From Acidihalobacter yilgarnensis (lineage in GTDB: Bacteria; Pseudomonadota; Gammaproteobacteria; DSM-5130; Acidihalobacteraceae), in NCBI RefSeq assembly GCF_001753245.1, contig NZ_CP017415.1, positions 3,094,040 to 3,158,039 on the forward strand: a DNA stretch of 64,000 nucleotides. The letters run 5' to 3'. Below are positions 1 through 64,000 of the stretch, one piece after another. The notes under the pieces were generated by a model that was not told where the DNA came from, searched no databases, and saw only the letters and a program-made list of their open reading frames with translations. How positions within the stretch are numbered: the stretch's first letter is position 1; every line of letters begins with the position of its first letter. Made by a program: the position numbers and the translations under genes.

Positions 1-89
1 AAAGTGGTTTTTATCGATAATTCAGACCCCCACGCGGCACGATTGTTCGATTACTTTGACCTATCCCGCCCTGCGGGCAATCAATCAGC

Positions 90-995
90 CTATTCCCTGG
101 CGCGCACACCCTGCACGAACAGGCCGGACAGGATCAGCGCACCGCCGGCAACCGTCCAGGCCGTTGGCTGCTGCGCAAGGAAGGCCCAGCCGAAACCGGT
201 CGCGAACAGCGGGGTCGTCAGCCGGATCAGGGTGTTGAGGAACGCAGGCAGACGGCTGGAAGCCACGGCGACCGCCACGGTGGGCAGCGCCGTCGACACA
301 ATGCCAAGACCAATCACCGCGATCACGGGCAATATCTCCAGCGGCAGCACACGGACGCTCGGCCCATGCAACCAGGCCACAGCCAGCAACGCCGCGCCCA
401 GCGGTGCGAAGGCCGTGCGGCCGATCTCGGCACCGCTGGGCGCACGCTGCCGCAGGGCCAGTCGCCGGTGCAGCGTCGCATAAGCCGCCGTCAGCGCGGC
501 GGCCACCAGCGCCACCAGCAATCCCGACCACATCCGCGCCACGCCCGTGCCAAGCAGCCCAGGCCAAACCATCACGACAAGACCCGCCAGCGTCAACGCC
601 ACCGCCACAATCTCGCGCCACGTCGGCCACCGGCCGATCAGCGCCTGATACAGCAACACGAACAGCGGCGCGCAGCCGATGCACAGGGCCACCTCGCCCA
701 CCGGTGCGTGCTGAAACGCGAACACCGCAGCCAGGTAATACGCCACCAACATCGCGCCCAGCCCCCAAGCCTGCAGCCCGAAGCCGCGCCGCACGCGGGG
801 GAACAGCAGCCAGAACAGCGCCGCCGCCAGCAACAGCCGCCACGCGACCAGCGCCAGCGGCGACAGCGCGGGCGCAAGATTCACCCACACCCCGGTCGCG
901 GCCCAAGACATGGAAGTCACCACCGCACCCATCACGCCGCGCCGGTCGATGTCTCGATCCAGGGTATCGCTTGTCCGTACAGTCATCTCCGGCAT
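90..995 (-). CDS. EamA/DMT-superfamily transporter
   Basis: A 301-residue integral membrane protein of the drug/metabolite transporter superfamily. The sequence shows about ten hydrophobic helices in two similar halves, the usual paired EamA repeats. The first helix follows a short charged N-terminus at about residues 20-40, and the last ends at the C-terminal VRARE. Family members export metabolites, amino acids or drugs across the inner membrane; the substrate cannot be told from sequence. The chosen ATG is the first in frame and gives a normal family length. It has no operon partner: the next gene, also on the minus strand, stops about 140 bp away. Confidence is high for the family and low for the role. 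Confidence 0.85.
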   Translation of the reverse strand: MPEMTVRTSDTLDRDIDRRGVMGAVVTSMSWAATGVWVNLAPALSPLALVAWRLLLAAALFWLLFPRVRRGFGLQAWGLGAMLVAYYLAAVFAFQHAPVGEVALCIGCAPLFVLLYQALIGRWPTWREIVAVALTLAGLVVMVWPGLLGTGVARMWSGLLVALVAAALTAAYATLHRRLALRQRAPSGAEIGRTAFAPLGAALLAVAWLHGPSVRVLPLEILPVIAVIGLGIVSTALPTVAVAVASSRLPAFLNTLIRLTTPLFATGFGWAFLAQQPTAWTVAGGALILSGLFVQGVRARE

Positions 996-1135
996 CGGCT
1001 CGTATCAGGAAGCAGCGACGATGATATCGGCTGGCGCGGGCTGCGTCTGCGAATGGCGCGGAGCCAGACAGTCGCGCAGGCCCTGCACGATGGCGACATC
1101 ACTTGCGAAGCAGTCGTGGCGTGGCCACCGACGCC

Positions 1136-1543
1136 TTACCAGGCTACGCACTCATCCGGCCCGCCGAATTGCGGGGCGATAGCCCGATAGTGCGGCAGCC
1201 CGTCCTGGATGGGTTGCCGGGCAAACCGGCACTGCATGTGATATTCAGGCCGAAACGCCCCGGCCGGCAGCATGTATCCATTCACGCCCCGCAGCCGCAG
1301 CGCGGTGACCTCGATGAACAAGCGCGTGCCGCAGTCGCGGCAAAACGCGCGCGGATTGCGCTCCAGCGCCCACGCCGCCGGCTCGCCCTTGACGACCATC
1401 ACCTCATCGGCGCGATAGACCGACTCGGGCACGTACGCCGCGCCATGCGCGGCCTGGCAGTCGTCGCAATGACAGAAAAACTGGGCCATCGGCTCGGCTG
1501 ATATTTCCAGCTCGACGTTTCCGCAACTACATTGCACGCGCAT
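1136..1543 (-). CDS. GFA / CENP-V-domain zinc protein
   Basis: A 135-residue protein of the GFA family (named after glutathione-dependent formaldehyde-activating enzyme), which has the Mss4-like zinc fold. It starts with the typical CSCGNVELEI segment, followed by CHCDDCQ and later CRDCGTRLF, giving the CxC, CxxC and CxxC sets that bind zinc. The length is normal. Most members have no proven activity, so formaldehyde detoxification should not be assumed. It stands alone, with the gene-free hairpin region on its upstream side. Confidence 0.85.
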   Translation of the reverse strand: MRVQCSCGNVELEISAEPMAQFFCHCDDCQAAHGAAYVPESVYRADEVMVVKGEPAAWALERNPRAFCRDCGTRLFIEVTALRLRGVNGYMLPAGAFRPEYHMQCRFARQPIQDGLPHYRAIAPQFGGPDECVAW

Positions 1544-1700
1544 GTGATTCTCTCCGTTGATGGTCAGCCGCCGTCCGGCGAGGACCAGGCAAGGTCATAA
1601 CTGCTGATGCGGCCGCCCGCTGCGTGACGGTCAGTCGGGATGTTGCCAAATCTAGTCCATCTACGCCGGCATAGCGCTTCCGCCCACGGATGGATACCTG

Positions 1701-1729
1701 TGAGCCGAATAAGGACGTTATTCGGCTCA
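1701..1729. repeat. Perfect inverted repeat, 12-bp arms
   Basis: TGAGCCGAATAA pairs perfectly with TTATTCGGCTCA around the 5-base loop GGACG. No T-tract follows on either strand, so it is not a standard intrinsic terminator. It lies about 160 bp upstream of the GFA gene start. Confidence 0.75.
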
Positions 1730-1871
1730 AGGGAAAATATGGGAGGAGAGTTTCACACGCTTTGAGCGAAGCGTGAAGTGGTTAGAAGCAGTGAGTAGAA
1801 AGCGGCGAGATGGTTTCACACGCTTTCAACGACCGCTTTTTTTAATGGCTCCGGTGCGGGCGGGCGTGCGA

Positions 1872-1903
1872 GTAACTTTCTTTGGACGAACAAAGAAAGT
1901 TAC
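1872..1903. repeat. Perfect hairpin, 13-bp arms (copy A)
   Basis: GTAACTTTCTTTG pairs perfectly with CAAAGAAAGTTAC around the loop GACGAA. Its size and loop match the hairpin at 2292-2323, and the arm differences between the two copies are compensated on both sides. Confidence 0.8.
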
Positions 1904-2291
1904 CCAAGAAATTCGCCCCGGATCGCCTGGGCCCCACGGGCGACCTCGTGTGAATCCATCTGGCCGGGGTCGCAGCCAAGCGCCATCCAGGCGCAGGCTG
2001 CTCGGCCCGGGTCCTCCGAGCCGCCCCGTCCAGTCGCATCCCCACGAGGCAAGGCGATAAGAGGGTAGGAAAAGACACAAGCGCAGCGCGTCACCGTCGC
2101 GAAGCGGCTTCGCCTTTGATCTTGATACCCGGTTACGCCTTGCCTCGCCCGTGCGTGCCGACGTGGGGTCGGGCGGCAGGACGCCGCCCGAGCAGGCTTC
2201 GCCCGGATGGCGATTGCCTGCTGCGCCCCTCGACTGCGTGTGCGGGCGAGGTCTGCCCGTAGGGACAAGGCGTTTCGGGCGCGTTTCTTTC

Positions 2292-2323
2292 GTCCATTTC
2301 TTTACGCGAATAAAGAAATGGAC
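2292..2323. repeat. Perfect hairpin, 13-bp arms (copy B)
   Basis: GTCCATTTCTTTA pairs perfectly with TAAAGAAATGGAC around the loop CGCGAA. It has the same 13-6-13 layout as copy A at 1872-1903, with four arm positions changed and every change matched in the opposite arm. Confidence 0.8.
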
Positions 2324-2419
2324 TCGGGCGCGTCGTTACGTCAGATCAAAAGCAAGAAAGCTGATTCGCGCCCGAAACCGTGTGGCGATATTTAATATCG
2401 GGGTTGGCGAATGTTACAA

Positions 2420-3172
2420 TTATGGACCTGACCCCATTACTCTCGTGCGTTTCACCATTAACTCGTGATCTTCTGGCAAGTCACCACCATATCTAATTTC
2501 TTCAAGAAGGACATCGAAATCCAGTATTGCGCTAATCAACCAACAGCAAGAATAAAGCGAGTTGTATACAGCAGGAAACAACCCACGCTCATTCTCCTCT
2601 ATGGGCTTATCGATATACCGAGAATCCTGCAATAACCCGCCATACAACATCATTCTTTTGCCATTTGGATGCGCGTCGTCGCATATTTGTTCCCAAAACT
2701 GCTCCTTGTCCTTTTGGGTGTTTTTTATAAATTCAATAACAGCCGCATTTACTCTTGGTGGACTCTCTGTGGATTTGTTCTTTTTATCGGGACCAGAAGA
2801 TGTGGAGAACGCATATGCGTCAACGAGGCGACTTAACGTTTCCCATTCCTTTGCCTTGACCTCTTTATCGGCGCGCTTGAGAAACGAATGAAAGATTGCC
2901 AGTGTTTCGAGCAATGAACGTGCACATACAAGTGAACCAACGAGCGCCCTTTCATTCCAACAAACAACCACCCCTCTCGTTAGATCAAGCACACGATGCA
3001 GGACGGCTTTACGATATGCCTGCATTCGCCCTGTTATTGATATACACCCTAAACCTTCCGTAAGGTCGATGTCTGTTGAAAGAGTATCCTCAATATCACG
3101 TAAGCCATTGTACGTAACCGATAGGAATTGCCACGGTCCATCAGGTATACGTCCTTTATGAAACCAAATCAT
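2420..3172 (-). CDS. Hypothetical protein, AT-rich accessory gene
   Basis: A 250-residue protein I do not recognise with confidence. It is mainly helical, with one conserved-looking stretch, RALVGSLVCARSLLETLAIF (about residues 74-93), of the kind seen in DUF5677-like proteins; that link is weak. Base composition is clearly lower in GC than in the surrounding core genes, as are the next two genes, suggesting acquisition by transfer. The last codons (MGSGP-stop) are read out of a GGACCTGACCCC motif at 2424-2435, so the present C-terminus may come from a junction with flanking DNA. Confidence 0.55.
   Translation of the reverse strand: MIWFHKGRIPDGPWQFLSVTYNGLRDIEDTLSTDIDLTEGLGCISITGRMQAYRKAVLHRVLDLTRGVVVCWNERALVGSLVCARSLLETLAIFHSFLKRADKEVKAKEWETLSRLVDAYAFSTSSGPDKKNKSTESPPRVNAAVIEFIKNTQKDKEQFWEQICDDAHPNGKRMMLYGGLLQDSRYIDKPIEENERGLFPAVYNSLYSCCWLISAILDFDVLLEEIRYGGDLPEDHELMVKRTRVMGSGP
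2424..2435. repeat. GACCTGAC motif, left edge of AT-rich patch
   Basis: GGACCTGACCCC at the left edge of the AT-rich patch. An inverted partner containing GTCAGGTC lies at 4655-4665, near the right edge. Only 8 bp are identical, so chance is possible. Confidence 0.35.
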
Positions 3173-3304
3173 TACAATCTAACACTCAAGTTCAAGGGTT
3201 TAAATTACGGCCAAGTTCAACCATATGGAATCCGTCGGCTAAAAACGTAAGGCGTTTACCTAAAGTGTAGTTATAGTAGGCCCGTGGCTGTGTAGCTTGT
3301 ACGC

Positions 3305-3709
3305 TCACCGAGCAAATCTAGACACCGCTGGACTCCATTGACTACTAAAGCGATCTACAATGTCTTGGCTAAGCCACGACTCGTAATTCTGACCCAATGG
3401 CAAAATTACTTGATCTATCACTTCTTGTTCAGACAAATCACCGGGCACTCTCTCTTGTAAATTATGACCAATCTCGGATCTAACCGCAGAAGAAACTTTA
3501 AATCGTTTGCCATCACCAAAAACCTCGAACCATCCGGGGCATTTCAAAAGCGCCTGTAAATCCTCCCGTTTGGATTTATCCAGCTCGAGTAGCTTCGGGT
3601 CTTGTGTGTGCAAATCTCCTTCGAGGTAAACACTCCAAATAAGCATGGCTGCTCTTTTGTTTCGCATAATAGCGACCAGATCCCCATGGTCGTGATCATT
3701 GAGTTTCAT
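3305..3709 (-). CDS. Hypothetical protein
   Basis: A 134-residue soluble protein with no family I recognise. It is rich in charged residues, begins MKLNDHDHGDLVAIM and has no signal peptide, membrane segment or cysteine pair. Codon and base use are AT-richer than the core genes around it, like its neighbours in the 2.4-4.7 kb patch. It is probably a real gene because the frame is open over its full length and the opposite strand offers nothing better, but its function is unknown. Confidence 0.45.
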   Translation of the reverse strand: MKLNDHDHGDLVAIMRNKRAAMLIWSVYLEGDLHTQDPKLLELDKSKREDLQALLKCPGWFEVFGDGKRFKVSSAVRSEIGHNLQERVPGDLSEQEVIDQVILPLGQNYESWLSQDIVDRFSSQWSPAVSRFAR

Positions 3710-4301
3710 GTTGATACTCCAAATTCATATAAAGCATTCACTAATGCTCAGAGATATAGAAAGATCTGAGAGACAAAACAACAGTCTAGGTAAAGGCCTT
3801 ACTTAAAACGCTACAGGTTCATTAGACTCTGTTGAGCCGCATTGCTTCCAGATGAGACCGCTGTATTCAGAAACAGCCATTCAACTGGCTAAGTTATTGA
3901 AGCGGCGACCGACTCCTCCTGGCCGACTCTTGCCTATCAGTGTCCCTAATCAACTGTCTGCTTTCAAGGAACGTACTTGTACCTGCGCGCTGTGGTCAAT
4001 CACACTGAAATACGGATACCCAATAAATTGAATAATCGACCGACCTGAGCCTGTTGCGCCAATGACTTTTCAACAACTTGGTACGAACATCGATTCTTCT
4101 GCGACGACCGGCATTCAACAAGAGGCAGCTCCATCCTCATCGCTGAGTTCAACGCTAGATTCCGGATACCCTTTTTTAATGGCTTCGCCCGGACGCCGAC
4201 CAAATACTACAAATCTGAACCTGATCTCGATTCTCTGGATATGGTCATAACCACACCGCCTTGTTTGCCGGCATGAATTAGTGGATTTTGTCTTGTGCCA
4301 C
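3710..4301. other. Gene-free stretch in accessory patch
   Basis: About 590 bp with no convincing gene. Short frames at 4000-4330 on both strands overlap and match nothing I know. The stretch looks like degenerate, formerly mobile or coding DNA, but I see no transposase motif, terminal repeat or integron recombination site that would prove it. Confidence 0.5.
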
Positions 4302-4619
4302 CTATAACCACTTGGGCATATAGTAGCCAAGGATGATTGTAATTACGGCTACAATAAGAGCCGCCAACACGTTGGCTTTTAGCCATTGACCAACATTCTT
4401 AAGCAATCGTAATTTTTCAGGTGGATGTATTTTTTTCAATTCATCCCTAAATTTATTTTCATCCCAAGTCAAACCACATTTTCCGTAAACAGGGACAAAC
4501 TCATTGATCAACTTATCAAACAAAATGACATCAACTGGAATTTCACTATTTTCAGGAAATGTAATATTCCGCCATTCCAAATTTTTATTTTTTGTATTTT
4601 TGACGAGGATGCTGGGCAT
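4302..4619 (-). CDS. Small tail-anchored hypothetical protein
   Basis: A 105-residue protein with a soluble charged N-terminal part and one C-terminal membrane helix (about residues 84-100, NVLAALIVAVITIILGYYM), so it is probably anchored in the inner membrane with its N-terminus in the cytoplasm. I recognise no family. It is AT-rich and lies at the right end of the accessory patch, close to the GTCAGGTC motif at 4658-4665. It could be part of a small defence or mobile module, but nothing in the sequence shows that. Confidence 0.45.
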   Translation of the reverse strand: MPSILVKNTKNKNLEWRNITFPENSEIPVDVILFDKLINEFVPVYGKCGLTWDENKFRDELKKIHPPEKLRLLKNVGQWLKANVLAALIVAVITIILGYYMPKWL

Positions 4620-4654
4620 ACAGTGAATCCTAAAGAAAAATACAGCGCACGGAC

Positions 4655-4665
4655 GGTGTCAGGTC
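4655..4665. repeat. GTCAGGTC motif, right edge of AT-rich patch
   Basis: GGTGTCAGGTC is the partial inverted partner of the motif at 2424-2435; the shared core is GACCTGAC when read on the minus strand. Confidence 0.3.
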
Positions 4666-4701
4666 TAGCCTTATTGCACCACACCTCATCCCGATATCGC
4701 C

Positions 4702-5064
4702 TTACCCCGCTACCCACACCTTCGCCTCATCCAGCTCTCCATTCCCAAACAACCTCACCTCCCCCGGAATCGTGAAGCCGAAATATTTCATGCCGGCGTG
4801 TATCCACGGCACGTCCGTGACGACGGCGACCTTTTCCCAGGCGGCCCGATGCGTGAGGCCGACCTTGGCATCGTCCCACATCGCACCGGCGGTGAAGCCG
4901 GTCCAGTCGGGGCCGATGTGGTAGAGCAGGCGGATTTTGTCGTGCGCCTTCAGTGCCGCTTCGACGGCGGGGATGACGACGGTTTCGTAGTCTTCGGCGG
5001 TGACTTGACCGGAGGCGGTCAGGCCCACGACGCCGGGCGGCAGGTCGGATATGCGTTCGATCAT
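4702..5064 (-). CDS. SpoIIAA-like (STAS/SEC14-type) protein
   Basis: A 120-residue protein of the SpoIIAA-like family (PF11964 type), a small alpha/beta STAS/SEC14-like fold. Recognisable features are the opening MIERISDLPPGVVGLTASG, the central LLYHIGPDWTGFTAGAMWDD and the C-terminal segment with IPGEVRLF. Length is normal for the family. The role is unknown; related STAS domains act in protein-protein regulation or bind nucleotides or lipids. The gene stands alone, with about 380 bp of non-coding DNA upstream. GC-rich codon use marks a return to core chromosome after the AT-rich patch. Confidence 0.75.
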   Translation of the reverse strand: MIERISDLPPGVVGLTASGQVTAEDYETVVIPAVEAALKAHDKIRLLYHIGPDWTGFTAGAMWDDAKVGLTHRAAWEKVAVVTDVPWIHAGMKYFGFTIPGEVRLFGNGELDEAKVWVAG

Positions 5065-5444
5065 GGCGGCTTTCCCCCTTGGCGGCGCCCGTCGCTGGGG
5101 GCGCCGTTCGCCGCGCGCGGTCGCGCGTGGCGTCTGTGATAAGTCAGGCCGCTTGATGGCCGAAAAGTTCCCGCACGCAACTTAGGGGCAATGTCGTCAC
5201 CGACGGGATCGCGGGGCGGATACCCGATGGCTCGACGTGACGCCGTTATTGCTTGCCATAGGGGCTGGGTGCGCGCGCGGAACGGTCTGCAACGCCGCTG
5301 CGCTGGCGCTGCGGACTTCAGGGAGGCAAACTGAGCGCCGATGCGGGCCCGGCCGCGCCCACATGCGCCGGGATGGTGCAAACTGCCGGCCACGCACGAC
5401 CCAACGCATGATCACCACAGGCACTTCACCCACGGAAACCGCGG
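5065..5444. other. Divergent intergenic region, no gene seen
   Basis: About 380 bp between two divergent genes. It must carry promoters for the SpoIIAA-like gene and the GH15 gene. I could not pick out a convincing -10/-35 pair, and I see no RNA gene. Confidence 0.5.
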
Positions 5445-8400
5445 ATGATCCAAGGCTCGTTCGACCCGCTCGACACGTATTACCAGCAGGTCTCGCGCAT
5501 CATCCTGTCGCGCCAGCACCCCATCACCGGCCTGCTGCCGGCCAGCACCGCGATCACCGCCCACGGCGATTACACCGATGCTTGGGTGCGCGACAACGTG
5601 TACAGCATCCTGGCCGCCTGGGGGGTGGGGCTGGCCTATCGCCGGCTGGACGAGAGCGGCGGGCGCACCCTATTGCTGGAGCAGAGCGTGGTCAAGCTGA
5701 TGCGCGGGCTGCTGACCGCGATGATGCGTCAGTCGCCCAAGGTGGAGCGCTTCAAGCAGACCCTGGACCCGCTCGACGCGCTGCACGCGAAATACGACAC
5801 GGAAACGGGCGATGCGGTCGTCGGCGACGACGAATGGGGGCATCTGCAATTGGATGCGACTTCACTGTTCCTGCTGATGCTGGCGCAGATGATCGCCTCG
5901 GGCCTGCGCATCGTGTTCACCCTCGACGAGGTGAACTTCGTGCAGAACCTGGTGCACTACATCGGGCGCGCCTACCGCACCCCGGACTACGGCATTTGGG
6001 AGCGCGGCAACAAGATCAATCACGGCATCGCCGAGGTGAACAGCAGCTCGGTGGGCATGGCCAAGGCGGCGCTGGAGGCGATGAGCGGATTCAACCTGTT
6101 CGGCCCGGGCGGCGGGCAGGCCTCGGTGATCCACGTGGTGCCGGACGAGATCGCGCGCGCGCGCATCACACTGGAATCCATGCTGCCCAAGGAGTCGCTG
6201 TCCAAGGAGATCGACGCCGCGACCCTGAGCGTGCTCGGCTACCCCGCCTTCGCGGTGGAAGACCGTGCGCTGGTCGAGGAGACAGTCGCCGATGTGGTGG
6301 GCAAGCTGCAGGGCGAATACGGTTGCGCGCGCTTCCTGCGCGACGGCCACCAGACAGCGATCGAAGACTCGGACCGCCTGCATTACGAACCCGAGGAAAT
6401 GTTGCAGTTCGAGCACATCGAATGCGAGTGGCCGCTGTTTTTCACCTATCTGCTGCTCTACCACCTGTATCGCGGCGACGAGGGCATGGCGCGCAGCTAT
6501 CGGGAAAAACTCGAATCGTTGCTGGTCGAGCGCGACGGCGAGCGGCTGCTGCCCGAGCTTTATCGCGTGCCGGCCGGGCTGATCGAGGCGGAGAAAACCC
6601 ATCCGCACAGCCAGCAGCGCGAGCCGAACGAGAACGTGCCGCTGGTGTGGGCGCAGAGCCTGTATATCCTCGGCGCGTTGATCCAGGACGGTCTGCTGGA
6701 TGTGTCGGACATCGACCCGCTCGGCCGGCGCCTGCGTATCGGCCGGCAACGCGGCCGCCGCGTGCAGTTCGCGCTGCTGGCCGAGTCGCCGGCCGTCAAG
6801 GCGCGCCTGGAGGAACAGGGCATCAAGAGCGAGACGCTCGCCGAGGTGGCGCCTATCCAGGTACACGATGCCGAGAGCCTGGCCGAGGCCTATTGCCAGC
6901 TCGGATGCAATCCGCGCCTGGGGCTCAGCGGCCGCCCGCTGCGCCATCTGCGCGGCTTGGCCACCAGCCTGCTATACACCTTCGAAGGTCGGCGGATGGT
7001 GTTCCAGCCGCAGTTCATGAATCGGCACGATTTCTATCTCGCGCTGGACAACGTGCTGCTGGTCGAACGCCTGAAGATGGAGCTGGCCTACGTCAGCAAG
7101 CAATGGGATGCCTCCGGCCGGCCGCTGGTGGTGATGGTGGTGAAGGCGCGCATGTTGGGGGAAAAAGGCAGCCGCGCCCTGCTGCAATTCATGGAAGCCT
7201 GTCGCGAGGGCCGGGTTGGCGAAACCCCCGTGCAGCTCGGCCGTCTGGCGGGTTTTCTGCCCACCACGGGGCGCGAACGCATCGACATGCTGCACGGCTA
7301 CCGCTTTCCGGACGAACCGGACGAGATGGCGGACCGCCCCTGCTTCACGCTGATGCAGGCCTCGGAAACCGACGAAACCGTAGCCGCCGTTCAACTCGCA
7401 CTGCACACGCTGCCCGACGAGTCGTTGATCCAGACCGTCACCCGCAGCGGCAGCCTACAGACGCAATTCGAGGCGCTACTGGAACTGGAAACGCGTCACG
7501 GCCTGGATTTCATGACCGCCCTGCAAGACATGCAAGATCGCCCGGCACGGGTCCGCGACCTGCTCGAAGAGGTCTACCTGCGCGCCTGCGAGGCCAGGCA
7601 CTGGCGGCTGATCCGACTGAGCGCGAACGCGCTGCGCAAGCACGATATCGACCTGGAGGGCGCCGCCACCGACATCGTGGTGCAGCAAAAGGCATTCAGC
7701 GTCTCGCGCTCCTACAACCGCCACTCCACCTTCCGCCGCCCGGTCGGCGCCGACGAGATCCTGCATACCATCCGCGAATTCAACGCCGACGATCCGCGCG
7801 CGCAGATCCTCACCCAGGAGCTGATCCTGAACCTGGGTCTGATGGTGCGCTCGCATCCGGAGCTGCTGGAAAACATGAGCCTGATCCGCGCCGGCCAGCT
7901 GCTGCACCTGATCGCGGTACGCCAGCGTCGCACCGAGCAGCCGACGATGAGCGGCGCGCTGGATGTGCTGATGGACATGGAGCCGCACGAACTGGCCAGC
8001 GCCCTGCGCGACGTGCTGCAGCACTACCACGCGGCGCAGGACGCCATGCGCCAATCCGAGCACATGCACGTCTCCGCCGATTCCAGCGGCATGCTGCGGG
8101 TGCATTTCGACGACAGCATGGACCCGGACAACACGGATGCCGGCGACTGGCACCGATGGCGCGCCATCCAGGGCAGCATCGGACGCTACCCCGACGCCTT
8201 CTTCGAGGGCGTCTGGGACATCGTCAACCAGAGTCGCGGCCTGGTGATCGGGGATCAGTGGAACCCCAAGCGCCGCCTCGATCACAAGCTGTGCGCCGAC
8301 ATGACGCGCGGCGAAAAACAGTTTCAGGACCGGGTCGAGCACCTTCTCAACAAGACGCCCGCGGCGGACGCGCGCCAGCTCTATAGCGAGGCCTTGCAGG

Positions 8401-8648
8401 TCCTGATGGTGGTGATGTGGAAGAACCCTGGGCTGCGCATCGACAACACCCTGTTCCTGGACGTCATCATCGGCCACGCCGTGCGTCTGGCCTGGGAGCA
8501 GGCCCACCCGGATCGGTCGTCGCTCTACGACGAGGAGCGCGCCGTGGCCTGGACGAATTTCTATCTCAGCCCGCCGTCCGCGGTCGCCAATCACGTGATG
8601 GACGCGCTGGCCTTCCTGCTCAACGGCAGCGCCCGCCAGTCTGCATGA
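5445..8648 (+). CDS. GH15 protein related to phosphorylase kinase alpha
   Basis: A 1067-residue protein resembling the alpha/beta regulatory subunits of eukaryotic phosphorylase b kinase, which are built on a glycoside hydrolase family 15 (glucoamylase-like) barrel. The barrel occupies about residues 1-440: DYTDAWVRDNVYSI near residue 46, YGIWERGNKINHGIAEVNSS near 183, HIECEWPLFFTYLLLYHLYRG near 326 and VPLVWAQSLYILGALIQDG near 399. The remaining 600 or so residues match the long C-terminal region of the same subunits. Bacterial members occur in proteobacteria without the kinase. Activity is unproven; it may bind or cleave an alpha-glucan. No gamma (kinase) subunit or calmodulin is encoded nearby. 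The ATG is preceded by a weak GGAAA. Confidence 0.8.
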   Translation: MIQGSFDPLDTYYQQVSRIILSRQHPITGLLPASTAITAHGDYTDAWVRDNVYSILAAWGVGLAYRRLDESGGRTLLLEQSVVKLMRGLLTAMMRQSPKVERFKQTLDPLDALHAKYDTETGDAVVGDDEWGHLQLDATSLFLLMLAQMIASGLRIVFTLDEVNFVQNLVHYIGRAYRTPDYGIWERGNKINHGIAEVNSSSVGMAKAALEAMSGFNLFGPGGGQASVIHVVPDEIARARITLESMLPKESLSKEIDAATLSVLGYPAFAVEDRALVEETVADVVGKLQGEYGCARFLRDGHQTAIEDSDRLHYEPEEMLQFEHIECEWPLFFTYLLLYHLYRGDEGMARSYREKLESLLVERDGERLLPELYRVPAGLIEAEKTHPHSQQREPNENVPLVWAQSLYILGALIQDGLLDVSDIDPLGRRLRIGRQRGRRVQFALLAESPAVKARLEEQGIKSETLAEVAPIQVHDAESLAEAYCQLGCNPRLGLSGRPLRHLRGLATSLLYTFEGRRMVFQPQFMNRHDFYLALDNVLLVERLKMELAYVSKQWDASGRPLVVMVVKARMLGEKGSRALLQFMEACREGRVGETPVQLGRLAGFLPTTGRERIDMLHGYRFPDEPDEMADRPCFTLMQASETDETVAAVQLALHTLPDESLIQTVTRSGSLQTQFEALLELETRHGLDFMTALQDMQDRPARVRDLLEEVYLRACEARHWRLIRLSANALRKHDIDLEGAATDIVVQQKAFSVSRSYNRHSTFRRPVGADEILHTIREFNADDPRAQILTQELILNLGLMVRSHPELLENMSLIRAGQLLHLIAVRQRRTEQPTMSGALDVLMDMEPHELASALRDVLQHYHAAQDAMRQSEHMHVSADSSGMLRVHFDDSMDPDNTDAGDWHRWRAIQGSIGRYPDAFFEGVWDIVNQSRGLVIGDQWNPKRRLDHKLCADMTRGEKQFQDRVEHLLNKTPAADARQLYSEALQVLMVVMWKNPGLRIDNTLFLDVIIGHAVRLAWEQAHPDRSSLYDEERAVAWTNFYLSPPSAVANHVMDALAFLLNGSARQSA

Positions 8649-8703
8649 ACCCGGCATTCGCGCCAGTCCGCCCGACACCGCCGTCAGCGCTACCTGCCCG
8701 CCG

Positions 8704-10506
8704 TCAGCCGCCCCAAAGCCGCGCGCGCAGCCCCGAAGCACGACGTACGCGGCGGGCGACGGCGGCGGCGGCGATCACCGGATCGGCCCACAGCTCCACG
8801 CGATGGCGGGCGCGGGTGATGCCGGTGTAGAGCAGCTCGCGGGTCAGCACGCGCACATCCTGGCGCGGCAGGATCAGCAGCACCTCGTCGAACTCCGAGC
8901 CCTGGCTTTTGTGTACGGTCATGGCGTAGACGGTTTCGTGCGCCGGCATACGGCCCGGATGCACGCGCTTGAGCCCGCCGTCTGCGCCCTCGAAGTACAC
9001 GCGCAGCTGGTCGTTTTCGTCCGGCCAGGTGATACCGACGTCGCCGTTGAAGAGTTCGAGGGTGTAGTCGTTGCCCTGCACCATCACCGGCCGGCCACGA
9101 TACCAGGGGCGATGCGTGTCGACGCCGAAGCGGCGGCGCACATGGCGCTCGACCAGCGCGTTGATTTCCGTCACGCCGAACGGCCCCTCGCGCAGCGCGC
9201 AGAGGATGCGCAGCCGGCCGAGCGCGGCCAGTGCCTCGGCGGGACCGGCGGCGCCGAACAGGGCCGACAGCGCCTCGTCCAGCCGCTCGCCCAGGCGTGG
9301 CTCCAGCGGCGCGGGCGGTGCCAGCGCGAGGTCCGGCCAGCCGGCGTCGAACTCGGCGAGCGCCGCGTCCGCGTCGCCGGCGTTCACCGCCCGCGCCAGC
9401 GCGGCGATGCCGCCCGCCTGCGCGAAGCGGTAGCTGTGTGCGAGCAAGGTCACGCTGTCGGCCATCGGCGAAGCCGCGCCGTCTTCCACCGGCACCGGCG
9501 CCTCGCCTGCGGTCTCGTCCAGCGCCACGCGCATCGTCTCCGAATAGCCCGACAGGGCGCCCTCACCGCAGATATCCGCGAGCACGGCGCCAGCCTCCAC
9601 CGAGGCGAGCTGGCCGCGGTCGCCAAGCAGGATCAGCCGCGCGTGCGGCGGCAGGGCGGCGAGCGCGCGGGCGAGCAGCGGCAGGTCCACCATCGAGGCT
9701 TCATCGATTACCAGCAGGTCGACGTGCAGCGGATTGTCCGCGTCGCGCCGCGGCTGGCTACGCCCCGGCACGATGCCGAGCAGGCGGTGCAGCGTGTGCG
9801 TGCGCTCGGGAATTGCCGCGCGCAGGTCTTCGCTCAGCGGCAGCTCGCGCTTGGCGGCCTGGATCGACTCGGCCAGCCGCGCGGCGGCCTTGCCGGTGGG
9901 CGCGGCCAGCGCCACGCGCAGCGTGGGCGTCTGTTCGAGCAGCAGCGCGAGGATGGCGGTGACGGTGCGCGTCTTGCCGGTGCCGGGGCCGCCCGAGATC
10001 ACCGCCAGCCGGCGTAGCACGGCGAGCGCGGCGGCGCGGCGCTGATCTGCCGCGGCGTCGTCCTCGCCGAGCAGCCGGCGCAGGCCGGCAGCGAGCCGCG
10101 CGCGATCCACGCCCTCTGCCCAATCCTCCGCGCGCCCGCGCAGGGCGGCGGCGAGCGCGGTCTCGAAGGCCCAGTAGCGCGCGAGGTAGAGCGTGTCGCC
10201 GTCGAGCACCAGCGGCGCGGTCGCGTCGGTCCCGACCGCTGGACAGGCGGAGAGCATCGCGCGCCATTCGGCGAGCAGCGGCAGACGCAGCGCGGGCAGC
10301 GCCTCGAAGGGCGACTGCCCGGCCCAGTCGGCAAGGTGCAGACACACATCGCCCTCGCCGGTCTGGTGGCTGGCGAGGGCCGCGGCGAACAGCACGCCGT
10401 CCGGCGCGTTGTCGGCAAGGTCGTCGATCAGACGCGCGAAGTGATCGTCCAGCGCGCGGATCAGGCCGAGCGCGGCGGCACGCTGCAAGGTCTCGCGTGC
10501 GCTCAT
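8704..10506 (-). CDS. recD: Exodeoxyribonuclease V subunit alpha (RecD)
   Basis: A 600-residue 5'-3' superfamily 1 helicase subunit of RecBCD, which processes double-strand breaks and loads RecA. The Walker A motif is GGPGTGKT (about residues 173-180), the Walker B-type segment is VIDEASMVDLPLL, and the C-terminal motif VHKSQGSEFDEVLLILP is typical of RecD. The length matches proteobacterial RecD. It is last in recC-recB-recD, and its ATG overlaps the recB stop (4-bp overlap), indicating translational coupling. The presence of RecD predicts a Chi-regulated enzyme rather than an AddAB type. Confidence 0.95.
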   Translation of the reverse strand: MSARETLQRAAALGLIRALDDHFARLIDDLADNAPDGVLFAAALASHQTGEGDVCLHLADWAGQSPFEALPALRLPLLAEWRAMLSACPAVGTDATAPLVLDGDTLYLARYWAFETALAAALRGRAEDWAEGVDRARLAAGLRRLLGEDDAAADQRRAAALAVLRRLAVISGGPGTGKTRTVTAILALLLEQTPTLRVALAAPTGKAAARLAESIQAAKRELPLSEDLRAAIPERTHTLHRLLGIVPGRSQPRRDADNPLHVDLLVIDEASMVDLPLLARALAALPPHARLILLGDRGQLASVEAGAVLADICGEGALSGYSETMRVALDETAGEAPVPVEDGAASPMADSVTLLAHSYRFAQAGGIAALARAVNAGDADAALAEFDAGWPDLALAPPAPLEPRLGERLDEALSALFGAAGPAEALAALGRLRILCALREGPFGVTEINALVERHVRRRFGVDTHRPWYRGRPVMVQGNDYTLELFNGDVGITWPDENDQLRVYFEGADGGLKRVHPGRMPAHETVYAMTVHKSQGSEFDEVLLILPRQDVRVLTRELLYTGITRARHRVELWADPVIAAAAVARRVRRASGLRARLWGG

Positions 10507-13500
10507 GCCCCGCCCGCCTCGCCGGTGAACAGGGCGTCCAGCGCGTCGATCAGCCCGGACTCGGGGCGGTCGTGGTATACGCCGAGGCGTGGGCCGTCGG
10601 CCGGGCGCATGCCGCGCAGGAAGAGATAGAACACGCCGCCGAAATCGCGTGCGTAGTCGTAGCCCGGCAGGCGGGCGCGCAGGTGCCGGTGCAGGGCCAC
10701 GCAGTAAATGAGGTACTGCAGGTCGTAGCGGTGCTCGCGCATGGCCTCGGCGAGATTCCCCTGTGCGTAATCTTCGGCGCGGTCGCCGAGATGATTGGAC
10801 TTGTAGTCGGCGAGGTAGTAGCGCCCGTCGCGGCGGAACACGAGGTCGATGAAGCCCTTCATCATGCCGCGCAGCGGATTGAAGCTCAGCCCCGCGCCAT
10901 CAAGCGCGAGCGAACCACGGCGCGCCAGCAACGTGTTGAGCGCGCGCGACGACAGCGGTGCGAAGGGATAATAGAAGGCCAGCTCGTCGCGGCGATCCGT
11001 GCGGGCGATGTCGCGCAGACGCAAACCGGCATCGTCGAGCGGAGTGTCCAGCACCTGGCGGACCAAGGCCTCGATGGCTGGCTGCCAATCCGCCGCGAAG
11101 CCGTGCAGCTGCAAGCCTGCACGCACGGCCTGGGCCAGTATTTCGCCCTGCGCCTGCGGAAAATCCAGCCTTTCCAGCAAGGCATGCAGGAACAAGCCCG
11201 CGCGCGCGCCGCGCGGAAAGGCAAAAGCATCGCGAACGGTGCGCGCGGGCGGGTTCGATGAGACCTCATCCAGCGCCACGGCATCATAGTCCGGCAACTC
11301 GGGCCGCGTGCCGTGGTCAGCGACGAGCCCGGAGTAACTGGTCACGCGCCACCCGGCATCGACACGACCGGCGAAGCGCCGCGCGCGCCGCACCGCGGCA
11401 TCCACCGGCGGCAACGGCACCGCGCGATCTGATGGCAATTCGCGCAATTCGAGGCGTTCGCCGCCTGCGTTGAGCCGGAACAAGTCGGCGCGAATCGCGG
11501 CCTCGTCCTGCCCGATCATGCCGACCCCGCCGTGTAGCAGCCAGGCAAGCGCGGACTGCTCGGCGCCGGCCACCGCCCCCCAGCTCAGATAGAGGCGCTG
11601 GCGGGCACGGGTGAGCGCGACGTAGAGCAGGCGCAGATCCTCCGCCAGACGTTCCTGCTCGGCGCGCTTTGCATGCGCTACCCGCGCCTCGCTGCCGAGA
11701 TCGGCGCACAGCGTCTCATCCTCTTGCGCGTGAAACAGAAAGGGTTTGCCGTCATCGTTGGCCTTGTCCGGATCGATGGCGCGCACACGCCAGGGAAACG
11801 GCAGGAATACCAGCGGGTATTCCAGGCCCTTGGAGGCGTGGATCGTAACCACCTGCACCAGCGACTCGTCGCTTTCCAGACGCAGCTGCTGGGCCTCGTC
11901 CTCGCCGTCCGGATCGGCAATGCGCGCATCCAGCCAGCGCAGCAGAGACTCGAAACCACTGCGCTCGCCCGCGGCCACCGCGAGCAGTTCGCCGAGCTGC
12001 AGCAGATTGGTCATGCGCCGCTCGCCGTCGGGCTCGGCCAGGAGCCGGTGCGCGATGGCGCAATCGCCGAGCAACTGCGTGAACATCGCCATGAAGCCAT
12101 GCTCGCGCCAGTGCATCTGTGCGCGCTGGAAGTGTCCGAGCCACGACTCCCAGGTGGCCTCGTCGTGGTTGAGTGCCTCCAGCGCCGTTGCATTGGCGCC
12201 GATCAGATCGGTGGCCAGCGCCGCACGCAGGGCGCGGGCGTCACCGGGTTCGGCCACGGCACGCAGCAGGCGACGCAAGGCCTCGGCCTCCGCCGTGGCA
12301 AAAATGCTGTCGCGCGTCAGGAATACGCTGGCAATGCCCGCGTGCGCCAGCGCCGTGCGCACGATGCGTGCCTCGACGCGGTCGCGTACCAGCACCGCAA
12401 GGTCGCGTGCGACCAGCGGCCTGTCGCCCAGACACGCATCGCCCGCCTCCGCGCAGGCCAGCAGACGGGCGATCTCGTGGGCACAGGCGGCGGCCACCGA
12501 GGGCATGAGCGCGCTGGGGCGTGGCGGCTTGGCGTCGTGCCCCAGCCACCAACACATCAATGGCGGCGGCGCCACGCCATTGAGCAGTAGCGGCGTCGCA
12601 TCGGCCGTGATCGAGGCCTGCACGGGATGGAACCCGATCTCCTCGAACACGAACGGGCGCTCACATGCACCGAACAGGCGGTTAATGGCGTCGATCAGCG
12701 CGCTACCGGAACGCCAGTTGGTCGTGAGGGTGTAGGCATGCTCCCCCGCTTCGCGCTGGGCCTTGAAGTAGGCAAAGATATCGGCACCACGGAAGCCATA
12801 GATGGCCTGCTTGGGGTCGCCGATCATGAACAGGGCATTGGCGCGCGCACATTCCGCGCGCTCACCGCTTGCCGGTTGAGTGGATGCCGTTTCCGCGGGC
12901 TGCGCGGCATCCGCCACGGCGTACACGGCACTAAAGATACGGTACTGCAGCGGATCGGTGTCCTGGAATTCATCGATCATGGCGATGGGGAAACGGGCGC
13001 GGATGCGTTCGGCCAGGGCCGCGCCGTCCTCCCCCGACAGCACCGCATCGAGCTGACTCAGCAGGTCGTCGTAGGCCAGCAGGCGGCGAGCCCGCTTGTG
13101 CGTCGCAACCGCCTCTCGCGTGAAGCACACGGCCTCGCGGAGCAGCACCGCACGGCGCGCACGGGCCAGTCTCGGCGCCAATGCTTCGAGTTCCGCGCAC
13201 AGATCGAACAACGGACCGGATGGGGTGTCGTGGCCCTTCTTGGTCGCCAGCGTCAACTTGGCCGGGGTGAACAGATCAATCCGTTCGGGCAGTTCGCCCT
13301 GCGATGGATTGCCGCCCAACCAATCGGCGAGGGCATCGATGGCCCGCATCACGCTGGCGGCACGGTAGCGGTTGCGGTTGAGCGCGGGACTGGCCCGCAG
13401 CTGCTCGCACGCGGCCTCTCCTTCTGCGGCCCAGGCATCGATCAGGCCTGTGCGCAGCGTCGCCCAACGGGTGGCCAAGGTCTGCACGATGTCCGCAATG

Positions 13501-14135
13501 TCTTCCGGCAACAGGCGAGCGGCATCGCGCCCCAGCAAGGCTGCAATCTGCCGATACAGGCCCTCCGGCGTACCCCATTCGGCAGAGGCCCAGGCAACGT
13601 CATCCTCTGGCGCACCGTAGAAGCGACGGCGCCAGAAATCCTCGACCGCCGCGCGGCGCAGGTTCTGCTCGTCGCCCAACAGCTCGGCCTCGAAGGGCGC
13701 GCCGCTCTCGAAGGCATGGTCGGTGAGCATGCGCTGGGCGAAACCGTGAATGGTATAGACCGCCGCTTCGTCCATATGCGTAAGCGCGGCGTCGAGCAGC
13801 GCCGTCGCGGCGGCGGCGTCGAGGCGCGTCCCCTGCGCCACGACGCCGCTCGTGGCGCGCAGCACGAGGCTGCCCAGATCGCCGTCGTCGCAAACCGCGC
13901 CGCTCAGGAGTCGCTGACGGGCCTCGTGCAGGCGAGCCCGGATGCGTGCGCGCAACTCCTGCGTGGCGGCCTTGGTGAAGGTCACCACCAGGATCTGGGG
14001 CACCGGCAGCTGACATTCCAGCACCAGACGCAGGTAGAGATTGGCGATGGTGTAGGTCTTGCCCGTGCCCGCGCTGGCCTCGATGAGCTGTACGCCCTGC
14101 AGGGGAAAGGTCTGCGTATCCAGCGGCCGCATCAT
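10503..14135 (-). CDS. recB: Exodeoxyribonuclease V subunit beta (RecB)
   Basis: A 1210-residue 3'-5' helicase and nuclease subunit of RecBCD. The N-terminus carries the variant Walker A ASAGTGKTYTIANLYLRLV (about residues 20-38), and MIDEFQDTDPLQYRIF is the DExx motif. VVTIHASKGLEYPLVFLPF is helicase motif V, and GFIDLVFRRDGRYYLADYKS near residue 1085 is the nuclease active site with its Asp and Lys. All catalytic elements are present. The gene overlaps both neighbours by 4 bp, so the three subunits are coupled in translation. Length is normal. Confidence 0.96.
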   Translation of the reverse strand: MMRPLDTQTFPLQGVQLIEASAGTGKTYTIANLYLRLVLECQLPVPQILVVTFTKAATQELRARIRARLHEARQRLLSGAVCDDGDLGSLVLRATSGVVAQGTRLDAAAATALLDAALTHMDEAAVYTIHGFAQRMLTDHAFESGAPFEAELLGDEQNLRRAAVEDFWRRRFYGAPEDDVAWASAEWGTPEGLYRQIAALLGRDAARLLPEDIADIVQTLATRWATLRTGLIDAWAAEGEAACEQLRASPALNRNRYRAASVMRAIDALADWLGGNPSQGELPERIDLFTPAKLTLATKKGHDTPSGPLFDLCAELEALAPRLARARRAVLLREAVCFTREAVATHKRARRLLAYDDLLSQLDAVLSGEDGAALAERIRARFPIAMIDEFQDTDPLQYRIFSAVYAVADAAQPAETASTQPASGERAECARANALFMIGDPKQAIYGFRGADIFAYFKAQREAGEHAYTLTTNWRSGSALIDAINRLFGACERPFVFEEIGFHPVQASITADATPLLLNGVAPPPLMCWWLGHDAKPPRPSALMPSVAAACAHEIARLLACAEAGDACLGDRPLVARDLAVLVRDRVEARIVRTALAHAGIASVFLTRDSIFATAEAEALRRLLRAVAEPGDARALRAALATDLIGANATALEALNHDEATWESWLGHFQRAQMHWREHGFMAMFTQLLGDCAIAHRLLAEPDGERRMTNLLQLGELLAVAAGERSGFESLLRWLDARIADPDGEDEAQQLRLESDESLVQVVTIHASKGLEYPLVFLPFPWRVRAIDPDKANDDGKPFLFHAQEDETLCADLGSEARVAHAKRAEQERLAEDLRLLYVALTRARQRLYLSWGAVAGAEQSALAWLLHGGVGMIGQDEAAIRADLFRLNAGGERLELRELPSDRAVPLPPVDAAVRRARRFAGRVDAGWRVTSYSGLVADHGTRPELPDYDAVALDEVSSNPPARTVRDAFAFPRGARAGLFLHALLERLDFPQAQGEILAQAVRAGLQLHGFAADWQPAIEALVRQVLDTPLDDAGLRLRDIARTDRRDELAFYYPFAPLSSRALNTLLARRGSLALDGAGLSFNPLRGMMKGFIDLVFRRDGRYYLADYKSNHLGDRAEDYAQGNLAEAMREHRYDLQYLIYCVALHRHLRARLPGYDYARDFGGVFYLFLRGMRPADGPRLGVYHDRPESGLIDALDALFTGEAGGA

Positions 14136-17100
14136 GCGCCGTCCTCCGACTCGGCCAGCAGCAGCGGTTCATAGACACGCCGCGCCAGCTCGGCGAAGTC
14201 TGCGCCCAGTAGTGGATCGCGCCCGCGGAAGGCCAGCTGATTGTAGGCATCGTCGCCGTCGCCGGCGGCAAAGTCACTGCCGCGCCAGACCTTTTCGGCC
14301 GCCATCCGCGCCTCACTCGCATCCTCGCCCCGACGCAGCAGGCGCTCGGCGTAAACCTGACTGGTCTCGGGAAAGAACGGCAGCGGCGCGCACCAACCCG
14401 CACGGAACAGATCAACCAGATCGGCCAGCCGATCAACGGCGTCCGCCACCGGACCGAGACGCAACATTCGGTCCTCGGCGCGAAACACACTGACCGGCTC
14501 GACGCCGGATGGCACCAGCGCATTGAGCACCAGGTGCTCCAGCCACAAGCGCAGGCGATCCTGCGCGCGCAACTTGCCCGGTCGGTAACGCAGCAGGCCG
14601 CCAGCACCGACGCCACGCACCCAACCGCGCAAGCGACAGTCGCCGAACACGCGATCCAGCTCTAGGGTCTCGCTCGGCGCCTCCGCGCCGAGCGTGCGCA
14701 ACGCATCGGCGAAGGCCGGTACAGCCTCGACGGCGTGCGCGAAGGCCTGCTCGCCGAAACCGGCGCTGGGCAGGCTGCCGTCCGCCAGCGCGCGTGCGCG
14801 CAGCTCGCCGGCCTCGTGCCCGGACAGCGCCAGCGCCAGCGCCTGGCTCTTGAGCTGCCAGGCCCCCAGGTGATCCAGCGCGAAGGCCTCGCTGTCTTCC
14901 GCTTGCGCGTCGTATTCGCGCAGGTAGATACCGAGGCGCCGTTCGAGTAGGTAACGTGCGGGGTGTACGAGAAACACGGCGAGTTCGCCCAGCTCCAGCT
15001 CACGCCAGGGGAGCGCCCCATCCGCCACCGGCTCCGGCAACGGCTCGCCGAGGAAGGCACCGATGCCGGCATGTGCCGAGGCCGGCAGCCACTCGGCGGC
15101 GTAGCTGAACAGGCGCTCGTCGTCGGTGAAATAACGCGGGCTGAAGGGCTGCAGCGGGTGCTCGACCACCACGCACGGGCGCACCGCTCCCCCGTCGGGC
15201 GCACGGAATCCCCGTTCAATGGTTTCCAGCAACTCGCCGAGCAGTACCGAGGGCACGCGCTCGGCGTTGCTGCGGATGTCGCGCCCGACGTAGCTGACGT
15301 AAAACACCTCGCGCGCCGACAGCAACGCCTCCAGGAACAGGTAGCGATCGTCCTCGCGTCGCGAGCGGTCGCCCCGTTGCGGTTGCTCGGCGATCAGATC
15401 GAAACCCAGCGGGCGCTGCACACGCGGATAGTCGCCATCGTTCATGCCCAGCAGGCAAACCACGCGGAACGGGATACTGCGCATGGGCACCATGTTGCAG
15501 AAGCTGACCCGACCGTCGAGGAAGGCCTGCCCGCCGTGCGCATCTTCAAGCCGTCCGCGCAGATGATCACGCACCACCGCCAGCTCGATGTCCTCGGCGA
15601 AGCCGGCCACTTGGCAATGCCCGCGTAAGGTCTCCAGCACCTCACGCACCTGCTGCAGGAAGCGCGTCTCGTCTTCGTCAGGAAGGAGGCAATCGTCGAG
15701 CAACGCACCGAGCGTATCCGCCCAGGCGGCGGCAGTACGCGGCTGGGCAAGGCGTGTGCGCCAGGCACCGAGGCGTTCGATAAAATCGGCTAGCAGGCCA
15801 AGGTCTCTCGCCTCATTGCCCTCAATGTCCGTATAGGGAGCGATGCCGGCGAACAACCGCCCTTCGTTCGGGGGCATCGCATAGCCCAAGAGCAGGCGGC
15901 GCAGGCCGAAGGCCCAGCTCGCCGCATCCTCGGCCGGCAACCCCAGCTCGGCGCGCATGCCTGCATCGAGCCCCCAGCGGATATTGGCCTCGCGCACCCA
16001 GCGGCGCACGCGCTCCAGCCCGCCGTCGTCCAAGCCCAGGCGGCGCATAACGACGGCATCTTCCAGCAACGTCAGGACTTCGGAGACGGTCAGACGACTT
16101 TGCGGCAATGCCAACAGCGTCGCCAGGGTCGCCGCCAGCGGCGATTCGGCGGCCGCATGACGGTCGGCGATGGACCAGGGGATATGGCGCTCGGGCGGCG
16201 CCGCGCCGAACACGGCCTCGACGTAGGGTGCATAGGCGTCGATGTCCGGCGCCATGACCACGATGTCGCGCGGTGTCAGCCCCTCGCAGTCCTCGAACAG
16301 TGCCAGCAGGCGGTCGTGCAGTATCTGCACCTCGCGCATCGGGCCGTGCGCGCTGTGCACCTGCACGGAGCGATCTTCCGGCGCGAGCGGCAGCGGCGGT
16401 TGTTCGCCCTCGCCGTCCCCGCGCGTCTGCAACAAAAGAATATCGAGCTGCAGCAAGCCGAGCAGGTCGAGCCGTTCGGGTGGAGCGTAACGCTCGTGAT
16501 CCTCGCTCGCACCGGCGTGCAGCAGGTCGACCAGGTCGCGCCCTTGCTGGCCCAACGAGGCAAGCAGAGGATTGCCGACGCTCAGATGATCGGCCTCGTC
16601 CGTGCGGCCAAGCCGCGCGCGCCGGGCGCGCAGCCTGGCAAGCATGCGCTCGTCAACGATGTCGCCCCAGTAGTTCAGCGAGGGGTTGAGCACGAACAGG
16701 TGCACGTCGATGACCTCGGCGATCGCGCGCAACACTTCGATATAGGCCGGTGGAATCGCGGTCAAACCGAATAACGACACGCGTGCCGGCAGATCGCCAC
16801 GGCGCAGCGCGCCGGTACGCGCACGCTCGCCAAACGCCGCATACAAGCGGGCGCGGTGGCTCGGACGCCCGCCCGCGCATAACGTGCGCCACAGCCGCGC
16901 CTGCCAGTGGTCTTCCTCGCCGGCCTCCCAGGCGAGCACCCGCTCGGCGCGGAACACCAGATACTGGTCGAACAGGTCGGCAATGCGGCACGCGAGCTGG
17001 TAACGGCGCAGCGGTTCGTCGGCCCCGCGCAGGTAGTGGCGCAACGGCGCATAGGCGGGGTCTTCGAGCTGCGCCGGCAATAACGTCATCAGCCGCCACA

Positions 17101-17371
17101 GCAGCACCTCGCGGTCGAGCGGCGACTGTTCGGGCACCGCATCGAGCTGACCGGCGTAGAGACGCCAGACGAAGGTGGCGAGCAACGGAAATTCAAGATT
17201 GGCTGCCACACCCGTGCGCTCGGCCAAGCCCAGTGCCAACCAGCGCGCCATACCCGGATTTTGCACCACCACCTGCTCCGCCTCGAACGGGTCGGCCGGC
17301 GCCTCGCCGCAGACATCCGCCAGCGCGTCGAGCAGCCATTCCATGCGGTTGCTGTGGTGGATATGGAACAT
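14132..17371 (-). CDS. recC: Exodeoxyribonuclease V subunit gamma (RecC)
   Basis: A 1079-residue RecC, the subunit that splits the strands and recognises Chi in the RecBCD complex. It begins MFHIHHSNRMEWLLDALADV and has the family stretches VVQNPGMARWLALGLAERTG (about residues 35-54) and FPLLATFVWRLY. Dead helicase folds follow, as is usual for RecC, and the C-terminus has the degenerate nuclease-like region. It is first in the operon, and the recB ATG overlaps its stop. A promoter should lie in the short gap between recC and the divergent mscS gene. Confidence 0.95.
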   Translation of the reverse strand: MFHIHHSNRMEWLLDALADVCGEAPADPFEAEQVVVQNPGMARWLALGLAERTGVAANLEFPLLATFVWRLYAGQLDAVPEQSPLDREVLLWRLMTLLPAQLEDPAYAPLRHYLRGADEPLRRYQLACRIADLFDQYLVFRAERVLAWEAGEEDHWQARLWRTLCAGGRPSHRARLYAAFGERARTGALRRGDLPARVSLFGLTAIPPAYIEVLRAIAEVIDVHLFVLNPSLNYWGDIVDERMLARLRARRARLGRTDEADHLSVGNPLLASLGQQGRDLVDLLHAGASEDHERYAPPERLDLLGLLQLDILLLQTRGDGEGEQPPLPLAPEDRSVQVHSAHGPMREVQILHDRLLALFEDCEGLTPRDIVVMAPDIDAYAPYVEAVFGAAPPERHIPWSIADRHAAAESPLAATLATLLALPQSRLTVSEVLTLLEDAVVMRRLGLDDGGLERVRRWVREANIRWGLDAGMRAELGLPAEDAASWAFGLRRLLLGYAMPPNEGRLFAGIAPYTDIEGNEARDLGLLADFIERLGAWRTRLAQPRTAAAWADTLGALLDDCLLPDEDETRFLQQVREVLETLRGHCQVAGFAEDIELAVVRDHLRGRLEDAHGGQAFLDGRVSFCNMVPMRSIPFRVVCLLGMNDGDYPRVQRPLGFDLIAEQPQRGDRSRREDDRYLFLEALLSAREVFYVSYVGRDIRSNAERVPSVLLGELLETIERGFRAPDGGAVRPCVVVEHPLQPFSPRYFTDDERLFSYAAEWLPASAHAGIGAFLGEPLPEPVADGALPWRELELGELAVFLVHPARYLLERRLGIYLREYDAQAEDSEAFALDHLGAWQLKSQALALALSGHEAGELRARALADGSLPSAGFGEQAFAHAVEAVPAFADALRTLGAEAPSETLELDRVFGDCRLRGWVRGVGAGGLLRYRPGKLRAQDRLRLWLEHLVLNALVPSGVEPVSVFRAEDRMLRLGPVADAVDRLADLVDLFRAGWCAPLPFFPETSQVYAERLLRRGEDASEARMAAEKVWRGSDFAAGDGDDAYNQLAFRGRDPLLGADFAELARRVYEPLLLAESEDGA

Positions 17372-17479
17372 GCGGCACAGTCTTCCGTAGTATGGGTGCC
17401 GTCGGCAACCGCCATTGATGCGCGACTACACTAGGAACTCGACGTCACGTCAATCCACACATTCCAAGGGCCACACACC

Positions 17480-18337
17480 ATGAACCAGCTGCTCGACCCC
17501 GGCAAGCTCGACTGGCATCAATTACTGCAGGCCTACGCCATTCCGTGGGGCATCAAGCTCCTGATGGCGCTGGCCGTGCTCGCGATCGGCCTCTGGTTGG
17601 CCGGTACGATCACGCATCTGATCGGCAAGGCATTCGCCAAGGCGCGCATGGACGCCATGTTGGTGCGCTTTCTGGAGTCCATCACCAAGGCGTTTCTGCA
17701 AGTAGTGGTGGTCATCGCGGCCCTGGGTCAGCTCGGCGTACAAACCACCTCGCTGATCGCCATTCTCGGCGCCGCCGGTCTGGCCGTCGGCCTCGCCCTG
17801 CAGAACTCTCTGTCGAACTTCGCCGCCGGCGTGCTGCTGCTGGTATTCAAGCCCTTCAAGTCGGGCGACTTCGTCGAGGCCGGTGGGGTACTCGGCGTGG
17901 TCGAGCACGTACGCGTGTTCAACTCGGTGATGCGTACGCCGGACAACCGCGAGATCACCGTGCCCAACGGCAAGATCTACAACGACGTGATCACCAACTA
18001 TTCCGCACGCGACACCCGCCGCATCGACCTCGTGGTGGGCATCAGCTACGACGCCGACATCCGCAAGGCCAAGGCGATCGTCGAGGCGATCCTGGCCGAG
18101 GACGCGCGCGTCCTCAAGGAGCCGGCCGCCACCTGCGGCGTGATGGATCTGGCCGACAGCAGCGTGAACCTCTACATCCGCCCCTGGGTCGCCTCCGCCG
18201 ACTACTGGAACGCGCGCTGCGACCTGCTGGAGGCGATCAAGCTGCGTTTCGACGCCAGCGGCATCGGCATTCCCTACCCGCAGATGGACGTGCACCTGCA
18301 GCAGGCCAAAGCTGAGACCGAGACCGAGGCCGCCTGA
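17480..18337 (+). CDS. mscS: Small-conductance mechanosensitive channel, MscS family
   Basis: A 285-residue MscS-type channel, the usual size for the short form. Three membrane helices span about residues 22-45, 68-92 and 95-130. The third, pore-lining helix carries the Gly/Ala-rich AILGAAGLAVGLALQNSLSNFAAG, followed by FKPFKSGDFVEAGGVLGVV and the beta-domain marker VPNGKIYNDVITNYSA. It releases solutes across the inner membrane upon hypo-osmotic shock, which fits an organism that stores sucrose as a compatible solute. It is divergent from recC. The ATG follows AAGGGCCACACACC, a modest Shine-Dalgarno sequence. Confidence 0.92.
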   Translation: MNQLLDPGKLDWHQLLQAYAIPWGIKLLMALAVLAIGLWLAGTITHLIGKAFAKARMDAMLVRFLESITKAFLQVVVVIAALGQLGVQTTSLIAILGAAGLAVGLALQNSLSNFAAGVLLLVFKPFKSGDFVEAGGVLGVVEHVRVFNSVMRTPDNREITVPNGKIYNDVITNYSARDTRRIDLVVGISYDADIRKAKAIVEAILAEDARVLKEPAATCGVMDLADSSVNLYIRPWVASADYWNARCDLLEAIKLRFDASGIGIPYPQMDVHLQQAKAETETEAA

Positions 18338-18577
18338 AAGACCTTGCCGGGTGCCCGCCCCCGACAGCGGGGACGGCACCAAGACGAGCGGATCACCGTC
18401 TGGGCAACGCACCTACGGCGACACCGAAGTCTCGACCGCCACGCCATTTCGTGGTTCGCCGCCACATCCCCGACATTAACGCTTCATTACATCCACACCC
18501 TGCGCAGGAACCCTGTCCGCACCATTCGGTCTGCTGATTACCGACGCCTGCCCGCGCGCCGGACAGGACCCTCAACC

Positions 18578-19576
18578 ATGCATACCCGATCGACCACGAT
18601 CCTCGGCCTCGCCGCCCTGCTGACGCTCAGCCCCTTGGCCGCGATGGCCGGCTCCGGCTACGCCGTCGACATCTCCCCAGCGCGCTTGACTTCCTGGAAT
18701 GCCCGGATTTCGGCGCTCGGCGAGGTGCGCAGTCGCGCGCAGGTCACCCTGAGGGCGCCGGTGAGTGGACGGCTTGAGGGCCCCTTCGCGATCGAGGGCG
18801 CGCACGTGGCGCGCGGACATATGATCGCGCGCATCGTGCCGCCCGGCCTGGATGCCCGCATCGCCGCCGCGCACCGCACGCTCGTCCTCGACCGCAAGCT
18901 GCTCGGCCATGCGCGCGCGCTGTACCACGAACGACTCGACACCCACGGCCAGCTACAGCAGGCGGCCACCCGCGTTGCCACCGCCGCTGACAGGCTCGCG
19001 GCCCTGCAAGAAACGCTTCGGCAAACACGGCTGACGGCTCCGGTCGCGGGCACGGTGCGCTATCTGCTGCCGCCCGGCGAGACCGTCGCCGCCGGCTCCC
19101 CAGTGGCCCGCCTGTCCGGCGCCGGCGCCACCTGGGTACGTACCTACGTGCCGCCGAGCGCATCGCGACGGCTTCGCACGGGGGCACAGGTGAGACTCTC
19201 CGGCGACGACTGGCACGGCCAGGGCCAGATCGTCTCGATCGGCGACAGCGCACGGCACGACGGTCTGGTGGAGGTCTTCGTACGCCCCGAACATCAAGGA
19301 CGCCTGCCGGGCGAATGGCTGCGACTGTCTCTGCCGAGTGCCGCCGGGCGAGCCTGGCAATTACCGCGTGCGGCGCTGGTGATGCGCGGATCGCAGGCCG
19401 AGGTATTCACGGTCGATCAAGGCCGCGCACGCGCGGTGAAGGTCACCCTCGTCCACCTCGGACGCCGCCATGTCTGGGTCGACGGCCCGCTGCACGCGGG
19501 AGAACCCGTGATCGCACAAGGGGCCGGCTCGGTCGCGAACGGCACCGTCGTCAACGTGCGTGCGCCAGGCGCATGA
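18578..19576 (+). CDS. RND-pump membrane fusion (adaptor) protein
   Basis: A 332-residue periplasmic adaptor of the HlyD/RND type. A signal peptide spans about residues 1-24 (TTILGLAALLTLSPLAAMAG). VTLRAPVSGRLEGPFAIEGAH and the later LTAPVAGTVRYLLPPGETV are the two halves of the lipoyl-like domain, separated by a short alpha-hairpin. The open frame extends upstream to 18344, but I chose the ATG at 18578 because it gives the signal peptide at residue 1 and follows AGGAC. The stop overlaps the ATG of the permease gene (ATGA). No outer-membrane factor follows, so one encoded elsewhere is probably shared. Confidence 0.88.
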   Translation: MHTRSTTILGLAALLTLSPLAAMAGSGYAVDISPARLTSWNARISALGEVRSRAQVTLRAPVSGRLEGPFAIEGAHVARGHMIARIVPPGLDARIAAAHRTLVLDRKLLGHARALYHERLDTHGQLQQAATRVATAADRLAALQETLRQTRLTAPVAGTVRYLLPPGETVAAGSPVARLSGAGATWVRTYVPPSASRRLRTGAQVRLSGDDWHGQGQIVSIGDSARHDGLVEVFVRPEHQGRLPGEWLRLSLPSAAGRAWQLPRAALVMRGSQAEVFTVDQGRARAVKVTLVHLGRRHVWVDGPLHAGEPVIAQGAGSVANGTVVNVRAPGA

Positions 19577-22500
19577 GACGCTACCTCGATTTCCTCTGGA
19601 TCAATCGCGCCACGCTGACGCTGCTGGCGCTGGCGTTGCTCGCCGCCGGCTGGCTCGCGCTGGGAGCGCTGCCGCGCAGCGTATTCCCCGATATCGACTT
19701 CCCACGCGTCACCGTGCTGGTCAGCGACGCCAATCTGCCAGTGAAGTACATGCTGCTGGAGGTCACCGAGCCGCTGGAGCAGGCGGCCAAGGGCGTCGCC
19801 GGGGTGCGTCTGGTCAAGTCGCAGTCCGGGGTCGGCCTGTCCAAGCTGCACGTGTATTTCGACAGCCACGTCTCACCGCAAACCGCCTATCTGATGCTGC
19901 AGGCACGGCTGGCGCAAATACCCCTGCCGCCGGGGGCGCGCATGACCGTGCGCCTGATGACGCCACACATCCAGCCATTCGCCCAGTACGCGTTGGTCTC
20001 CAACCGCAGCGACAGCGCGGCGATGATGCCGTTGTATGCCTTCAACATCCGACCGGCATTGCTATCCGTGCGCGGGGTCTATCAGGTCAACGATACCGGC
20101 CGCGGCTGGCCCGAGGTCACCTTGCGCCTGTCGCCGCGCCGGCTGGCCGAGCACCATCTGGACGCCGGGCAGGTGGTGACTGCACTACGCCACGCACAGG
20201 GACCGTTCTACGCCGGGCTGATCAACGCCTTCCACCAACAGTTCGTACTCGTCGCTCAGCCACGGCCGGCCAGCACCGCCGCACTCGGTCGGCTAATGCT
20301 GCCGCTCGGCGCCCACGATCCAGACGGTGCAAGAGTCGCCATCCCCCTGAGCGCGCTGGGTAGCGTGAAGGTCGGACCGCCACCACGCGTCATCGGCGCG
20401 GCGGTGGCCGGCTATCGCCACGCCCTGCTGATCGACGTCTCCGCGCAAGCCGGTGCCAATGTGGTCGCCGTCGCCGGGCAAGTACACGCACGGGTTGTCG
20501 CGCTGCGCGCCGATCTGCCGCCCGGTGCGCAGCTCGTGCGTATCTACGACTTCAGCGGTCTGGTCAGTCACAGTCTCGACGACGTGTGGATCGCGCTACT
20601 GCTCGGCACCGCGATCGCGTGGCTGGTGGTGTTGCTGTTTTTACGGCGCCTGGACAGTGCACTGGCGACGCTGCTCGTCGTGCCACTCGCGCTGGCTGGC
20701 ACCTTCCTGGTGCTACACGCGCTGGGCTTCGGCATCAACATCATGACCCTCGGCGGGCTAACCGCCGCTATCGGTGCGCTGATCGATCACGCCATCGTGG
20801 TCATGGAACGCGGGTTGCGTGGGCTGCCCGCAAATGCGGATCGCGCCACCCGCCGGCGTACCGCGCTGGCCGCCTGCGGCGAAATACTACCGCTGATGAC
20901 CCTCGCCACCGTGACCTCGACGGTGGTGTTTCTGCCACTGATTTTCCTTTCCGGCACGCTTGGCCTGCTGTTCCGGCACATGGCGCTGGCCATCGTGATC
21001 GCGCTGCTGGTGTCGCAACTGGTGGCCCTCGGACTCACCCCGGTGCTGGCCGCATGGCTGGCACAGCGCCCATCCCGGCCCGAGCACCCCTGGCGCTGGG
21101 TCCGCCGCCTACGGCTGGGCTACGACCGCCTGTTGCGTAGCGGCCTGCGTCGGCCCTGGCTCGCACTACCGGTCGTCGCCGTGCTGATCGCGGCCGGCCT
21201 GCTCGCGGGCCTCGGCCTGCCGACGGCCTTCCTGCCACACTGGGACGAAGGCGCCATTGCCGTGCCCTTTCGCACGCCGGTGGGCACACCCACTGGCGAA
21301 ACATTGGCCACCGGTCGTCGGTTGGCCGCAGTCGCCGCACGCGATCCGGCCGTGGCCCGCGTATCCGTGGTGGTCGGGCGCAGTCTGGAAAATTCGCGCG
21401 CCACCTCGAACAAGGGCGACCTCGTGGTCATACTCCACCGCGACCGGCACACGACCACCGAGGCCATGATGCAGACACTGCGCCGGCAGTTCCGCGCCGC
21501 GCAGCCGGACCTCATCGAACTCAAACTGCACCAGATCATGAGCAATCGCCTGGAGAATCTATCCGGCTCGCACTCGCCGCTGTCAATCTTGCTGTTCGGC
21601 AAAAACCCGGCCGAGCTGCAACGCTATGGCCATCAACTACAGGCGCGGATACGCGCCAGCGGACACTTCGAGGACACCGTGTTCAAGTCACCCTCGGCGG
21701 GGCCGGAGATCGCACTGGAGCCGCGTGCCCGAGCGCGGCTCCTCGGCATCGATGGCGCAGGCATCGCCGATCAGGTACGCACGGCCGAGTGGGGCCGAAA
21801 GGCCGGCTTTCTGCTGCGCGGCGAACAGATTCTACCCATCCGCGTTCGCCTCGATACGCCTGGAGAAACACCGCAAACCCTAGCCGATCTGCCGCTACGC
21901 CTGCCGGACGGCACGCTCACCCCACTCGGGCAAGTCGCGCATGTGCGGCTCAAGGGCGAGGTGCCGTACGTCACTCACGACAACCTCGTGCCCTACGCCT
22001 ACCTATGGATGGCGCCCAAACCCGGTGAAGGGCTGACTGCCGCGGCTGCCGTGCTGCACCGTGAGATCCGCGCGGCGCACCTGCCCCCAGGCATCACCGC
22101 TGTGGTTGGCGGCTACTACCGCCAGCAGGCCCAGGGGTTTCGCCAGATGAGCCTGATTCTGGCCGGAGCGGTCCTCATACTCCTCATCCTGCTTGGCTTC
22201 CAATTCTCCGGCCAACGCCCCGCCATGGCTGCGCTCGCCGCCGTCGTGCTCTCAGCACCGGGGGCCTTCCTCGCTTTGCGACTGACGGGCACCCCGCTCG
22301 ACAGCACCGCCTTTCTCGGCCTGCTGCTGGTGTCCTCCATCGCCGTCAACAACGTCATTCTGATCTTCTCGCTGGCACGCAGCCGTACCGGTCGCCTGCC
22401 TAACGCCGCCGCCGTGACACGCTCGGCGCGCGCGCGCCTGCGCCCGATCCTGATGACCATGCTCGCCGACGTGCTGGGTTTCCTGCCCATCGCCATCGGC

Positions 22501-22641
22501 GTCGGTCGCGGCACCGACCTGCTCAAACCGCTGGCCATCGCGGTGATGGGCGGGCTGAGCCTCGCGCTCTTCGCTTCGCTGTGGCTGGCTCCCGTGCTTT
22601 ATGCCGGCTTGCTCCGTCTATCTCCGCCCGCCGGAGACTGA
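19573..22641 (+). CDS. RND-family efflux permease
   Basis: A 1022-residue inner-membrane RND transporter, the usual length, with the expected first helix, large periplasmic loop, helices 2-7, second loop and helices 8-12. Helix 4 has IGALIDHAIVVMERG with one Asp (residue 405) followed by His406. Multidrug pumps of the AcrB type have a DD pair here, while the metal pump CusA has a single Asp at the same number, so the proton-relay layout is closer to the heavy-metal subfamily. The substrate is unproven. The ATG at 19573 overlaps the adaptor's stop; longer upstream starts would run deep into the adaptor gene. Confidence 0.88.
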   Translation: MRRYLDFLWINRATLTLLALALLAAGWLALGALPRSVFPDIDFPRVTVLVSDANLPVKYMLLEVTEPLEQAAKGVAGVRLVKSQSGVGLSKLHVYFDSHVSPQTAYLMLQARLAQIPLPPGARMTVRLMTPHIQPFAQYALVSNRSDSAAMMPLYAFNIRPALLSVRGVYQVNDTGRGWPEVTLRLSPRRLAEHHLDAGQVVTALRHAQGPFYAGLINAFHQQFVLVAQPRPASTAALGRLMLPLGAHDPDGARVAIPLSALGSVKVGPPPRVIGAAVAGYRHALLIDVSAQAGANVVAVAGQVHARVVALRADLPPGAQLVRIYDFSGLVSHSLDDVWIALLLGTAIAWLVVLLFLRRLDSALATLLVVPLALAGTFLVLHALGFGINIMTLGGLTAAIGALIDHAIVVMERGLRGLPANADRATRRRTALAACGEILPLMTLATVTSTVVFLPLIFLSGTLGLLFRHMALAIVIALLVSQLVALGLTPVLAAWLAQRPSRPEHPWRWVRRLRLGYDRLLRSGLRRPWLALPVVAVLIAAGLLAGLGLPTAFLPHWDEGAIAVPFRTPVGTPTGETLATGRRLAAVAARDPAVARVSVVVGRSLENSRATSNKGDLVVILHRDRHTTTEAMMQTLRRQFRAAQPDLIELKLHQIMSNRLENLSGSHSPLSILLFGKNPAELQRYGHQLQARIRASGHFEDTVFKSPSAGPEIALEPRARARLLGIDGAGIADQVRTAEWGRKAGFLLRGEQILPIRVRLDTPGETPQTLADLPLRLPDGTLTPLGQVAHVRLKGEVPYVTHDNLVPYAYLWMAPKPGEGLTAAAAVLHREIRAAHLPPGITAVVGGYYRQQAQGFRQMSLILAGAVLILLILLGFQFSGQRPAMAALAAVVLSAPGAFLALRLTGTPLDSTAFLGLLLVSSIAVNNVILIFSLARSRTGRLPNAAAVTRSARARLRPILMTMLADVLGFLPIAIGVGRGTDLLKPLAIAVMGGLSLALFASLWLAPVLYAGLLRLSPPAGD

Positions 22642-22748
22642 TGCAGGGGAACGGCCGGACGGCCTCGTGGTCTATCGACAGGCACGACAACCATAATCAC
22701 CGAGCATGGACACTCCCTCGCCCGGATACCACCATCGAGGATGTCAAC

Positions 22749-23714
22749 ATGGCCGACGTCATGCCCACGCAACCCGCCACGCGCATCCAGTGGGACCTGC
22801 ACGATCGCACCTCGCAGCGTGCCGCCTTCCGCGCATTACGTATCGTGTTCGGGCTCATCTGGGTGTTCAACGTGCTCTACCAGCTGCACCCGGCCTACAT
22901 CGACGGGCTGTTTCTCAAATCCATCGCCGCGCATCACGGACAAGCCGCCTGGTACGTCGCCTATACGCACGGCGCCATGAATCTGATCGCCGCGATCGGT
23001 GCCCCGGAAGTGGCGCTATTCACAATCCTCATCGGCGCGCTGCTCGCCCTCTCGTTGCTGACCGGGCTGTGGGTCAGGCCCTTCGCCTGGGTTGGCGCAG
23101 TCTTCACCTTCATCATGTGGACGCTCAACGGCCACTTGGGCGGTCCCTATACCCAGGGCGCCACCGATCCGGGCACATTGATCGTCTACTCGCTGGTATT
23201 CATCACCATCCTGCTCGCCGAGCCGGCGGCAGGTGCACCGGACGACGACGGCGCACGCGCACGGCGCTATCGCACGCTACGCCTGTTGTTCGGAGCGCTC
23301 TGGGCCTTCGACGCAGCCTGGAAATGGGCGCCCTATTTCATCCATCACTCGCTGAGCTATCTCGTGCAATCGGAAGCCGGTCAACCCGGCTGGATCGTCG
23401 CCTACATCCAGATATTCGTGGGCGCCATCCACTTGGTTGGGCAGGAAACCTTCGGCATTTTCGCCGCCGTGGCCGAGACCCTCATCGCCATCAGCCTGCT
23501 GACCAACCGCGGCATGCGCTACCTGCTGCCCTTCGGCTTGGTCTATTCGCTGGGCGTGTGGACCACCGCGGAAGGCTGGGGCGGCCCCTACGGTGCCGTG
23601 ACCGGGGTCGGCGGCGACGTACTCGGCACCACCATCATCTACGCACTGGTCTACCTCTACCTGATGGTCATGTACCCGTTGCTGCCGCCGCGCACGGAAA
23701 GGACAGGCGAGTAG
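22749..23714 (+). CDS. Duplicated DoxD/DoxX-like membrane protein
   Basis: A 321-residue membrane protein made of two tandem DoxD-like halves. Residues 27-51 (FRALRIVFGLIWVFN and on) and 174-198 (YRTLRLLFGALWAFD and on) align, as do residues 124-143 (ending GGPYTQGATDPGT) and 271-290 (GGPYGAVTGVGGD), with a constant offset of 147. DoxD is the membrane subunit of thiosulfate:quinone oxidoreductase in sulfur oxidisers. A role in sulfur electron transfer is therefore plausible but unproven, since DoxX relatives vary and no DoxA is next to it. The ATG at 22749 avoids an unlikely 56-residue extension. Confidence 0.7.
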   Translation: MADVMPTQPATRIQWDLHDRTSQRAAFRALRIVFGLIWVFNVLYQLHPAYIDGLFLKSIAAHHGQAAWYVAYTHGAMNLIAAIGAPEVALFTILIGALLALSLLTGLWVRPFAWVGAVFTFIMWTLNGHLGGPYTQGATDPGTLIVYSLVFITILLAEPAAGAPDDDGARARRYRTLRLLFGALWAFDAAWKWAPYFIHHSLSYLVQSEAGQPGWIVAYIQIFVGAIHLVGQETFGIFAAVAETLIAISLLTNRGMRYLLPFGLVYSLGVWTTAEGWGGPYGAVTGVGGDVLGTTIIYALVYLYLMVMYPLLPPRTERTGE

Positions 23715-23776
23715 CGGCCACGGATGGCCGGATTATCCTGGGTAGCTGTGTCTGGGGAAGGGGAAGAAGATGGCAA

Positions 23777-23850
23777 TGGAGCGGGTGAAGGGAATCGAAC
23801 CCTCGTATGCAGCTTGGGAAGCTGCCGTTCTACCATTGAACTACACCCGC
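23777..23850 (-). tRNA. tRNA-Gly (CCC anticodon)
   Basis: Read on the minus strand, a 74-nt cloverleaf starts GCGGGTGTAGTTCAATGG and ends with the encoded CCA. The acceptor stem is GCGGGTG/CACCCGC, the T-arm has GGTTCGATTCC, and the anticodon loop TTCCCAA gives anticodon CCC. It closely resembles E. coli glyU. It lies between the DoxD-like gene and thiS. Confidence 0.95.
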
Positions 23851-23972
23851 GCGAAGGCGATTCTACGGGGCGGACAGGCGGCAGGGCAAGCTAAGCACAC
23901 TCGGCCATCCGCCGGAGGGCGGCGCGGTGTTGTAGAATAGGCGCCCACATTCCCGCTACCGCCCGAAGCGAT

Positions 23973-24173
23973 ATGCAGATCATCCTCAACGGACAGACGC
24001 ACGAAGTCCCCGACGGCCTCACGGCACGCGAACTCGTGGCCCTGCTCGAACTCGAAGGCCGCCGGCTCGCACTGGAGGTCAACGAGGAGGTCCTTCCGCG
24101 CAGCCGATTCGACGAATATCGGCTCGATGCACAGGACCGCGTGGAAATCGTGCATGCCATCGGCGGCGGCTGA
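23973..24173 (+). CDS. thiS: Thiamine sulfur carrier ThiS
   Basis: A 66-residue ubiquitin-fold sulfur carrier for thiazole synthesis. It starts [20 protein letters not shown] and ends in the required Gly-Gly (IGGG), the tail that is adenylylated and converted to the thiocarboxylate. Length is typical. The thiG gene begins 19 bp after the stop, so the pair is co-transcribed. I see no TPP riboswitch in the short region between the tRNA and thiS, which is unusual only in that many thiamine operons carry one. Confidence 0.95.
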
Positions 24174-24192
24174 ACGCAGAGCGAGCGTCACC

Positions 24193-25011
24193 ATGGCAAG
24201 CAATCCGGACACCTTCGAGACCGCATCGACGCAGGCGGACATCCTGCGCATCGGCACGCGCGAATTCAGCTCACGCCTGCTGGTCGGGACCGGCAAATAC
24301 AAGGACCTGAGCGAGACCCAGGCGGCGGTCGAGGCCAGCGGCGCCGAGATCATCACCGTTGCCATTCGCCGTACCAACATCGGGCAAAACCCCGGCGAAC
24401 CCAACCTGCTCGACGTCATCCCGCTCGACCGCTACACCCTGCTGCCGAACACGGCTGGCTGCTATTCCGCCAAGGAAGCCGTGCGTACCTGCCGACTGGC
24501 GCGCGAGCTGCTGGATGGCCACAACCTGGTCAAGCTAGAGGTGCTGGGCGACGAGAAGACGCTGTTCCCGCACGTCATCGAGACCCTGGATGCCGCCGAG
24601 ACGCTGATCGCCGACGGCTTCGAGGTCATGGTCTACACCAACGACGACCCGATCATCGCCCGCCGTCTGGAGGAAATGGGCTGCGTGGCAGTGATGCCAC
24701 TGGCTGCACCCATCGGCTCGGGGCTGGGCATCCGCAATCCCTACAACATCCTCGAAATCATCGAGAATGCGCAGGTGCCGATCATCGTCGATGCCGGCGT
24801 GGGCACCGCCTCCGACGCGGCGATTGCCATGGAGCTGGGTTGCGACGGCGTGCTGATGAACACCGCCATCGCGGCCGCGCGCCAGCCCGTGATGATGGCC
24901 TCGGCCATGCGCAAGGCCATCGAAGCAGGCCGCGAGGCCTTCCGCGCCGGACGTATGCCACGTAAGCGCTACGCCTCGGCCTCCTCGCCGATCGACGGCA
25001 CCTTCTTCTGA
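24193..25011 (+). CDS. thiG: Thiazole synthase ThiG
   Basis: A TIM-barrel enzyme that builds the thiazole phosphate of thiamine from deoxyxylulose phosphate, dehydroglycine and ThiS-thiocarboxylate. Motifs seen are [12 protein letters not shown] near residue 32, [17 protein letters not shown] near 82, [10 protein letters not shown] with the Schiff-base lysine near 112, [17 protein letters not shown] near 170 and [15 protein letters not shown] near 196. I chose the ATG at 24193 because the longer frame would overlap thiS and adds residues unlike ThiG. Length (272) is normal. Confidence 0.95.
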
Positions 25012-25050
25012 CCTACACCCGGGCGCCAGTACCCGGGCAAGCGACTCCAA

Positions 25051-25737
25051 GTGACCGATACGACGACCATCCGCCGCATCCGCAGCTTCGTGCGCCGCGA
25101 GGGCCGCCTGACGCGTGGCCAGCAGCGCGCCATCGATACGCTCGGCCCACGTTATCTGCTCGACGCAGAAGACCCGCCTTTGTCCTTGCCCGACCTGTTT
25201 GGGCGCACGGCACCGGTCACACTGGAAATCGGCTTCGGCGATGGCGAATCGCTGGCCGATCAGGCCACGCGTCACCCGGAACGCGATTACATCGGCATTG
25301 AGGTGCACCGCCCCGGCATCGGTCACCTGCTGCAGTTGGTCGAGCGCGACGGTCTCACCAACGTGCGCCTGTTTTGCGCCGACGCCGTGGAGGTGCTGGA
25401 ACGGCGCATCCCCGACGCGGCGCTGGCCACGGTGCAAATATTCTTCCCCGACCCCTGGCACAAGAAGCGCCACCACAAACGCCGACTGGTCCAACCCGCG
25501 TTCGTGGCCCGCCTGGCACGCAAGCTCGCCGTCGGCGGGCATCTACATCTGGCCACAGATTGGGCCGAGTACGCAGAACACATGCTGGAGGTGATGGAAT
25601 CCACACCGGATTTCGTCAATGCCCACGGCCCGGTTGCCTGGGCGCCCGGGCCTGGCGACCGCCCCGAAACCAAGTTCGAGCGTCGTGGCCAGCGCCTAGG
25701 TCACGACGTCTGGGATCTGGTCTATCTCAAGAACTAA
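25051..25737 (+). CDS. trmB: tRNA (guanine-N7-)-methyltransferase TrmB
   Basis: A 228-residue SAM-dependent enzyme that methylates G46 of tRNAs. The SAM-binding motif EIGFGDGESLADQA lies near residue 59, the family signature FFPDPWHKKRHHKRR near 132, and the C-terminal TKFERRGQRLGHDVWDL is typical. The start is a GTG, 39 bp after the thiG stop. The thiS-thiG-trmB order is conserved in many gammaproteobacteria, although the link is not functional. Confidence 0.95.
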   Translation: MTDTTTIRRIRSFVRREGRLTRGQQRAIDTLGPRYLLDAEDPPLSLPDLFGRTAPVTLEIGFGDGESLADQATRHPERDYIGIEVHRPGIGHLLQLVERDGLTNVRLFCADAVEVLERRIPDAALATVQIFFPDPWHKKRHHKRRLVQPAFVARLARKLAVGGHLHLATDWAEYAEHMLEVMESTPDFVNAHGPVAWAPGPGDRPETKFERRGQRLGHDVWDLVYLKN

Positions 25738-25902
25738 ACCAGGAGCGCCGAGTCCGAGTCCAACTGTGAAGGGTGCGTATTGATGACGCTTGGCAGGCAA
25801 GATGCTCTGCACTAAGTTTCGTTAAGTTCTAGTAACCTGAGTCACGCCGCGGGAGCCGACCGCTCGGTATCGTGAAGGGCCTTTAAGAAACGGGACGACG
25901 CG

Positions 25903-26643
25903 ATGGGTGACGATGGGCACAGTAACGACTGGCTCGTCAGGCGCAAGACGATGCTTGCCTCCTGCACCTCCTGCCATCTCCGCGCGCGTTGCGTGATTGC
26001 CGCCATCCCGACCCAACATCTGGACGCCATCGGCCATCATGTCCATGCGCTCAGACCGGTACACCGGGGCGATACGATCTACCGTGCCGGCGAACCCGTG
26101 CGGCGTCTACTGATCGTCCATGCCGGCAGCGTGAGAACCTCGCTGGCCTGGCGCGGCGGACGCGAGATCATTTGCGACTATCACTTGCCCGGCGATACGC
26201 TCGGGCTGGAAGAGCTGCACGCCAGCACCTATGTCACGACCAGCGTGGCGCTGGAATCCACTCAGCTGTGTGAGCTGAGTCACGAGTCGCTCGCTCAGCT
26301 GGCCAGCGCCCACCCTGGGCTGCGTGAGCGCATCTGTCTACAGACCAGTCGCGCGCTCACCCGCAGCCACCGGCGTCAGCTTGAAATCGCGGTCAAAACC
26401 GTCGAACAGCGCTTGGCGGGCTTCCTGCTGGAGCTGTCGGCACGCTTCGCGGAACGCGGTTATTCGTCATGCGCTTTCCGTCTACCGCTGAGCCGGCAGG
26501 AAATCGCCAACCATCTGGGCATGCGCACCGAGACACTGAGTCGCCTGCTCGCGACCTTCCTCCAACGTGGCCTCATCACACTGATCGGTCGCGAGATCCG
26601 ACTGCTGCAACCGAATCGCTTGGGCGCGCTGTCCGGTGGCTGA
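25903..26643 (+). CDS. fnr: FNR-type oxygen-sensing regulator
   Basis: A 246-residue Crp/Fnr regulator with all four ligands for an oxygen-labile [4Fe-4S] cluster: Cys21, Cys24 and Cys30 in CTSCHLRARC (CX2CX5C) and Cys123 in STQLCELS. E. coli FNR has Cys20, 23, 29 and 122. The DNA-recognition helix RTETLSRLL keeps Glu210, Ser213 and Arg214, equivalent to E. coli Glu209, Ser212 and Arg213, so a TTGAT-N4-ATCAA site is expected. In an iron oxidiser it would switch between aerobic respiration and anaerobic iron(III) or sulfur metabolism. The 165-bp upstream gap is AT-richer and holds its promoter. Confidence 0.9.
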   Translation: MGDDGHSNDWLVRRKTMLASCTSCHLRARCVIAAIPTQHLDAIGHHVHALRPVHRGDTIYRAGEPVRRLLIVHAGSVRTSLAWRGGREIICDYHLPGDTLGLEELHASTYVTTSVALESTQLCELSHESLAQLASAHPGLRERICLQTSRALTRSHRRQLEIAVKTVEQRLAGFLLELSARFAERGYSSCAFRLPLSRQEIANHLGMRTETLSRLLATFLQRGLITLIGREIRLLQPNRLGALSGG

Positions 26644-26768
26644 CCGGTACCGCGCAATCCACTAGACTGCCCACCCACCCGTTCGATCCGTGTGCGCGAT
26701 AAAATCCGACCAACCACCACCGAGGCCGGGCTGCCGACTCGCCAACTGCTTGGACACGAGCCGACGGA

Positions 26769-27488
26769 ATGCCAATGGAATCACCGGAAACCTTCAAGCC
26801 AATCCATCACTCTCCTTTGTTCGAGGGCATGGCTACGGTAGACATCGAACGGATGCTTGCCAGCATGACCCGTATGAACTGGCCGGGGCGCACGCCCGCT
26901 TTGAACGGGGCCGACACTGGCGAGCGCTTCTACCTGATCGAACGTGGCCGGGTGAAGATCAGCCGCGCCGCATCCCATAGCGGGCGCGAACTCAGCCTGG
27001 AAATTCTCGGCCCCGGCGATGGCTTCAATCTGGTCACGCTACTGGACGGACAACCGCATGCGGTCCTGTGCGAGACACTGGAGCCCACCAGCACGCTGTC
27101 GGCACCGTTGGATGCATGGCGGTCATGGTTGGAGTCGCAGCCCGCCCTGCGCCGGGCACTGATGCGCTATGTCGCCGCGCGCCTACGTGCACTGGAAAAT
27201 CTCGCCGCCGATCTCGCACTGGAGGATACCCAGACGCGCCTGGCGCGCCTGCTGCTCAGCCATCTTGCCGACGAGACACCACAGCGGTCGCCACTGCTGC
27301 GCGGTTTACCGCAGGAGGAGCTGGCGCATCTGATCGGCAGCGTGCGCGTGGTCGTCACACGCCTCCTGCAAGGCTTTCGACGTGAGGGATTGGTGCGCCA
27401 CGAAGCCGGACAATGGATTATTGAGGACATCCGCCGGCTGGCTCAACGTGCTGGCATCACGCCACCCGCCCACCATCACCCTCCCTAG
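26769..27488 (+). CDS. Crp/Fnr-family regulator without Fe-S cysteines
   Basis: A 239-residue Crp/Fnr-family protein with an N-terminal cyclic-nucleotide-like beta barrel (GERFYLIERGRVKISRAAS near residue 56) and a C-terminal winged helix (LPQEELAHLIGSVRVVVTRLLQGFRREG, about residues 179-206). It lacks the cysteine set of FNR. In the recognition helix the usual ETxSR pattern reads VVVTR, so it probably binds a different operator from its neighbour. The barrel has none of the clear cAMP-binding residues I would expect (RxS in an E. coli CRP-like context), so the signal is unknown. It follows fnr by 125 bp on the same strand. Confidence 0.82.
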   Translation: MPMESPETFKPIHHSPLFEGMATVDIERMLASMTRMNWPGRTPALNGADTGERFYLIERGRVKISRAASHSGRELSLEILGPGDGFNLVTLLDGQPHAVLCETLEPTSTLSAPLDAWRSWLESQPALRRALMRYVAARLRALENLAADLALEDTQTRLARLLLSHLADETPQRSPLLRGLPQEELAHLIGSVRVVVTRLLQGFRREGLVRHEAGQWIIEDIRRLAQRAGITPPAHHHPP

Positions 27489-27492
27489 CGCA

Positions 27493-29910
27493 TCAGGGAT
27501 GCCGTTCGGCCTCCATCGCGGCGGCCATCGGCCGCCATTGCAAACCGTAGAACATTTCAAGATAGCGCCGGGTTTCGGCACGCTCGAAGTTGGTGACGTA
27601 TTTCCAGAAGCCGTAGACCCGCGACAACGTCATCATTCGCTCCGCGTACAACGCCCAGGTGTAGCGACTGGCGACGCGTTGCAGCGAGGCCTCGGCAATC
27701 CGCTCCCAATAACCGGGCGTCTCGGCGCACTGTGCGATGAAATCCGCCATCTTGTCGCTCGCCGCCTCACCATGGTTCGGGTCGATGTGGAAACCCGATA
27801 CGCCGTCGACAATGATTTCGAGCGGACCACCGTAACGCGTGGCAAAGGTCGGCAGGCCGGAGCTCATCGCTTCGATCACGGTCAAACCGAAGGCCTCGAA
27901 CAACGCCGGCTGCACGAAGGCGCCGCGCAGGTCCGCGATGTAACGGTACAGCTCACCGGCTAGCGTCTTGTCCAGACGTATACCCAGCCAGCGCACCTGG
28001 CCGTCCAATCCATAGCGCTCGAACAGCGTGTGCATCTGCGCAATCTGCGCCTGTTCCTCGCGGTCATCTGAAGCCCCAGGATCGATGTGACCTGCGATCA
28101 CTAGCAGATTGGCGCCCGCGCGCAAACGCTCGTTGGCGCCGTACCACTCGACCAGACCGGCGATGTTCTTGATCCGGTCAAGGCGCGCCATGGTGAACAA
28201 TAACGGTCGATCGGGCACCTCGAACTGCCCTCGTGCCGAGGCGCTTGGACCACCGAACACGAGTTCGTCTAATTCGGCGTGCAGGCCGGTCACGCGGCGC
28301 TCGGTCTCGGTATAAGAGAAATAGACGTCGGCATCGGCGCCCGGCGAAACGATATTGAACTTGGGATCGAAGATGTCGATCCCGCGCACCACACGGTACA
28401 ACGATGGCAGGGTAAAGGATTCGTAGCTCTCGTATTGGCCGATGCTGTCGTCTGTGCCGGCGATCTCCTGATAGGTGCTGGTCACGATAAAATCGGCCGC
28501 GTTCATCGCAATCAGGTCTGCGGTGTATTGGGTGGCGAAGTGGTATTCGGCATCATTCTCGCGCCAGTACAGGTCGGAGAACAGGTACTTGGTTTTTTCC
28601 AGCGCGTGCGCGATGTTGCACTGGGTCACGCCCATGCGGTTGGCCAGCAAACTGGCCACGAGATTGCCATCGGAATAATTGCCGATGATCAAATCTGGCC
28701 GACCGTCCAGCTCCGCGATCACCGCCTGTTGCACCTCGCCGGCGAAGCGTTCGAGGTAGGGCCATATTTCGAAGCGCGAAATCCAGTGCGGCACCACGTC
28801 GCCCTCTGGATTACGGAAGGGCACACGCAGGATGCGCGAGGCGCGCGTGCCCGAGATCGGCTCTAGTGGCTCGTTACAGGTGGTGCCGTCCGCCTCCGGG
28901 ATCAGGCGCGTGACGACGACAATATTGGGTTCGATGTCCAGCCCCTGCTCCTCAAGCCGCGCGCGCATCTCCCGCTCAAGCGCACGCACCTGATCAAGGA
29001 TGTACACGACCTGCCCACCGGTATCCGGGCGCCCGAGCACGTTGGCCTGCCCGAAGTAGCCGTGCGGCGAGAGGATCAAGAGATTGAAAATCATCGGCAC
29101 TCGCGCCAGGAAGCGTTCAAGTACCGCTGGGTCCGGCGCCTCCAGAATGTCGGAAAGCAGGCGCAGGGTCTCCACCGCGTGTGCCGCATCACGCCCCCAG
29201 CCCGGTTCGAAGCCCAGCGGTTTGAGCAAAGGCGCCAGCTCCGCCCAAGGCGTGTCCGGTGCTTGGTGCGCCAGCGCACGCTCCGCACGGCGCAAGGCCG
29301 AACGCAGTGCGGCGACGTCGCGGATCTGTTCGCCCAGCATCAGCTGCTGTCCGCGGTAGGCGTGTACACGCAAAAAATCGAGCAGGCTCTGCGCGCGGCG
29401 CCCAGACTCCTGAAACAGTTGGCTGGACAGGCCTCGATTGAGAAATTCCACGCCACGGCCGATGGAACGCGCCTCTTCCAGGCGCGGGAATTCGCGATTG
29501 AAGGGCGCGATATCGAATTCGAGCTGCCAGGGCAGCTCGGGCTGCGCGAGCACCATCCGCTCCTTGTACGCCAGGAATTCGGAAACATCGAGGCCATCGA
29601 TATGCAGGGTTTCCGCATTGATGCGCAGGTAGTAGCGGAAGCCGACACCGGGACGTACGGAAAAACCCAGCCAGGGGGCGTCGACTACTGCCTCTTCGGC
29701 GGCTGCAACGAAGCGGGTCAGCGGCCCGTCCACCGGCACCTCGCCGCGCGCAGCCAGAAATTCGAGGTAGTGATCCCATAGATCACTGCGCAGCCAGTGG
29801 CGCCGTGTGTCCGCGCTCAACCCGCGCAGTAGGAGGTAGAGGGTTTCGCGATGACGTTCCGCATATTCGCGCAGTTCGCCGATGGCCCCGTCCGTCACGT
29901 CTTCCGACAT
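27493..29910 (-). CDS. sus: Sucrose synthase
   Basis: An 805-residue GT-B retaining glycosyltransferase that reversibly makes sucrose from UDP- or ADP-glucose and fructose. The N-terminal regulatory region covers about residues 1-260. The glucosyltransferase starts at [20 protein letters not shown] (about 280-299), with the [15 protein letters not shown] motif. The C-terminal nucleotide-sugar site includes [20 protein letters not shown], with the E-X7-E pattern. Length equals plant and cyanobacterial enzymes. It is last in a minus-strand series after fructokinase and sucrose-phosphate synthase. In bacteria it usually works in cleavage, feeding NDP-glucose to polymers. The ATG has AAGGAGGCGC just upstream, a strong Shine-Dalgarno sequence. 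Confidence 0.95.
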
Positions 29911-29950
29911 ATGCGCCTCCTTGAATGGGTGGTGCCGGAATCAGCTCCGG

Positions 29951-32116
29951 TCAGTCGTAGCGCGGTTGCAATATCTTGCCTAGGAACCGGTAGTGTTCGA
30001 TGCCTTCGAGTACGCCGGCCGCATGCGCGTCACGTGCGAAATACACCCGCTTCCGGCCCTTGAGGTGTTCAAGCTCCGGGCTGTGGTTGCCAACCACCAC
30101 GCCGAGACTGTGGCCGATCAGCATTTCCTCGTCGTTGCCGGAATCCCCGGCGACGAGAACATGATCCATGCTCAGCCCCCAGCGATCTGCCACGAAGCGG
30201 ACCGCCAGCCCCTTCGAAGCGCGAATCGGCAGAATGTCGATGTAGGCCTGGTGTGAGTAGATCACGTTGACGTGTACGCCGCGGCGACGCAATGCACGGC
30301 GGATCGCCGGCACGCCCGGCATGCGCGTGGGGTCCGCGTAATAACTCACCTTGTGCCTGCGCTGTTCGCTAGCCGGTTGTAGACGCAAGCCCGGCAGTTC
30401 GCGCAACGTCTCGAAAATCGCCTCGCGATCCCAGCGAAAATCGATATGCTGACTCCATTCATGGTCGGCCTGTGGGTTCGCGCCATAGTGCACCTCGCTG
30501 CCCACCGCGGTGATCAACAAATCCGGCACTGGCGCGCCCCATTCCTTGAGTATGCGCACCGCGCTGTCGAGGCGTCGACCGGTGGCGATGCCGAAGGCAA
30601 GGCTGTGACCGGCAGCTTCGATGACCTTCACCAGCTTCGCCAACGCACCACGGTCACCGATCAAGGTATTGTCGATATCACAGATGAGCATGCGATCGAC
30701 CGTGGGCAGGCGGCTCTTAGATGCCTTGCTACGCTGGCGGCGACGCGAAATACGACCCAGCTCGCGCAGATAATGCTCGGCGTGTCCAAGCCAGGTGTAG
30801 TGCTGACGCACGCCATGCGAACCACGTTGCGACCAGAGGCGCCAGCGGCGTCGGTCGGCCAGCGCATCCGACAAAGCCTGGCCGAGGCCATCGGCGTCAT
30901 GCGGGTCTATCAGCATGCCGTTGCGACAGTGGCGCAGGATTTCCTGTGGGCCGCCATCGTCGGTCGCGATCACCGGCAGGCCGCTGGCCGCCGCCTCGAT
31001 CAATGTCAGGCCGAAGGGTTCGGTCCAAGCAGGGTTGACGAACAACCCGCCACTGGCGGTCGCACCCCGGTAGATGCACGGCACGTCATCGGCCGAATGC
31101 TGCTTGGGGTAGGCGATGTGGCCATAGAGGTCGTAATCGTCGATCAACTCCAATAGCTCACGCCAGACCCGACTCGCGCCCTTTTCCAGCTCGGCGACAT
31201 GTTCACGCACGCCGGCCACCAACACGAGATTGGCGCGTTCTCGCAAATCCGGGTGCGCACCGTAAGCCTTGACCAAGGTCGCGAGGTTCTTGCGCTCGTC
31301 TGCGCGGGCCAGGGCGAGAATCCATGGCCGCCTGGGGTGACGCAGAAAGCGCTCGATGCCGTGTACGCAGTTGCCCACCCGCTCGTTCTTGACCGCCGGG
31401 TGGAAGCGCGAGATATCCACGCCCGGAGGGATGACCGCGACGCGCCGATGTTCGTGGTTATCATAGAGCGCGTACTGGCTATCGACCTCCTGACGCGTGC
31501 TGGCGACCACCAGCGACGCCATGTCGAGCGCGTGTTCTTCGGCTTCGATGCGGCGGCTGAGCTGATAGCGGCTCTCGATCAGTGCCTCGTCCTGGCCGCG
31601 CCCGAGCAGCAGCCGACGCTTTTCCCGGCCCAGAGAATGCCCGGTGAAGATGAGGGGCACACCGAGCAATGCGGCCAGCCGCGCGCCGGCACGTCCAGCA
31701 TCGGCATAGTGCGCATGAATCACGTCGGGCACGCGGCCAACGCGGCGGATGTACTGCAACGCCAAGTCTACGAAGCAGTCGAGATAGAGCCAGAGGCGTT
31801 CCTTGCGCAAATAGCGCCGAGGGCCGAAGGGGATACGCACGATGCGCGCACGTCCTGCCTCGTCCAGGGGCTCCTCTTCGCGGCGGTAATCATCCGCAAC
31901 GCGCGGGTCCTCGATACGACGCGTCAGCAAATCGACTCGCGCCACGCGATCGAGCTTGGCCAATGCACGCGTTAGCTCGACCACGTACTGGATTTGCCCG
32001 CCGGTATCCGCATCGCGCCCCAGCTCGATATCCTGTCCGCGCACCAAGCCGTGTAGGCTGATGTGCATCAGATACCAGCCTTCCCGCTCAGCTGCTTGCC
32101 GTTCCCCTCCAGTCAC
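29951..32116 (-). CDS. sps: Sucrose-phosphate synthase with phosphatase domain
   Basis: A 721-residue bifunctional protein. The N-terminal GT-B part (about residues 1-460) makes sucrose-6-phosphate from UDP-glucose and fructose-6-phosphate: HGLVRGQDIELGRDADTGGQ opens it, and EPFGLTLIEAAASGLPVIAT is the nucleotide-sugar site. The C-terminal HAD domain (about 480-721) starts at LICDIDNTLIGD and keeps the late GDSGNDEEML motif, so sucrose-phosphate phosphatase activity is likely in the same chain. The gene overlaps the fructokinase stop by about 29 bp, implying one transcript. With sus and frk it forms a sucrose module, probably for osmoprotection. Confidence 0.95.
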   Translation of the reverse strand: MTGGERQAAEREGWYLMHISLHGLVRGQDIELGRDADTGGQIQYVVELTRALAKLDRVARVDLLTRRIEDPRVADDYRREEEPLDEAGRARIVRIPFGPRRYLRKERLWLYLDCFVDLALQYIRRVGRVPDVIHAHYADAGRAGARLAALLGVPLIFTGHSLGREKRRLLLGRGQDEALIESRYQLSRRIEAEEHALDMASLVVASTRQEVDSQYALYDNHEHRRVAVIPPGVDISRFHPAVKNERVGNCVHGIERFLRHPRRPWILALARADERKNLATLVKAYGAHPDLRERANLVLVAGVREHVAELEKGASRVWRELLELIDDYDLYGHIAYPKQHSADDVPCIYRGATASGGLFVNPAWTEPFGLTLIEAAASGLPVIATDDGGPQEILRHCRNGMLIDPHDADGLGQALSDALADRRRWRLWSQRGSHGVRQHYTWLGHAEHYLRELGRISRRRQRSKASKSRLPTVDRMLICDIDNTLIGDRGALAKLVKVIEAAGHSLAFGIATGRRLDSAVRILKEWGAPVPDLLITAVGSEVHYGANPQADHEWSQHIDFRWDREAIFETLRELPGLRLQPASEQRRHKVSYYADPTRMPGVPAIRRALRRRGVHVNVIYSHQAYIDILPIRASKGLAVRFVADRWGLSMDHVLVAGDSGNDEEMLIGHSLGVVVGNHSPELEHLKGRKRVYFARDAHAAGVLEGIEHYRFLGKILQPRYD

Positions 32117-32963
32117 TCAATATCTCCCGGTAAATGGTGCGGTCGTCGCTCAGCGCCCCTCGCCATCCGCACACGCGAGCGGCGAATGCGGTCGCCCGTC
32201 TCAACAGGACCGGCCACGCCCAATCCTCGATCAAACCCAGAATGACAACCGCACTGAAGGCGTCGCCGGCTCCCACGGCGTCGACTAGATCGACAACGGT
32301 CGGTGGCGTGACGTGATGCAAATGCTCGCGCCCATCATACACATCCGCTCCCTGTGCGCCCCGCGTCAGCACCACCCGTCCCGCCTGCCGCTCGCGTGCA
32401 AGCCGGGCGGCATCGCCGGCCTCCACTAGTCTGATGGCCTCGTCCTCATTCAATTTGAGCCAGGCGGCGCCGACCACCAGTGGCCAAAGCGTGACCATTG
32501 ACCACCAAGGGTCGCGTAAATTGACGTCTACGAACACTCGCCCGGCAAACGCGGCGCGCAACCCCAGCAGAGTGGCCCGCGAAACCTCGCTGCGCGCGAC
32601 CAAACTGCCGTGGTAAAACAAGCTGTCGCCGCACCCGCCGAGAGCATCCGGCGGCAGGATATAGTCATAGGCTTGTGCTGGCAGAATATCGTAGCTCGGC
32701 TGTCCGTCCGTCAGATGCACCGACACGCGGCCCGTCGGATGCTCGGGATCTATCGCAAGCCAGCGGGTATCGAGCCCCCAATCCTGCATGCGCGCACGCG
32801 CCTCTGCTCCCAGCGCGTCCGCGCCCACTCGGCTGACAAAACGCGGATTGAGACCGAAGCCCTGAAGGTGCCAGGCGACGTTGAAGGGTGCGCCGCCCAG
32901 GACGCTGTCGTCACCGAAGCAGTCGAACAGCACTTCGCCCATGATCACGGGAAAACGGTCCAT
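32088..32963 (-). CDS. PfkB-family sugar kinase, probable fructokinase
   Basis: A 291-residue ribokinase-fold kinase. The N-terminal motif GEVLFDCFGDDSVLGGAPFN (about residues 9-28) and the C-terminal PfkB signature DLVDAVGAGDAFSAVV (about 228-243, catalytic Asp240) are intact. By context it is a fructokinase: it sits directly upstream of sucrose-phosphate synthase and sucrose synthase, so it can recycle fructose released by sucrose cleavage to fructose-6-phosphate. Similar sps-frk clusters are known in halophilic methanotrophs. Length is normal for the family. Sugar specificity is inferred, not shown. Confidence 0.88.
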   Translation of the reverse strand: MDRFPVIMGEVLFDCFGDDSVLGGAPFNVAWHLQGFGLNPRFVSRVGADALGAEARARMQDWGLDTRWLAIDPEHPTGRVSVHLTDGQPSYDILPAQAYDYILPPDALGGCGDSLFYHGSLVARSEVSRATLLGLRAAFAGRVFVDVNLRDPWWSMVTLWPLVVGAAWLKLNEDEAIRLVEAGDAARLARERQAGRVVLTRGAQGADVYDGREHLHHVTPPTVVDLVDAVGAGDAFSAVVILGLIEDWAWPVLLRRATAFAARVCGWRGALSDDRTIYREILSDWRGTASS

Positions 32964-32995
32964 CGCACACCCTCGCGAATCGGGTTTGAGTTCGT

Positions 32996-33841
32996 TCAGT
33001 GTCCCACGATCCGTCCCAGCGGCGGGGCGGCGTCGTCATACAGATTGAATCCAGCCGGCAAAATCAGCTCAAGTCCGACAGGCAGGTGGTCCGAATAATT
33101 GACGGGGTAGGCTTGAAATTCCCGAGCCTCCAGAGTGGGACTCGCCAGGATGTGATCGAATGATTGCACCGGTCGCCAGCTGGGATAGGTCGCGGCACCA
33201 TGTTCCGCCATGCGAAGGTCGGTCGTTTGCGTCAGTGCGAGCAGTTCACCCGCCTCCGGCGTACAGTTCAGATCGCCCATCACCACCACATGCCGATACT
33301 GGTTGACCAATCTGGCCACGTATTCGAACTGAAGTCGGCGCGTACGGCGTCCCAAGGACAGGTGTAGCAGGATCACCACCAAGGGCTCCTGTACGGGCCC
33401 GAAGTGCACCTCAAGCGCCCCACGCCCAGGGATTGGACCGGGCAAGCGGTGCGCTATCACACGGCGCGCATTGTAGCGCCCCAGAAGTCCGAGGGCGTGA
33501 CGCGCGAAGTGTCCGAGCCGACGGTTAGTTTGGCTATACCAATGAGGGAACATCGCGGTCTGCGCCAGGAATTCCGCCTGGTCCACGAAACCGGTACGCA
33601 GACTGCCGACATCGATCTCCTGCAGACCCACCAGATCGAAGTCCGCGATAAACCGCGCGATCGACCGCAGGGTTGCCATGCGTTCCGGATAAGGCAACAC
33701 ATGCTTCCAGCTATGCGTCAGATAATGGCGGTAACGTGAGGTCGTGATGCCGACCTGGATGTTGTAGCTCAGCAGACGAATGTGCTGGCGACTGGGATGC
33801 GGACTGGCAAGGGCATTGTTCACAAGCCCAGTGTCGGCCAT
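32996..33841 (-). CDS. Endonuclease/exonuclease/phosphatase-family protein
   Basis: A 281-residue protein of the DNase I/EEP fold. Metal and catalytic residues are in LLSYNIQVG near residue 21, DLVGLQEIDVG near 71, VVVMGDLNCTPEAGE near 186 and NYSDHLPVGLEL near 246 (the final SDH). It may act on nucleic acid, phosphoinositide-like or sphingolipid substrates; the family is broad. The open frame begins at 33946, but I chose the ATG at 33841 because the longer form would overlap dsbA by over 90 bp. It is 13 bp downstream of dsbA and 32 bp upstream of the fructokinase, so it sits within one co-directional run. Confidence 0.82.
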   Translation of the reverse strand: MADTGLVNNALASPHPSRQHIRLLSYNIQVGITTSRYRHYLTHSWKHVLPYPERMATLRSIARFIADFDLVGLQEIDVGSLRTGFVDQAEFLAQTAMFPHWYSQTNRRLGHFARHALGLLGRYNARRVIAHRLPGPIPGRGALEVHFGPVQEPLVVILLHLSLGRRTRRLQFEYVARLVNQYRHVVVMGDLNCTPEAGELLALTQTTDLRMAEHGAATYPSWRPVQSFDHILASPTLEAREFQAYPVNYSDHLPVGLELILPAGFNLYDDAAPPLGRIVGH

Positions 33842-33854
33842 CTGTCCGTCCGGC

Positions 33855-34529
33855 TCAAGCACCGCCGTCGGACGTAGCCGCTTTGGTACTCTGCTCCGCC
33901 CTAACCTTGCGCACAAGATAGTCGACAATCTGGAACATGCGCGCATAGCTGCCCGCCTGATTCGGGTTCACCCGATAACGCCCATCCACGACCAGCGTCG
34001 GCACCCCGGTAATACCATATTCACGCGTCAGCTGGATCGCGCGACGTACGTGGGTCTCGACCGACAGTGATTCGAATGCCGCCTTGAAGCGATGCTCACT
34101 GACGCCATGCTGCGCGAACAACGCGGTGACCCCGTCCAGGTTCTCCATGCGGGCACCTTGAGCCTGTATGGCCTTGAACAACACTGGCGTCATCCGTTCT
34201 TCGACACCGAGCAGCTCAGCGGTATAGAAGACGCGAGCCATGAAGAACCAGTTAGGCGCCAACACCGCCGGCACCCGTACAAACTCGGCACCGGCCGGTT
34301 TGTCGTGACTCAGCCAATGCTCGAGCTTGGGTTCGAGATTCGCGCAATGCGGACATTGATACCAGAAAAATTCCGCGACTTGAACCTTGCCCCCGGACGT
34401 ATTGACCGGCAACGTGGGACGCGGCGCGATCAACTGATAATCGATGCCCTCGTCAAAGGTTTCGGCGGTCCCGCTGGCCATCGCGGCCAGCGGGAACAGG
34501 AGCAGCAGTACCGTCCACAGACGCCACAT
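33855..34529 (-). CDS. dsbA: Periplasmic thiol:disulfide interchange protein DsbA
   Basis: A 224-residue periplasmic thioredoxin-fold oxidase. A signal peptide covers about residues 1-19 (MWRLWTVLLLLFPLAAMAS). The active site is CPHC in AEFFWYQCPHCANLEPKLEHW, the same dipeptide as E. coli DsbA, and the cis-proline loop is ITGVPTLVVDGRY. I chose the ATG at 34529 because the upstream extension to 34706 overlaps ccsA and would bury the signal peptide. It lies between ccsA and a nuclease-fold gene. Cytochrome c4, ccsAB and dsbA together make sense because heme attachment requires control of cysteine oxidation in the periplasm. Confidence 0.93.
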   Translation of the reverse strand: MWRLWTVLLLLFPLAAMASGTAETFDEGIDYQLIAPRPTLPVNTSGGKVQVAEFFWYQCPHCANLEPKLEHWLSHDKPAGAEFVRVPAVLAPNWFFMARVFYTAELLGVEERMTPVLFKAIQAQGARMENLDGVTALFAQHGVSEHRFKAAFESLSVETHVRRAIQLTREYGITGVPTLVVDGRYRVNPNQAGSYARMFQIVDYLVRKVRAEQSTKAATSDGGA

Positions 34530-34557
34530 TGCATGATCTCCGCAGACGAATCTAGGC

Positions 34558-35781
34558 TCAGAGCTTGCCGTATGAGTGCAAGCCGGACAGCCAGATATTG
34601 ACGCCAAGGAAACAGAATGTGACCACACCGAGACCCACCAGCGACCACAAGGCCATCGGCTTGCCGCGCCAGCCCTTGGTGAAGCGCATGTGCAACCACG
34701 CCGCATAGTTGAGCCACACGATCAACGCCCAGGTTTCCTTGGGATCCCAGGACCAGTAACCACCCCATGCCTCAGCCGCCCACATCGCACCCAAGATGGT
34801 TGCCAAGGTGAAGAAGGCAAAACCCAGGGCATTGTAGCGGTACATTACATCGTCCATCAGCTCCAGGCTTGGCAGGCGACTGGCAATGCGCCCTTGCGGA
34901 TTGAGTCGCTCCGCACGCAGGCGCACAAGATAGGCCGCACCCACCATTGCCGAAAACGAGAAGGCACCGTATCCGACGAAATTGGCCGGTACGTGAATCT
35001 TCATCCAGAAGCTTTGCAGCGCCGGAATCAGCGGCTCAATCTTGTCGGCATGCCACACGACGGTGTAATAGATCAGGAAACCTACCGCCGCGGAGACGAT
35101 CAGCATGGCCAGCGCACCTAGCGCCCGGTTGCGATACTTGGACTCGAAATACAGATATAGCAATGTGGTCAGGGAACAAAACAACACGAACACATCGAAG
35201 AGATCGCTAACGGGGATATGCCCAAAGCTCGGGCGGATCAGGTAGGACTCGCGCCACCGCACCATCAGCGAAATGAAGCCCATGGCAACTCCGCTCCAGG
35301 CCAACCAGCTACCGGCACGAAGGCTCAGCTCGGAGATGCGGTCGCTCTTCACCACTAAACCAAATACATAAGCCACGGTGGACGCGACCAGTAGTCCGTT
35401 CATCCAGGCGATGCCGGCCGGGCTGGACAGCACGTAGTGCAGCACCGGGTTGGTCATCTGGGCGTTATAGTCCGAACCGTAGAGCCAGATCGCGAACAAG
35501 CTGACCGCCGCCACGACAATGCTCAGAACCTGCATAGGTCGCCAATTCCAACCTACGGCGATCAAAGATCCGGCAGCAAGCGCAAGAATGCTCTCCTGCC
35601 AATACCACATCTGGCTGTTGAAATGGACGTAGACAAAGATGGCCCCGGCGAGCACCACGGCTGCCCAGGCCCAGTCCAACGGGCGTAATCGGCGTAGGAA
35701 CGAGGGCTTTTCGAGCCCTTCCATAAGATCATGCGGTACGGACGACATCGCGGTGGATCCTCCTCTGTTGGCCAGCGCCAA
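34558..35781 (-). CDS. ccsA: Cytochrome c biogenesis protein CcsA/ResC
   Basis: A 407-residue polytopic membrane protein of System II cytochrome c maturation, which delivers heme to the periplasm for ligation. The diagnostic tryptophan-rich motif AEAWGGYWSWDPKETWALIV lies near residue 337. Several membrane helices precede it, the first near residues 34-52, and conserved histidines occur in the helices. It starts 9 bp after the ResB stop, so ResB and CcsA form the usual pair. System II in a gammaproteobacterium is less common than CcmABCDEFGH, but it is known in acidophilic lithotrophs. Confidence 0.93.
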   Translation of the reverse strand: MALANRGGSTAMSSVPHDLMEGLEKPSFLRRLRPLDWAWAAVVLAGAIFVYVHFNSQMWYWQESILALAAGSLIAVGWNWRPMQVLSIVVAAVSLFAIWLYGSDYNAQMTNPVLHYVLSSPAGIAWMNGLLVASTVAYVFGLVVKSDRISELSLRAGSWLAWSGVAMGFISLMVRWRESYLIRPSFGHIPVSDLFDVFVLFCSLTTLLYLYFESKYRNRALGALAMLIVSAAVGFLIYYTVVWHADKIEPLIPALQSFWMKIHVPANFVGYGAFSFSAMVGAAYLVRLRAERLNPQGRIASRLPSLELMDDVMYRYNALGFAFFTLATILGAMWAAEAWGGYWSWDPKETWALIVWLNYAAWLHMRFTKGWRGKPMALWSLVGLGVVTFCFLGVNIWLSGLHSYGKL

Positions 35782-35790
35782 GCGGCCCGG

Positions 35791-37803
35791 TCATGGCCGA
35801 AGCTTACTGAATAGCGCGTCTTTGAGCTCGGTAAAGTGGTTGTCGAATTCCATCATATTACGGTTGCTGGTACCCGCAAAGAGCACCCGGGTGCCGCCAT
35901 CGCCTCTGGGTTCTGTACGCAACCAAAAGCGGCGGTGTGAAACGAAAAACATCAGGAAAATACCCGAAAGCAACATCAGGGCGCCAATATAAACCACCGT
36001 CGCGCCGGGGTAACGGGTGATCTGGAGACCCGCCGCCTGAATCTGTTTGAAATCGGTCATCTGCAAATATACTGGCGAACCGTATAGCGGCAGCACGCTG
36101 AGCGACGGGACCGCTGCTTGGAAGAAATTCCAGTCCTTTTGCGTCGGCGCGGTCACACCGTCTTGCGCCAGCACGCGTCGATAAACGCCCTCAAGCCCCG
36201 CGTTGAGTACCTTCAGAAAGGCATCCGCCGCCTCCTTCTGTCGGTCCGCGGGCACGCGCTCACGCACGCTTTCCACCACGGAAGGATAACCGCCCTGGGC
36301 GAACAACTGCAGGATACGCTTGATTGATGCCTCGATTTTATCGTGCGTTGAGGCATTCTCGCCCGAGCCCATCGCCTTGAGCGTGGTGCTGGCCATATTG
36401 GCGGCTACGTCATCCAGTATGGGCTTCGAATGCAAGGCCTCTGCAAACTGCATAAAGCGTTTTACGCCCCCGTTCGGGCCCATAGGAACATGCAGGTATC
36501 GGTAAGGCTGATTGGGCTCGGTACGCACGCCACTGAGGAAATAGCTCGTGCCATCCACCTGCTGCGGCACCAGATAATTGACATATTCGTTCGCCACGCC
36601 TTGGGCATTGCGTAGCTTGAAGGTCACGCTGGGGCCGAGATCACGCGGTTTTGTTTCACCATTCTGCCCCGGCACCTGCTCGATGTTGTACATCCGGAAA
36701 TTGTCGATTTCGAGCTGACGCTTACCATCCTGCGTGTCCAGCGCGTACTTGCCAAACACCGTGCCCTTGAAATCCAACGGCTTACTGGTTCCAACCAGCG
36801 ACCAGATATTGAACTGCAGCTTGGAACCGCCGTCGCCAAAGCTCGCCTGAAATATCTTGTCACCATCGAAATCCAGAGGGTGGTTGACGCGAATCACGTC
36901 GTGCACCGTCTTCCCGGTCTTGGTGTCTTGAACGACCACCTCGCTCTCGAAATCTTTCGGCTGCCCCGTGATGTAGTGCTTCACGGTGAACTTCTTCACC
37001 GCCACGGTGAACGGCAACTGCTGCACCACATAACCGTCCTTGAGTTGCAGGAATAGCACATTGGCGGAAGACCCTTCTGGAATACTGACATTGCCGCGAT
37101 AAGAAGGGTTCCATGTGCCGATGCGACTGGAGGCAGGTACCTGCGACACCGGGATGTCCTGTGTCTCGACCTTGAGCTTACCGAGTGCAACCGCCATCTT
37201 GAGAAACATGTTGCTGTCGAGCATTCCGCCGATGAGGATTACCACGATGCCGATATGCGTCAGCAGATAACCGAAGCGGTTGAAACGACCGCGCATCGCC
37301 GCAAGCACGCGATGGTCGCCGTGGTCCTGCTCGCGTACGCGATAGCCGTGATTCTCCAGCAGCCGCTTGGCCCGCGCCTCCACCCCAGAAACATCAACAA
37401 TCGTCTCCTGCTCGACGTGATGGCGCATCAATCGAAGCGACTTGGCCTGCACCTTGAGCCGGTACTGACGCATTTCGCGTAGCATCCGCGGCCCGTTCCG
37501 ATAGACGCAAACGCTGGTCGACACCACCAGAAAACTCATGATGAAGACGAACCAGGTGGCTGAATAAACGTCGTAGAGCCCCAGATCCCGAAAGACCTTG
37601 AACCAGTAGGGCCCAAACCGCAGCAGGTAATCGCTATAGGGCTGGTCCTGCTTGAGCACTGTGCCGATGATGGCCGCGATGCCCACGACCACCAGCAGCG
37701 TCACCGCCAAGTTCATCGATCCCAGGAATTCCAGCAGAATGCGGGAAGTACTCTGCGGCGCCCGCGGCGAGGGGCGTGGCGTAAGGGTAGCGGCTTGGCT
37801 CAT
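35791..37803 (-). CDS. resB: Cytochrome c biogenesis protein ResB/Ccs1
   Basis: A 670-residue System II heme-ligation subunit. Helices lie near residues 31-52 (LGSMNLAVTLLVVVGIAAII), 85-105 and 173-193. A large periplasmic domain follows (about 200-590), and a last helix lies near residue 610 (ATVVYIGALMLLSGIFLMFF). ResB presents the apocytochrome and works with CcsA in the same complex. It is first of the resB-ccsA pair, downstream of two cytochrome c4 genes whose products need it, as do the cytochrome c1 and c4 proteins of the pet operon at 53-55 kb. Confidence 0.93.
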   Translation of the reverse strand: MSQAATLTPRPSPRAPQSTSRILLEFLGSMNLAVTLLVVVGIAAIIGTVLKQDQPYSDYLLRFGPYWFKVFRDLGLYDVYSATWFVFIMSFLVVSTSVCVYRNGPRMLREMRQYRLKVQAKSLRLMRHHVEQETIVDVSGVEARAKRLLENHGYRVREQDHGDHRVLAAMRGRFNRFGYLLTHIGIVVILIGGMLDSNMFLKMAVALGKLKVETQDIPVSQVPASSRIGTWNPSYRGNVSIPEGSSANVLFLQLKDGYVVQQLPFTVAVKKFTVKHYITGQPKDFESEVVVQDTKTGKTVHDVIRVNHPLDFDGDKIFQASFGDGGSKLQFNIWSLVGTSKPLDFKGTVFGKYALDTQDGKRQLEIDNFRMYNIEQVPGQNGETKPRDLGPSVTFKLRNAQGVANEYVNYLVPQQVDGTSYFLSGVRTEPNQPYRYLHVPMGPNGGVKRFMQFAEALHSKPILDDVAANMASTTLKAMGSGENASTHDKIEASIKRILQLFAQGGYPSVVESVRERVPADRQKEAADAFLKVLNAGLEGVYRRVLAQDGVTAPTQKDWNFFQAAVPSLSVLPLYGSPVYLQMTDFKQIQAAGLQITRYPGATVVYIGALMLLSGIFLMFFVSHRRFWLRTEPRGDGGTRVLFAGTSNRNMMEFDNHFTELKDALFSKLRP

Positions 37804-37917
37804 GATTCAATTCGCGGATGCAAGGATAAAAAGGACACAGCTTGGACCATTTTAGTGTCGACGACCAGTCAAAAGTTCCGCGCTGCCGTGCTGTGGAAAG
37901 TATCTGGCAAAGCCCGA

Positions 37918-38559
37918 TCAGTGAAGCCCCTGCAAATAAAGCGCGACGGCTTCCATTTCTTTTTTATCCATCCCGGCCACCACATGCGCCATCATCTTGC
38001 CAGCATCGTTCACGCGGGAACCACTCTTGAAAGCCTCGAGCTGGGCTACCAGATACTTCGCATGCTGGCCGGCCAAGCGGGGGAAATGATCGAGCTGCCC
38101 AGCGCCGCCTACACCGTGGCAGCGAATGCAGGCGCTGATACCCGCACCTGCGGCACCCTCGCGATAGATGCGTTCGCCGAACGCCACGATAGCCGCATCA
38201 CCAGCAGGCGCGGTCTCCGGCGCTGATGGTGACTGGCTCGCATAGTAGGCAGCCAGCGCACGCAGATTGCCCTCCGTGAGTGCCGCGACCATGGCATTCA
38301 TGATCACATTCTTGCGCTCACCCTGCTTGAAATTCACCAACTGCTTGTAGAGATAGTCCGCGCTCAGACCCGCCAAATTCGGAAAGTCCGGCGACACGCT
38401 GGTGCCGGTGACGCCATGGCAGGCTACGCAGCTGGCCGATAGTTGCTTACCGATGCTCACATCGCCCGCCGTCGTACCTGTTTGCGGCGTGGTTTCCGCC
38501 AGGGAGGCCGACGAGACCAGCACGGCCAATAACCCTACGAGGATGCTACGTATTTTCAT
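37918..38559 (-). CDS. Diheme cytochrome c4-type protein
   Basis: A 213-residue periplasmic cytochrome. A signal peptide covers about residues 1-21. The two heme sites are CVACH (near residues 44-48) and CIRCH (near 143-147). Each is followed by a LAG segment (FPNLAGLSADYLYKQL and FPRLAGQHAKYLVAQL) and a distal Met, the tandem-domain layout of cytochrome c4. It shuttles electrons from a bc1-type complex or other donors to terminal oxidases. It is the second of two c4 genes in tandem and precedes resB by about 115 bp. Confidence 0.92.
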   Translation of the reverse strand: MKIRSILVGLLAVLVSSASLAETTPQTGTTAGDVSIGKQLSASCVACHGVTGTSVSPDFPNLAGLSADYLYKQLVNFKQGERKNVIMNAMVAALTEGNLRALAAYYASQSPSAPETAPAGDAAIVAFGERIYREGAAGAGISACIRCHGVGGAGQLDHFPRLAGQHAKYLVAQLEAFKSGSRVNDAGKMMAHVVAGMDKKEMEAVALYLQGLH

Positions 38560-38665
38560 GCCACTCCCCCACTACCCTTTAACAAAGGATACTCGACAGG
38601 TCGATAGTTCTGCGCAGCAGCCCGTAATGGCCTGGCGCCGCGCGCTTGGAACGATACTGCGATAC

Positions 38666-39280
38666 TCAATACAGGCCCTGTATGTACTGTGCCACCGCTC
38701 GCATTTGTTGCTCGCTCATACGCGAAGCAATGTCTCGCATCATCTGATTGGGGTCATTGTCGCGTGTACCCCTGGCGAAGGCCTCCAGCTGACTGACGAC
38801 ATATTCCGCGTGCTGCCCGCCCAGACGCGGGTAACCCGCCGGCGCGTTGCCGACACCGTTGGGCGCATGACAGGCCATACAGGCCGGCACCGCACGTCCA
38901 AAATCGCCGCCGCGATAAACGGCCTCGCCCATCTTGACCAACCGCTGATCCCCGGTTGCCGATCTGGGTGTCTGACTGGCGAAGAAAGCCGCGAGATGAT
39001 CGATATCCTCTGCGCTCAGCTTCGCCGTCATGCCATTCATGATGGCATTCTTGCGGCGACCGTCCTTGAAGTCGGTGAGCTGTTTGACGAGATATTTGAA
39101 GTTTTGCCCGGCAAGATTGGGGTATTGCGGATTCAGGCCGCTACCACTGGCGCCATGACAGGCGGCGCACGTGGTCGACAACCGTTGCCCTATGGCGGGG
39201 TTGCCCGCCGCATACGCCTGACTGCCGGCGAACAGAAAGACCGCCAAGGCAGCCGACACCTTCCATCTGCTGATCATCAC
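38666..39280 (-). CDS. Diheme cytochrome c4
   Basis: A 204-residue periplasmic diheme cytochrome with a signal peptide (about residues 1-24, ending AYA) and heme motifs CAACH and CMACH. The duplicated YPNLAGQNFKYLVKQL / YPRLGGQHAEYVVSQL pattern matches cytochrome c4. It is divergent from engB, as in pseudomonads where engB, a c4 gene and dsbA are neighbours. It is the first gene of the minus-strand run that continues through resB, ccsA and dsbA. The 126-bp gap to engB should carry promoters for both directions. Confidence 0.94.
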   Translation of the reverse strand: MMISRWKVSAALAVFLFAGSQAYAAGNPAIGQRLSTTCAACHGASGSGLNPQYPNLAGQNFKYLVKQLTDFKDGRRKNAIMNGMTAKLSAEDIDHLAAFFASQTPRSATGDQRLVKMGEAVYRGGDFGRAVPACMACHAPNGVGNAPAGYPRLGGQHAEYVVSQLEAFARGTRDNDPNQMMRDIASRMSEQQMRAVAQYIQGLY

Positions 39281-39406
39281 ATCCCCCCATCTGGCCGTAC
39301 CAGGGCCTTGTTATGATGCGGACCGCCCTGCCCGGGCGTCCGTTTTTATAGTCATTATTATTCACGGCTTATACCATAGCCCTCCAGTCACGGCAAAAGG
39401 GCCTGC

Positions 39407-40062
39407 ATGCACAAGCGCTACCAGAACACGCAATTCCTCACCAGCGCCACCAGTTTGCGGGGGATGCCAACCGACAGCGTACGCGAGGCGGCCTTCGCCG
39501 GTCGCTCCAACGCGGGCAAATCCAGCGCTCTGAACCGGATATGCCACCAGAAATCACTGGCGCGCACCAGTAAGACACCGGGGCGCACCCAGCAGATCAA
39601 CTTTTTCACCGTATCCGACGACCGTTACCTAGTCGATCTGCCCGGCTACGGCTATGCCAAGGTGGCCAAATCGCAGCAACAGCAGTGGGGACCCATGCTC
39701 CGTCAGTACCTGCTCGGGCGCTCGGCGCTTGCGGGCTTGATCCTGCTGATGGATATCCGCCATCCCATGACTCCGCTCGACGATCAACTGTTGAACCATT
39801 GCCGCGAGGGGGGGTGCCAATCCACATCCTGCTCACCAAGGCGGACAAACTCAAACGGGGCCCCGCCATCGCGACGCTGCGCGAAGTTGAGCAGCAACTT
39901 GCCAGAGAGGGTTATGACGCCAGCGCGCAGCTGTTTTCTTCGCTCAGCGGCGAGGGGTTGGACGCGGCACAAGCGCGTCTTGATGAATGGCTTGCCTTTG
40001 ACGAGGTGCCACCTCTAAACGCCGAGCCTCCCCAATCGGACTCAGGGCCAGAGGCGCTGTAA
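39407..40062 (+). CDS. engB: Ribosome-biogenesis GTPase EngB, frameshifted
   Basis: EngB/YihA GTPase, needed for assembly of the large ribosomal subunit. The first frame (39407 onward) carries G1 AGRSNAGKSSALNRI, the G2 region and G3 DLPGYGYAK. The G4 motif LLTKADKLKRG and G5 region SSLSGEGLDAAQ are in another frame that ends at 40062. The switch falls at a run of seven G (39808-39814), and one added base restores an intact protein of about 219 residues. As given, the gene would make a 203-residue product without G4 and G5, which should be non-functional. EngB is normally essential, so a sequencing undercall is the likelier explanation. Confidence 0.9.
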
Positions 40063-40977
40063 TTCACCTTCGCGCGCAATGCGGTCAAGCAGCCGGGCCT
40101 TGGCCGCCGCTACGCTGGGGTCGGCCCGCTCTTCATGCTGCAAGGCGCGCACCCATTGCTGCAACGCGGCAGCGCGTAGCATGACCGGCCAGGCACCCCG
40201 CTCGATCGGGGTCAGTACGACAACCGCATGGTAGGCCTCAAGCATCGCCAGTACGCGTTCGGGGTCCAGGCTACCGTCCGCTAGCGAACAGCACGCGGTC
40301 GTCGCAATGGCCAGATCACGCAGCCGAGCATCCGTGCGGGCGCGTTCAAGACCCAGGACGCCACATAGACGCCCATCGTCGAAGAGCAGCGCCTCAGGAG
40401 CGATATCGCCATGTATGAGGCCTTGTGGCAGATCACTGAAGCGATACAGACCCTGAAAGCGTATTTCGTCACGCAGCAACGCCGCATCGGCGGCGGCCAG
40501 CTCGGGCGCCAGCATCGGTGCGATATCTCGCCACTCGCGTACCGTCGAGCCCGTTGTTTGTACGGGCACGCATTGCCCCGCGAGCCGATGCAGACGCGCC
40601 AGCAATTCACCGACCCTGGCGCAGTGCGCGGCTGTATGGGACGCCAAGACCCGCCCCGCAGGACAGGCACTCAGGATCGCGGATCGACCGCCGAGCCAGC
40701 CGAACAACCGACCATCATGATCGGCAACGGGATTCGGACACGGAATATCGGCACCCTGCAGACAAAGGAACAAGGTCGCAACCATCGCCGCCTGCTGGGC
40801 CTCACCCTCGTCGAACAGGTGCAATAGTCGAGCCCCTTGCGAAGTTCTCAGTCGATAGGCGCTCGCCATAGACATCGCGACCGGCAACTCGTCGGCAAGC
40901 ATTTCATCGGTTCCGTAGGCAGCAAGAAACGACCGCAGTGCAACGACATCGATGGGCGGTACCGAGAGGGTGGGCAT
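40042..40977 (-). CDS. ThrB-like aminoglycoside-phosphotransferase-fold protein, degenerate active site
   Basis: A 311-residue protein with the fold and length of the phosphotransferase-type homoserine kinase ThrB found beside polA in pseudomonads. The catalytic loop reads LIHGDIAPEALLF at residues 187-199: His189 and Asp191 remain, but the Mg-binding Asn is Ala196. The following metal-binding Asp (IDF in ThrB) is Gly209 in GVLGLERARTD. The conserved C-terminal part DLAIATTACCSL is still recognisable. Loss of both metal ligands suggests a pseudokinase or a decayed gene, although the frame is intact. The stop overlaps the end of engB by about 20 bp (convergent). Confidence 0.65.
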   Translation of the reverse strand: MPTLSVPPIDVVALRSFLAAYGTDEMLADELPVAMSMASAYRLRTSQGARLLHLFDEGEAQQAAMVATLFLCLQGADIPCPNPVADHDGRLFGWLGGRSAILSACPAGRVLASHTAAHCARVGELLARLHRLAGQCVPVQTTGSTVREWRDIAPMLAPELAAADAALLRDEIRFQGLYRFSDLPQGLIHGDIAPEALLFDDGRLCGVLGLERARTDARLRDLAIATTACCSLADGSLDPERVLAMLEAYHAVVVLTPIERGAWPVMLRAAALQQWVRALQHEERADPSVAAAKARLLDRIAREGELQRLWP

Positions 40978-40980
40978 GAC

Positions 40981-41706
40981 CTAAAGATCCAGCAGGCGCT
41001 CGCGCTCCTCCGGCGAAGGCTCGAAGTCGCGTTGCTCGTAATGATCAAAAATCGCGTTGACCGCATCCGCCGCGTTATCCACCACGGTCATCAAATCGAT
41101 GTCGGCAGCACTGATCGTGCCCTCGGTCACGAGTACTTCGCGAAACCACGTCAACAACCCGTCCCAGAAAGGGCTGTGGACCAGAATGATGGGAATACGC
41201 CGCGTCTTGCCGGTCTGCACCAGGGTCAGTATCTCGGCCAGCTCGTCCAACGTGCCGAAACCACCGGGTAGCACCACATAGGCCGAGGCGTATTTGACGA
41301 ACATGACCTTGCGCGAGAAAAAATGGCGAAAGGTCAGTGAAAGATCCTGGTAGTCGTTGCTGTTTTGCTCGTGTGGCAACTGGATGTTGAGCCCGACGGA
41401 TAACGATTTGCCCTGATACGCACCCTTGTTGGCGGCCTCCATGAGCCCTGGCCCACCACCGCTGACCACGGCAAAGCCGGCCTCCGACAAACGCAGCGCA
41501 ATGTCTTCGGTCAACCGGTAGAGCGGGCTTTCCTGCGGTATGCGTGCCGAACCGAAGATACTCACCGACGGCCGGATACGCGCCAAGCGCTCGAAGCCCT
41601 CCACAAATTCGGCCATGACCTGGAAAATTTTCCAGCTCTCGCGGGTCAGCTCCGAGTCGTTCAGGGGCCACAATTCGGGGTGGTGCGGGCGGTCGTGCAG
41701 GTTCAT
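40981..41706 (-). CDS. LOG-family nucleotide phosphoribohydrolase-like protein
   Basis: A 241-residue Rossmann-fold protein of the LOG/TIGR00730 family. Family motifs are VFGSARIPQESPLYRL near residue 50, VVSGGGPGLMEAANKGA near 80 and the signature PGGFGTLDELAEILTLVQTG near 149. Members cleave nucleoside 5'-monophosphates to base and ribose-5-phosphate; some make cytokinins, and others (PpnN types) act in purine homeostasis. The short size (241) points to a plain LOG protein rather than PpnN. It is 4 bp upstream of the ThrB-like gene and divergent from polA, with a shared promoter region at 41707-41836. Confidence 0.9.
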   Translation of the reverse strand: MNLHDRPHHPELWPLNDSELTRESWKIFQVMAEFVEGFERLARIRPSVSIFGSARIPQESPLYRLTEDIALRLSEAGFAVVSGGGPGLMEAANKGAYQGKSLSVGLNIQLPHEQNSNDYQDLSLTFRHFFSRKVMFVKYASAYVVLPGGFGTLDELAEILTLVQTGKTRRIPIILVHSPFWDGLLTWFREVLVTEGTISAADIDLMTVVDNAADAVNAIFDHYEQRDFEPSPEERERLLDL

Positions 41707-41836
41707 AGGATCTACCGCGTATGCATCGAGGAAAAGGCCGCCGTTTTAACACAAATAGCGCTTCGGCATAAGGCACGCTGCAATTACTGACGTATCGCAG
41801 GTAACCTATGGCACTACCCGTTACTGTGCGAAGTCC

Positions 41837-44538
41837 ATGAGCCAAGCCCCCCTCGTCCTCGTCGACGGCTCCTCCTACCTGTACCGCGCCTTCCACGCGC
41901 TGCCGCCACTGACCAGCCCAATGGGCGCGCCTACTGGTGCGATCTACGGGGTCGCGAACATGCTTCGTCGATTGCTGAAGGACTATCAACCCACCCACCT
42001 GGCCGTGGTCTTCGACGCCAAGGGCAAGACCTTCCGCGACGAGTTATACGCCGAATACAAGGCCCATCGTCCGCCCATGCCTGAGGATCTCGCGGCACAA
42101 ATCCAGCCGCTGCATGCCCTGCTGCGCGCCATGGGATTGCCGATCCTGGTCGTCGACGGCGTCGAGGCCGACGATGTGATCGGCGCACTGGCCCGGCGCG
42201 CCGCCGAGCGGGGCGAGCACGTGGTGATCTCGTCCGGCGACAAGGATCTCGCGCAGCTCGTCGATATCCACATCACCCTGGTCAACACCATGAGCGGTGC
42301 CGTACTCGACCGCGCGGGTGTGATCGAGAAATTCGGCGTTCCACCCGAACGCATCATCGACTATCTCGCGCTGATCGGCGACAGCGTGGACAATGTACCC
42401 GGCGTGGAGAAATGCGGCCCGAAGACCGCAGTGAAGTGGTTGGCGGCTTATGACACGCTCGACGGCGTCATCGCTCACGCCGACGAAATCAAGGGCAAGG
42501 TCGGCGACAACCTGCGCCGCGCGCTGGACGATCTGCCACGCTCCCGCGAGCTGGTAACCCTACGCACCGATCTTGATCTCGATTACCGCCCGGAAACCCT
42601 GGCACTCGCGCCGCCAGACCTGGAAATACTGCGCGAGCAACTCGGCGAGTTCGGCTTCACCTCCTGGCTGCGCGAGCTCACACCCGAAGAGGCGGAGGCG
42701 ACGGGCGACGACAAGCCCCCCCATCAACCACCGGCACCTACGAGGCCATCCTTGACGAGGGCGCACTCGAACGCTGGCTCGAACGCATCGAGGGCGCCGA
42801 ACTGATTGCCTTCGACACCGAGACCACCAGTCTGGACTACATGCAGGCACGTATCGTCGGCCTATCGTTCGCGATACGCCCTGGCGAGGCGGCCTACGTG
42901 CCGTTGGCGCACGACTACCCCGGCGCACCCGAGCAACTCGACCGCGAACGCACGCTCGCACGACTCAAACCGCTACTCGAGGACCCTGCCCGCGCCAAGG
43001 TCGGACACCACCTCAAGTACGACCGTAATGTACTGCTACACCATGGCATTGCTCTGGAAGGCATTCGCCACGACACCATGCTCGAATCCTACATCCTCGA
43101 TTCAACCGCCACGCGCCACGATCTTGATACCCTTTGCCAAGCTCACCTGGGCCACCACAACATTGCCTACGCGGATGTCGCCGGCAAGGGTGCCAAACAG
43201 ATCCCCTTCAGCGCGGTCGCCATCGACGACGCCACACCCTACGCCGCCGAAGACGCCGACATGACCCTCTCGCTACACGAGGTGTTCTGGCCGAAACTCA
43301 GCCAGAACGAGAAGCAACGGCAGGTTTACGAGGAAATCGAAATCCCGTTGGTCCGGGTACTCTCGCGTATGGAATGGAACGGCGTGTGCGTGAATGCCGC
43401 GCAATTGCGCGTTCAGAGCGCCGAATTGGCGGCGCAGATGAGCCGCCTCGAACGCGAGGCGCGCGAGATCGCCGGCAGCGCCTTCAACCTCGGCTCACCC
43501 AAGCAGATTCAGGACATCCTTTACGGCCAGATGGGCTTGCCGGTGATCCGCAAGACACCCAAGGGCCAACCATCCACCGCGGAAGACGTGCTTGAAGAAC
43601 TCGCCCTACAGCACGAACTGCCGAGGGTCATCCTCGAACACCGGACCCTCGCCAAGCTCAAATCGACCTATACCGACCGCCTACCCGAGCGTATCGACCC
43701 CGACACCGGACGGGTACACACCTCTTATCACCAGGCAGTGGCCTCGACCGGACGATTGTCGTCCTCCGATCCCAACCTGCAGAACATCCCCGTGCGCACC
43801 GAGGCCGGGCGGCGCATCCGCCAAGCCTTCGTGGCACCGCCGGGGCATCTGCTCCTGGCAGCGGATTACTCACAGATCGAGCTGCGGATCATGGCCCATC
43901 TGTCGGGAGATGAAGGCCTGCGACGCGCCTTCGCGGCAGGGCAAGACATCCATCGCGCCACCGCTGCGGAAGTTTTCGGCGTCGCGCCGGAAGCAGTTGA
44001 CACGGATCAGCGGCGTGCCGCGAAGGCCATCAACTTCGGCCTGATCTACGGGATGTCCGCCTTTGGATTGGCCAAACAGCTCGGTATCGGACGCAATGAC
44101 GCTCAGGCCTACGTCGACCGCTACTTCGTACGCTACCCAGGTGTACATCGCTACATGGAGGCAACGCGCGCGCAGGCGGCCGAACGCGGCTATGTCGAAA
44201 CGCTATTCGGGCGTCGCCTGCATCTGCCTGAGATTCGATCGCGCAACGCCCAGCGACGCGCACAGGCCGAACGCGTCGCCATCAATGCGCCCATGCAAGG
44301 CACCGCCGCCGATATCATCAAGCGTGCCATGCTCGCAGTAGATGGCTGGATCGAACGTGAGGCCGAGGACATCCGCCTGATCATGCAGGTACACGACGAA
44401 CTCGTATTGGAAGTCCCCGAGTCGCGTATCGACGCCGCACGCGACACGATCCGTATCCATATGGAAGGTGCCGCCGCGCTCGATGTCCCCCTGGTAGTCG
44501 ACATCGGCATAGGCCCTGACTGGAATGCCGCTCATTAA
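41837..44538 (+). CDS. polA: DNA polymerase I, frameshifted at a C7 run
   Basis: DNA polymerase I. The first frame (41837 to 42805) gives the 5'-3' exonuclease (LVLVDGSSYLYRAFHALPPL, FDAKGKTFRDELYAEYKAHR, EADDVIGALA, SGDKDLAQLV). After a run of seven C (42716-42722) the reading frame changes, and the second frame continues to 44538. It has the 3'-5' exonuclease-like domain (ELIAFDTETTSLDYMQARIV) and the polymerase domain (AADYSQIELRIMAHLSGD, FGLIYGMSAFGLAKQLG, MQVHDELVLEVPES). All three domains are complete if one C is added, giving about 900 residues. The sequence as given breaks the protein between the first two domains. Because the rest is well conserved, an undercalled homopolymer is likely. 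Confidence 0.93.
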
Positions 44539-44578
44539 ATCCGCGTGACGAGAATAAGAAAATCGGATGAATCCGAAC

Positions 44579-44606
44579 CGAACTCCGGCGTTCCAACGCC
44601 ATCAAA
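44579..44606 (+). promoter_or_regulatory. Sigma-E-like promoter of sRNA unit 1
   Basis: -35 CGAACTC (44579-44585), 16-bp spacer, -10 TCAAA (44602-44606). The GAACT core and TCAAA fit the RpoE consensus less well than in units 2-4, but the spacing and the 8-bp distance from the -10 to GCGCTTAGCC are identical. Confidence 0.5.
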
Positions 44607-44611
44607 GTATT

Positions 44612-44715
44612 TAAGCGCTTAGCCCGGCGCTCCCGCCGTCTCCCTGGCGGGCTCGACTTGTCTCCCCCTTCAAGTCGATGATTTCTTGCCCCGGCCCCGT
44701 GCCGGGGTTTTCTTT
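44612..44715 (+). ncRNA. Tandem sRNA unit 1 (C-rich loops)
   Basis: A predicted RNA of about 104 nt. It has a 5' stem AGCGC/GCGCT with loop TTAGCCCG, then CCCGCC/GGCGGG enclosing the C-rich loop GTCTCCCT (44638-44645). Next comes CGACTTG/CAAGTCG enclosing TCTCCCCCTT (44654-44677), then the terminator CCCCGGC/GCCGGGG with TTTTCTTT. Unlike units 2-5, its second hairpin also displays a C-rich loop, so it has two potential anti-Shine-Dalgarno sites. It begins about 75 bp after polA, the place where Spot 42 (enterics), ErsA (Pseudomonas) and sX13 (Xanthomonas) genes lie, as I remember them. Confidence 0.75.
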
Positions 44716-44760
44716 AATGCCCTGTCGAAAATCTCGCCACACCACTGCGTGGCGTGACGT

Positions 44761-44788
44761 GAAACTTTTCACAAACTGCCCGGTCTGA
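44761..44788 (+). promoter_or_regulatory. Sigma-E-like promoter of sRNA unit 2
   Basis: -35 GAAACTT (44761-44767), 16-bp spacer, -10 TCTGA (44784-44788), close to the E. coli RpoE consensus GGAACTT-N16-TCTGA. Confidence 0.65.
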
Positions 44789-44793
44789 CGTTA

Positions 44794-44896
44794 TGAGTGC
44801 TTAGCCCGCACTCACCCGCCGCAAGGCGGGGACGACTTGTCTCCCCCCCTTCAAGTCGATGCAACTGCCCCGGCCCTGTGCCGGGGCTTCTTTTTT
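44794..44896 (+). ncRNA. Tandem sRNA unit 2
   Basis: A predicted RNA of about 103 nt. The 5' hairpin is TGAGTGC/GCACTCA. Units 3-5 have GAGCGC/GCGCTC here, so one pair changed from C-G to T-A on both sides, a compensatory change that supports an RNA structure. The second hairpin is CCCGCC-GCAA-GGCGGG (GNRA tetraloop). The third is CGACTTG/CAAGTCG around TCTCCCCCCCTT with seven C (44833-44858). The terminator is CCCCGGC/GCCGGGG followed by CTTCTTTTTT. Confidence 0.8.
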
Positions 44897-44915
44897 ATAC
44901 ACGGCCCACCCGTAT

Positions 44916-44943
44916 GAAACTTTTCACAAACTGTCCGGTCTGA
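44916..44943 (+). promoter_or_regulatory. Sigma-E-like promoter of sRNA unit 3
   Basis: -35 GAAACTT (44916-44922), 16-bp spacer, -10 TCTGA (44939-44943). Confidence 0.65.
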
Positions 44944-44948
44944 GTTTG

Positions 44949-45054
44949 TGAGCGCTTAGCCCGGCGCTCACCCGCCGCAAGGCGGGGACGACTTGTCTCC
45001 CCCCCTTCAAGTCGAATTGCATGGCCCCAGCCTTCGAGCCGGGGCCTTTTTTTT
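44949..45054 (+). ncRNA. Tandem sRNA unit 3
   Basis: A predicted RNA of about 106 nt: 5' hairpin GTGAGCGC/GCGCTCAC, GNRA hairpin CCCGCC-GCAA-GGCGGG, then CGACTTG/CAAGTCG with a loop of seven C (44989-45014). The terminator GGCCCC/GGGGCC (with TTCG in the loop) is followed by eight T (45047-45054). The linker GAATTGCATGGCCCCAGCC is shared with units 4 and 5 but not with units 1 and 2. Confidence 0.8.
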
Positions 45055-45072
45055 GCCTGAGCCGAACGGCAT

Positions 45073-45100
45073 GAAACTTTTCCCCTAACGTCCGGTCTGA
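45073..45100 (+). promoter_or_regulatory. Sigma-E-like promoter of sRNA unit 4
   Basis: -35 GAAACTT (45073-45079), 16-bp spacer that differs from unit 3 at several positions, -10 TCTGA (45096-45100). Confidence 0.65.
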
Positions 45101-45105
45101 GTTTG

Positions 45106-45210
45106 TGAGCGCTTAGCCCAGCGCTCACCCGCCGCAAGGCGGGACGACTTGTCTCCCCCCCTTCAAGTCGAATTGCATGGCCCCAGCCTTCGAGCCGGGG
45201 CCTTTTTTTT
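45106..45210 (+). ncRNA. Tandem sRNA unit 4
   Basis: A predicted RNA of about 105 nt, nearly identical to unit 3 in the transcribed part. Hairpins are GTGAGCGC/GCGCTCAC with loop TTAGCCCA, the GCAA tetraloop hairpin, and the C-rich-loop hairpin with seven C (45145-45170). The terminator ends in eight T (45203-45210). Confidence 0.8.
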
Positions 45211-45229
45211 GCCCTGAACCGAACGGCAT

Positions 45230-45257
45230 GAAACTTTTCCACTAACGCCCGGTCAGA
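45230..45257 (+). promoter_or_regulatory. Sigma-E-like promoter of sRNA unit 5
   Basis: -35 GAAACTT (45230-45236), 16-bp spacer, -10 TCAGA (45253-45257), one base away from TCTGA. Confidence 0.6.
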
Positions 45258-45262
45258 GGTTA

Positions 45263-45365
45263 TGAGCGCTTAGCCCGGCGCTCACCCGCCGCAAGGCGGG
45301 ACGACTTGTCTCCCCCTTCAAGTCGAATTGCATGGCCCCAGCCTTCGAGCCGGGGCCTTTTTTTT
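45263..45365 (+). ncRNA. Tandem sRNA unit 5
   Basis: A predicted RNA of about 103 nt: 5' hairpin TGAGCGC/GCGCTCA, GCAA tetraloop hairpin, C-rich-loop hairpin with five C (45302-45325), and a terminator with eight T (45358-45365). The loop TGTCTCCCCCT is identical to that of unit 1 and complementary to the chemoreceptor ribosome-binding site at 52306-52316. Confidence 0.8.
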
Positions 45366-45485
45366 GCCCCGTCCGCGCGATCCAAATAGGTTTGCCTTGA
45401 ATTCAACGCGACGGCATCAGCGCGCGAGCGGTCCACCATGGTCGCACTGCGGATAGATTTGCAGCACTACGACTCGACTCGAAGG

Positions 45486-45694
45486 GGGTTGTAGCGCGGG
45501 GTGGCCGCTTTGTCGCCAGACACGGCTCATCCGACGAACCCAGCAATGGACTGGATGTCGCCGCGCGGACCTATCTGTATGCACGCTTCGCCGCCGAGCG
45601 GGAACGACGCGTGATCCTGTTCACGACCCACGACGGCCATTTTGCGGAACAGGCCGGCGCAACCCATACCCGATCAAAACCCTGTTCGCCAACA
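45486..45694 (+). pseudogene. Possible remnant of an ABC transporter ATPase
   Basis: One plus-strand frame, without a start codon, reads SSDEPSNGLDVAARTYLYAR and then RVILFTTHDGHFAEQAG. This resembles the Walker B / D-loop (DEPTNGLD) and H-loop (TTHD) end of an ABC ATPase. The Walker A motif and LSGG signature are missing, and the frame runs into the end of the cardiolipin synthase gene on the other strand. It is probably a decayed fragment between the sRNA array and cls. The boundaries are approximate. Confidence 0.45.
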
Positions 45695-45720
45695 TCGACG
45701 TTGGAGCGCGTTGATCGGGC

Positions 45721-47157
45721 TCAGAGTAGCGCGCCGAGCAGTCCAGCCGTGTTGTAGTAAAGTCGGCGCGGCCAGGACAGGCGCAACCAACGCGCGGGGT
45801 CGACGGCGCCTGCATCCACCATGTAACGTCCCTGTAGCGCACGCAGCTCCTGCGTGAAGGGCTCGCTATAGACAATCACCGACACCTCGAAATTGATCTC
45901 AAAACTGCGCCGATCGAGATTCGCCGAACCCAGAATACTCAGGCGGCCGTCCACCGTCAGCGTCTTGGCGTGCAACAGGCCGCGCCGGTATTCGAGAATC
46001 TCCACACCGCTTTCGAGCAAATCGGCGTAGAAACTGCGGCTGGCCGCCGCCACCATGCGCGAATCGTTGCGGGCCGGCACTACCAAGCGCATGCGCGTGC
46101 CGCAGCGGGCGGTGGCGTGAATCGAGGCGATGGTCCCCTCATCGGGCACGAGATAGGGCGAAGTGATCACGACCTCTTCGCGCGCCAGATGCAAGGCGGC
46201 CTGCTGCACTTGGCGCATGGCATAGTTGTACGACATCGGCCCGGTGCCGATGATCTGGGCATCGATACCACCCAGCTCCGGCTCGGGGCGGATGCTCAGC
46301 ACCTCGCCCAGCCACTCGCGGCTATCGAGGAACCAGTCCTCGACGAACAGGCGCTGCAGATCCCAGGCGACCGGGCCTCGAATACGTACCGAGGCATCCA
46401 CCCAAGGCGCGTAGCGCGCCTTGGGTGCAAAGGCCGCGTCGGCGATGTTCTGACTGCCGGCATAAGCGATCACACCGTCGATCACCGCCAGCTTGCGATG
46501 ATTGCGGATGTCCATACGTGCCAGCAGCGCGCGTAACGGGCTGACCGGCAACGAGGCCACCACCTCGACGCCCGCCTGGTCCAGATGGCGTCTGAGCGGC
46601 GAAGCCAGAAACGCCTTGGAACCGATGGCATCCACCAGCAGACGGCAGGGCACTCCGCGACGGGCCGCGCGGATCAGTGCCTCGGCTACGGCATGCCCGG
46701 AAGCATCCGGGAGATAGATGTACGAGAGCAAATGGCAGTGCAGATGAGCCGTGTCGATATCGCCAACCAAGGCATCAATCAGGGCAGCCGAATCGCTGAT
46801 CAAGCGGATCTGATTGCCCCTGCGGGCACGCGTCCCCCCCACCGATTGCGCCAGTGCCGCAATCGGCGCGTAATCCGGCGCCAACGCAGCGGGATGGTCT
46901 TCGTGGGGCACGCCCAACACCTCGCGTTGGTGTTCGCGCAGCATGGTGTGCAGACGCAGACGTCGCCGCCCAAGGCGTACCTCGCCCACCATCAGGTAAA
47001 GCAGCGGCCCGGCCACCGGCACCAGCATGACGACCACGATCCAGGCCAGTCGAGCGCTGGGCTGACCGTTGCGCCGCACCAAAATCCGGATGACGACGAT
47101 CAGCCGGATCAGCAGCTCCCCGGCAACAGCCAATGAGGTGATGGGTTCTCCGAACAT
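45721..47157 (-). CDS. cls: Cardiolipin synthase
   Basis: A phospholipase-D-superfamily enzyme that joins phosphatidyl groups to make cardiolipin in the inner membrane. Two N-terminal helices (about residues 8-28 and 38-58) anchor it. The two HKD motifs are HRKLAVIDGVIAYAGSQN (near residue 219) and HAKTLTVDGRLSILGSANLD (near 400). I chose the ATG at 47157 (MFGEPITSL) over the frame start at 47202, because it places the first helix normally and gives 478 residues, a typical length. Cardiolipin content matters in acid and salt stress and for respiratory complexes. Confidence 0.93.
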   Translation of the reverse strand: MFGEPITSLAVAGELLIRLIVVIRILVRRNGQPSARLAWIVVVMLVPVAGPLLYLMVGEVRLGRRRLRLHTMLREHQREVLGVPHEDHPAALAPDYAPIAALAQSVGGTRARRGNQIRLISDSAALIDALVGDIDTAHLHCHLLSYIYLPDASGHAVAEALIRAARRGVPCRLLVDAIGSKAFLASPLRRHLDQAGVEVVASLPVSPLRALLARMDIRNHRKLAVIDGVIAYAGSQNIADAAFAPKARYAPWVDASVRIRGPVAWDLQRLFVEDWFLDSREWLGEVLSIRPEPELGGIDAQIIGTGPMSYNYAMRQVQQAALHLAREEVVITSPYLVPDEGTIASIHATARCGTRMRLVVPARNDSRMVAAASRSFYADLLESGVEILEYRRGLLHAKTLTVDGRLSILGSANLDRRSFEINFEVSVIVYSEPFTQELRALQGRYMVDAGAVDPARWLRLSWPRRLYYNTAGLLGALL

Positions 47158-47320
47158 GGCCGGAGTGTGCCAGAGCGAGCGCCGGCACAATAGCCCGCGC
47201 ACAGAACTACCCGAGACAGGAACACTCTAAAACCGTGTGCGGCCACTTCCCGACACACGATACGCTGTGGGATGATGGGCGCGTCACCCGACGTGACCGG
47301 CCGTTGCCGGCGAGGATCGC

Positions 47321-47854
47321 ATGATCAGACGTCTCTGGATGGCACTACCCGCACTGCTCCTGGGCGGCTGCGCCGTCAACCCCGTTGCCCCTGCCGGACC
47401 CTATGCCGCCGTATCGCCAGAGATGGCCGCGGCGGGCACCGCTACCGGCAGCCGCGTGCGCTGGGGCGGTATTCTCGTGGATACGCGCCCCGAAACCGCG
47501 CGCACCTGCTTCGAGGTCCTGGCTCTGCCGCTGGACAGCGAAGGCGAACCGTTGCGCGAACGCACCGTTAGCGAGGGCCGCTTCATCGCCTGCTCCCCTG
47601 GTTTCTATGACCCCGCACTGTATGCCAAGGGGCGCGAGATTACCGTTGCGGGCGACATCGTCAAGGTCGAGACGCATCGCATCGGTGGCTACGACTACCG
47701 TTTCCCGGTGTTGCAGGCGGGCGCCCCGCATCTATGGCCCAGATTCCGCAACGTGCGTTACGTACCTGGAGGGCCTTGCTGGAACAACCCTTTCTGTAGC
47801 CCCTGGGGCTGGCCTGGGCCCTATCCCTATTACTCACCGTGGTGGCGGCGCTGA
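47321..47854 (+). CDS. Slp-family outer-membrane lipoprotein
   Basis: A 177-residue lipoprotein of the Slp (starvation-inducible) family. The lipobox LLLGGC lies at residues 12-17, so the mature protein begins at Cys17 and should be held in the outer membrane. The core VRWGGILVDTRPETARTCFE is the family's conserved opening, and GRFIACSPGFYDPALYAKGR follows. The C-terminus is unusual: rich in Pro, Trp and Tyr (NPFCSPWGWPGPYPYYSP). In E. coli Slp supports acid and starvation resistance. The next gene overlaps by TGATG and is a paralogue. Confidence 0.85.
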   Translation: MIRRLWMALPALLLGGCAVNPVAPAGPYAAVSPEMAAAGTATGSRVRWGGILVDTRPETARTCFEVLALPLDSEGEPLRERTVSEGRFIACSPGFYDPALYAKGREITVAGDIVKVETHRIGGYDYRFPVLQAGAPHLWPRFRNVRYVPGGPCWNNPFCSPWGWPGPYPYYSPWWRR

Positions 47855-48393
47855 TGCCCACAGTCTTCGCCAAACCCATGCGTTACCGGGTAGGCCTGCA
47901 AGCGCTCGCAGGTGTCGGCTTCGCGCTCGTGCTCGGCGGCTGCGCGACAACGCCGCCTTTCGCGCCCACCCTCACGCAACAAGCACAAACGGCACCCGCA
48001 CCTCAGGCGGTCTCCCGCAACGCCCGCGCACCCGCAACGCCGGTGGCCTGGGGTGGGACCATCGTGAAGATCGACAACGAGGCGCATGCCACCCTCATCA
48101 CGGTGCTCGCCTATCCGTTGAATGACGCCCTGCGTCCGAAACTGCACGAATCGACCCTCGGGCGCTTCATCGTCCGCGAGGCCGGTTTTTTGGAACCGCT
48201 GATCTACGCCCCTGGGCGCGAGCTAACCGTCATCGGTCATGTCAGCGCCTTCAAGCCAGGGGAAATCGGTCAGCAACCCTACAATTATCCGGTCGTGACT
48301 GCGCAGGCGATGCACCTGTGGCCCATCGAACCGATACGAACCGCCCCCCGGTTCCAGTTCGGCATCGGGATCGGAATCGGTTCTCGTTTCTAG
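47854..48393 (+). CDS. Slp-family outer-membrane lipoprotein (second copy)
   Basis: A 179-residue Slp-family lipoprotein, paralogous to the preceding gene. The lipobox is LVLGGC, and the core VAWGGTIVKIDNEAHATLIT matches the opening of its neighbour. GRFIVREAGFLEPLIYAPGR aligns with GRFIACSPGFYDPALYAKGR in the first copy. The ATG at 47854 overlaps the previous stop (TGATG), which suggests coupling. An ATG at 47878 (MRYRVGLQALAGVG) would give a cleaner signal peptide and is a real alternative. The C-terminus ends in a short Gly/Ile repeat, FGIGIGIGSRF. Confidence 0.85.
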   Translation: MPTVFAKPMRYRVGLQALAGVGFALVLGGCATTPPFAPTLTQQAQTAPAPQAVSRNARAPATPVAWGGTIVKIDNEAHATLITVLAYPLNDALRPKLHESTLGRFIVREAGFLEPLIYAPGRELTVIGHVSAFKPGEIGQQPYNYPVVTAQAMHLWPIEPIRTAPRFQFGIGIGIGSRF

Positions 48394-48435
48394 CGCCTGC
48401 CCGGCGCGGCATAATGTCCGCGCCGGACTTCGCGC

Positions 48436-50613
48436 TCAGGCTACGGGTTCGAGCTTGGCATAACTGAGCACCAGCCACTTGCTGCCGTGCGCATTGAAAT
48501 TGACCTCGACCCGCGCCTGCGGACCCTGCCCCTCACAGTCGAGCACCACGCCCTCTCCGAACTTGGCGTGTGTGACTCGCTGGCCAATGCTCAAACCACC
48601 CACGCCGACGCGCCCACGCACCGGAGTCGCTACCGGGCGCGGCGTAAAAGTCGGCGCGTGCGCACGCACGCGAGGGCGCACTTCCTCGATCAGCGCGACG
48701 GGAATCTCGCCGATAAAACGCGAGGGTGGATTGTAGGTCTGCTGCCCGTGAAGCCGACGCGTCTCTGCAGCGGTCAGTACGAGGCGGCTGCGTGCGCGGG
48801 TGATACCTACGTAGCACAGGCGCCGTTCCTCCTCCAGGCGGCCGGGTTCCTCGATGGACATGCGGTGCGGGAACAGCCCTTCCTCCATGCCGGCGAGGAA
48901 CACCAGCGGAAACTCCAGACCCTTGGCGCTGTGCAAGGTCATCAGTTGCACGCAATCCTCCCAACTGTCCCCCTGCCCTTCACCCGCCTCCAGCGCCGCG
49001 TGCGACAAAAAGGCAATCAACGGCGTCATGTCGGCGTGCTGCTCGGGGTCCGGCGCGAAACCACGCGCCGCGTTGACCAATTCGTCGAGGTTTTCTACGC
49101 GCGCCTCGGCGCGCTCGCTCTTGTCGGCTGCAAAATGCGCGCGCAACCCGCTGGCGCCAATAACGTGCTCGACCTGTTGGTAGAGTTCCAGATCGGCGCA
49201 GGCTTCACCCATACCATCGACCATATCCAGAAAACCGATGATCGCGCGCGCCGCTCGCGCGGCCATGCCTGATTCGGCCACCAACGCTCGGGCCGCCTCC
49301 CAGAGTGCGCAACCCTGCATCCGGGCTCGATCACGGATTGCCTGCAGGCTGCGCTCACCGATACCGCGGGTCGGTTGATTGACCACGCGCTCGAAGGAGG
49401 TATCGTCATGACGGTTGGCCAGGAGGCGCAGATAAGCCAGTGCGTCCTTGATCTCGGCGCGCTCGAAGAAGCGCAGCCCGCCATACACGCGGTAAGGCAT
49501 CCCGCGGGCGATCAGCGCCTCTTCCAATACGCGAGACTGCGCATTCGAGCGGTAGAGCACGGCGACTTCGTCCCGACGATGTCCCTGCGCCGCCCAGTCG
49601 GCGACCTGATCGACCACGTAGCGCGCTTCGTCAAGGTCGTTATAGGCCAGGTACAGCTGCACCGGATCGCCCTTGGCGCCATCCGCCCAGAGCTGCTTGC
49701 CCAAACGCCCGGTATTGTTCGCAATGACCGCGTTGGCTGCATCGAGGATCGTCTGGGTGGAACGGTAGTTCTGCTCCAGGCGCACCGTCTGGGTGCCGGG
49801 AAAATCACGCGCGAACTGCTGAATGTGCTCGATACGGGCGCCACGCCATCCGTAGATCGACTGGTCGTCATCGCCTACCGCAAACACCGGATTGCGCGCG
49901 CCCGCCAGTATTCGCAGCCAGGCATACTGCAGTGCGTTGGTGTCCTGGAACTCGTCCACCAGGAGATGGCGGAAGCGCTGCTGATAGTGCCGCTGCAGGG
50001 CTTCGTTATCGCGGATCAACTCCAGGGCTCGCAGCAGCAACTCGGCGAAATCCACCACGCCAGCCTGACGGCAAGCCGCCTCGTAGGCACTGTACAAGCG
50101 CACGAACTGCGCCTGGGTCGGGTCTCCGGTATCGTCCAGATGTTGCGGACGCAAACCCTCGTCCTTACGGCCATTGATGAACCACTGCACCTGCTTGGGC
50201 GGCCAGTGCGCCTCGTCCAGATTCAGCCCACGCAAGACGCGTTTGACCAAACGCAGTTGGTCTTCGTTATCGAGAATCTGAAAGCCTTGCGGCAGACCGG
50301 CTTCACGCCAATGCGCTCGCAACAGACGGTGGGCAAGACCGTGGAAGGTGCCGATCCACATGCCACCCGCGGGCACGCCCATCAGCGCCTCGATACGCCC
50401 GCGCATCTCGTGCGCCGCCTTGTTGGTAAAGGTCACCGCCAGCAGGCTATAGGGCGAAATGCTTTCAACGCGGATCAGCCAGGCAATGCGGTGGGTCAAT
50501 ACGCGGGTCTTGCCGCTGCCAGCGCCGGCGAGCACCAGCACCGGCCCAGATGGCGCGCTGACAGCCTCGCGCTGGGCATCGTTAAGTCCGGAAAGTAAAT
50601 CGGTAACATCCAT
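48436..50613 (-). CDS. uvrD: DNA helicase II (UvrD)
   Basis: A 725-residue superfamily 1A 3'-5' helicase for nucleotide excision and mismatch repair. It starts MDVTDLLSGLNDAQREAV, as in E. coli UvrD. The Walker A is LAGAGSGKTRVLTHRIAWL, the DExx motif is LVDEFQDTNALQYAWLRIL, and the later motif is LMTLHSAKGLEFPLVFLAGM. The C-terminal Tudor-like tail (VGGLSIGQRVTHAKFGEG) is present. The open frame extends to 50769, but the ATG at 50613 matches the family start. Confidence 0.96.
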   Translation of the reverse strand: MDVTDLLSGLNDAQREAVSAPSGPVLVLAGAGSGKTRVLTHRIAWLIRVESISPYSLLAVTFTNKAAHEMRGRIEALMGVPAGGMWIGTFHGLAHRLLRAHWREAGLPQGFQILDNEDQLRLVKRVLRGLNLDEAHWPPKQVQWFINGRKDEGLRPQHLDDTGDPTQAQFVRLYSAYEAACRQAGVVDFAELLLRALELIRDNEALQRHYQQRFRHLLVDEFQDTNALQYAWLRILAGARNPVFAVGDDDQSIYGWRGARIEHIQQFARDFPGTQTVRLEQNYRSTQTILDAANAVIANNTGRLGKQLWADGAKGDPVQLYLAYNDLDEARYVVDQVADWAAQGHRRDEVAVLYRSNAQSRVLEEALIARGMPYRVYGGLRFFERAEIKDALAYLRLLANRHDDTSFERVVNQPTRGIGERSLQAIRDRARMQGCALWEAARALVAESGMAARAARAIIGFLDMVDGMGEACADLELYQQVEHVIGASGLRAHFAADKSERAEARVENLDELVNAARGFAPDPEQHADMTPLIAFLSHAALEAGEGQGDSWEDCVQLMTLHSAKGLEFPLVFLAGMEEGLFPHRMSIEEPGRLEEERRLCYVGITRARSRLVLTAAETRRLHGQQTYNPPSRFIGEIPVALIEEVRPRVRAHAPTFTPRPVATPVRGRVGVGGLSIGQRVTHAKFGEGVVLDCEGQGPQARVEVNFNAHGSKWLVLSYAKLEPVA

Positions 50614-50674
50614 CCGCGCGAGTCTATCAGATGGCCGTCCATCGCCGTCGCGCCCGGCACGTGCAATGCGCGAT

Positions 50675-52306
50675 TCAGATGCGGAATCGCCCGACCAACC
50701 GCTGTAACTGGCTCGCCAACCCCTTGAGTTCCTCCCCCGCACTGGCCGTCTGCTGAGCACCCTCGGCACTAATTTCGGCGACTTCGTTGATGGTCAGCAC
50801 GTTACGGTTGATCTCCTCTGCAACGTGACTTTGCTCTTCCGCGGCACTTGCGATCTGTAGATTCATGTCGTTGATTCGGGTAACTGCGCCGGTAATCGCG
50901 CCCAACGACGCGCCGGCGCGCGCAGCCTGATCGACGCTCAATTCGGCACGCGCCTGACCACCTTCCATCGCAGTCACCGCATCACGAGCCCCAGCTTGCA
51001 AGCGCTCGATCATGCCCTGGATTTCCTCAGTAGATTGCTGGGTACGGCTGGCCAACGTACGTACCTCGTCGGCCACGACGGCGAAGCCTCGCCCTTGCTC
51101 GCCTGCCCGTGCCGCCTCGATGGCCGCATTGAGGGCCAGTAAATTGGTCTGCTCGGCAATCCCGCGGATCACATCCAGAACAGTGCCGATCTGCACGCTG
51201 TCTGCCTCCAGCTTCTTGATCACGCCACCAGCCTTTTCCACCTCGCTAGCCAGGGTGTTGATGACCTCCACCGTACGCTGGACCTCAGCCTGTCCCGCGC
51301 CGGCTTCCCGGCTTGCCTCATGAGTCGCGTCGGCCGCTTCACTGGCGTGACGCGCCACCACCTGTACGGTCGTGGTCATCTCATTCATGGCGGTTGCCAC
51401 CTGTTCGGTCTCGCGCTGCTGACGCTGCACGCCTTCATAGGTCATCCGAGTGATCCCCGACATGCGCTCGGAGGCGCCCGCAATCTGTTGGCTTGAGGTC
51501 GCCACCTCGGCGACCAATGCCTGCACCTTACCGACGAAGCGGTTGAACGATGCCGCCAGCTGGGCCACTTCGTCACGCCCGCCGATGTCCTCTGGCAATC
51601 GTCGAGTAAGATCGCCCTCCCCCTCTGCGATGTCCGAAAGCGCGCGGGTGGCTGCACGCAGGCCACGCGTGATCGATCGCCCCAGGAGTACCGAAAGCAG
51701 AAGTCCGACCACCGCTGCCACGAGACCGATCAAGGCCCCCAGGCGAAAGCTGGCATCCACCTGCGCAATCACGCCGTCGCGGGTTTGTCCAAAACTGGCC
51801 TGTTCGCGCTTCATAAGATTCTGTAAGGCAATGCGGATGGGTCGCCAGGTCTTGGTTTCCTGCTGGACCAGGAGGTCGCGCGCCTCGCTCGTCTTGCCGG
51901 CCTCGACCAAGTCGATCACCCTTAGCTTAAGCGCGCTATTGACCTGCCAACTCTTTGCCACCTCTCGTAAATCCGCGAGCGCCCTCGGATTGCCTCGATA
52001 AGCTCCCTCTGCGCGGGCAAGCGCGGCATTAAAACGTGCGATTGCCGTCTCGGTAACCTTGCGCGCCGGCTTGAGATCCGGCTCGAACACCTTGTTGCGC
52101 GTCGAAATGCCCGACAGCAGACCTGCACCGTACATCACCTGTAACGTATTCAAACGCGTCTGGTCATGCTCGATGAAATTGACGAACGCGTCGCGTATGT
52201 CGCGGATTCCCAATAACGAGACGGCCAATGCGACCGACATCAGGACAATGGCAAGTCCAGTGGCGGAAATGATTTTGGACTGAATGGTCAGACGATTCAG
52301 CAGCAT
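50675..52306 (-). CDS. Methyl-accepting chemotaxis protein
   Basis: A 543-residue transmembrane chemoreceptor. Helix 1 lies at about residues 11-33. A periplasmic four-helix sensor of about 150 residues follows, with helix 2 near 192-214, a HAMP domain ([20 protein letters not shown]) and the signalling hairpin. The tip is [38 protein letters not shown]. No C-terminal NWETF-like pentapeptide is present. The ligand is unknown. I chose the ATG at 52306 for its very strong Shine-Dalgarno GAGGGGGAGAC directly upstream. That site matches the C-rich loop of sRNA units 1 and 5, so post-transcriptional control is predicted. No che genes are nearby. Confidence 0.93.
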
Positions 52307-52316
52307 GTCTCCCCCT
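52306..52316 (-). promoter_or_regulatory. Chemoreceptor RBS complementary to sRNA loops
   Basis: On the mRNA, AGGGGGAGACA covers the Shine-Dalgarno and the A of the start codon. It is the exact complement of TGTCTCCCCCT in the third hairpin of sRNA units 1 and 5 (11 contiguous pairs, with a possible further G-U pair). Confidence 0.55.
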
Positions 52317-52544
52317 CGCAAGTGCGCCAAGCCCCATATGGTCGCTGTCAGAGATTATCGAGGCCTCGATTTAGAGTAGTCGGCTCGATATAGGTTTTCG
52401 GCACAGCATAGGAACACTTGAGAAAAATACGTGCGCATAGAAAGCGCAACCGTCGCCGAGTGGCGATCCGGGGAGGAGGCAAGAAGCAGGGTGCGGAAGA
52501 CCCGCACCCAGAATCCCGAGGTGCTCGTTTGACCTTACGGGTCG

Positions 52545-53084
52545 TTACAGGCCGCCCCGACGTCGTCCGTTTTGACCGGCGAATACGGGGTTGGCATTGA
52601 ACTGCTGCGCCATAGTGAAAATCAGGTGGCTCGCAAGATACAGCCACACGCCGTAAACCAGATAATGGTGCGCCGTGAGATCCTCCGCGAACAACCGGAC
52701 CGCACCACCTTGATCGAAGACACCGAACAGCACACCGAGAAATCCGGTCAGGCATAACAAGCTCACTGCGATCACGCCAAGGCCCTGGCTCAACTTACTT
52801 CCCCAGCCAATGGATGAAGCGCGCACGCCAGACCACCAGCGCCACTGGAACGCGATCGCCAACACCAGGGTCACGGCCAGCGCATCGTGCATCCACATGT
52901 GATCGAATGGACCCGCGCGAAATACGCTGTTGCCACTCACCAATTCGAGCAAGACACCGACCGCGAGCATGGCGTGTAAACCTTTACTGACACACTCGAA
53001 GCCATGGCACTCGAATTTGAGTCGGCTTCCCTGTTCCGATTCCTTGACTCCAGAATCACCTTCCTGATCATTGATAGGCGACAT
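52545..53084 (-). CDS. Cytochrome b561-like membrane protein of the pet operon
   Basis: A 179-residue membrane protein with four helices (about residues 38-54, 62-82, 97-118 and 135-157). Histidines sit in or near helices: GLHAMLAVGV, DHMWMHDALAV and AHHYLVYGVWLYLASHLIF. This resembles four-helix b-type cytochromes (b561 or thiosulfate/hydrogenase b types), so it may bind two b hemes, but I cannot assign a subfamily. I chose the ATG at 53084 with GGAG upstream; the longer form would use TTG. It overlaps the end of the diheme cytochrome gene by 17 bp, so it is the last gene of the pet operon. Confidence 0.65.
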   Translation of the reverse strand: MSPINDQEGDSGVKESEQGSRLKFECHGFECVSKGLHAMLAVGVLLELVSGNSVFRAGPFDHMWMHDALAVTLVLAIAFQWRWWSGVRASSIGWGSKLSQGLGVIAVSLLCLTGFLGVLFGVFDQGGAVRLFAEDLTAHHYLVYGVWLYLASHLIFTMAQQFNANPVFAGQNGRRRGGL

Positions 53085-53850
53085 ACGCTTCAATCTCCGC
53101 TGTCATCGTCAGTGGGATGTGGCAACTGTGTCGTCGGATTCCCCCCGACAACGTGGGGATGAACGTAGCCAAGGCGAGAATTTCCTGCTTGTCCAGACGG
53201 CCTGCGATGTCCCGCATGATCCCATTGGGGTCGTTCGCACGCGTACCATCATGGAAATAGGTCAGTTGCTCGACGAGATAAGTTTTATCCTGCCCAGCCA
53301 AGCGCGGAAATTCGGGTGGGGTACCTGCACCGGTAGTGCTATGGCAAGCCTCGCAAGCCGGGACATCGGTTAAACGGATACCACCGAAGTAAATCGACTT
53401 GCCAGCGGCCCAGAGTGCCTTCGCCTGGGTATCTGTCGGTACCGGCTTCGCTTTCGGCGGCGGTAGCGAACCGAAAAAGGCAACCAAATCCTTCATTTCC
53501 TGTTGACCATGTATGGTCTTGACCGCATCGATCATCGTGCCCTTGGCGAGTGGATCGTCTCGCTTTTTCGACATGAAATCGTGCAACTGCTTAAGTAGAT
53601 ATTGCGGCCACTGACCTGCCAGATCGGGAAATCCCTGCACGGGCGAAATACCCGCCGCGCCATGGCAAACGATGCACATGGTTTTTGCATCTGTCTTGCC
53701 CAATTCCGGATTACCACCACTGATCACGCCGATCACGCCATTTTTCGGGTCAGCCTGCGCTGGGCCCAATAACGCCAACATGAGGATAGCGGCAAGCGAA
53801 CAAACGGCGGGCGATCGTCCATACGCCCTGAACGCATCCCAATTCATCAT
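53068..53850 (-). CDS. Diheme cytochrome c4-type protein of the pet operon
   Basis: A 260-residue exported diheme cytochrome. The signal peptide runs to about residue 33 (ALLGPAQA), and the heme sites are Cys59-Cys62-His63 (CIVCH) and Cys166-Cys169-His170 (CEACH). The FPDLAGQWPQYLLKQL and FPRLAGQDKTYLVEQL repeats mark the c4 family. It is longer than usual, with an N-terminal extension and a C-terminal tail. In Acidithiobacillus ferrooxidans both pet operons carry a c4-type cytochrome (cycA), so it is the likely electron partner of this complex. It overlaps its upstream neighbour by 4 bp. Confidence 0.9.
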   Translation of the reverse strand: MMNWDAFRAYGRSPAVCSLAAILMLALLGPAQADPKNGVIGVISGGNPELGKTDAKTMCIVCHGAAGISPVQGFPDLAGQWPQYLLKQLHDFMSKKRDDPLAKGTMIDAVKTIHGQQEMKDLVAFFGSLPPPKAKPVPTDTQAKALWAAGKSIYFGGIRLTDVPACEACHSTTGAGTPPEFPRLAGQDKTYLVEQLTYFHDGTRANDPNGIMRDIAGRLDKQEILALATFIPTLSGGIRRHSCHIPLTMTAEIEAYVAYQ

Positions 53851-54197
53851 TTGTCGCTCCTGAGAATTTCACGGATGAAAAGAAAAATGTAATAGAACGT
53901 CAGCGAAACCAGCAACACCACGAGCGGCGCCGTCAGTGGATACATTTCCTTGAAATTCGGTGCTGTCACGAAAAACCCAGCGCTCATCGCCGATAGCAGT
54001 AACGCCCTGCGTTCCGCTCGCTCGGCTATGCGGTAAGTCATGCTCAAGGCCAGCATGACCAACGCGAATAAAACCAAATTCACGATGCCGGGAATTCCCA
54101 GGTCGAGCACCAGCGGCATACCGAAGACAATGGCCCAGAGGCCACTCTTGTAGGAATTTCCGGATGCGGCATTCGTCAAACTAGGTTCCATGTCCAT
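53847..54197 (-). CDS. Small membrane protein of the pet operon, unknown
   Basis: A 116-residue protein with three probable membrane helices: about 20-36 (GLWAIVFGMPLVLDLGI), 38-54 and 88-108 (LTAPLVVLLVSLTFYYIFLF). It has no heme motif and no family I recognise. It lies between cytochrome c1 (60 bp upstream) and the c4-type gene (4-bp overlap), so it is almost certainly co-expressed. It may be an accessory subunit of the Rieske/cytochrome b complex, but that is inference from position only. Confidence 0.6.
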   Translation of the reverse strand: MDMEPSLTNAASGNSYKSGLWAIVFGMPLVLDLGIPGIVNLVLFALVMLALSMTYRIAERAERRALLLSAMSAGFFVTAPNFKEMYPLTAPLVVLLVSLTFYYIFLFIREILRSDK

Positions 54198-54257
54198 TCC
54201 TCGTCCGTTCTGTTCATGCAGGTAACGTCAACCCTTGGCAGTTACCCGATCCTGCGA

Positions 54258-54944
54258 TTAGAGAATCGCGATAATGAAACCCACCACGGTCGCCAATCCG
54301 AACCCACCCACCACGTAAGGGCCGATCCGGTGGCGCTCGAGCACTGAGGGGTCGCTGGCATAGCGTAGGAAAGCAACGATATCGACCACCATGGTTTTGT
54401 ATTGCGCCGGCGTCATCGAACCCTTGCGGTAAAGCTGCCCATCCTTGAGATACTGACCGCCGTACGCAGCTAAAACATTGGGCATGGCTACGCTCGGAAA
54501 CACATGGTTGTTCCAACCTGTCGGGCGACTGTTATCCAGGTAAAAACTGGTTAGATACGTATAGATAAAATCAGGCCCCAGATAACGTTCGATCTGCGAC
54601 AAATCCGGTGGTGGCTTGCCGAAGAATTTTTGCGCTTCCTTCTCCGTCATGGTGACGGTCATGCCACCATGAATGTTCGCGCCATCAGGACGCATCACAA
54701 ATTTATCCAGTTCCTTTTGAGTCATCCCCAAGCCAGTCATCAGATTCATATAACGCAGATGTTCCACGCTATGGCAGGAGAAGCAGTTTTGACCGAAATA
54801 TTCGGCGCCGCGAATCACGGTCTCCTTGTTCATGGTGTAGTGCGGCATGCGCAGTACGGGAGCAGCTTCCGCTTCACACGCACTCGTCGACAGCATCCCT
54901 AGCATCAGGATCAGGATCGTTGCCATGCGGATTTGTATTGCCAT
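54258..54944 (-). CDS. petC: Cytochrome c1
   Basis: A 228-residue membrane-anchored cytochrome c1. The signal peptide runs to about residue 27. The heme site is Cys54-Cys57-His58 (CFSCHSVEHLRYMNL) and the axial Met is Met154 in HVFPSVAMPNVL, both diagnostic for c1. A C-terminal helix (VVGGFGLATVVGFIIAIL) anchors it, and the length is normal. A bc1-type c1 is thus combined with a split, b6-type cytochrome b, a mixed architecture. It starts about 50 bp after the fusion gene. Confidence 0.94.
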   Translation of the reverse strand: MAIQIRMATILILMLGMLSTSACEAEAAPVLRMPHYTMNKETVIRGAEYFGQNCFSCHSVEHLRYMNLMTGLGMTQKELDKFVMRPDGANIHGGMTVTMTEKEAQKFFGKPPPDLSQIERYLGPDFIYTYLTSFYLDNSRPTGWNNHVFPSVAMPNVLAAYGGQYLKDGQLYRKGSMTPAQYKTMVVDIVAFLRYASDPSVLERHRIGPYVVGGFGLATVVGFIIAIL

Positions 54945-54997
54945 TTCAGTTCACTCCGATTGGATGGGATGCCTGGTGCATCGTCGTCTTCATGCGA

Positions 54998-56977
54998 TCA
55001 GGTCTCGCCGCCCGCATACCGCCGCGTGGTCCATCGTCGCACCAGGCTCAGCAGCGGCATTGCCACAAAAAACGCGAAGTAACCGATGGTGAACCAACGT
55101 CCCCACATCGCTAGCACGGGCGTCGCCGGCTCGAAACCGATCCACCCGAGGACGATGTAGCAGACGATCATGAAAATAAGCAGCACTTTGTATGTGTTAT
55201 CAAACAACGGGTGCTTCTTGACGCGAGCCTCTGGCGTGTTGTCCAGGAAGGGCACCAGGAACATGACCACAATGGCCAGTGTCATCATGAAAACACCGAG
55301 GTGCTTATCGGATATCGAACGCAGAATCGCGTAAAACGGCCCGAGGAAGAACAACGGGCGAACATCGGCCGGCGATTGAAGTGTATTCGCCGGTGTTGAA
55401 TTATCTTGATCGATGAAGATATTGAAAAATGTCGGCTCGAAAAACACGATAGCTGTGAAGATCGTACCCAAAAATGCGTAGAAAAAAAGATCCTTTTCGC
55501 GAAAATATGAAAACAAATCAAACGTGATGTTCACTGGCTTAGGCGTTGAGTCCGCATATTCAGAACCCAATGTCATCGACAATATCTGTTCGACTTGACG
55601 CGAGCAGGTACCGCATGATGATGCGGCGCGCGTAGTGAGACGCACATCTTCCACAGTAGACAAACTGTGCATTTTGATCGCACTGATAATTTCACCCTTA
55701 CTGACCGAATTGCAGGTACAAATCTCGGCATCGTCGGGCAGATTACTGACTACGTCGACGGCCTCACCACCTCCGCTACCACCGGTCAGCAGCACATCGC
55801 GGCGATCTGAAATATCCTCACCGTTACGTATTAATTCCTTGAACCATTGGGACAGTGCGACATCCCCGTACAAAATACAGCCCGCCACGCGGTTGTTCTT
55901 GATGCAGGCCTTTTTGTAGATACCGCTGCGCGCGTCAACGTACACCAGTTCGTCGATGCCGTCCCCGCCCATGATCTGCCCCTGCGAATACAGATCTATA
56001 CCCGTGATCTTGAGCTGCGTGGATGGCAATGAACCGTTATAGCTCGCCTCGACTTCACCGGACATGTAGCGAGCGAGCACTCGTGCCTGTTCGTAACACG
56101 GGTCGACCAATCCGTAGGTCCGCCCTTTATGCTGGACGCACTCGCCGATCGCGAAGATCGATGGATCACTGGTTTCAAGCTGGTCGTTGATCACGATGCC
56201 TCGATCGACCTTAAGGCCGATCGATTTGGCGAGTTCCACGTCAGGTACGATACCTGCGCAAACCACCACCATGTCGGCGCGTATCTCCTCGCCGCGCTGA
56301 AAGCGCACGGCCTCGACGTGCTCCTCACCAACGATGGATTCCGTCATCCGCGGGATGTGGAAGACGATACCTTTGTCTTCCAGGCGGCGCTGCAGCAGCG
56401 CCGAACTACCCGCGTCGAGTTGCCGCTCCATCAGCCAATCCGCGAGATGTACGACGGCGACTTCTGCACCCTGAACGCGTAATGCGTTGGCGGCCTCAAG
56501 ACCCAGCAAACCGCCGCCGATCACCACGACATGCGTATGCTTCCCTGCGCGTTCGAGCATGTAGTCCACATCATCGATCGTGCGGAAGACCGTCACTTCC
56601 GGCAGTTCGCGACCTGGAATCGGTGGCACCATCGGCTTGGAGCCCACCGCGAAGACGAGATAGTCGTAGGCCTCGGTCACACCCTGGTCGGAGGTCACGA
56701 TCTTGCGCTCGCGATCCACGCTGACGATGCGATGCCCCTTGTAGAGCCGGTTCCCGCCATCGCCGACCCAAACCTCGTCGTCGATCATGATATCCGGCAG
56801 CGAACGCTCATTAGCCAGCAACGGACTGAGCTGGATGCGATCGTAAGCCGAATAGGGCTCATCGCCGAAGACGATCACCTGATAGCCGCCCGGCGCCTGC
56901 TTGAGCAGTTCCTTAACGAACCGGCTACCGGCCATGCCGTTGCCGATTACCACCACACGTTTTTGTTCTGACACCAT
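54998..56977 (-). CDS. NirB-like FAD/NAD(P)H module + BFD [2Fe-2S] + cytochrome b C-terminal half
   Basis: A 659-residue fusion. Residues 1-400 are a NirB-like flavoprotein: FAD motif IGNGMAG (11-17), NAD(P) motif GGGLLG (154-159) and the second FAD motif SIFAIGEC (273-280). Residues 415-470 are a BFD-like [2Fe-2S] domain with Cys420, Cys422, Cys455 and Cys458 (CTC, then CGTC), as in the electron-input half of nitrite reductase NirB. The siroheme half is absent. Residues 484-659 are the C-terminal half of cytochrome b (subunit IV-like) with four helices and the conserved YAILRSI. The Qo-site PEWY motif reads PLFF (541-544). The preceding gene supplies the N-terminal cytochrome b. It probably links NAD(P) to the quinone site on the cytoplasmic side; direction is unproven. 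Confidence 0.9.
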   Translation of the reverse strand: MVSEQKRVVVIGNGMAGSRFVKELLKQAPGGYQVIVFGDEPYSAYDRIQLSPLLANERSLPDIMIDDEVWVGDGGNRLYKGHRIVSVDRERKIVTSDQGVTEAYDYLVFAVGSKPMVPPIPGRELPEVTVFRTIDDVDYMLERAGKHTHVVVIGGGLLGLEAANALRVQGAEVAVVHLADWLMERQLDAGSSALLQRRLEDKGIVFHIPRMTESIVGEEHVEAVRFQRGEEIRADMVVVCAGIVPDVELAKSIGLKVDRGIVINDQLETSDPSIFAIGECVQHKGRTYGLVDPCYEQARVLARYMSGEVEASYNGSLPSTQLKITGIDLYSQGQIMGGDGIDELVYVDARSGIYKKACIKNNRVAGCILYGDVALSQWFKELIRNGEDISDRRDVLLTGGSGGGEAVDVVSNLPDDAEICTCNSVSKGEIISAIKMHSLSTVEDVRLTTRAASSCGTCSRQVEQILSMTLGSEYADSTPKPVNITFDLFSYFREKDLFFYAFLGTIFTAIVFFEPTFFNIFIDQDNSTPANTLQSPADVRPLFFLGPFYAILRSISDKHLGVFMMTLAIVVMFLVPFLDNTPEARVKKHPLFDNTYKVLLIFMIVCYIVLGWIGFEPATPVLAMWGRWFTIGYFAFFVAMPLLSLVRRWTTRRYAGGET

Positions 56978-57035
56978 GATTTAAACCTCGATCATTGGGA
57001 TTCCGTCCGTGAGCCAACGAGGTGCCGACGGACGC

Positions 57036-57686
57036 TCAACGTTGCGCGGAGCGGCTGGCTTCCTGCTCGATTCGGAGCGCATAAAGGTTCTGCAGATGCA
57101 TCACGATCAACGCGACCAGCGCCATCGGGATGACCGCAACGTGAAACGCCATAAAACGATTGATCGTGGGCGTGCTAACCAGCGGACCGCCGCGAATCCA
57201 GGTGATCAGGTCGTGTCCGATCAACGGGATGGAACCGAACAGGTTGGTGATCACCATGCCGCCCCATAGCGACATATTGCCGTAGGGCAAGATGTAGCCG
57301 AAAAATTCCTCACCCATGAGCAGCACCAATAAGCTGACGCCCCACAGCCATACCTTGCCGTTGCGTTTCTTGTACGTGCGATCCCAGAGGGCACGAAACA
57401 TGTGGATGTAGACGATGATGAACAGCAAAGAGGCGCCGGTCGTGTGGATGTAGCGCACCAGCCACCCCCAACGCACGTCGTACATGATGCTCATCACGGA
57501 GTTGTATGCACCGGAGCCGTCGGCACCACCCGGGTGATAACTCATCAACAGAAAAACACCGGTGATGAACTGAATGCCGATCAATACGATCGACATTGCC
57601 CCCAGCACGCGCCAGAAGCGCGATCTCAACGCCTTGACCTTGGTGCCCAAGTCGGGCGCCGCACTCGCATTTACACTCGCCATCAC
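57036..57686 (-). CDS. petB: Cytochrome b N-terminal half (b6-type)
   Basis: A 216-residue four-helix cytochrome b subunit corresponding to cytochrome b6 or the N-terminal half of bc1 cytochrome b. The heme ligands are His81 and His95 (HX13H) and His182 and His197 (HX14H). The 14-residue spacing in the second pair is typical of b6-type cytochromes. GYILPYGNMSLWGGMVITNL is the conserved helix C-D stretch. The protein ends after helix D, so the missing helices must come from the fusion protein encoded 58 bp downstream. It follows petA by about 50 bp. Confidence 0.95.
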   Translation of the reverse strand: MMASVNASAAPDLGTKVKALRSRFWRVLGAMSIVLIGIQFITGVFLLMSYHPGGADGSGAYNSVMSIMYDVRWGWLVRYIHTTGASLLFIIVYIHMFRALWDRTYKKRNGKVWLWGVSLLVLLMGEEFFGYILPYGNMSLWGGMVITNLFGSIPLIGHDLITWIRGGPLVSTPTINRFMAFHVAVIPMALVALIVMHLQNLYALRIEQEASRSAQR

Positions 57687-57738
57687 ATCCGCTCCTTACG
57701 ATCCGCCACCGATTTACGCGCCGTAGTAGTCGCGTGCT

Positions 57739-58350
57739 TCAGCACAGCTTCGCCTTGGGCCACATTTTGGTCACCACCACCTTCTTGCCGCCGTTTTCAT
57801 AGTGGTATTCCGGAATAGCCATATTGCGCGGCGCTGGCGAGGTCACGATGACGCGCGCCGAGAGGTCATACATGGACCCATGGCACGGGCAGTGGAAACC
57901 GCCCAACCAACCGGGTCGGACCGAATTCGGTTTAGGTTTGTAGAGGGGAATGCAGCACATGTGCGTGCAGATACGCACCAGCACGAGCATGTTTTTCTGT
58001 TCCATACGCGCGCGGTAGATGTTCTTCGCGTAGGGCGGTTGCTGCGGCACCTTGAGATCGGGGTCCTTCAAAATTCCCTGCGCCTGCACCTTTTCAAGGG
58101 TCGCCAACATCGCCGGTGTACGATTCATCACCATGACCGCCTTACCCTGCCAGGGTACGGTTACCTGTCCACCAGGCGGCACCTTGGTTACGTCGATCTC
58201 GACACTAGAAGCGGCCTCGACGGCCGCACTTGGATTCAGGCCATCCAGCATGGGCACACCCAGCGCACCCACGGTGGCTGCACCGGCGAGCTTTACGCTG
58301 GAACTGAGAAACTCCCGGCGTTCCTCCTGCTTTTCTTTGCGTACGGTCAT
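57739..58350 (-). CDS. petA: Rieske iron-sulfur protein
   Basis: The [2Fe-2S] Rieske subunit of a bc1/b6f-type complex. Cluster ligands are in CTHMCCIPLYKP and FHCPCHGSMYD (Cys and His of CTH, Cys and His of CPCH, plus the disulfide pair). The N-terminus has a twin-arginine-type motif, ERREFLSSSVKLAG, followed by the membrane anchor, as expected for Tat export. I chose the ATG at 58350 with GAGG six bases upstream (203 residues). The frame is open to 58434 and a longer start is possible. It is the first gene of the pet operon; an AT-rich region upstream probably holds the promoter. Confidence 0.94.
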   Translation of the reverse strand: MTVRKEKQEERREFLSSSVKLAGAATVGALGVPMLDGLNPSAAVEAASSVEIDVTKVPPGGQVTVPWQGKAVMVMNRTPAMLATLEKVQAQGILKDPDLKVPQQPPYAKNIYRARMEQKNMLVLVRICTHMCCIPLYKPKPNSVRPGWLGGFHCPCHGSMYDLSARVIVTSPAPRNMAIPEYHYENGGKKVVVTKMWPKAKLC

Positions 58351-58720
58351 CTCTGTCCTCTGAATGTCAGCCTTGGGCAGGACTACCATTGCGGGTTTCG
58401 TGCCAAATTTCTTATCCGAGCATAAATTCAACACATGAAACCGAATAAACTTAAATAAAAACTATATAAAACAATCATTTAATAGATATAAACTTAGGCG
58501 CACATATGACGCCGCAGGCAATAATCTCAATCCAATACGCACGAAAAGTGGAGCGAAACGAGCCACCGCTGAAGTGATTCATTTCACAATGGGTCAGCGA
58601 TGAGGGCCCTGATGGTCATCACAGGACCGAGCATGACGCGCACGCCCATCTGGCACCGCGTTTCCGTCAGGTGCTATCGCTTTAGGATTCAGAAGGGGAT
58701 CGAGACTCGAAGGGATCTTA

Positions 58721-58746
58721 ATTAAACGCGCTTATTAAACGCGCTT
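58721..58746. repeat. Tandem 13-bp direct repeat ATTAAACGCGCTT
   Basis: Two adjacent perfect copies of ATTAAACGCGCTT (58721-58733 and 58734-58746). They lie immediately before a long palindrome, between the Sco-like gene and petA. Two head-to-tail copies could be a binding site for a regulator of the pet operon. Confidence 0.55.
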
Positions 58747-58751
58747 CACAC

Positions 58752-58781
58752 GCACGTGTTAGCGCCAGCGCTAACACGTGC
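58752..58781. repeat. Palindrome with 14-bp arms
   Basis: GCACGTGTTAGCGC pairs perfectly with GCGCTAACACGTGC around CA. It begins 34 bp after the stop of the Sco-like gene. On the minus strand no T-run follows directly, so it is either a transcript-end hairpin of another kind or an operator. Confidence 0.7.
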
Positions 58782-58815
58782 CATGCAGATCATAGCGGCT
58801 GACGCCGCCATTCAA

Positions 58816-59637
58816 TCAGGGCTTACCCATGCCCGGCAACTTCAGCATTGCGGCAATATCGTGGAGTATCCGATCATTCGGATAAGCACTCGCTTGTCTG
58901 ATTTTGACGTGTATATCGCCGTTGGGTGCGACCAATACCAATTCATCGTGCCCGACGATACGTTTGTGTGCTGGCGCATTTTGCGTCAGTGGATTGACTG
59001 CCGGCGCGTAGTCAAACAAACCTTGCTGCTTCATCCGCGTTGCATATGCCTGATATGCGGCCGTATCGAGCGGGCGATAGTGCACGGCGTAACGACCCGC
59101 CACGATCCCACCGATGCTCGACTCGCTACCCGTCAAAAATGCCCAGTTATCCGCATCGGCGGGTTCGAGCCCGGCAATCGCCTTCATGAAATGAGACATC
59201 ACCGCCGTTCCCGCATGCTCAGGATCGAGGTTATAGGAGACGAACACGACTTTGCTGCCCAACAAATGGCTTTGCTTGAGTTCTTCGTAGAGATTCATCA
59301 GATGGCTGACGATCACCGGGCTGCTATCCACGCCGTAGGGCGCGATGAAACTGACGACTTGCACCTTCCCGTCGAACTGATCTGACGACACTTTCTGCCC
59401 GTTCTGGTTGATCAAATCGCTGAAGCGCGGCGCCTTACCGAATCGCCCGCGCTCGACCTGCGATTTCATCATCTCGTTCATCGATTTCGATTCGGTGTAG
59501 CGCGTCGCGTCATGCAGCCGCACCGTGCTGACAAAGCTCGATATGGCGAAGCCGAATACCAGGCCGACGAAAATTCCGATCGAGATGCTGAACCAGAAAT
59601 ATGAACGTTGGTTGAAGTCCTCGTTTTGCATTGTCAT
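58816..59637 (-). CDS. Sco1/SenC-like protein lacking the copper cysteines
   Basis: A 273-residue protein with one N-terminal helix (about residues 15-35) and a thioredoxin-like Sco domain. In Sco proteins the metal site is CxxxC plus a distal His. Here the segment reads VVSFIAPYGVDSSPVIVSH near residue 90, with no cysteine at all, while a His remains in RIVGHDELVLVAPNGD. Copper binding in the usual way is therefore unlikely; it may act as a chaperone or a partner of its neighbour. The start overlaps the stop of the canonical Sco gene upstream (ATGA). Both are probably used in assembly of the CuA site of the cytochrome oxidase beyond the window. Confidence 0.82.
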   Translation of the reverse strand: MTMQNEDFNQRSYFWFSISIGIFVGLVFGFAISSFVSTVRLHDATRYTESKSMNEMMKSQVERGRFGKAPRFSDLINQNGQKVSSDQFDGKVQVVSFIAPYGVDSSPVIVSHLMNLYEELKQSHLLGSKVVFVSYNLDPEHAGTAVMSHFMKAIAGLEPADADNWAFLTGSESSIGGIVAGRYAVHYRPLDTAAYQAYATRMKQQGLFDYAPAVNPLTQNAPAHKRIVGHDELVLVAPNGDIHVKIRQASAYPNDRILHDIAAMLKLPGMGKP

Positions 59638-60409
59638 GCGCCCTTGTTCGCCTGCAACACGCGGATGATGTCATTCATCATGGCCGCCACGGATACGGTA
59701 TCGGCCTGACCCAAGACATAACGTACGACGCCCTTCGGTCCGACGATGATCGCCGAGCTATTGTGAATGATGTCGTAAGCAGGATGCGCGGCATCCGCCA
59801 AAGGATTCGCCATGACCGGCATGTAACGGTAGCTACCATTTTGACGCTGCGCCGCAAAAACCTGATCAACCGCATCCACGGCTATTTTTTCGTAGTTGGC
59901 GTGAAAGCCTTGTTGCACTACGCGCTCGGTCACTGCGACTGGCGCCGTTAAAAACTGCCAAAGGCCATCGGCTGGATCAGCACCATACTGCTGCATGAAG
60001 CGGCTCATTTCCGCGGGCCCACTCCCTTCCGGGTCGACATTGAAGCTCAGCAGCTGTACTCGATTTTGCAGTCCGCGCTGGCGCAACAAGGTTTCGAGAT
60101 TGACCATGCGGGAAGCCAGCGATGGGCAAACGCGGGTGCAATACGGATACATGAACGTAACCACCAGGACCTTTCCCGCATAGGCGTCGGAAGAAACCGC
60201 ACGGCCCTGCTGATTCACGAATCCATTAAATACCGGCGCCTTGAACATCATCCGTGGCGGATCACCCGCCGCCGCAACATCGGGTTTCGTCGGTGGCGGA
60301 CGCCAAGGCAGAACACCGCCTAGCGCAATGGCTACCAACAAACCGATCACCCCCCCAATACCAGGCCCGTTACCGGCGTTTTGTAGCGCTTGAACTGCTC
60401 CAGGCCCAT
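59634..60409 (-). CDS. Sco1/SenC copper chaperone, frameshift near N-terminus
   Basis: A Sco-family copper chaperone for cytochrome oxidase assembly. The CxxxC site is intact in VVTFMYPYCTRVCPSLASRM, and the distal His is in YDIIHNSSAIIVGPKG. An ATG at 60409 with GAGG seven bases upstream opens MGLEQFKRYKTPVTGLVLGG and then stops at a run of seven G (minus strand, 60350-60356). One more base would join it to the downstream frame (VIGLLVAIALGG), giving a proper anchor helix. Read as given, translation would need the GTG at 60350, whose G overlaps the TGA. The homopolymer suggests a base-call error. Confidence 0.85.
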
Positions 60410-60527
60410 CACGTAACCTCCTACTCCCTGAATTGGGGGCGATGTCGAATCGCCTGCCTGACTACCACTTGCCGAGCCGTCACACACCACGCGGCCGGTC
60501 CTATCGCACACGCACGGAGCCTACCGC

Positions 60528-61055
60528 ATGCCCGCCGCCTCACCGCGCCACAACCGTTATCGCAAAATTCTGATTCCAGCCATTGTGCTACTCATTCTCG
60601 GCGGCTTTCTTTGGCGTTATGACGCCGATCATCCAGCACCCGGTGCCCTGCCGGCACTCAGCCTCGAATCGCTCGCAGGCCATACCGTAATGTTGGGCAA
60701 GCTCAACGGAAAACCGCTGATCATCAATCTTTGGGCAACTTGGTGTCCACCGTGCCGGGCAGAGCTCCCGCTGCTCATGAAGGCCAGCCACCAATATCCG
60801 AATATGCAATTTTATTTCGCGGAACAGGGCGATTCACGCGCCAACGTCAAGGCTTACGCCGAAAAAATCGGGCTTACGCCAGCGCACATATTACTGGATA
60901 CGAACACGCGCCTGAGCAAATTCTTCGGGGTGCTTGGCTATCCCACCACGATTTTCTACAACGCAGCCGGGAATATCGTCGCGATCCACCGTGGCGAACT
61001 CACCTCATCCACGCTTAAGCAATATCTTGCCAGACTCGGTCACAATGCCGAGTAG
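60528..61055 (+). CDS. TlpA-family membrane-anchored thioredoxin
   Basis: A 175-residue periplasmic thioredoxin-like reductase of the TlpA/ResA type. One N-terminal helix (about residues 14-28, ILIPAIVLLILGGFL) anchors it, and the active site is WATWCPPCRAELPLLMKAS (Cys73, Cys76). The cis-proline region is GVLGYPTTIFYNAAGN. Such proteins reduce cytochrome c heme-site cysteines or the CuA/Sco cysteines. With two Sco genes divergent from it (118-bp gap) and heme A genes nearby, a role in oxidase maturation fits best. Confidence 0.88.
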   Translation: MPAASPRHNRYRKILIPAIVLLILGGFLWRYDADHPAPGALPALSLESLAGHTVMLGKLNGKPLIINLWATWCPPCRAELPLLMKASHQYPNMQFYFAEQGDSRANVKAYAEKIGLTPAHILLDTNTRLSKFFGVLGYPTTIFYNAAGNIVAIHRGELTSSTLKQYLARLGHNAE

Positions 61056-61382
61056 GCCTAAATACCCGAAAACCCTGGGTGGAGCATCATAATCCCGGCG
61101 CCACTACATCAAGACATTGACCGCAGCCCATAACCGTTCTAGAAGCAGAGCATCAACGTCGGGGACACTACCCGAGGGGTGGAGCCAACGAATCTAGCCG
61201 AAGCCAGCCAATTTAGTGGCCATCATTGCAACTTCGCCTTGATTCGAGATGCGTGCCAAGCAGATCGTGGTCACTCATACTCGACGAGAACACCACCGCC
61301 CGCGTATGCGGGCAGTGGCAGGCAATGCGTTCGCGAACCATGCGCGGCCTCTGCTTGAGCCGCGATCGCGAGATCGGTTCGA
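61056..61382. other. Intergenic region, no gene seen
   Basis: About 330 bp between the converging TlpA-like gene and the small gene downstream of rusticyanin. Short frames are open but match nothing I recognise. I see no clear T-tract terminator. Confidence 0.45.
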
Positions 61383-61541
61383 CTACTTACGGGCTGCGAA
61401 AATCTTTTCCTGCTTAACTCGCATCATATCCTCGGTGCGCTGCACCCAGGTTGCGACCATGCTGACGCCGGTCACCATCAACTTCACGACCACAATAATG
61501 CCCGCGCCCACAATCAGTCCGGCGATATCCAATGGTGTCAT
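61383..61541 (-). CDS. Small single-helix membrane protein after rusticyanin
   Basis: A 52-residue protein starting MTPLDIAGLIVGAGIIVVV. It has one long membrane helix (about residues 5-30) followed by a charged tail ending KQEKIFAARK. The frame is open further upstream, but the ATG at 61541, with GGAG-like bases before it, gives a clean N-terminal helix. It lies 132 bp downstream of the rusticyanin stop, beyond a strong hairpin, so it may be expressed at a lower level from the same transcript. No function is known; it could be a small subunit of the oxidase. Confidence 0.6.
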   Translation of the reverse strand: MTPLDIAGLIVGAGIIVVVKLMVTGVSMVATWVQRTEDMMRVKQEKIFAARK

Positions 61542-61608
61542 GGCACTCACTCCACACGCTGTGTTGTCGCCCGGCTCGAATCGACCATACGATGCGGCCA
61601 GACAAAGT

Positions 61609-61630
61609 GCCGCGGGCCAAGGCCCGCGGC
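61609..61630 (-). terminator. Strong GC hairpin downstream of rusticyanin
   Basis: GCCGCGGGCC pairs perfectly with GGCCCGCGGC around two bases. It lies 44-65 bp after the rusticyanin stop. On the minus strand it is followed by ACTTTGTC, a poor U-tract, so it may be a partial terminator or an mRNA 3'-end stabiliser. Confidence 0.5.
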
Positions 61631-61673
61631 CAATGAGTCTCACTCGATGGACATTACGTCCGGCGAGCGTTTC

Positions 61674-62237
61674 TTACTTAACGATGATCTTGCCAAACAT
61701 GCCGGTCGAGGCATGACCCGGCGTCTTGCACAGATAGTAGTACGTTCCTGCGCCTGGCGGCGTCCATTCAACGGTATCGGTGTTGAACTGGCCACCGCTG
61801 GCCGCAGGCAGCTCCGGCACTTCTGCCATCGCATGCAGCGAACTCGGGTTAGGCATCGCCGAGAACGGAGGACCCTTCTTGGTGATCATGAAGCTGTGCT
61901 CGGCACCACCGTTGGTGTTGATCACGGTGATCGTGACCTTCTTGACTCCAGCATCGTAAACCAGTGTTGGGTTGGTTTGCTTATCCGCCTCGAACGAAGG
62001 GAATGGGAAGCCGGGCAACACCTGCTCAATCACTGTATGTGGGGTGGCTCCAGAGTAGGTCACTTCGTTCTTGCCACTCACCTTACCGGTGTCCGCCTTC
62101 ATCAGCTTGACGACACCAGGCTTGCCGACGGTCGTCACGCCGGCTTGGGCAATACCCACGGCCAGCAACGCACTCACGCCAGCGACGCCGGCAATCATCT
62201 TGACGATGCGGTTTTTCACGAACTTATCCTTCTTCAT
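61674..62237 (-). CDS. rus: Rusticyanin (type I blue copper protein)
   Basis: A 187-residue precursor, the same length as the Acidithiobacillus ferrooxidans protein as I remember it. The signal peptide runs to about residue 32 (IAQA). The type I copper ligands are His114 (GAEHSFMITKKGPP), Cys170, His175 and Met180 (YYYLCKTPGHASTGMFGKI). VLPGFPFPSFEADKQTNPTL matches the family core. It carries electrons from iron(II) oxidation in the periplasm to c cytochromes and the aa3 oxidase. I chose the ATG at 62237 for its strong Shine-Dalgarno GAGGAGG. It is the best marker for iron oxidation in this window. Confidence 0.97.
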   Translation of the reverse strand: MKKDKFVKNRIVKMIAGVAGVSALLAVGIAQAGVTTVGKPGVVKLMKADTGKVSGKNEVTYSGATPHTVIEQVLPGFPFPSFEADKQTNPTLVYDAGVKKVTITVINTNGGAEHSFMITKKGPPFSAMPNPSSLHAMAEVPELPAASGGQFNTDTVEWTPPGAGTYYYLCKTPGHASTGMFGKIIVK

Positions 62238-62318
62238 ACTTTCCTCCTCAGACAAAATTGTGCATCTATCGCTGCACAGCCATCGTCACAACCCCATCGC
62301 GAGCACCTGATGACGTGC

Positions 62319-62519
62319 TTACCGCCAATTTGGGCATGACATACCTTTCCTCAAAATAACGCACCCACTCTCGATCTCATGTTTTTCTAATCTAATGCCA
62401 AAAGATGTACTCGATAAAAAAATACAGCCCCCGAGCACAGCCACGGCCCATATTGCACTGATCAGCAGTATTTGCCTGCCGCCAACCGAATCTCGCTCAC
62501 GCTGTTGGTTCCTTGGCAT
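62319..62519 (-). CDS. Small membrane protein between ctaB and rus
   Basis: A 66-residue protein with one helix (about residues 17-36, ILLISAIWAVAVLGGCIFLS) and two further cysteines in the short tail (SGCVILRKGMSCPNWR). GGAG lies eight bases before the ATG, and the gene starts 32 bp after ctaB and ends 81 bp before rus, so it is probably real and co-transcribed. I recognise no family. The position recalls the small ORFs linked to ctaAB in other iron oxidisers. Confidence 0.55.
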   Translation of the reverse strand: MPRNQQRERDSVGGRQILLISAIWAVAVLGGCIFLSSTSFGIRLEKHEIESGCVILRKGMSCPNWR

Positions 62520-62551
62520 GACTAACTCCGGTCACCTCCGGTTCACACGCT

Positions 62552-63532
62552 TCACGACAGCACACTACGCAGGATGGTGATGTAGTGGTCGATCAGTAAG
62601 GCGCTAAAAATCCCCATCAGATAAACGATCGAGAACGTGAACATCCTGATTGCAGTATTCGCCTTCCGCCTGAACTTCAGCTTAACGGCATATCCCAGGA
62701 AGCCCAGATTGAACACCACCGCACCGGTGAGATAAAGCCAGCCCGCAGTACCCATAATGAAGGGCAGCAGGGTCACGAGCACCAGAATCACGGTATAAAT
62801 CAGGATCTGCGTGCGCGTGTGCTCCTCGCCATGTGTCACCGGTAGCATGGGAATTTTTGCCTTCGCGTAGTCATCCTTGTAATGCAACGCCAACGCCCAG
62901 AAATGTGGCGGCGTCCAGAAAAAAATAATCGAGAAAAGCACAATCGACTCATAAGTCACATGTCCGGTCACGGCGCACCAGCCCAATACCGGCGGTACCG
63001 CGCCGGCCGCTCCGCCCCAAACGATGTTCTGCGGGGTACGGCGCTTGAGGAAGCCGGTATAGATGATGGCGTATCCGATCATCGCCGACAGCGTCAACAC
63101 CGCCGTTTCGACGTTGACCCACTCAACCAACACAATCATCGAAAGCGCAGCCAATAACGCCGCGAAACCCAGCCCTTGGAAGGTGCCGAGGCCTCCGGTG
63201 GCAATCGGGCGCCAGGCGGTACGTGACATCTTGGCGTCCATGTGTTGATCGATCACATGATTGACCGCAGCGGCGGAAGCCGAGCCCAGTCCAATACCAA
63301 TGGTGCCAAAGAGCAAGGTACCGATCGGGATGATGCCCGGCGTTGCCAACAACATGCCGACAATCGCGGTAAACAGGATCAAGGCCACTACACGCGGCTT
63401 GGTTAAGGCGTAGTAGGCCTGCATCTGACGCCAAACGTAGGCCCAACTCAAACCGGCCATCCCGTTCGTCGCCACACTCACGACGGGCAGCTCGGGTTCC
63501 CCGGCCAGGCTACGCTCCTCATCTTGACGCAT
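62552..63532 (-). CDS. ctaB: Protoheme IX farnesyltransferase (heme O synthase)
   Basis: A 326-residue UbiA-type prenyltransferase that converts heme B to heme O, the first step to heme A for aa3 oxidase. The first Asp-rich motif is NHVIDQHMDAKMSRTAWRP (near residues 91-109), preceded by YYALTKPRVVALILFTAIVG; the second region is HYKDDYAKAKIPMLPVTHG. About nine membrane helices are visible. The N-terminal 35 residues are an extension relative to E. coli CyoE. Its 5' end lies close to ctaA, with which it should be co-transcribed. Confidence 0.95.
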   Translation of the reverse strand: MRQDEERSLAGEPELPVVSVATNGMAGLSWAYVWRQMQAYYALTKPRVVALILFTAIVGMLLATPGIIPIGTLLFGTIGIGLGSASAAAVNHVIDQHMDAKMSRTAWRPIATGGLGTFQGLGFAALLAALSMIVLVEWVNVETAVLTLSAMIGYAIIYTGFLKRRTPQNIVWGGAAGAVPPVLGWCAVTGHVTYESIVLFSIIFFWTPPHFWALALHYKDDYAKAKIPMLPVTHGEEHTRTQILIYTVILVLVTLLPFIMGTAGWLYLTGAVVFNLGFLGYAVKLKFRRKANTAIRMFTFSIVYLMGIFSALLIDHYITILRSVLS

Positions 63533-63577
63533 ATCAACTCTCCTCGAGATGTACTGTTGTTATAGGATCGGCAACGC

Positions 63578-64000
63578 TCATACTTGGCCGTAGACCACCG
63601 ATCCAACGCGGCCATGCACATAGGCATATCCCGTCGACCACAGCAAAAAATTCACCGAAATAACCGCAGACAGTAGCAGCGCCGCGCCTGGCGTATGCGC
63701 CCATTCGATATAAAACGGCAGACCGAAACTCACCATGGAAATACCCAATGCGAGTTGCAACGCCAGACTGGCAAGCAAACAAACGCCCAGAATCCGTAGC
63801 TTACCGACCTTCGTGGTCAGCACTAGGTATAAACCCAGCCCGCCGACGACCAGCGTGGTGACCATCGCACCGATACGGTGCACCACCTGAATGGCCACAC
63901 GTGCGCCGCCACCCAATACACCGCCCTGATAATCGATACCCAAGCGATGCCAGAATACGAACGCCTTGTCGAAATCCATGCCCTCCGGCCACCAATGACC
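63578..64000 (-). CDS. ctaA: Heme A synthase CtaA, partial (C-terminal part)
   Basis: The frame is open to the window edge, so only about the last 140 residues are present. PEGMDFDKAFVFWHRLGIDY and EWAHTPGAALLLSAVISVNF with their helices match the C-terminal half of CtaA/Cox15. HRIGAMV and WAHTPGA carry the conserved histidines. The enzyme oxidises heme O to heme A. It is 45 bp upstream of ctaB. The missing part and probably cox genes lie beyond the right edge. Confidence 0.9.
   Translation of the reverse strand, partial: GHWWPEGMDFDKAFVFWHRLGIDYQGGVLGGGARVAIQVVHRIGAMVTTLVVGGLGLYLVLTTKVGKLRILGVCLLASLALQLALGISMVSFGLPFYIEWAHTPGAALLLSAVISVNFLLWSTGYAYVHGRVGSVVYGQV

Follow-up and report, generated by a model that had tools for sequence, protein, structure and literature searches.

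In Acidihalobacter yilgarnensis, most likely a salt-tolerant and acidophilic iron oxidizer, a gene was found in which a NirB-type FAD/NAD(P)H reductase with a BFD [2Fe-2S] domain is joined to the C-terminal half of cytochrome b. It lies in a stretch of 64,000 nucleotides that was analyzed as a whole (the window). The fusion of the NirB-type half to the cytochrome b half is real. Judged by its sequence, the cytochrome b is of the bc1 type, is split in the D-E loop and carries the NAD(H) module at the break. The reading that we prefer, with some hesitation and a little short of even confidence, is a bc1-derived complex whose N-side quinone-reducing site would be given over to NAD(H), and which would run as an NADH plus cytochrome c confurcation.

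The fusion gene occupies positions 54998-56977 on the minus strand as a single 659-codon frame with an ATG start, and encodes 659 amino acid residues; the plus-strand frame over the same positions contains many stops. According to Pfam, the protein contains four domains, all above the gathering score, in the order Pyr_redox_2 (residues 7-287, 6.6e-59), Rubredoxin_C (residues 318-386, 9e-23), Fer2_BFD (residues 419-467, 1.8e-14) and Cytochrom_B_C (residues 529-634, 8.9e-24). Residues 8-479 align to positions 1-478 of the 794 positions of the NirB profile TIGR02374 (1.1e-147), with a score of 493.7 bits that is below the cut-off of 578.35, and the siroheme/[4Fe-4S] part of the profile (479-794) shows no match in the fusion. 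These results confirm the intact 659-residue frame and the domain order of the original prediction, with the minus strand as the coding one, and agree with its view that the siroheme output of NirB is replaced by cytochrome b. The sequence motifs that it had named were also verified: the FAD motif is located at residues 12-17, the NAD motif at residues 154-159 and the four BFD cysteines at residues 420, 422, 455 and 458. The C-terminal part shows four hydrophobic segments, as in bc1 helices E-H, which led us to reject a three-helix subunit IV with helix H lost. The features of the fusion and of its neighborhood are as follows.

54998..56977, minus strand: fusion of NirB-type FAD/NAD(P)H reductase, BFD [2Fe-2S] domain and cytochrome b helices E-H, 659 aa (open reading frame, Pfam, TIGR02374, alignment)
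55544..56959, minus strand: NirB-type module of the fusion, residues 7-478 (FAD motif, NAD motif, BFD cysteines)
55001..55522, minus strand: cytochrome b C-terminal half of the fusion, residues about 486-659, four hydrophobic segments (Pfam, alignment)
57036..57686, minus strand: cytochrome b N-terminal half (helices A-D), separate gene (Pfam, alignment)
57739..58434, minus strand: Rieske [2Fe-2S] protein, start codon uncertain (TIGR01416, 183.1 bits)
54258..54944, minus strand: cytochrome c1 (Cytochrom_C1, 61.1 bits; CxxCH and MP motif by eye)
53847..54197, minus strand: conserved membrane protein of 116 aa with no assigned function, overlapping the next gene by 4 bases
53068..53850, minus strand: diheme cytochrome c, c4-like by eye (domain matches)
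52545..53093, minus strand: membrane protein of 182 aa at the end of the gene group, start codon uncertain (domain search)
61674..62255, minus strand: rusticyanin, upstream of the fusion (TIGR03095, 142.4 bits, cut-off 146.7)

The genes are arranged on the same strand in the order two SCO proteins, Rieske protein, cytochrome b N-terminal half, fusion, cytochrome c1, 116-aa membrane protein, diheme cytochrome c and 182-aa membrane protein. From the Rieske gene onward the gaps are of 60 bases or less, with some overlaps, and a gap of 381 bases is found 5' of the Rieske gene. The N-terminal half of cytochrome b is thus a separate upstream gene, as had been claimed. The cluster box of the Rieske protein is CTHMCC/CPCHGS, cytochrome c1 shows a hydrophobic stretch at its C-terminus, and the diheme cytochrome c is a candidate link to the rusticyanin/oxidase chain. 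A b561-like identity of the 182-aa membrane protein was dropped, its histidines being only partly conserved. Further upstream, this strand carries a cluster that runs from coxB and coxA through another cox-like gene, ctaA and ctaB to rusticyanin (cox and cta names assigned by eye), with ctaB, ctaA and the cox genes beyond rusticyanin; the location beside a rusticyanin/cox cluster is supported. A gap of 1323 bases that contains one gene of the opposite strand follows rusticyanin. The order of this cluster matches that of Acidihalobacter, as far as seen. The genome is a single contig of 3,566,941 bases and the window has a G+C content of 62.0%. In the part of PMC9062700 available, four Acidihalobacter genomes are described as sequenced, that of A. 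yilgarnensis (3.57 Mb, 59.9% G+C) being the only complete one, and this species is given a pH optimum of 2.5 and a range of 2-4.

The fusion was found in all three genomes of the genus Acidihalobacter compared (G000, the source genome, G001 and G002), with 92% identity in G001 and 89% in G002, 659 residues in each and a gap-free alignment. The identical 659-codon frame in three genomes with 89-92% identity refutes the reading of the gene as an assembly artefact merging two genes, for which no supporting point was found and which we regard as practically disposed of. A reading error at the junction and an absence from all close relatives had been named as ways in which the prediction could fail; the first was not borne out, given the full-length fusions of G001 and G002, and the second did not occur, the fusion being present throughout the genus genomes and absent from both genomes of the sister genus. 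Of the latter, one encodes a single cytochrome b, which is unfused, and the second shows no Cytochrom_B_C match. Across the three genus pairs, dN/dS of the whole fusion gene is about 0.03-0.05 (NG86; dN and dS of 0.050/1.44, 0.072/2.37 and 0.067/1.33, with dS near saturation), and it is equally low across the flavin part and the cytochrome part. Constraint is weaker on the linker of 17 residues (dN 0.12-0.22); dS was not computable in two of the three BFD and one of the three linker comparisons. The fusion is under purifying selection in the genus.

Residues 410-659, which span the junction, were made into a profile and searched against 369 genomes at class level and 398 at phylum level (with the search that covered genus and sister genus included, at most 748 different Pseudomonadota genomes), and among the matches listed no genome from outside the genus matched across the junction, a search in which a weak, distant fusion could be missed. 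Whole-genome searches covered the Pseudomonadota, while other phyla were reached by contig scans with short exact peptides and by a plasmid collection. The contig scans, with the fusion and with a rusticyanin alignment, found no relative among contigs sharing short exact peptide patterns, a set from which near genomes may be excluded. Similarly, tblastn of the plasmid collection found no fusion among the matches listed. The junction query gave one record at 82% coverage (H14), which was rejected as a fusion: it contains an unsplit cytochrome b gene of 1269 bases between petA and cytochrome c1. With the whole protein as query, 16 of 1365 matching records reached 80% coverage; the one that was opened (H34) was also rejected, as it encodes an 873-aa protein with a reductase followed by a siroheme-type half, NirB by eye. 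One genome (G210) has a cupredoxin-coxB-coxA-ctaB-rus cluster that resembles the one reported for Acidiferrobacter (by eye against the part of PMC10654088 available), and its only cytochrome b is unfused. None of the titles and abstracts listed in searches of the open-access literature described this fusion, and a word search for "bc1" and "cytochrome b" in the available text of three Acidihalobacter papers (PMC5216662, PMC6396713 and PMC9062700) gave one reference title only.

Sequence comparison places the cytochrome b in the bc1 type and not in the b6f type. The best PDB match of the N-terminal half is the cytochrome b 8smr_I, which we take to be Pseudomonas bc1, with 2.2e-51 compared to 8.5e-27 for the best b6, and the best cytochrome match of the C-terminal half is also 8smr_I (2.9e-22). 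To locate conserved residues, 42 cytochromes b were aligned with no motif filter: the three fusions, two own copies and 37 fetched loci (two of them partial), which are the best matches to the fusion and not a random sample. The four heme histidines are kept in all three fusions and in the 38 other sequences with letters there. The Qi histidine, present in 39/39 others, is lost in 3/3 fusions, and the same distribution is found for the SNN triplet; in the N-terminal half encoded at 57036-57686, tyrosine takes the place of the histidine. The H and P of the FHPYY motif are also absent from the three fusions and present in the 39 others, 38 of which have the F; one tyrosine of this motif is kept in the fusions and the rest is largely gone. 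By contrast with these losses, the Qi-site aspartate (3/3 fusions, 39/39 others) and lysine (3/3 fusions, 38/39 others) are kept, and correspond to the pair K495-D496 of the fusion. In the yeast enzyme, the Qi quinone is hydrogen-bonded to His202 and Asp229 (PMC9162462, part of the text). A second alignment added five bc1 proteins, of which three come from genus mates; all five showed the Qi residues, and an N-terminal YYAPKNFN-like segment that is absent in the fusion systems was present in all seven non-fusion proteins, two of which were repeated from the first alignment.

The Qo motif of the fusion is PLFF (residues 541-544). The glutamate of PEWY is missing from it, but to regard this loss as peculiar to the fusion was rejected: none of the 38 other cytochromes b with that column has the glutamate, so that the only noteworthy differences are F in place of W and F in place of Y. 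The W is found in 38/38 and the Y in 37/38 of the others, one of the own copies (L019) also having F for Y. From these substitutions, Qo chemistry may be altered too. In a tree of the cytochrome b parts, the fusion is separated from 37 bc1 proteins by a long unrooted stem, and in a second unrooted tree its flavin module stands on a long branch apart from 12 sampled NirB proteins; with unrooted trees and such long stems, the donor of neither half is identifiable.

The source genome encodes two further, unsplit cytochromes b, each with Rieske and c1 genes adjoining. Unfused cytochromes b with intact Qi residues number two in G000 and G001 and one in G002, and by these residues they can do the ordinary bc1 job. 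The same genome shows a separate complete NirB of 826 aa (TIGR02374, 976.4 bits) and complex I genes (the 49-kDa subunit and, at a distance of 1.4 kb, NuoF, which scores above its cut-off). No match to menA was found in the genome, and the ubiA match present is split in two frames and below the cut-off, which together point to ubiquinone as the quinone in use.

The tertiary structure of the fusion alone was modeled with AlphaFold2 on a 32-row alignment (pLDDT 73.9, pTM 0.59). The reductase is mostly fair in the model, while the linker (residues 478-496) and parts of the membrane region are poor. Foldseek matched it best to NAD(H)-dependent ferredoxin reductases (5.2e-28), and its best 50 rows contain only ferredoxin-reductase-like and related flavoproteins, with no cytochrome b among them.

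In known bc1 structures the D-E loop faces the cytoplasm, and with this topology a junction in the loop would place the NAD(H) module on the N side, at the Qi site. The loss of Qi residues that accompanies the fusion supports an exchange of electrons between the bc complex and NAD(H), and NAD(H), by way of FAD and BFD, probably replaces the N-side quinone as the partner of heme bH. The electron path would lead from NADH to FAD, the [2Fe-2S] cluster, heme bH, heme bL and the Qo site, where the Rieske/c1/c4 chain would meet the NADH-derived electrons. Electron confurcation is the reverse of bifurcation: NADH and reduced cytochrome c (ultimately Fe(II)) would jointly reduce ubiquinone at Qo, the protons being drawn from the acid periplasm. 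Complex I running in reverse would then use two quinols to form two NADH, one of which would be reinvested, and on balance each NADH formed with electrons from iron would cost 12 protons rather than 8, both counts being our own stoichiometry with 4 protons per complex I turn.

The energy balance was computed with Em7 values of +90 mV for ubiquinone and -320 mV for NAD and with +650 mV for the c side (textbook or assumed), a cytoplasmic pH of 6.5, 1:1 ratios and a membrane potential of zero. At a periplasmic pH of 2.5, the reaction of NADH, two cytochromes c and two quinones to two quinols releases 71 kJ/mol per NADH, and the formation of one NADH through the confurcating complex and two complex I turns gives -90 kJ/mol, compared to +1.5 kJ/mol, at balance, through reversed bc1 and reversed complex I. 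The opposite process, in which the electrons of a quinol are divided between cytochrome c and NAD+, is uphill by 35.5 kJ/mol per quinol at this pH; it is endergonic by about 30-41 kJ/mol at a periplasmic pH of 2-3 and favorable only above about pH 5.65 or with an acceptor of about +1.0 V. A membrane potential of +20 or -60 mV leaves the sign unchanged for ubiquinone at pH 1.5-3; with menaquinone the case is weaker, NAD+ reduction gives -2 kJ/mol at pH 3 and the sign flips near this pH. At acid pH and with ubiquinone, the thermodynamics would thus make the NADH-consuming direction the feasible one, and the complex possibly runs as a confurcation, a direction that we assign only tentatively. The direction argument depends on the values chosen: potentials from textbooks, ratios of 1:1, membrane potentials that are small and a c-side partner assumed at +650 mV. 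Spending NADH to make NADH is an indirect route.

A less likely reading is an NADH:quinone reductase at a rebuilt N-side site, with electrons passing from NADH to FAD, BFD, heme bH and quinone, alone or with a second electron from Qo. For cyclic electron flow, a modified Q cycle has been proposed in which ferredoxin/FNR work with cytochrome b6f. The retention of the Qi lysine and aspartate in the three fusions fits such a site, in which some quinone may still be bound; the transfer would be about 425 mV downhill per electron (NAD -305 mV, Qi +120 mV, pH 6.5), and a ferredoxin/FNR route to the Qi site is proposed for b6f in the part of PMC5683061 available. However, the fusions have lost the N-terminal segment, the SNN triplet and the Qi histidine together with most of FHPYY, no cysteine that could bind heme ci/cN was seen in the aligned stretch of the N-terminal half (by eye against a b6 motif), and NADH would be spent without energy conservation in an organism short of it.

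We consider improbable the NAD(P)H-forming bifurcation, in which a quinol at Qo gives one electron to Rieske, c1 and the oxidase and the other through the hemes b and BFD to NAD(P)+. An iron oxidizer needs NADH, and the parts list resembles that of the anammox proposal (PMC12954380, in the text available); nevertheless, with ubiquinone, a periplasm of pH 2.5 and an acceptor at +650 mV the reaction runs some 35 kJ/mol uphill per quinol. The Kuenenia complexes are not known to be exposed to pH 2. Kuenenia is described as using menaquinone (PMC12954380), which also counts against this reading. The electron shortcut between the bc complex and NAD(P) of the original prediction therefore stands in part: exchange with NAD(H) is backed by the Qi-residue loss, while its NAD(P)H-making direction meets the energy barrier above and the presence of complex I genes, which was also counted against it, and a direct formation of NAD(P)H at acid pH would be surprising.

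Still more improbable, if by little, is a role in redox sensing or as a safety valve, by which the oxidase would receive the electrons of excess NADH by way of the hemes b and c1/c4, or the hemes b would be kept reduced. The two other cytochromes b of G000 and G001 would be available for the main work, but G002 has only one, and the fusion sits with the rusticyanin/cox cluster and is constrained in all three genomes.

For the predicted complex, the closest precedent, though built differently, appears to be the NAD(P)-Rieske/cytochrome b complexes proposed for anammox bacteria (Kuste4569-4574 and Kustd1480-1485; PMC12954380), so that the anammox analogy of the original prediction finds support in the part of that paper available. 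Both systems have a Rieske protein, a divided cytochrome b and an NAD(P) oxidoreductase, which here is predicted from topology to lie on the N side; domain content, fusion and gene order agree with a putative association of these subunits. In both, the N-side quinone site is not clearly functional and an electron link between the hemes b and NAD(P) is proposed; the anammox sequences did not unambiguously support functional QN sites (PMC12954380). However, in the available text of the same paper the putative NAD(P) reductases (Kuste4570 and Kustd1483) are named apart from the b and SUIV-like proteins, show DALI similarity to NfnABC and have predicted [4Fe-4S]/[3Fe-4S] clusters, and the complexes have a b6f-like core with heme cN, a five-helix SUIV, multiheme cytochromes c and menaquinone. 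The fusion instead carries a NirB/BFD module with a single predicted [2Fe-2S] cluster, in frame on a bc1-type cytochrome b, next to an ordinary c1, in a bacterium with probably ubiquinone and an acid periplasm.

Compared to NirB, residues 1-479 of the fusion (FAD, NAD and BFD) are 46-51% identical to the best NirB-like gammaproteobacterial matches spanning the module, but a cytochrome b takes the place of the siroheme/[4Fe-4S] half. The locus shares with canonical bc1 the Rieske protein, a cytochrome b with four heme ligands, c1 and a diheme cytochrome c gene, and differs in the split at the D-E loop, the NAD(H) module joined there and the lost Qi residues. The petI of Acidithiobacillus ferrooxidans, which is run in reverse, is likewise found beside an iron-oxidation cluster. 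The gene order cycA-sdrA-petABC is given in PMC10654088, in whose available text no mention of a pet fusion was found. FNR belongs to another fold family than the NirB-type reductase. Cytochrome b6f with FNR also presents a split cytochrome b, and the binding of a pyridine-nucleotide flavoprotein to it has been reported (PMC5683061, part of the text), but FNR is a separate enzyme, whereas the reductase is here part of a bc1-type cytochrome b whose C-terminal half has four hydrophobic segments, in contrast to the three-helix subunit IV of b6f.

The formation of NADH in iron oxidizers is a long-standing question, to which the usual answer is that bc1 and complex I both run in reverse. The locus hints at an unrecognized way to push iron's electrons uphill: in a culturable genus, a bc1-type complex appears to have exchanged its N-side quinone site for an NAD(H) module. 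If this is true, the anammox idea would have been realized a second time and independently, in an aerobe that probably uses ubiquinone; a Rieske/cytochrome b complex would have NAD(H) as a substrate, and NADH is predicted to cost a different number of protons. Confurcation would then let an acidophilic iron oxidizer push electrons uphill at a pH that stalls an ordinary reversed bc1; such a quinone-based confurcating bc complex acting as a low gear, where pH stalls the ordinary enzyme, is conceivable and on present evidence doubtful. In the accessible part of PMC5216662, rusticyanin is reported 9.7-fold up, and a protein of the cytochrome c1 family, perhaps but not necessarily the c1 of the fusion locus, is marked unique at high salt.

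The fusion gene group encodes two membrane proteins, both conserved in the three genomes of the genus with the fusion:

53847-54197 (window), minus strand, 116-aa membrane protein
52545-53093 (window), minus strand, 182-aa membrane protein, last gene of the group

The gene encoding the 116-aa protein shows a 4-base overlap with the cytochrome c gene, and its product is a candidate additional subunit. ECHG, (M/V)HD and HHYLVYGVW are invariant in the 182-aa protein, and no confident family assignment was found for either protein.

The Rieske protein of the fusion locus (window 57739-58434) shows the cluster box CTHMCC, which is identical at all three fusion loci, while the two other Rieske proteins of A. 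yilgarnensis (G000) show CTHLGC and CTHLQC. The CTHMCC box may tune the redox potential. G000 also contains a further bc1 operon (L019, G000:C1:2200000-2212000), where a diheme cytochrome c gene, recognized by eye, is located between the Rieske and cytochrome b genes, and whose cytochrome b has the Qo motif PLWF. In the sister genus genome G003 (99% complete), no Cytochrom_B_C matches were found, although it has rusticyanin-like genes. G000 has three strong rusticyanin-like genes (109-143 bits, each under the curated cut-off) and two weak matches. The strong genes, and a further gene of the window, are:

G000:C1:3155716, rusticyanin-like
G000:C1:1589082, rusticyanin-like
G000:C1:1726464, rusticyanin-like
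60528-61055 (window), opposite strand, thioredoxin-like (AhpC-TSA/Redoxin), between the SCO genes and rusticyanin

Outside the window, the best ubiA match (G000:C1:124311-125143) is split over two overlapping frames (L091 and L092), which cover profile positions 1-120 and 119-280; this split suggests a frameshift in the gene or in the assembly.
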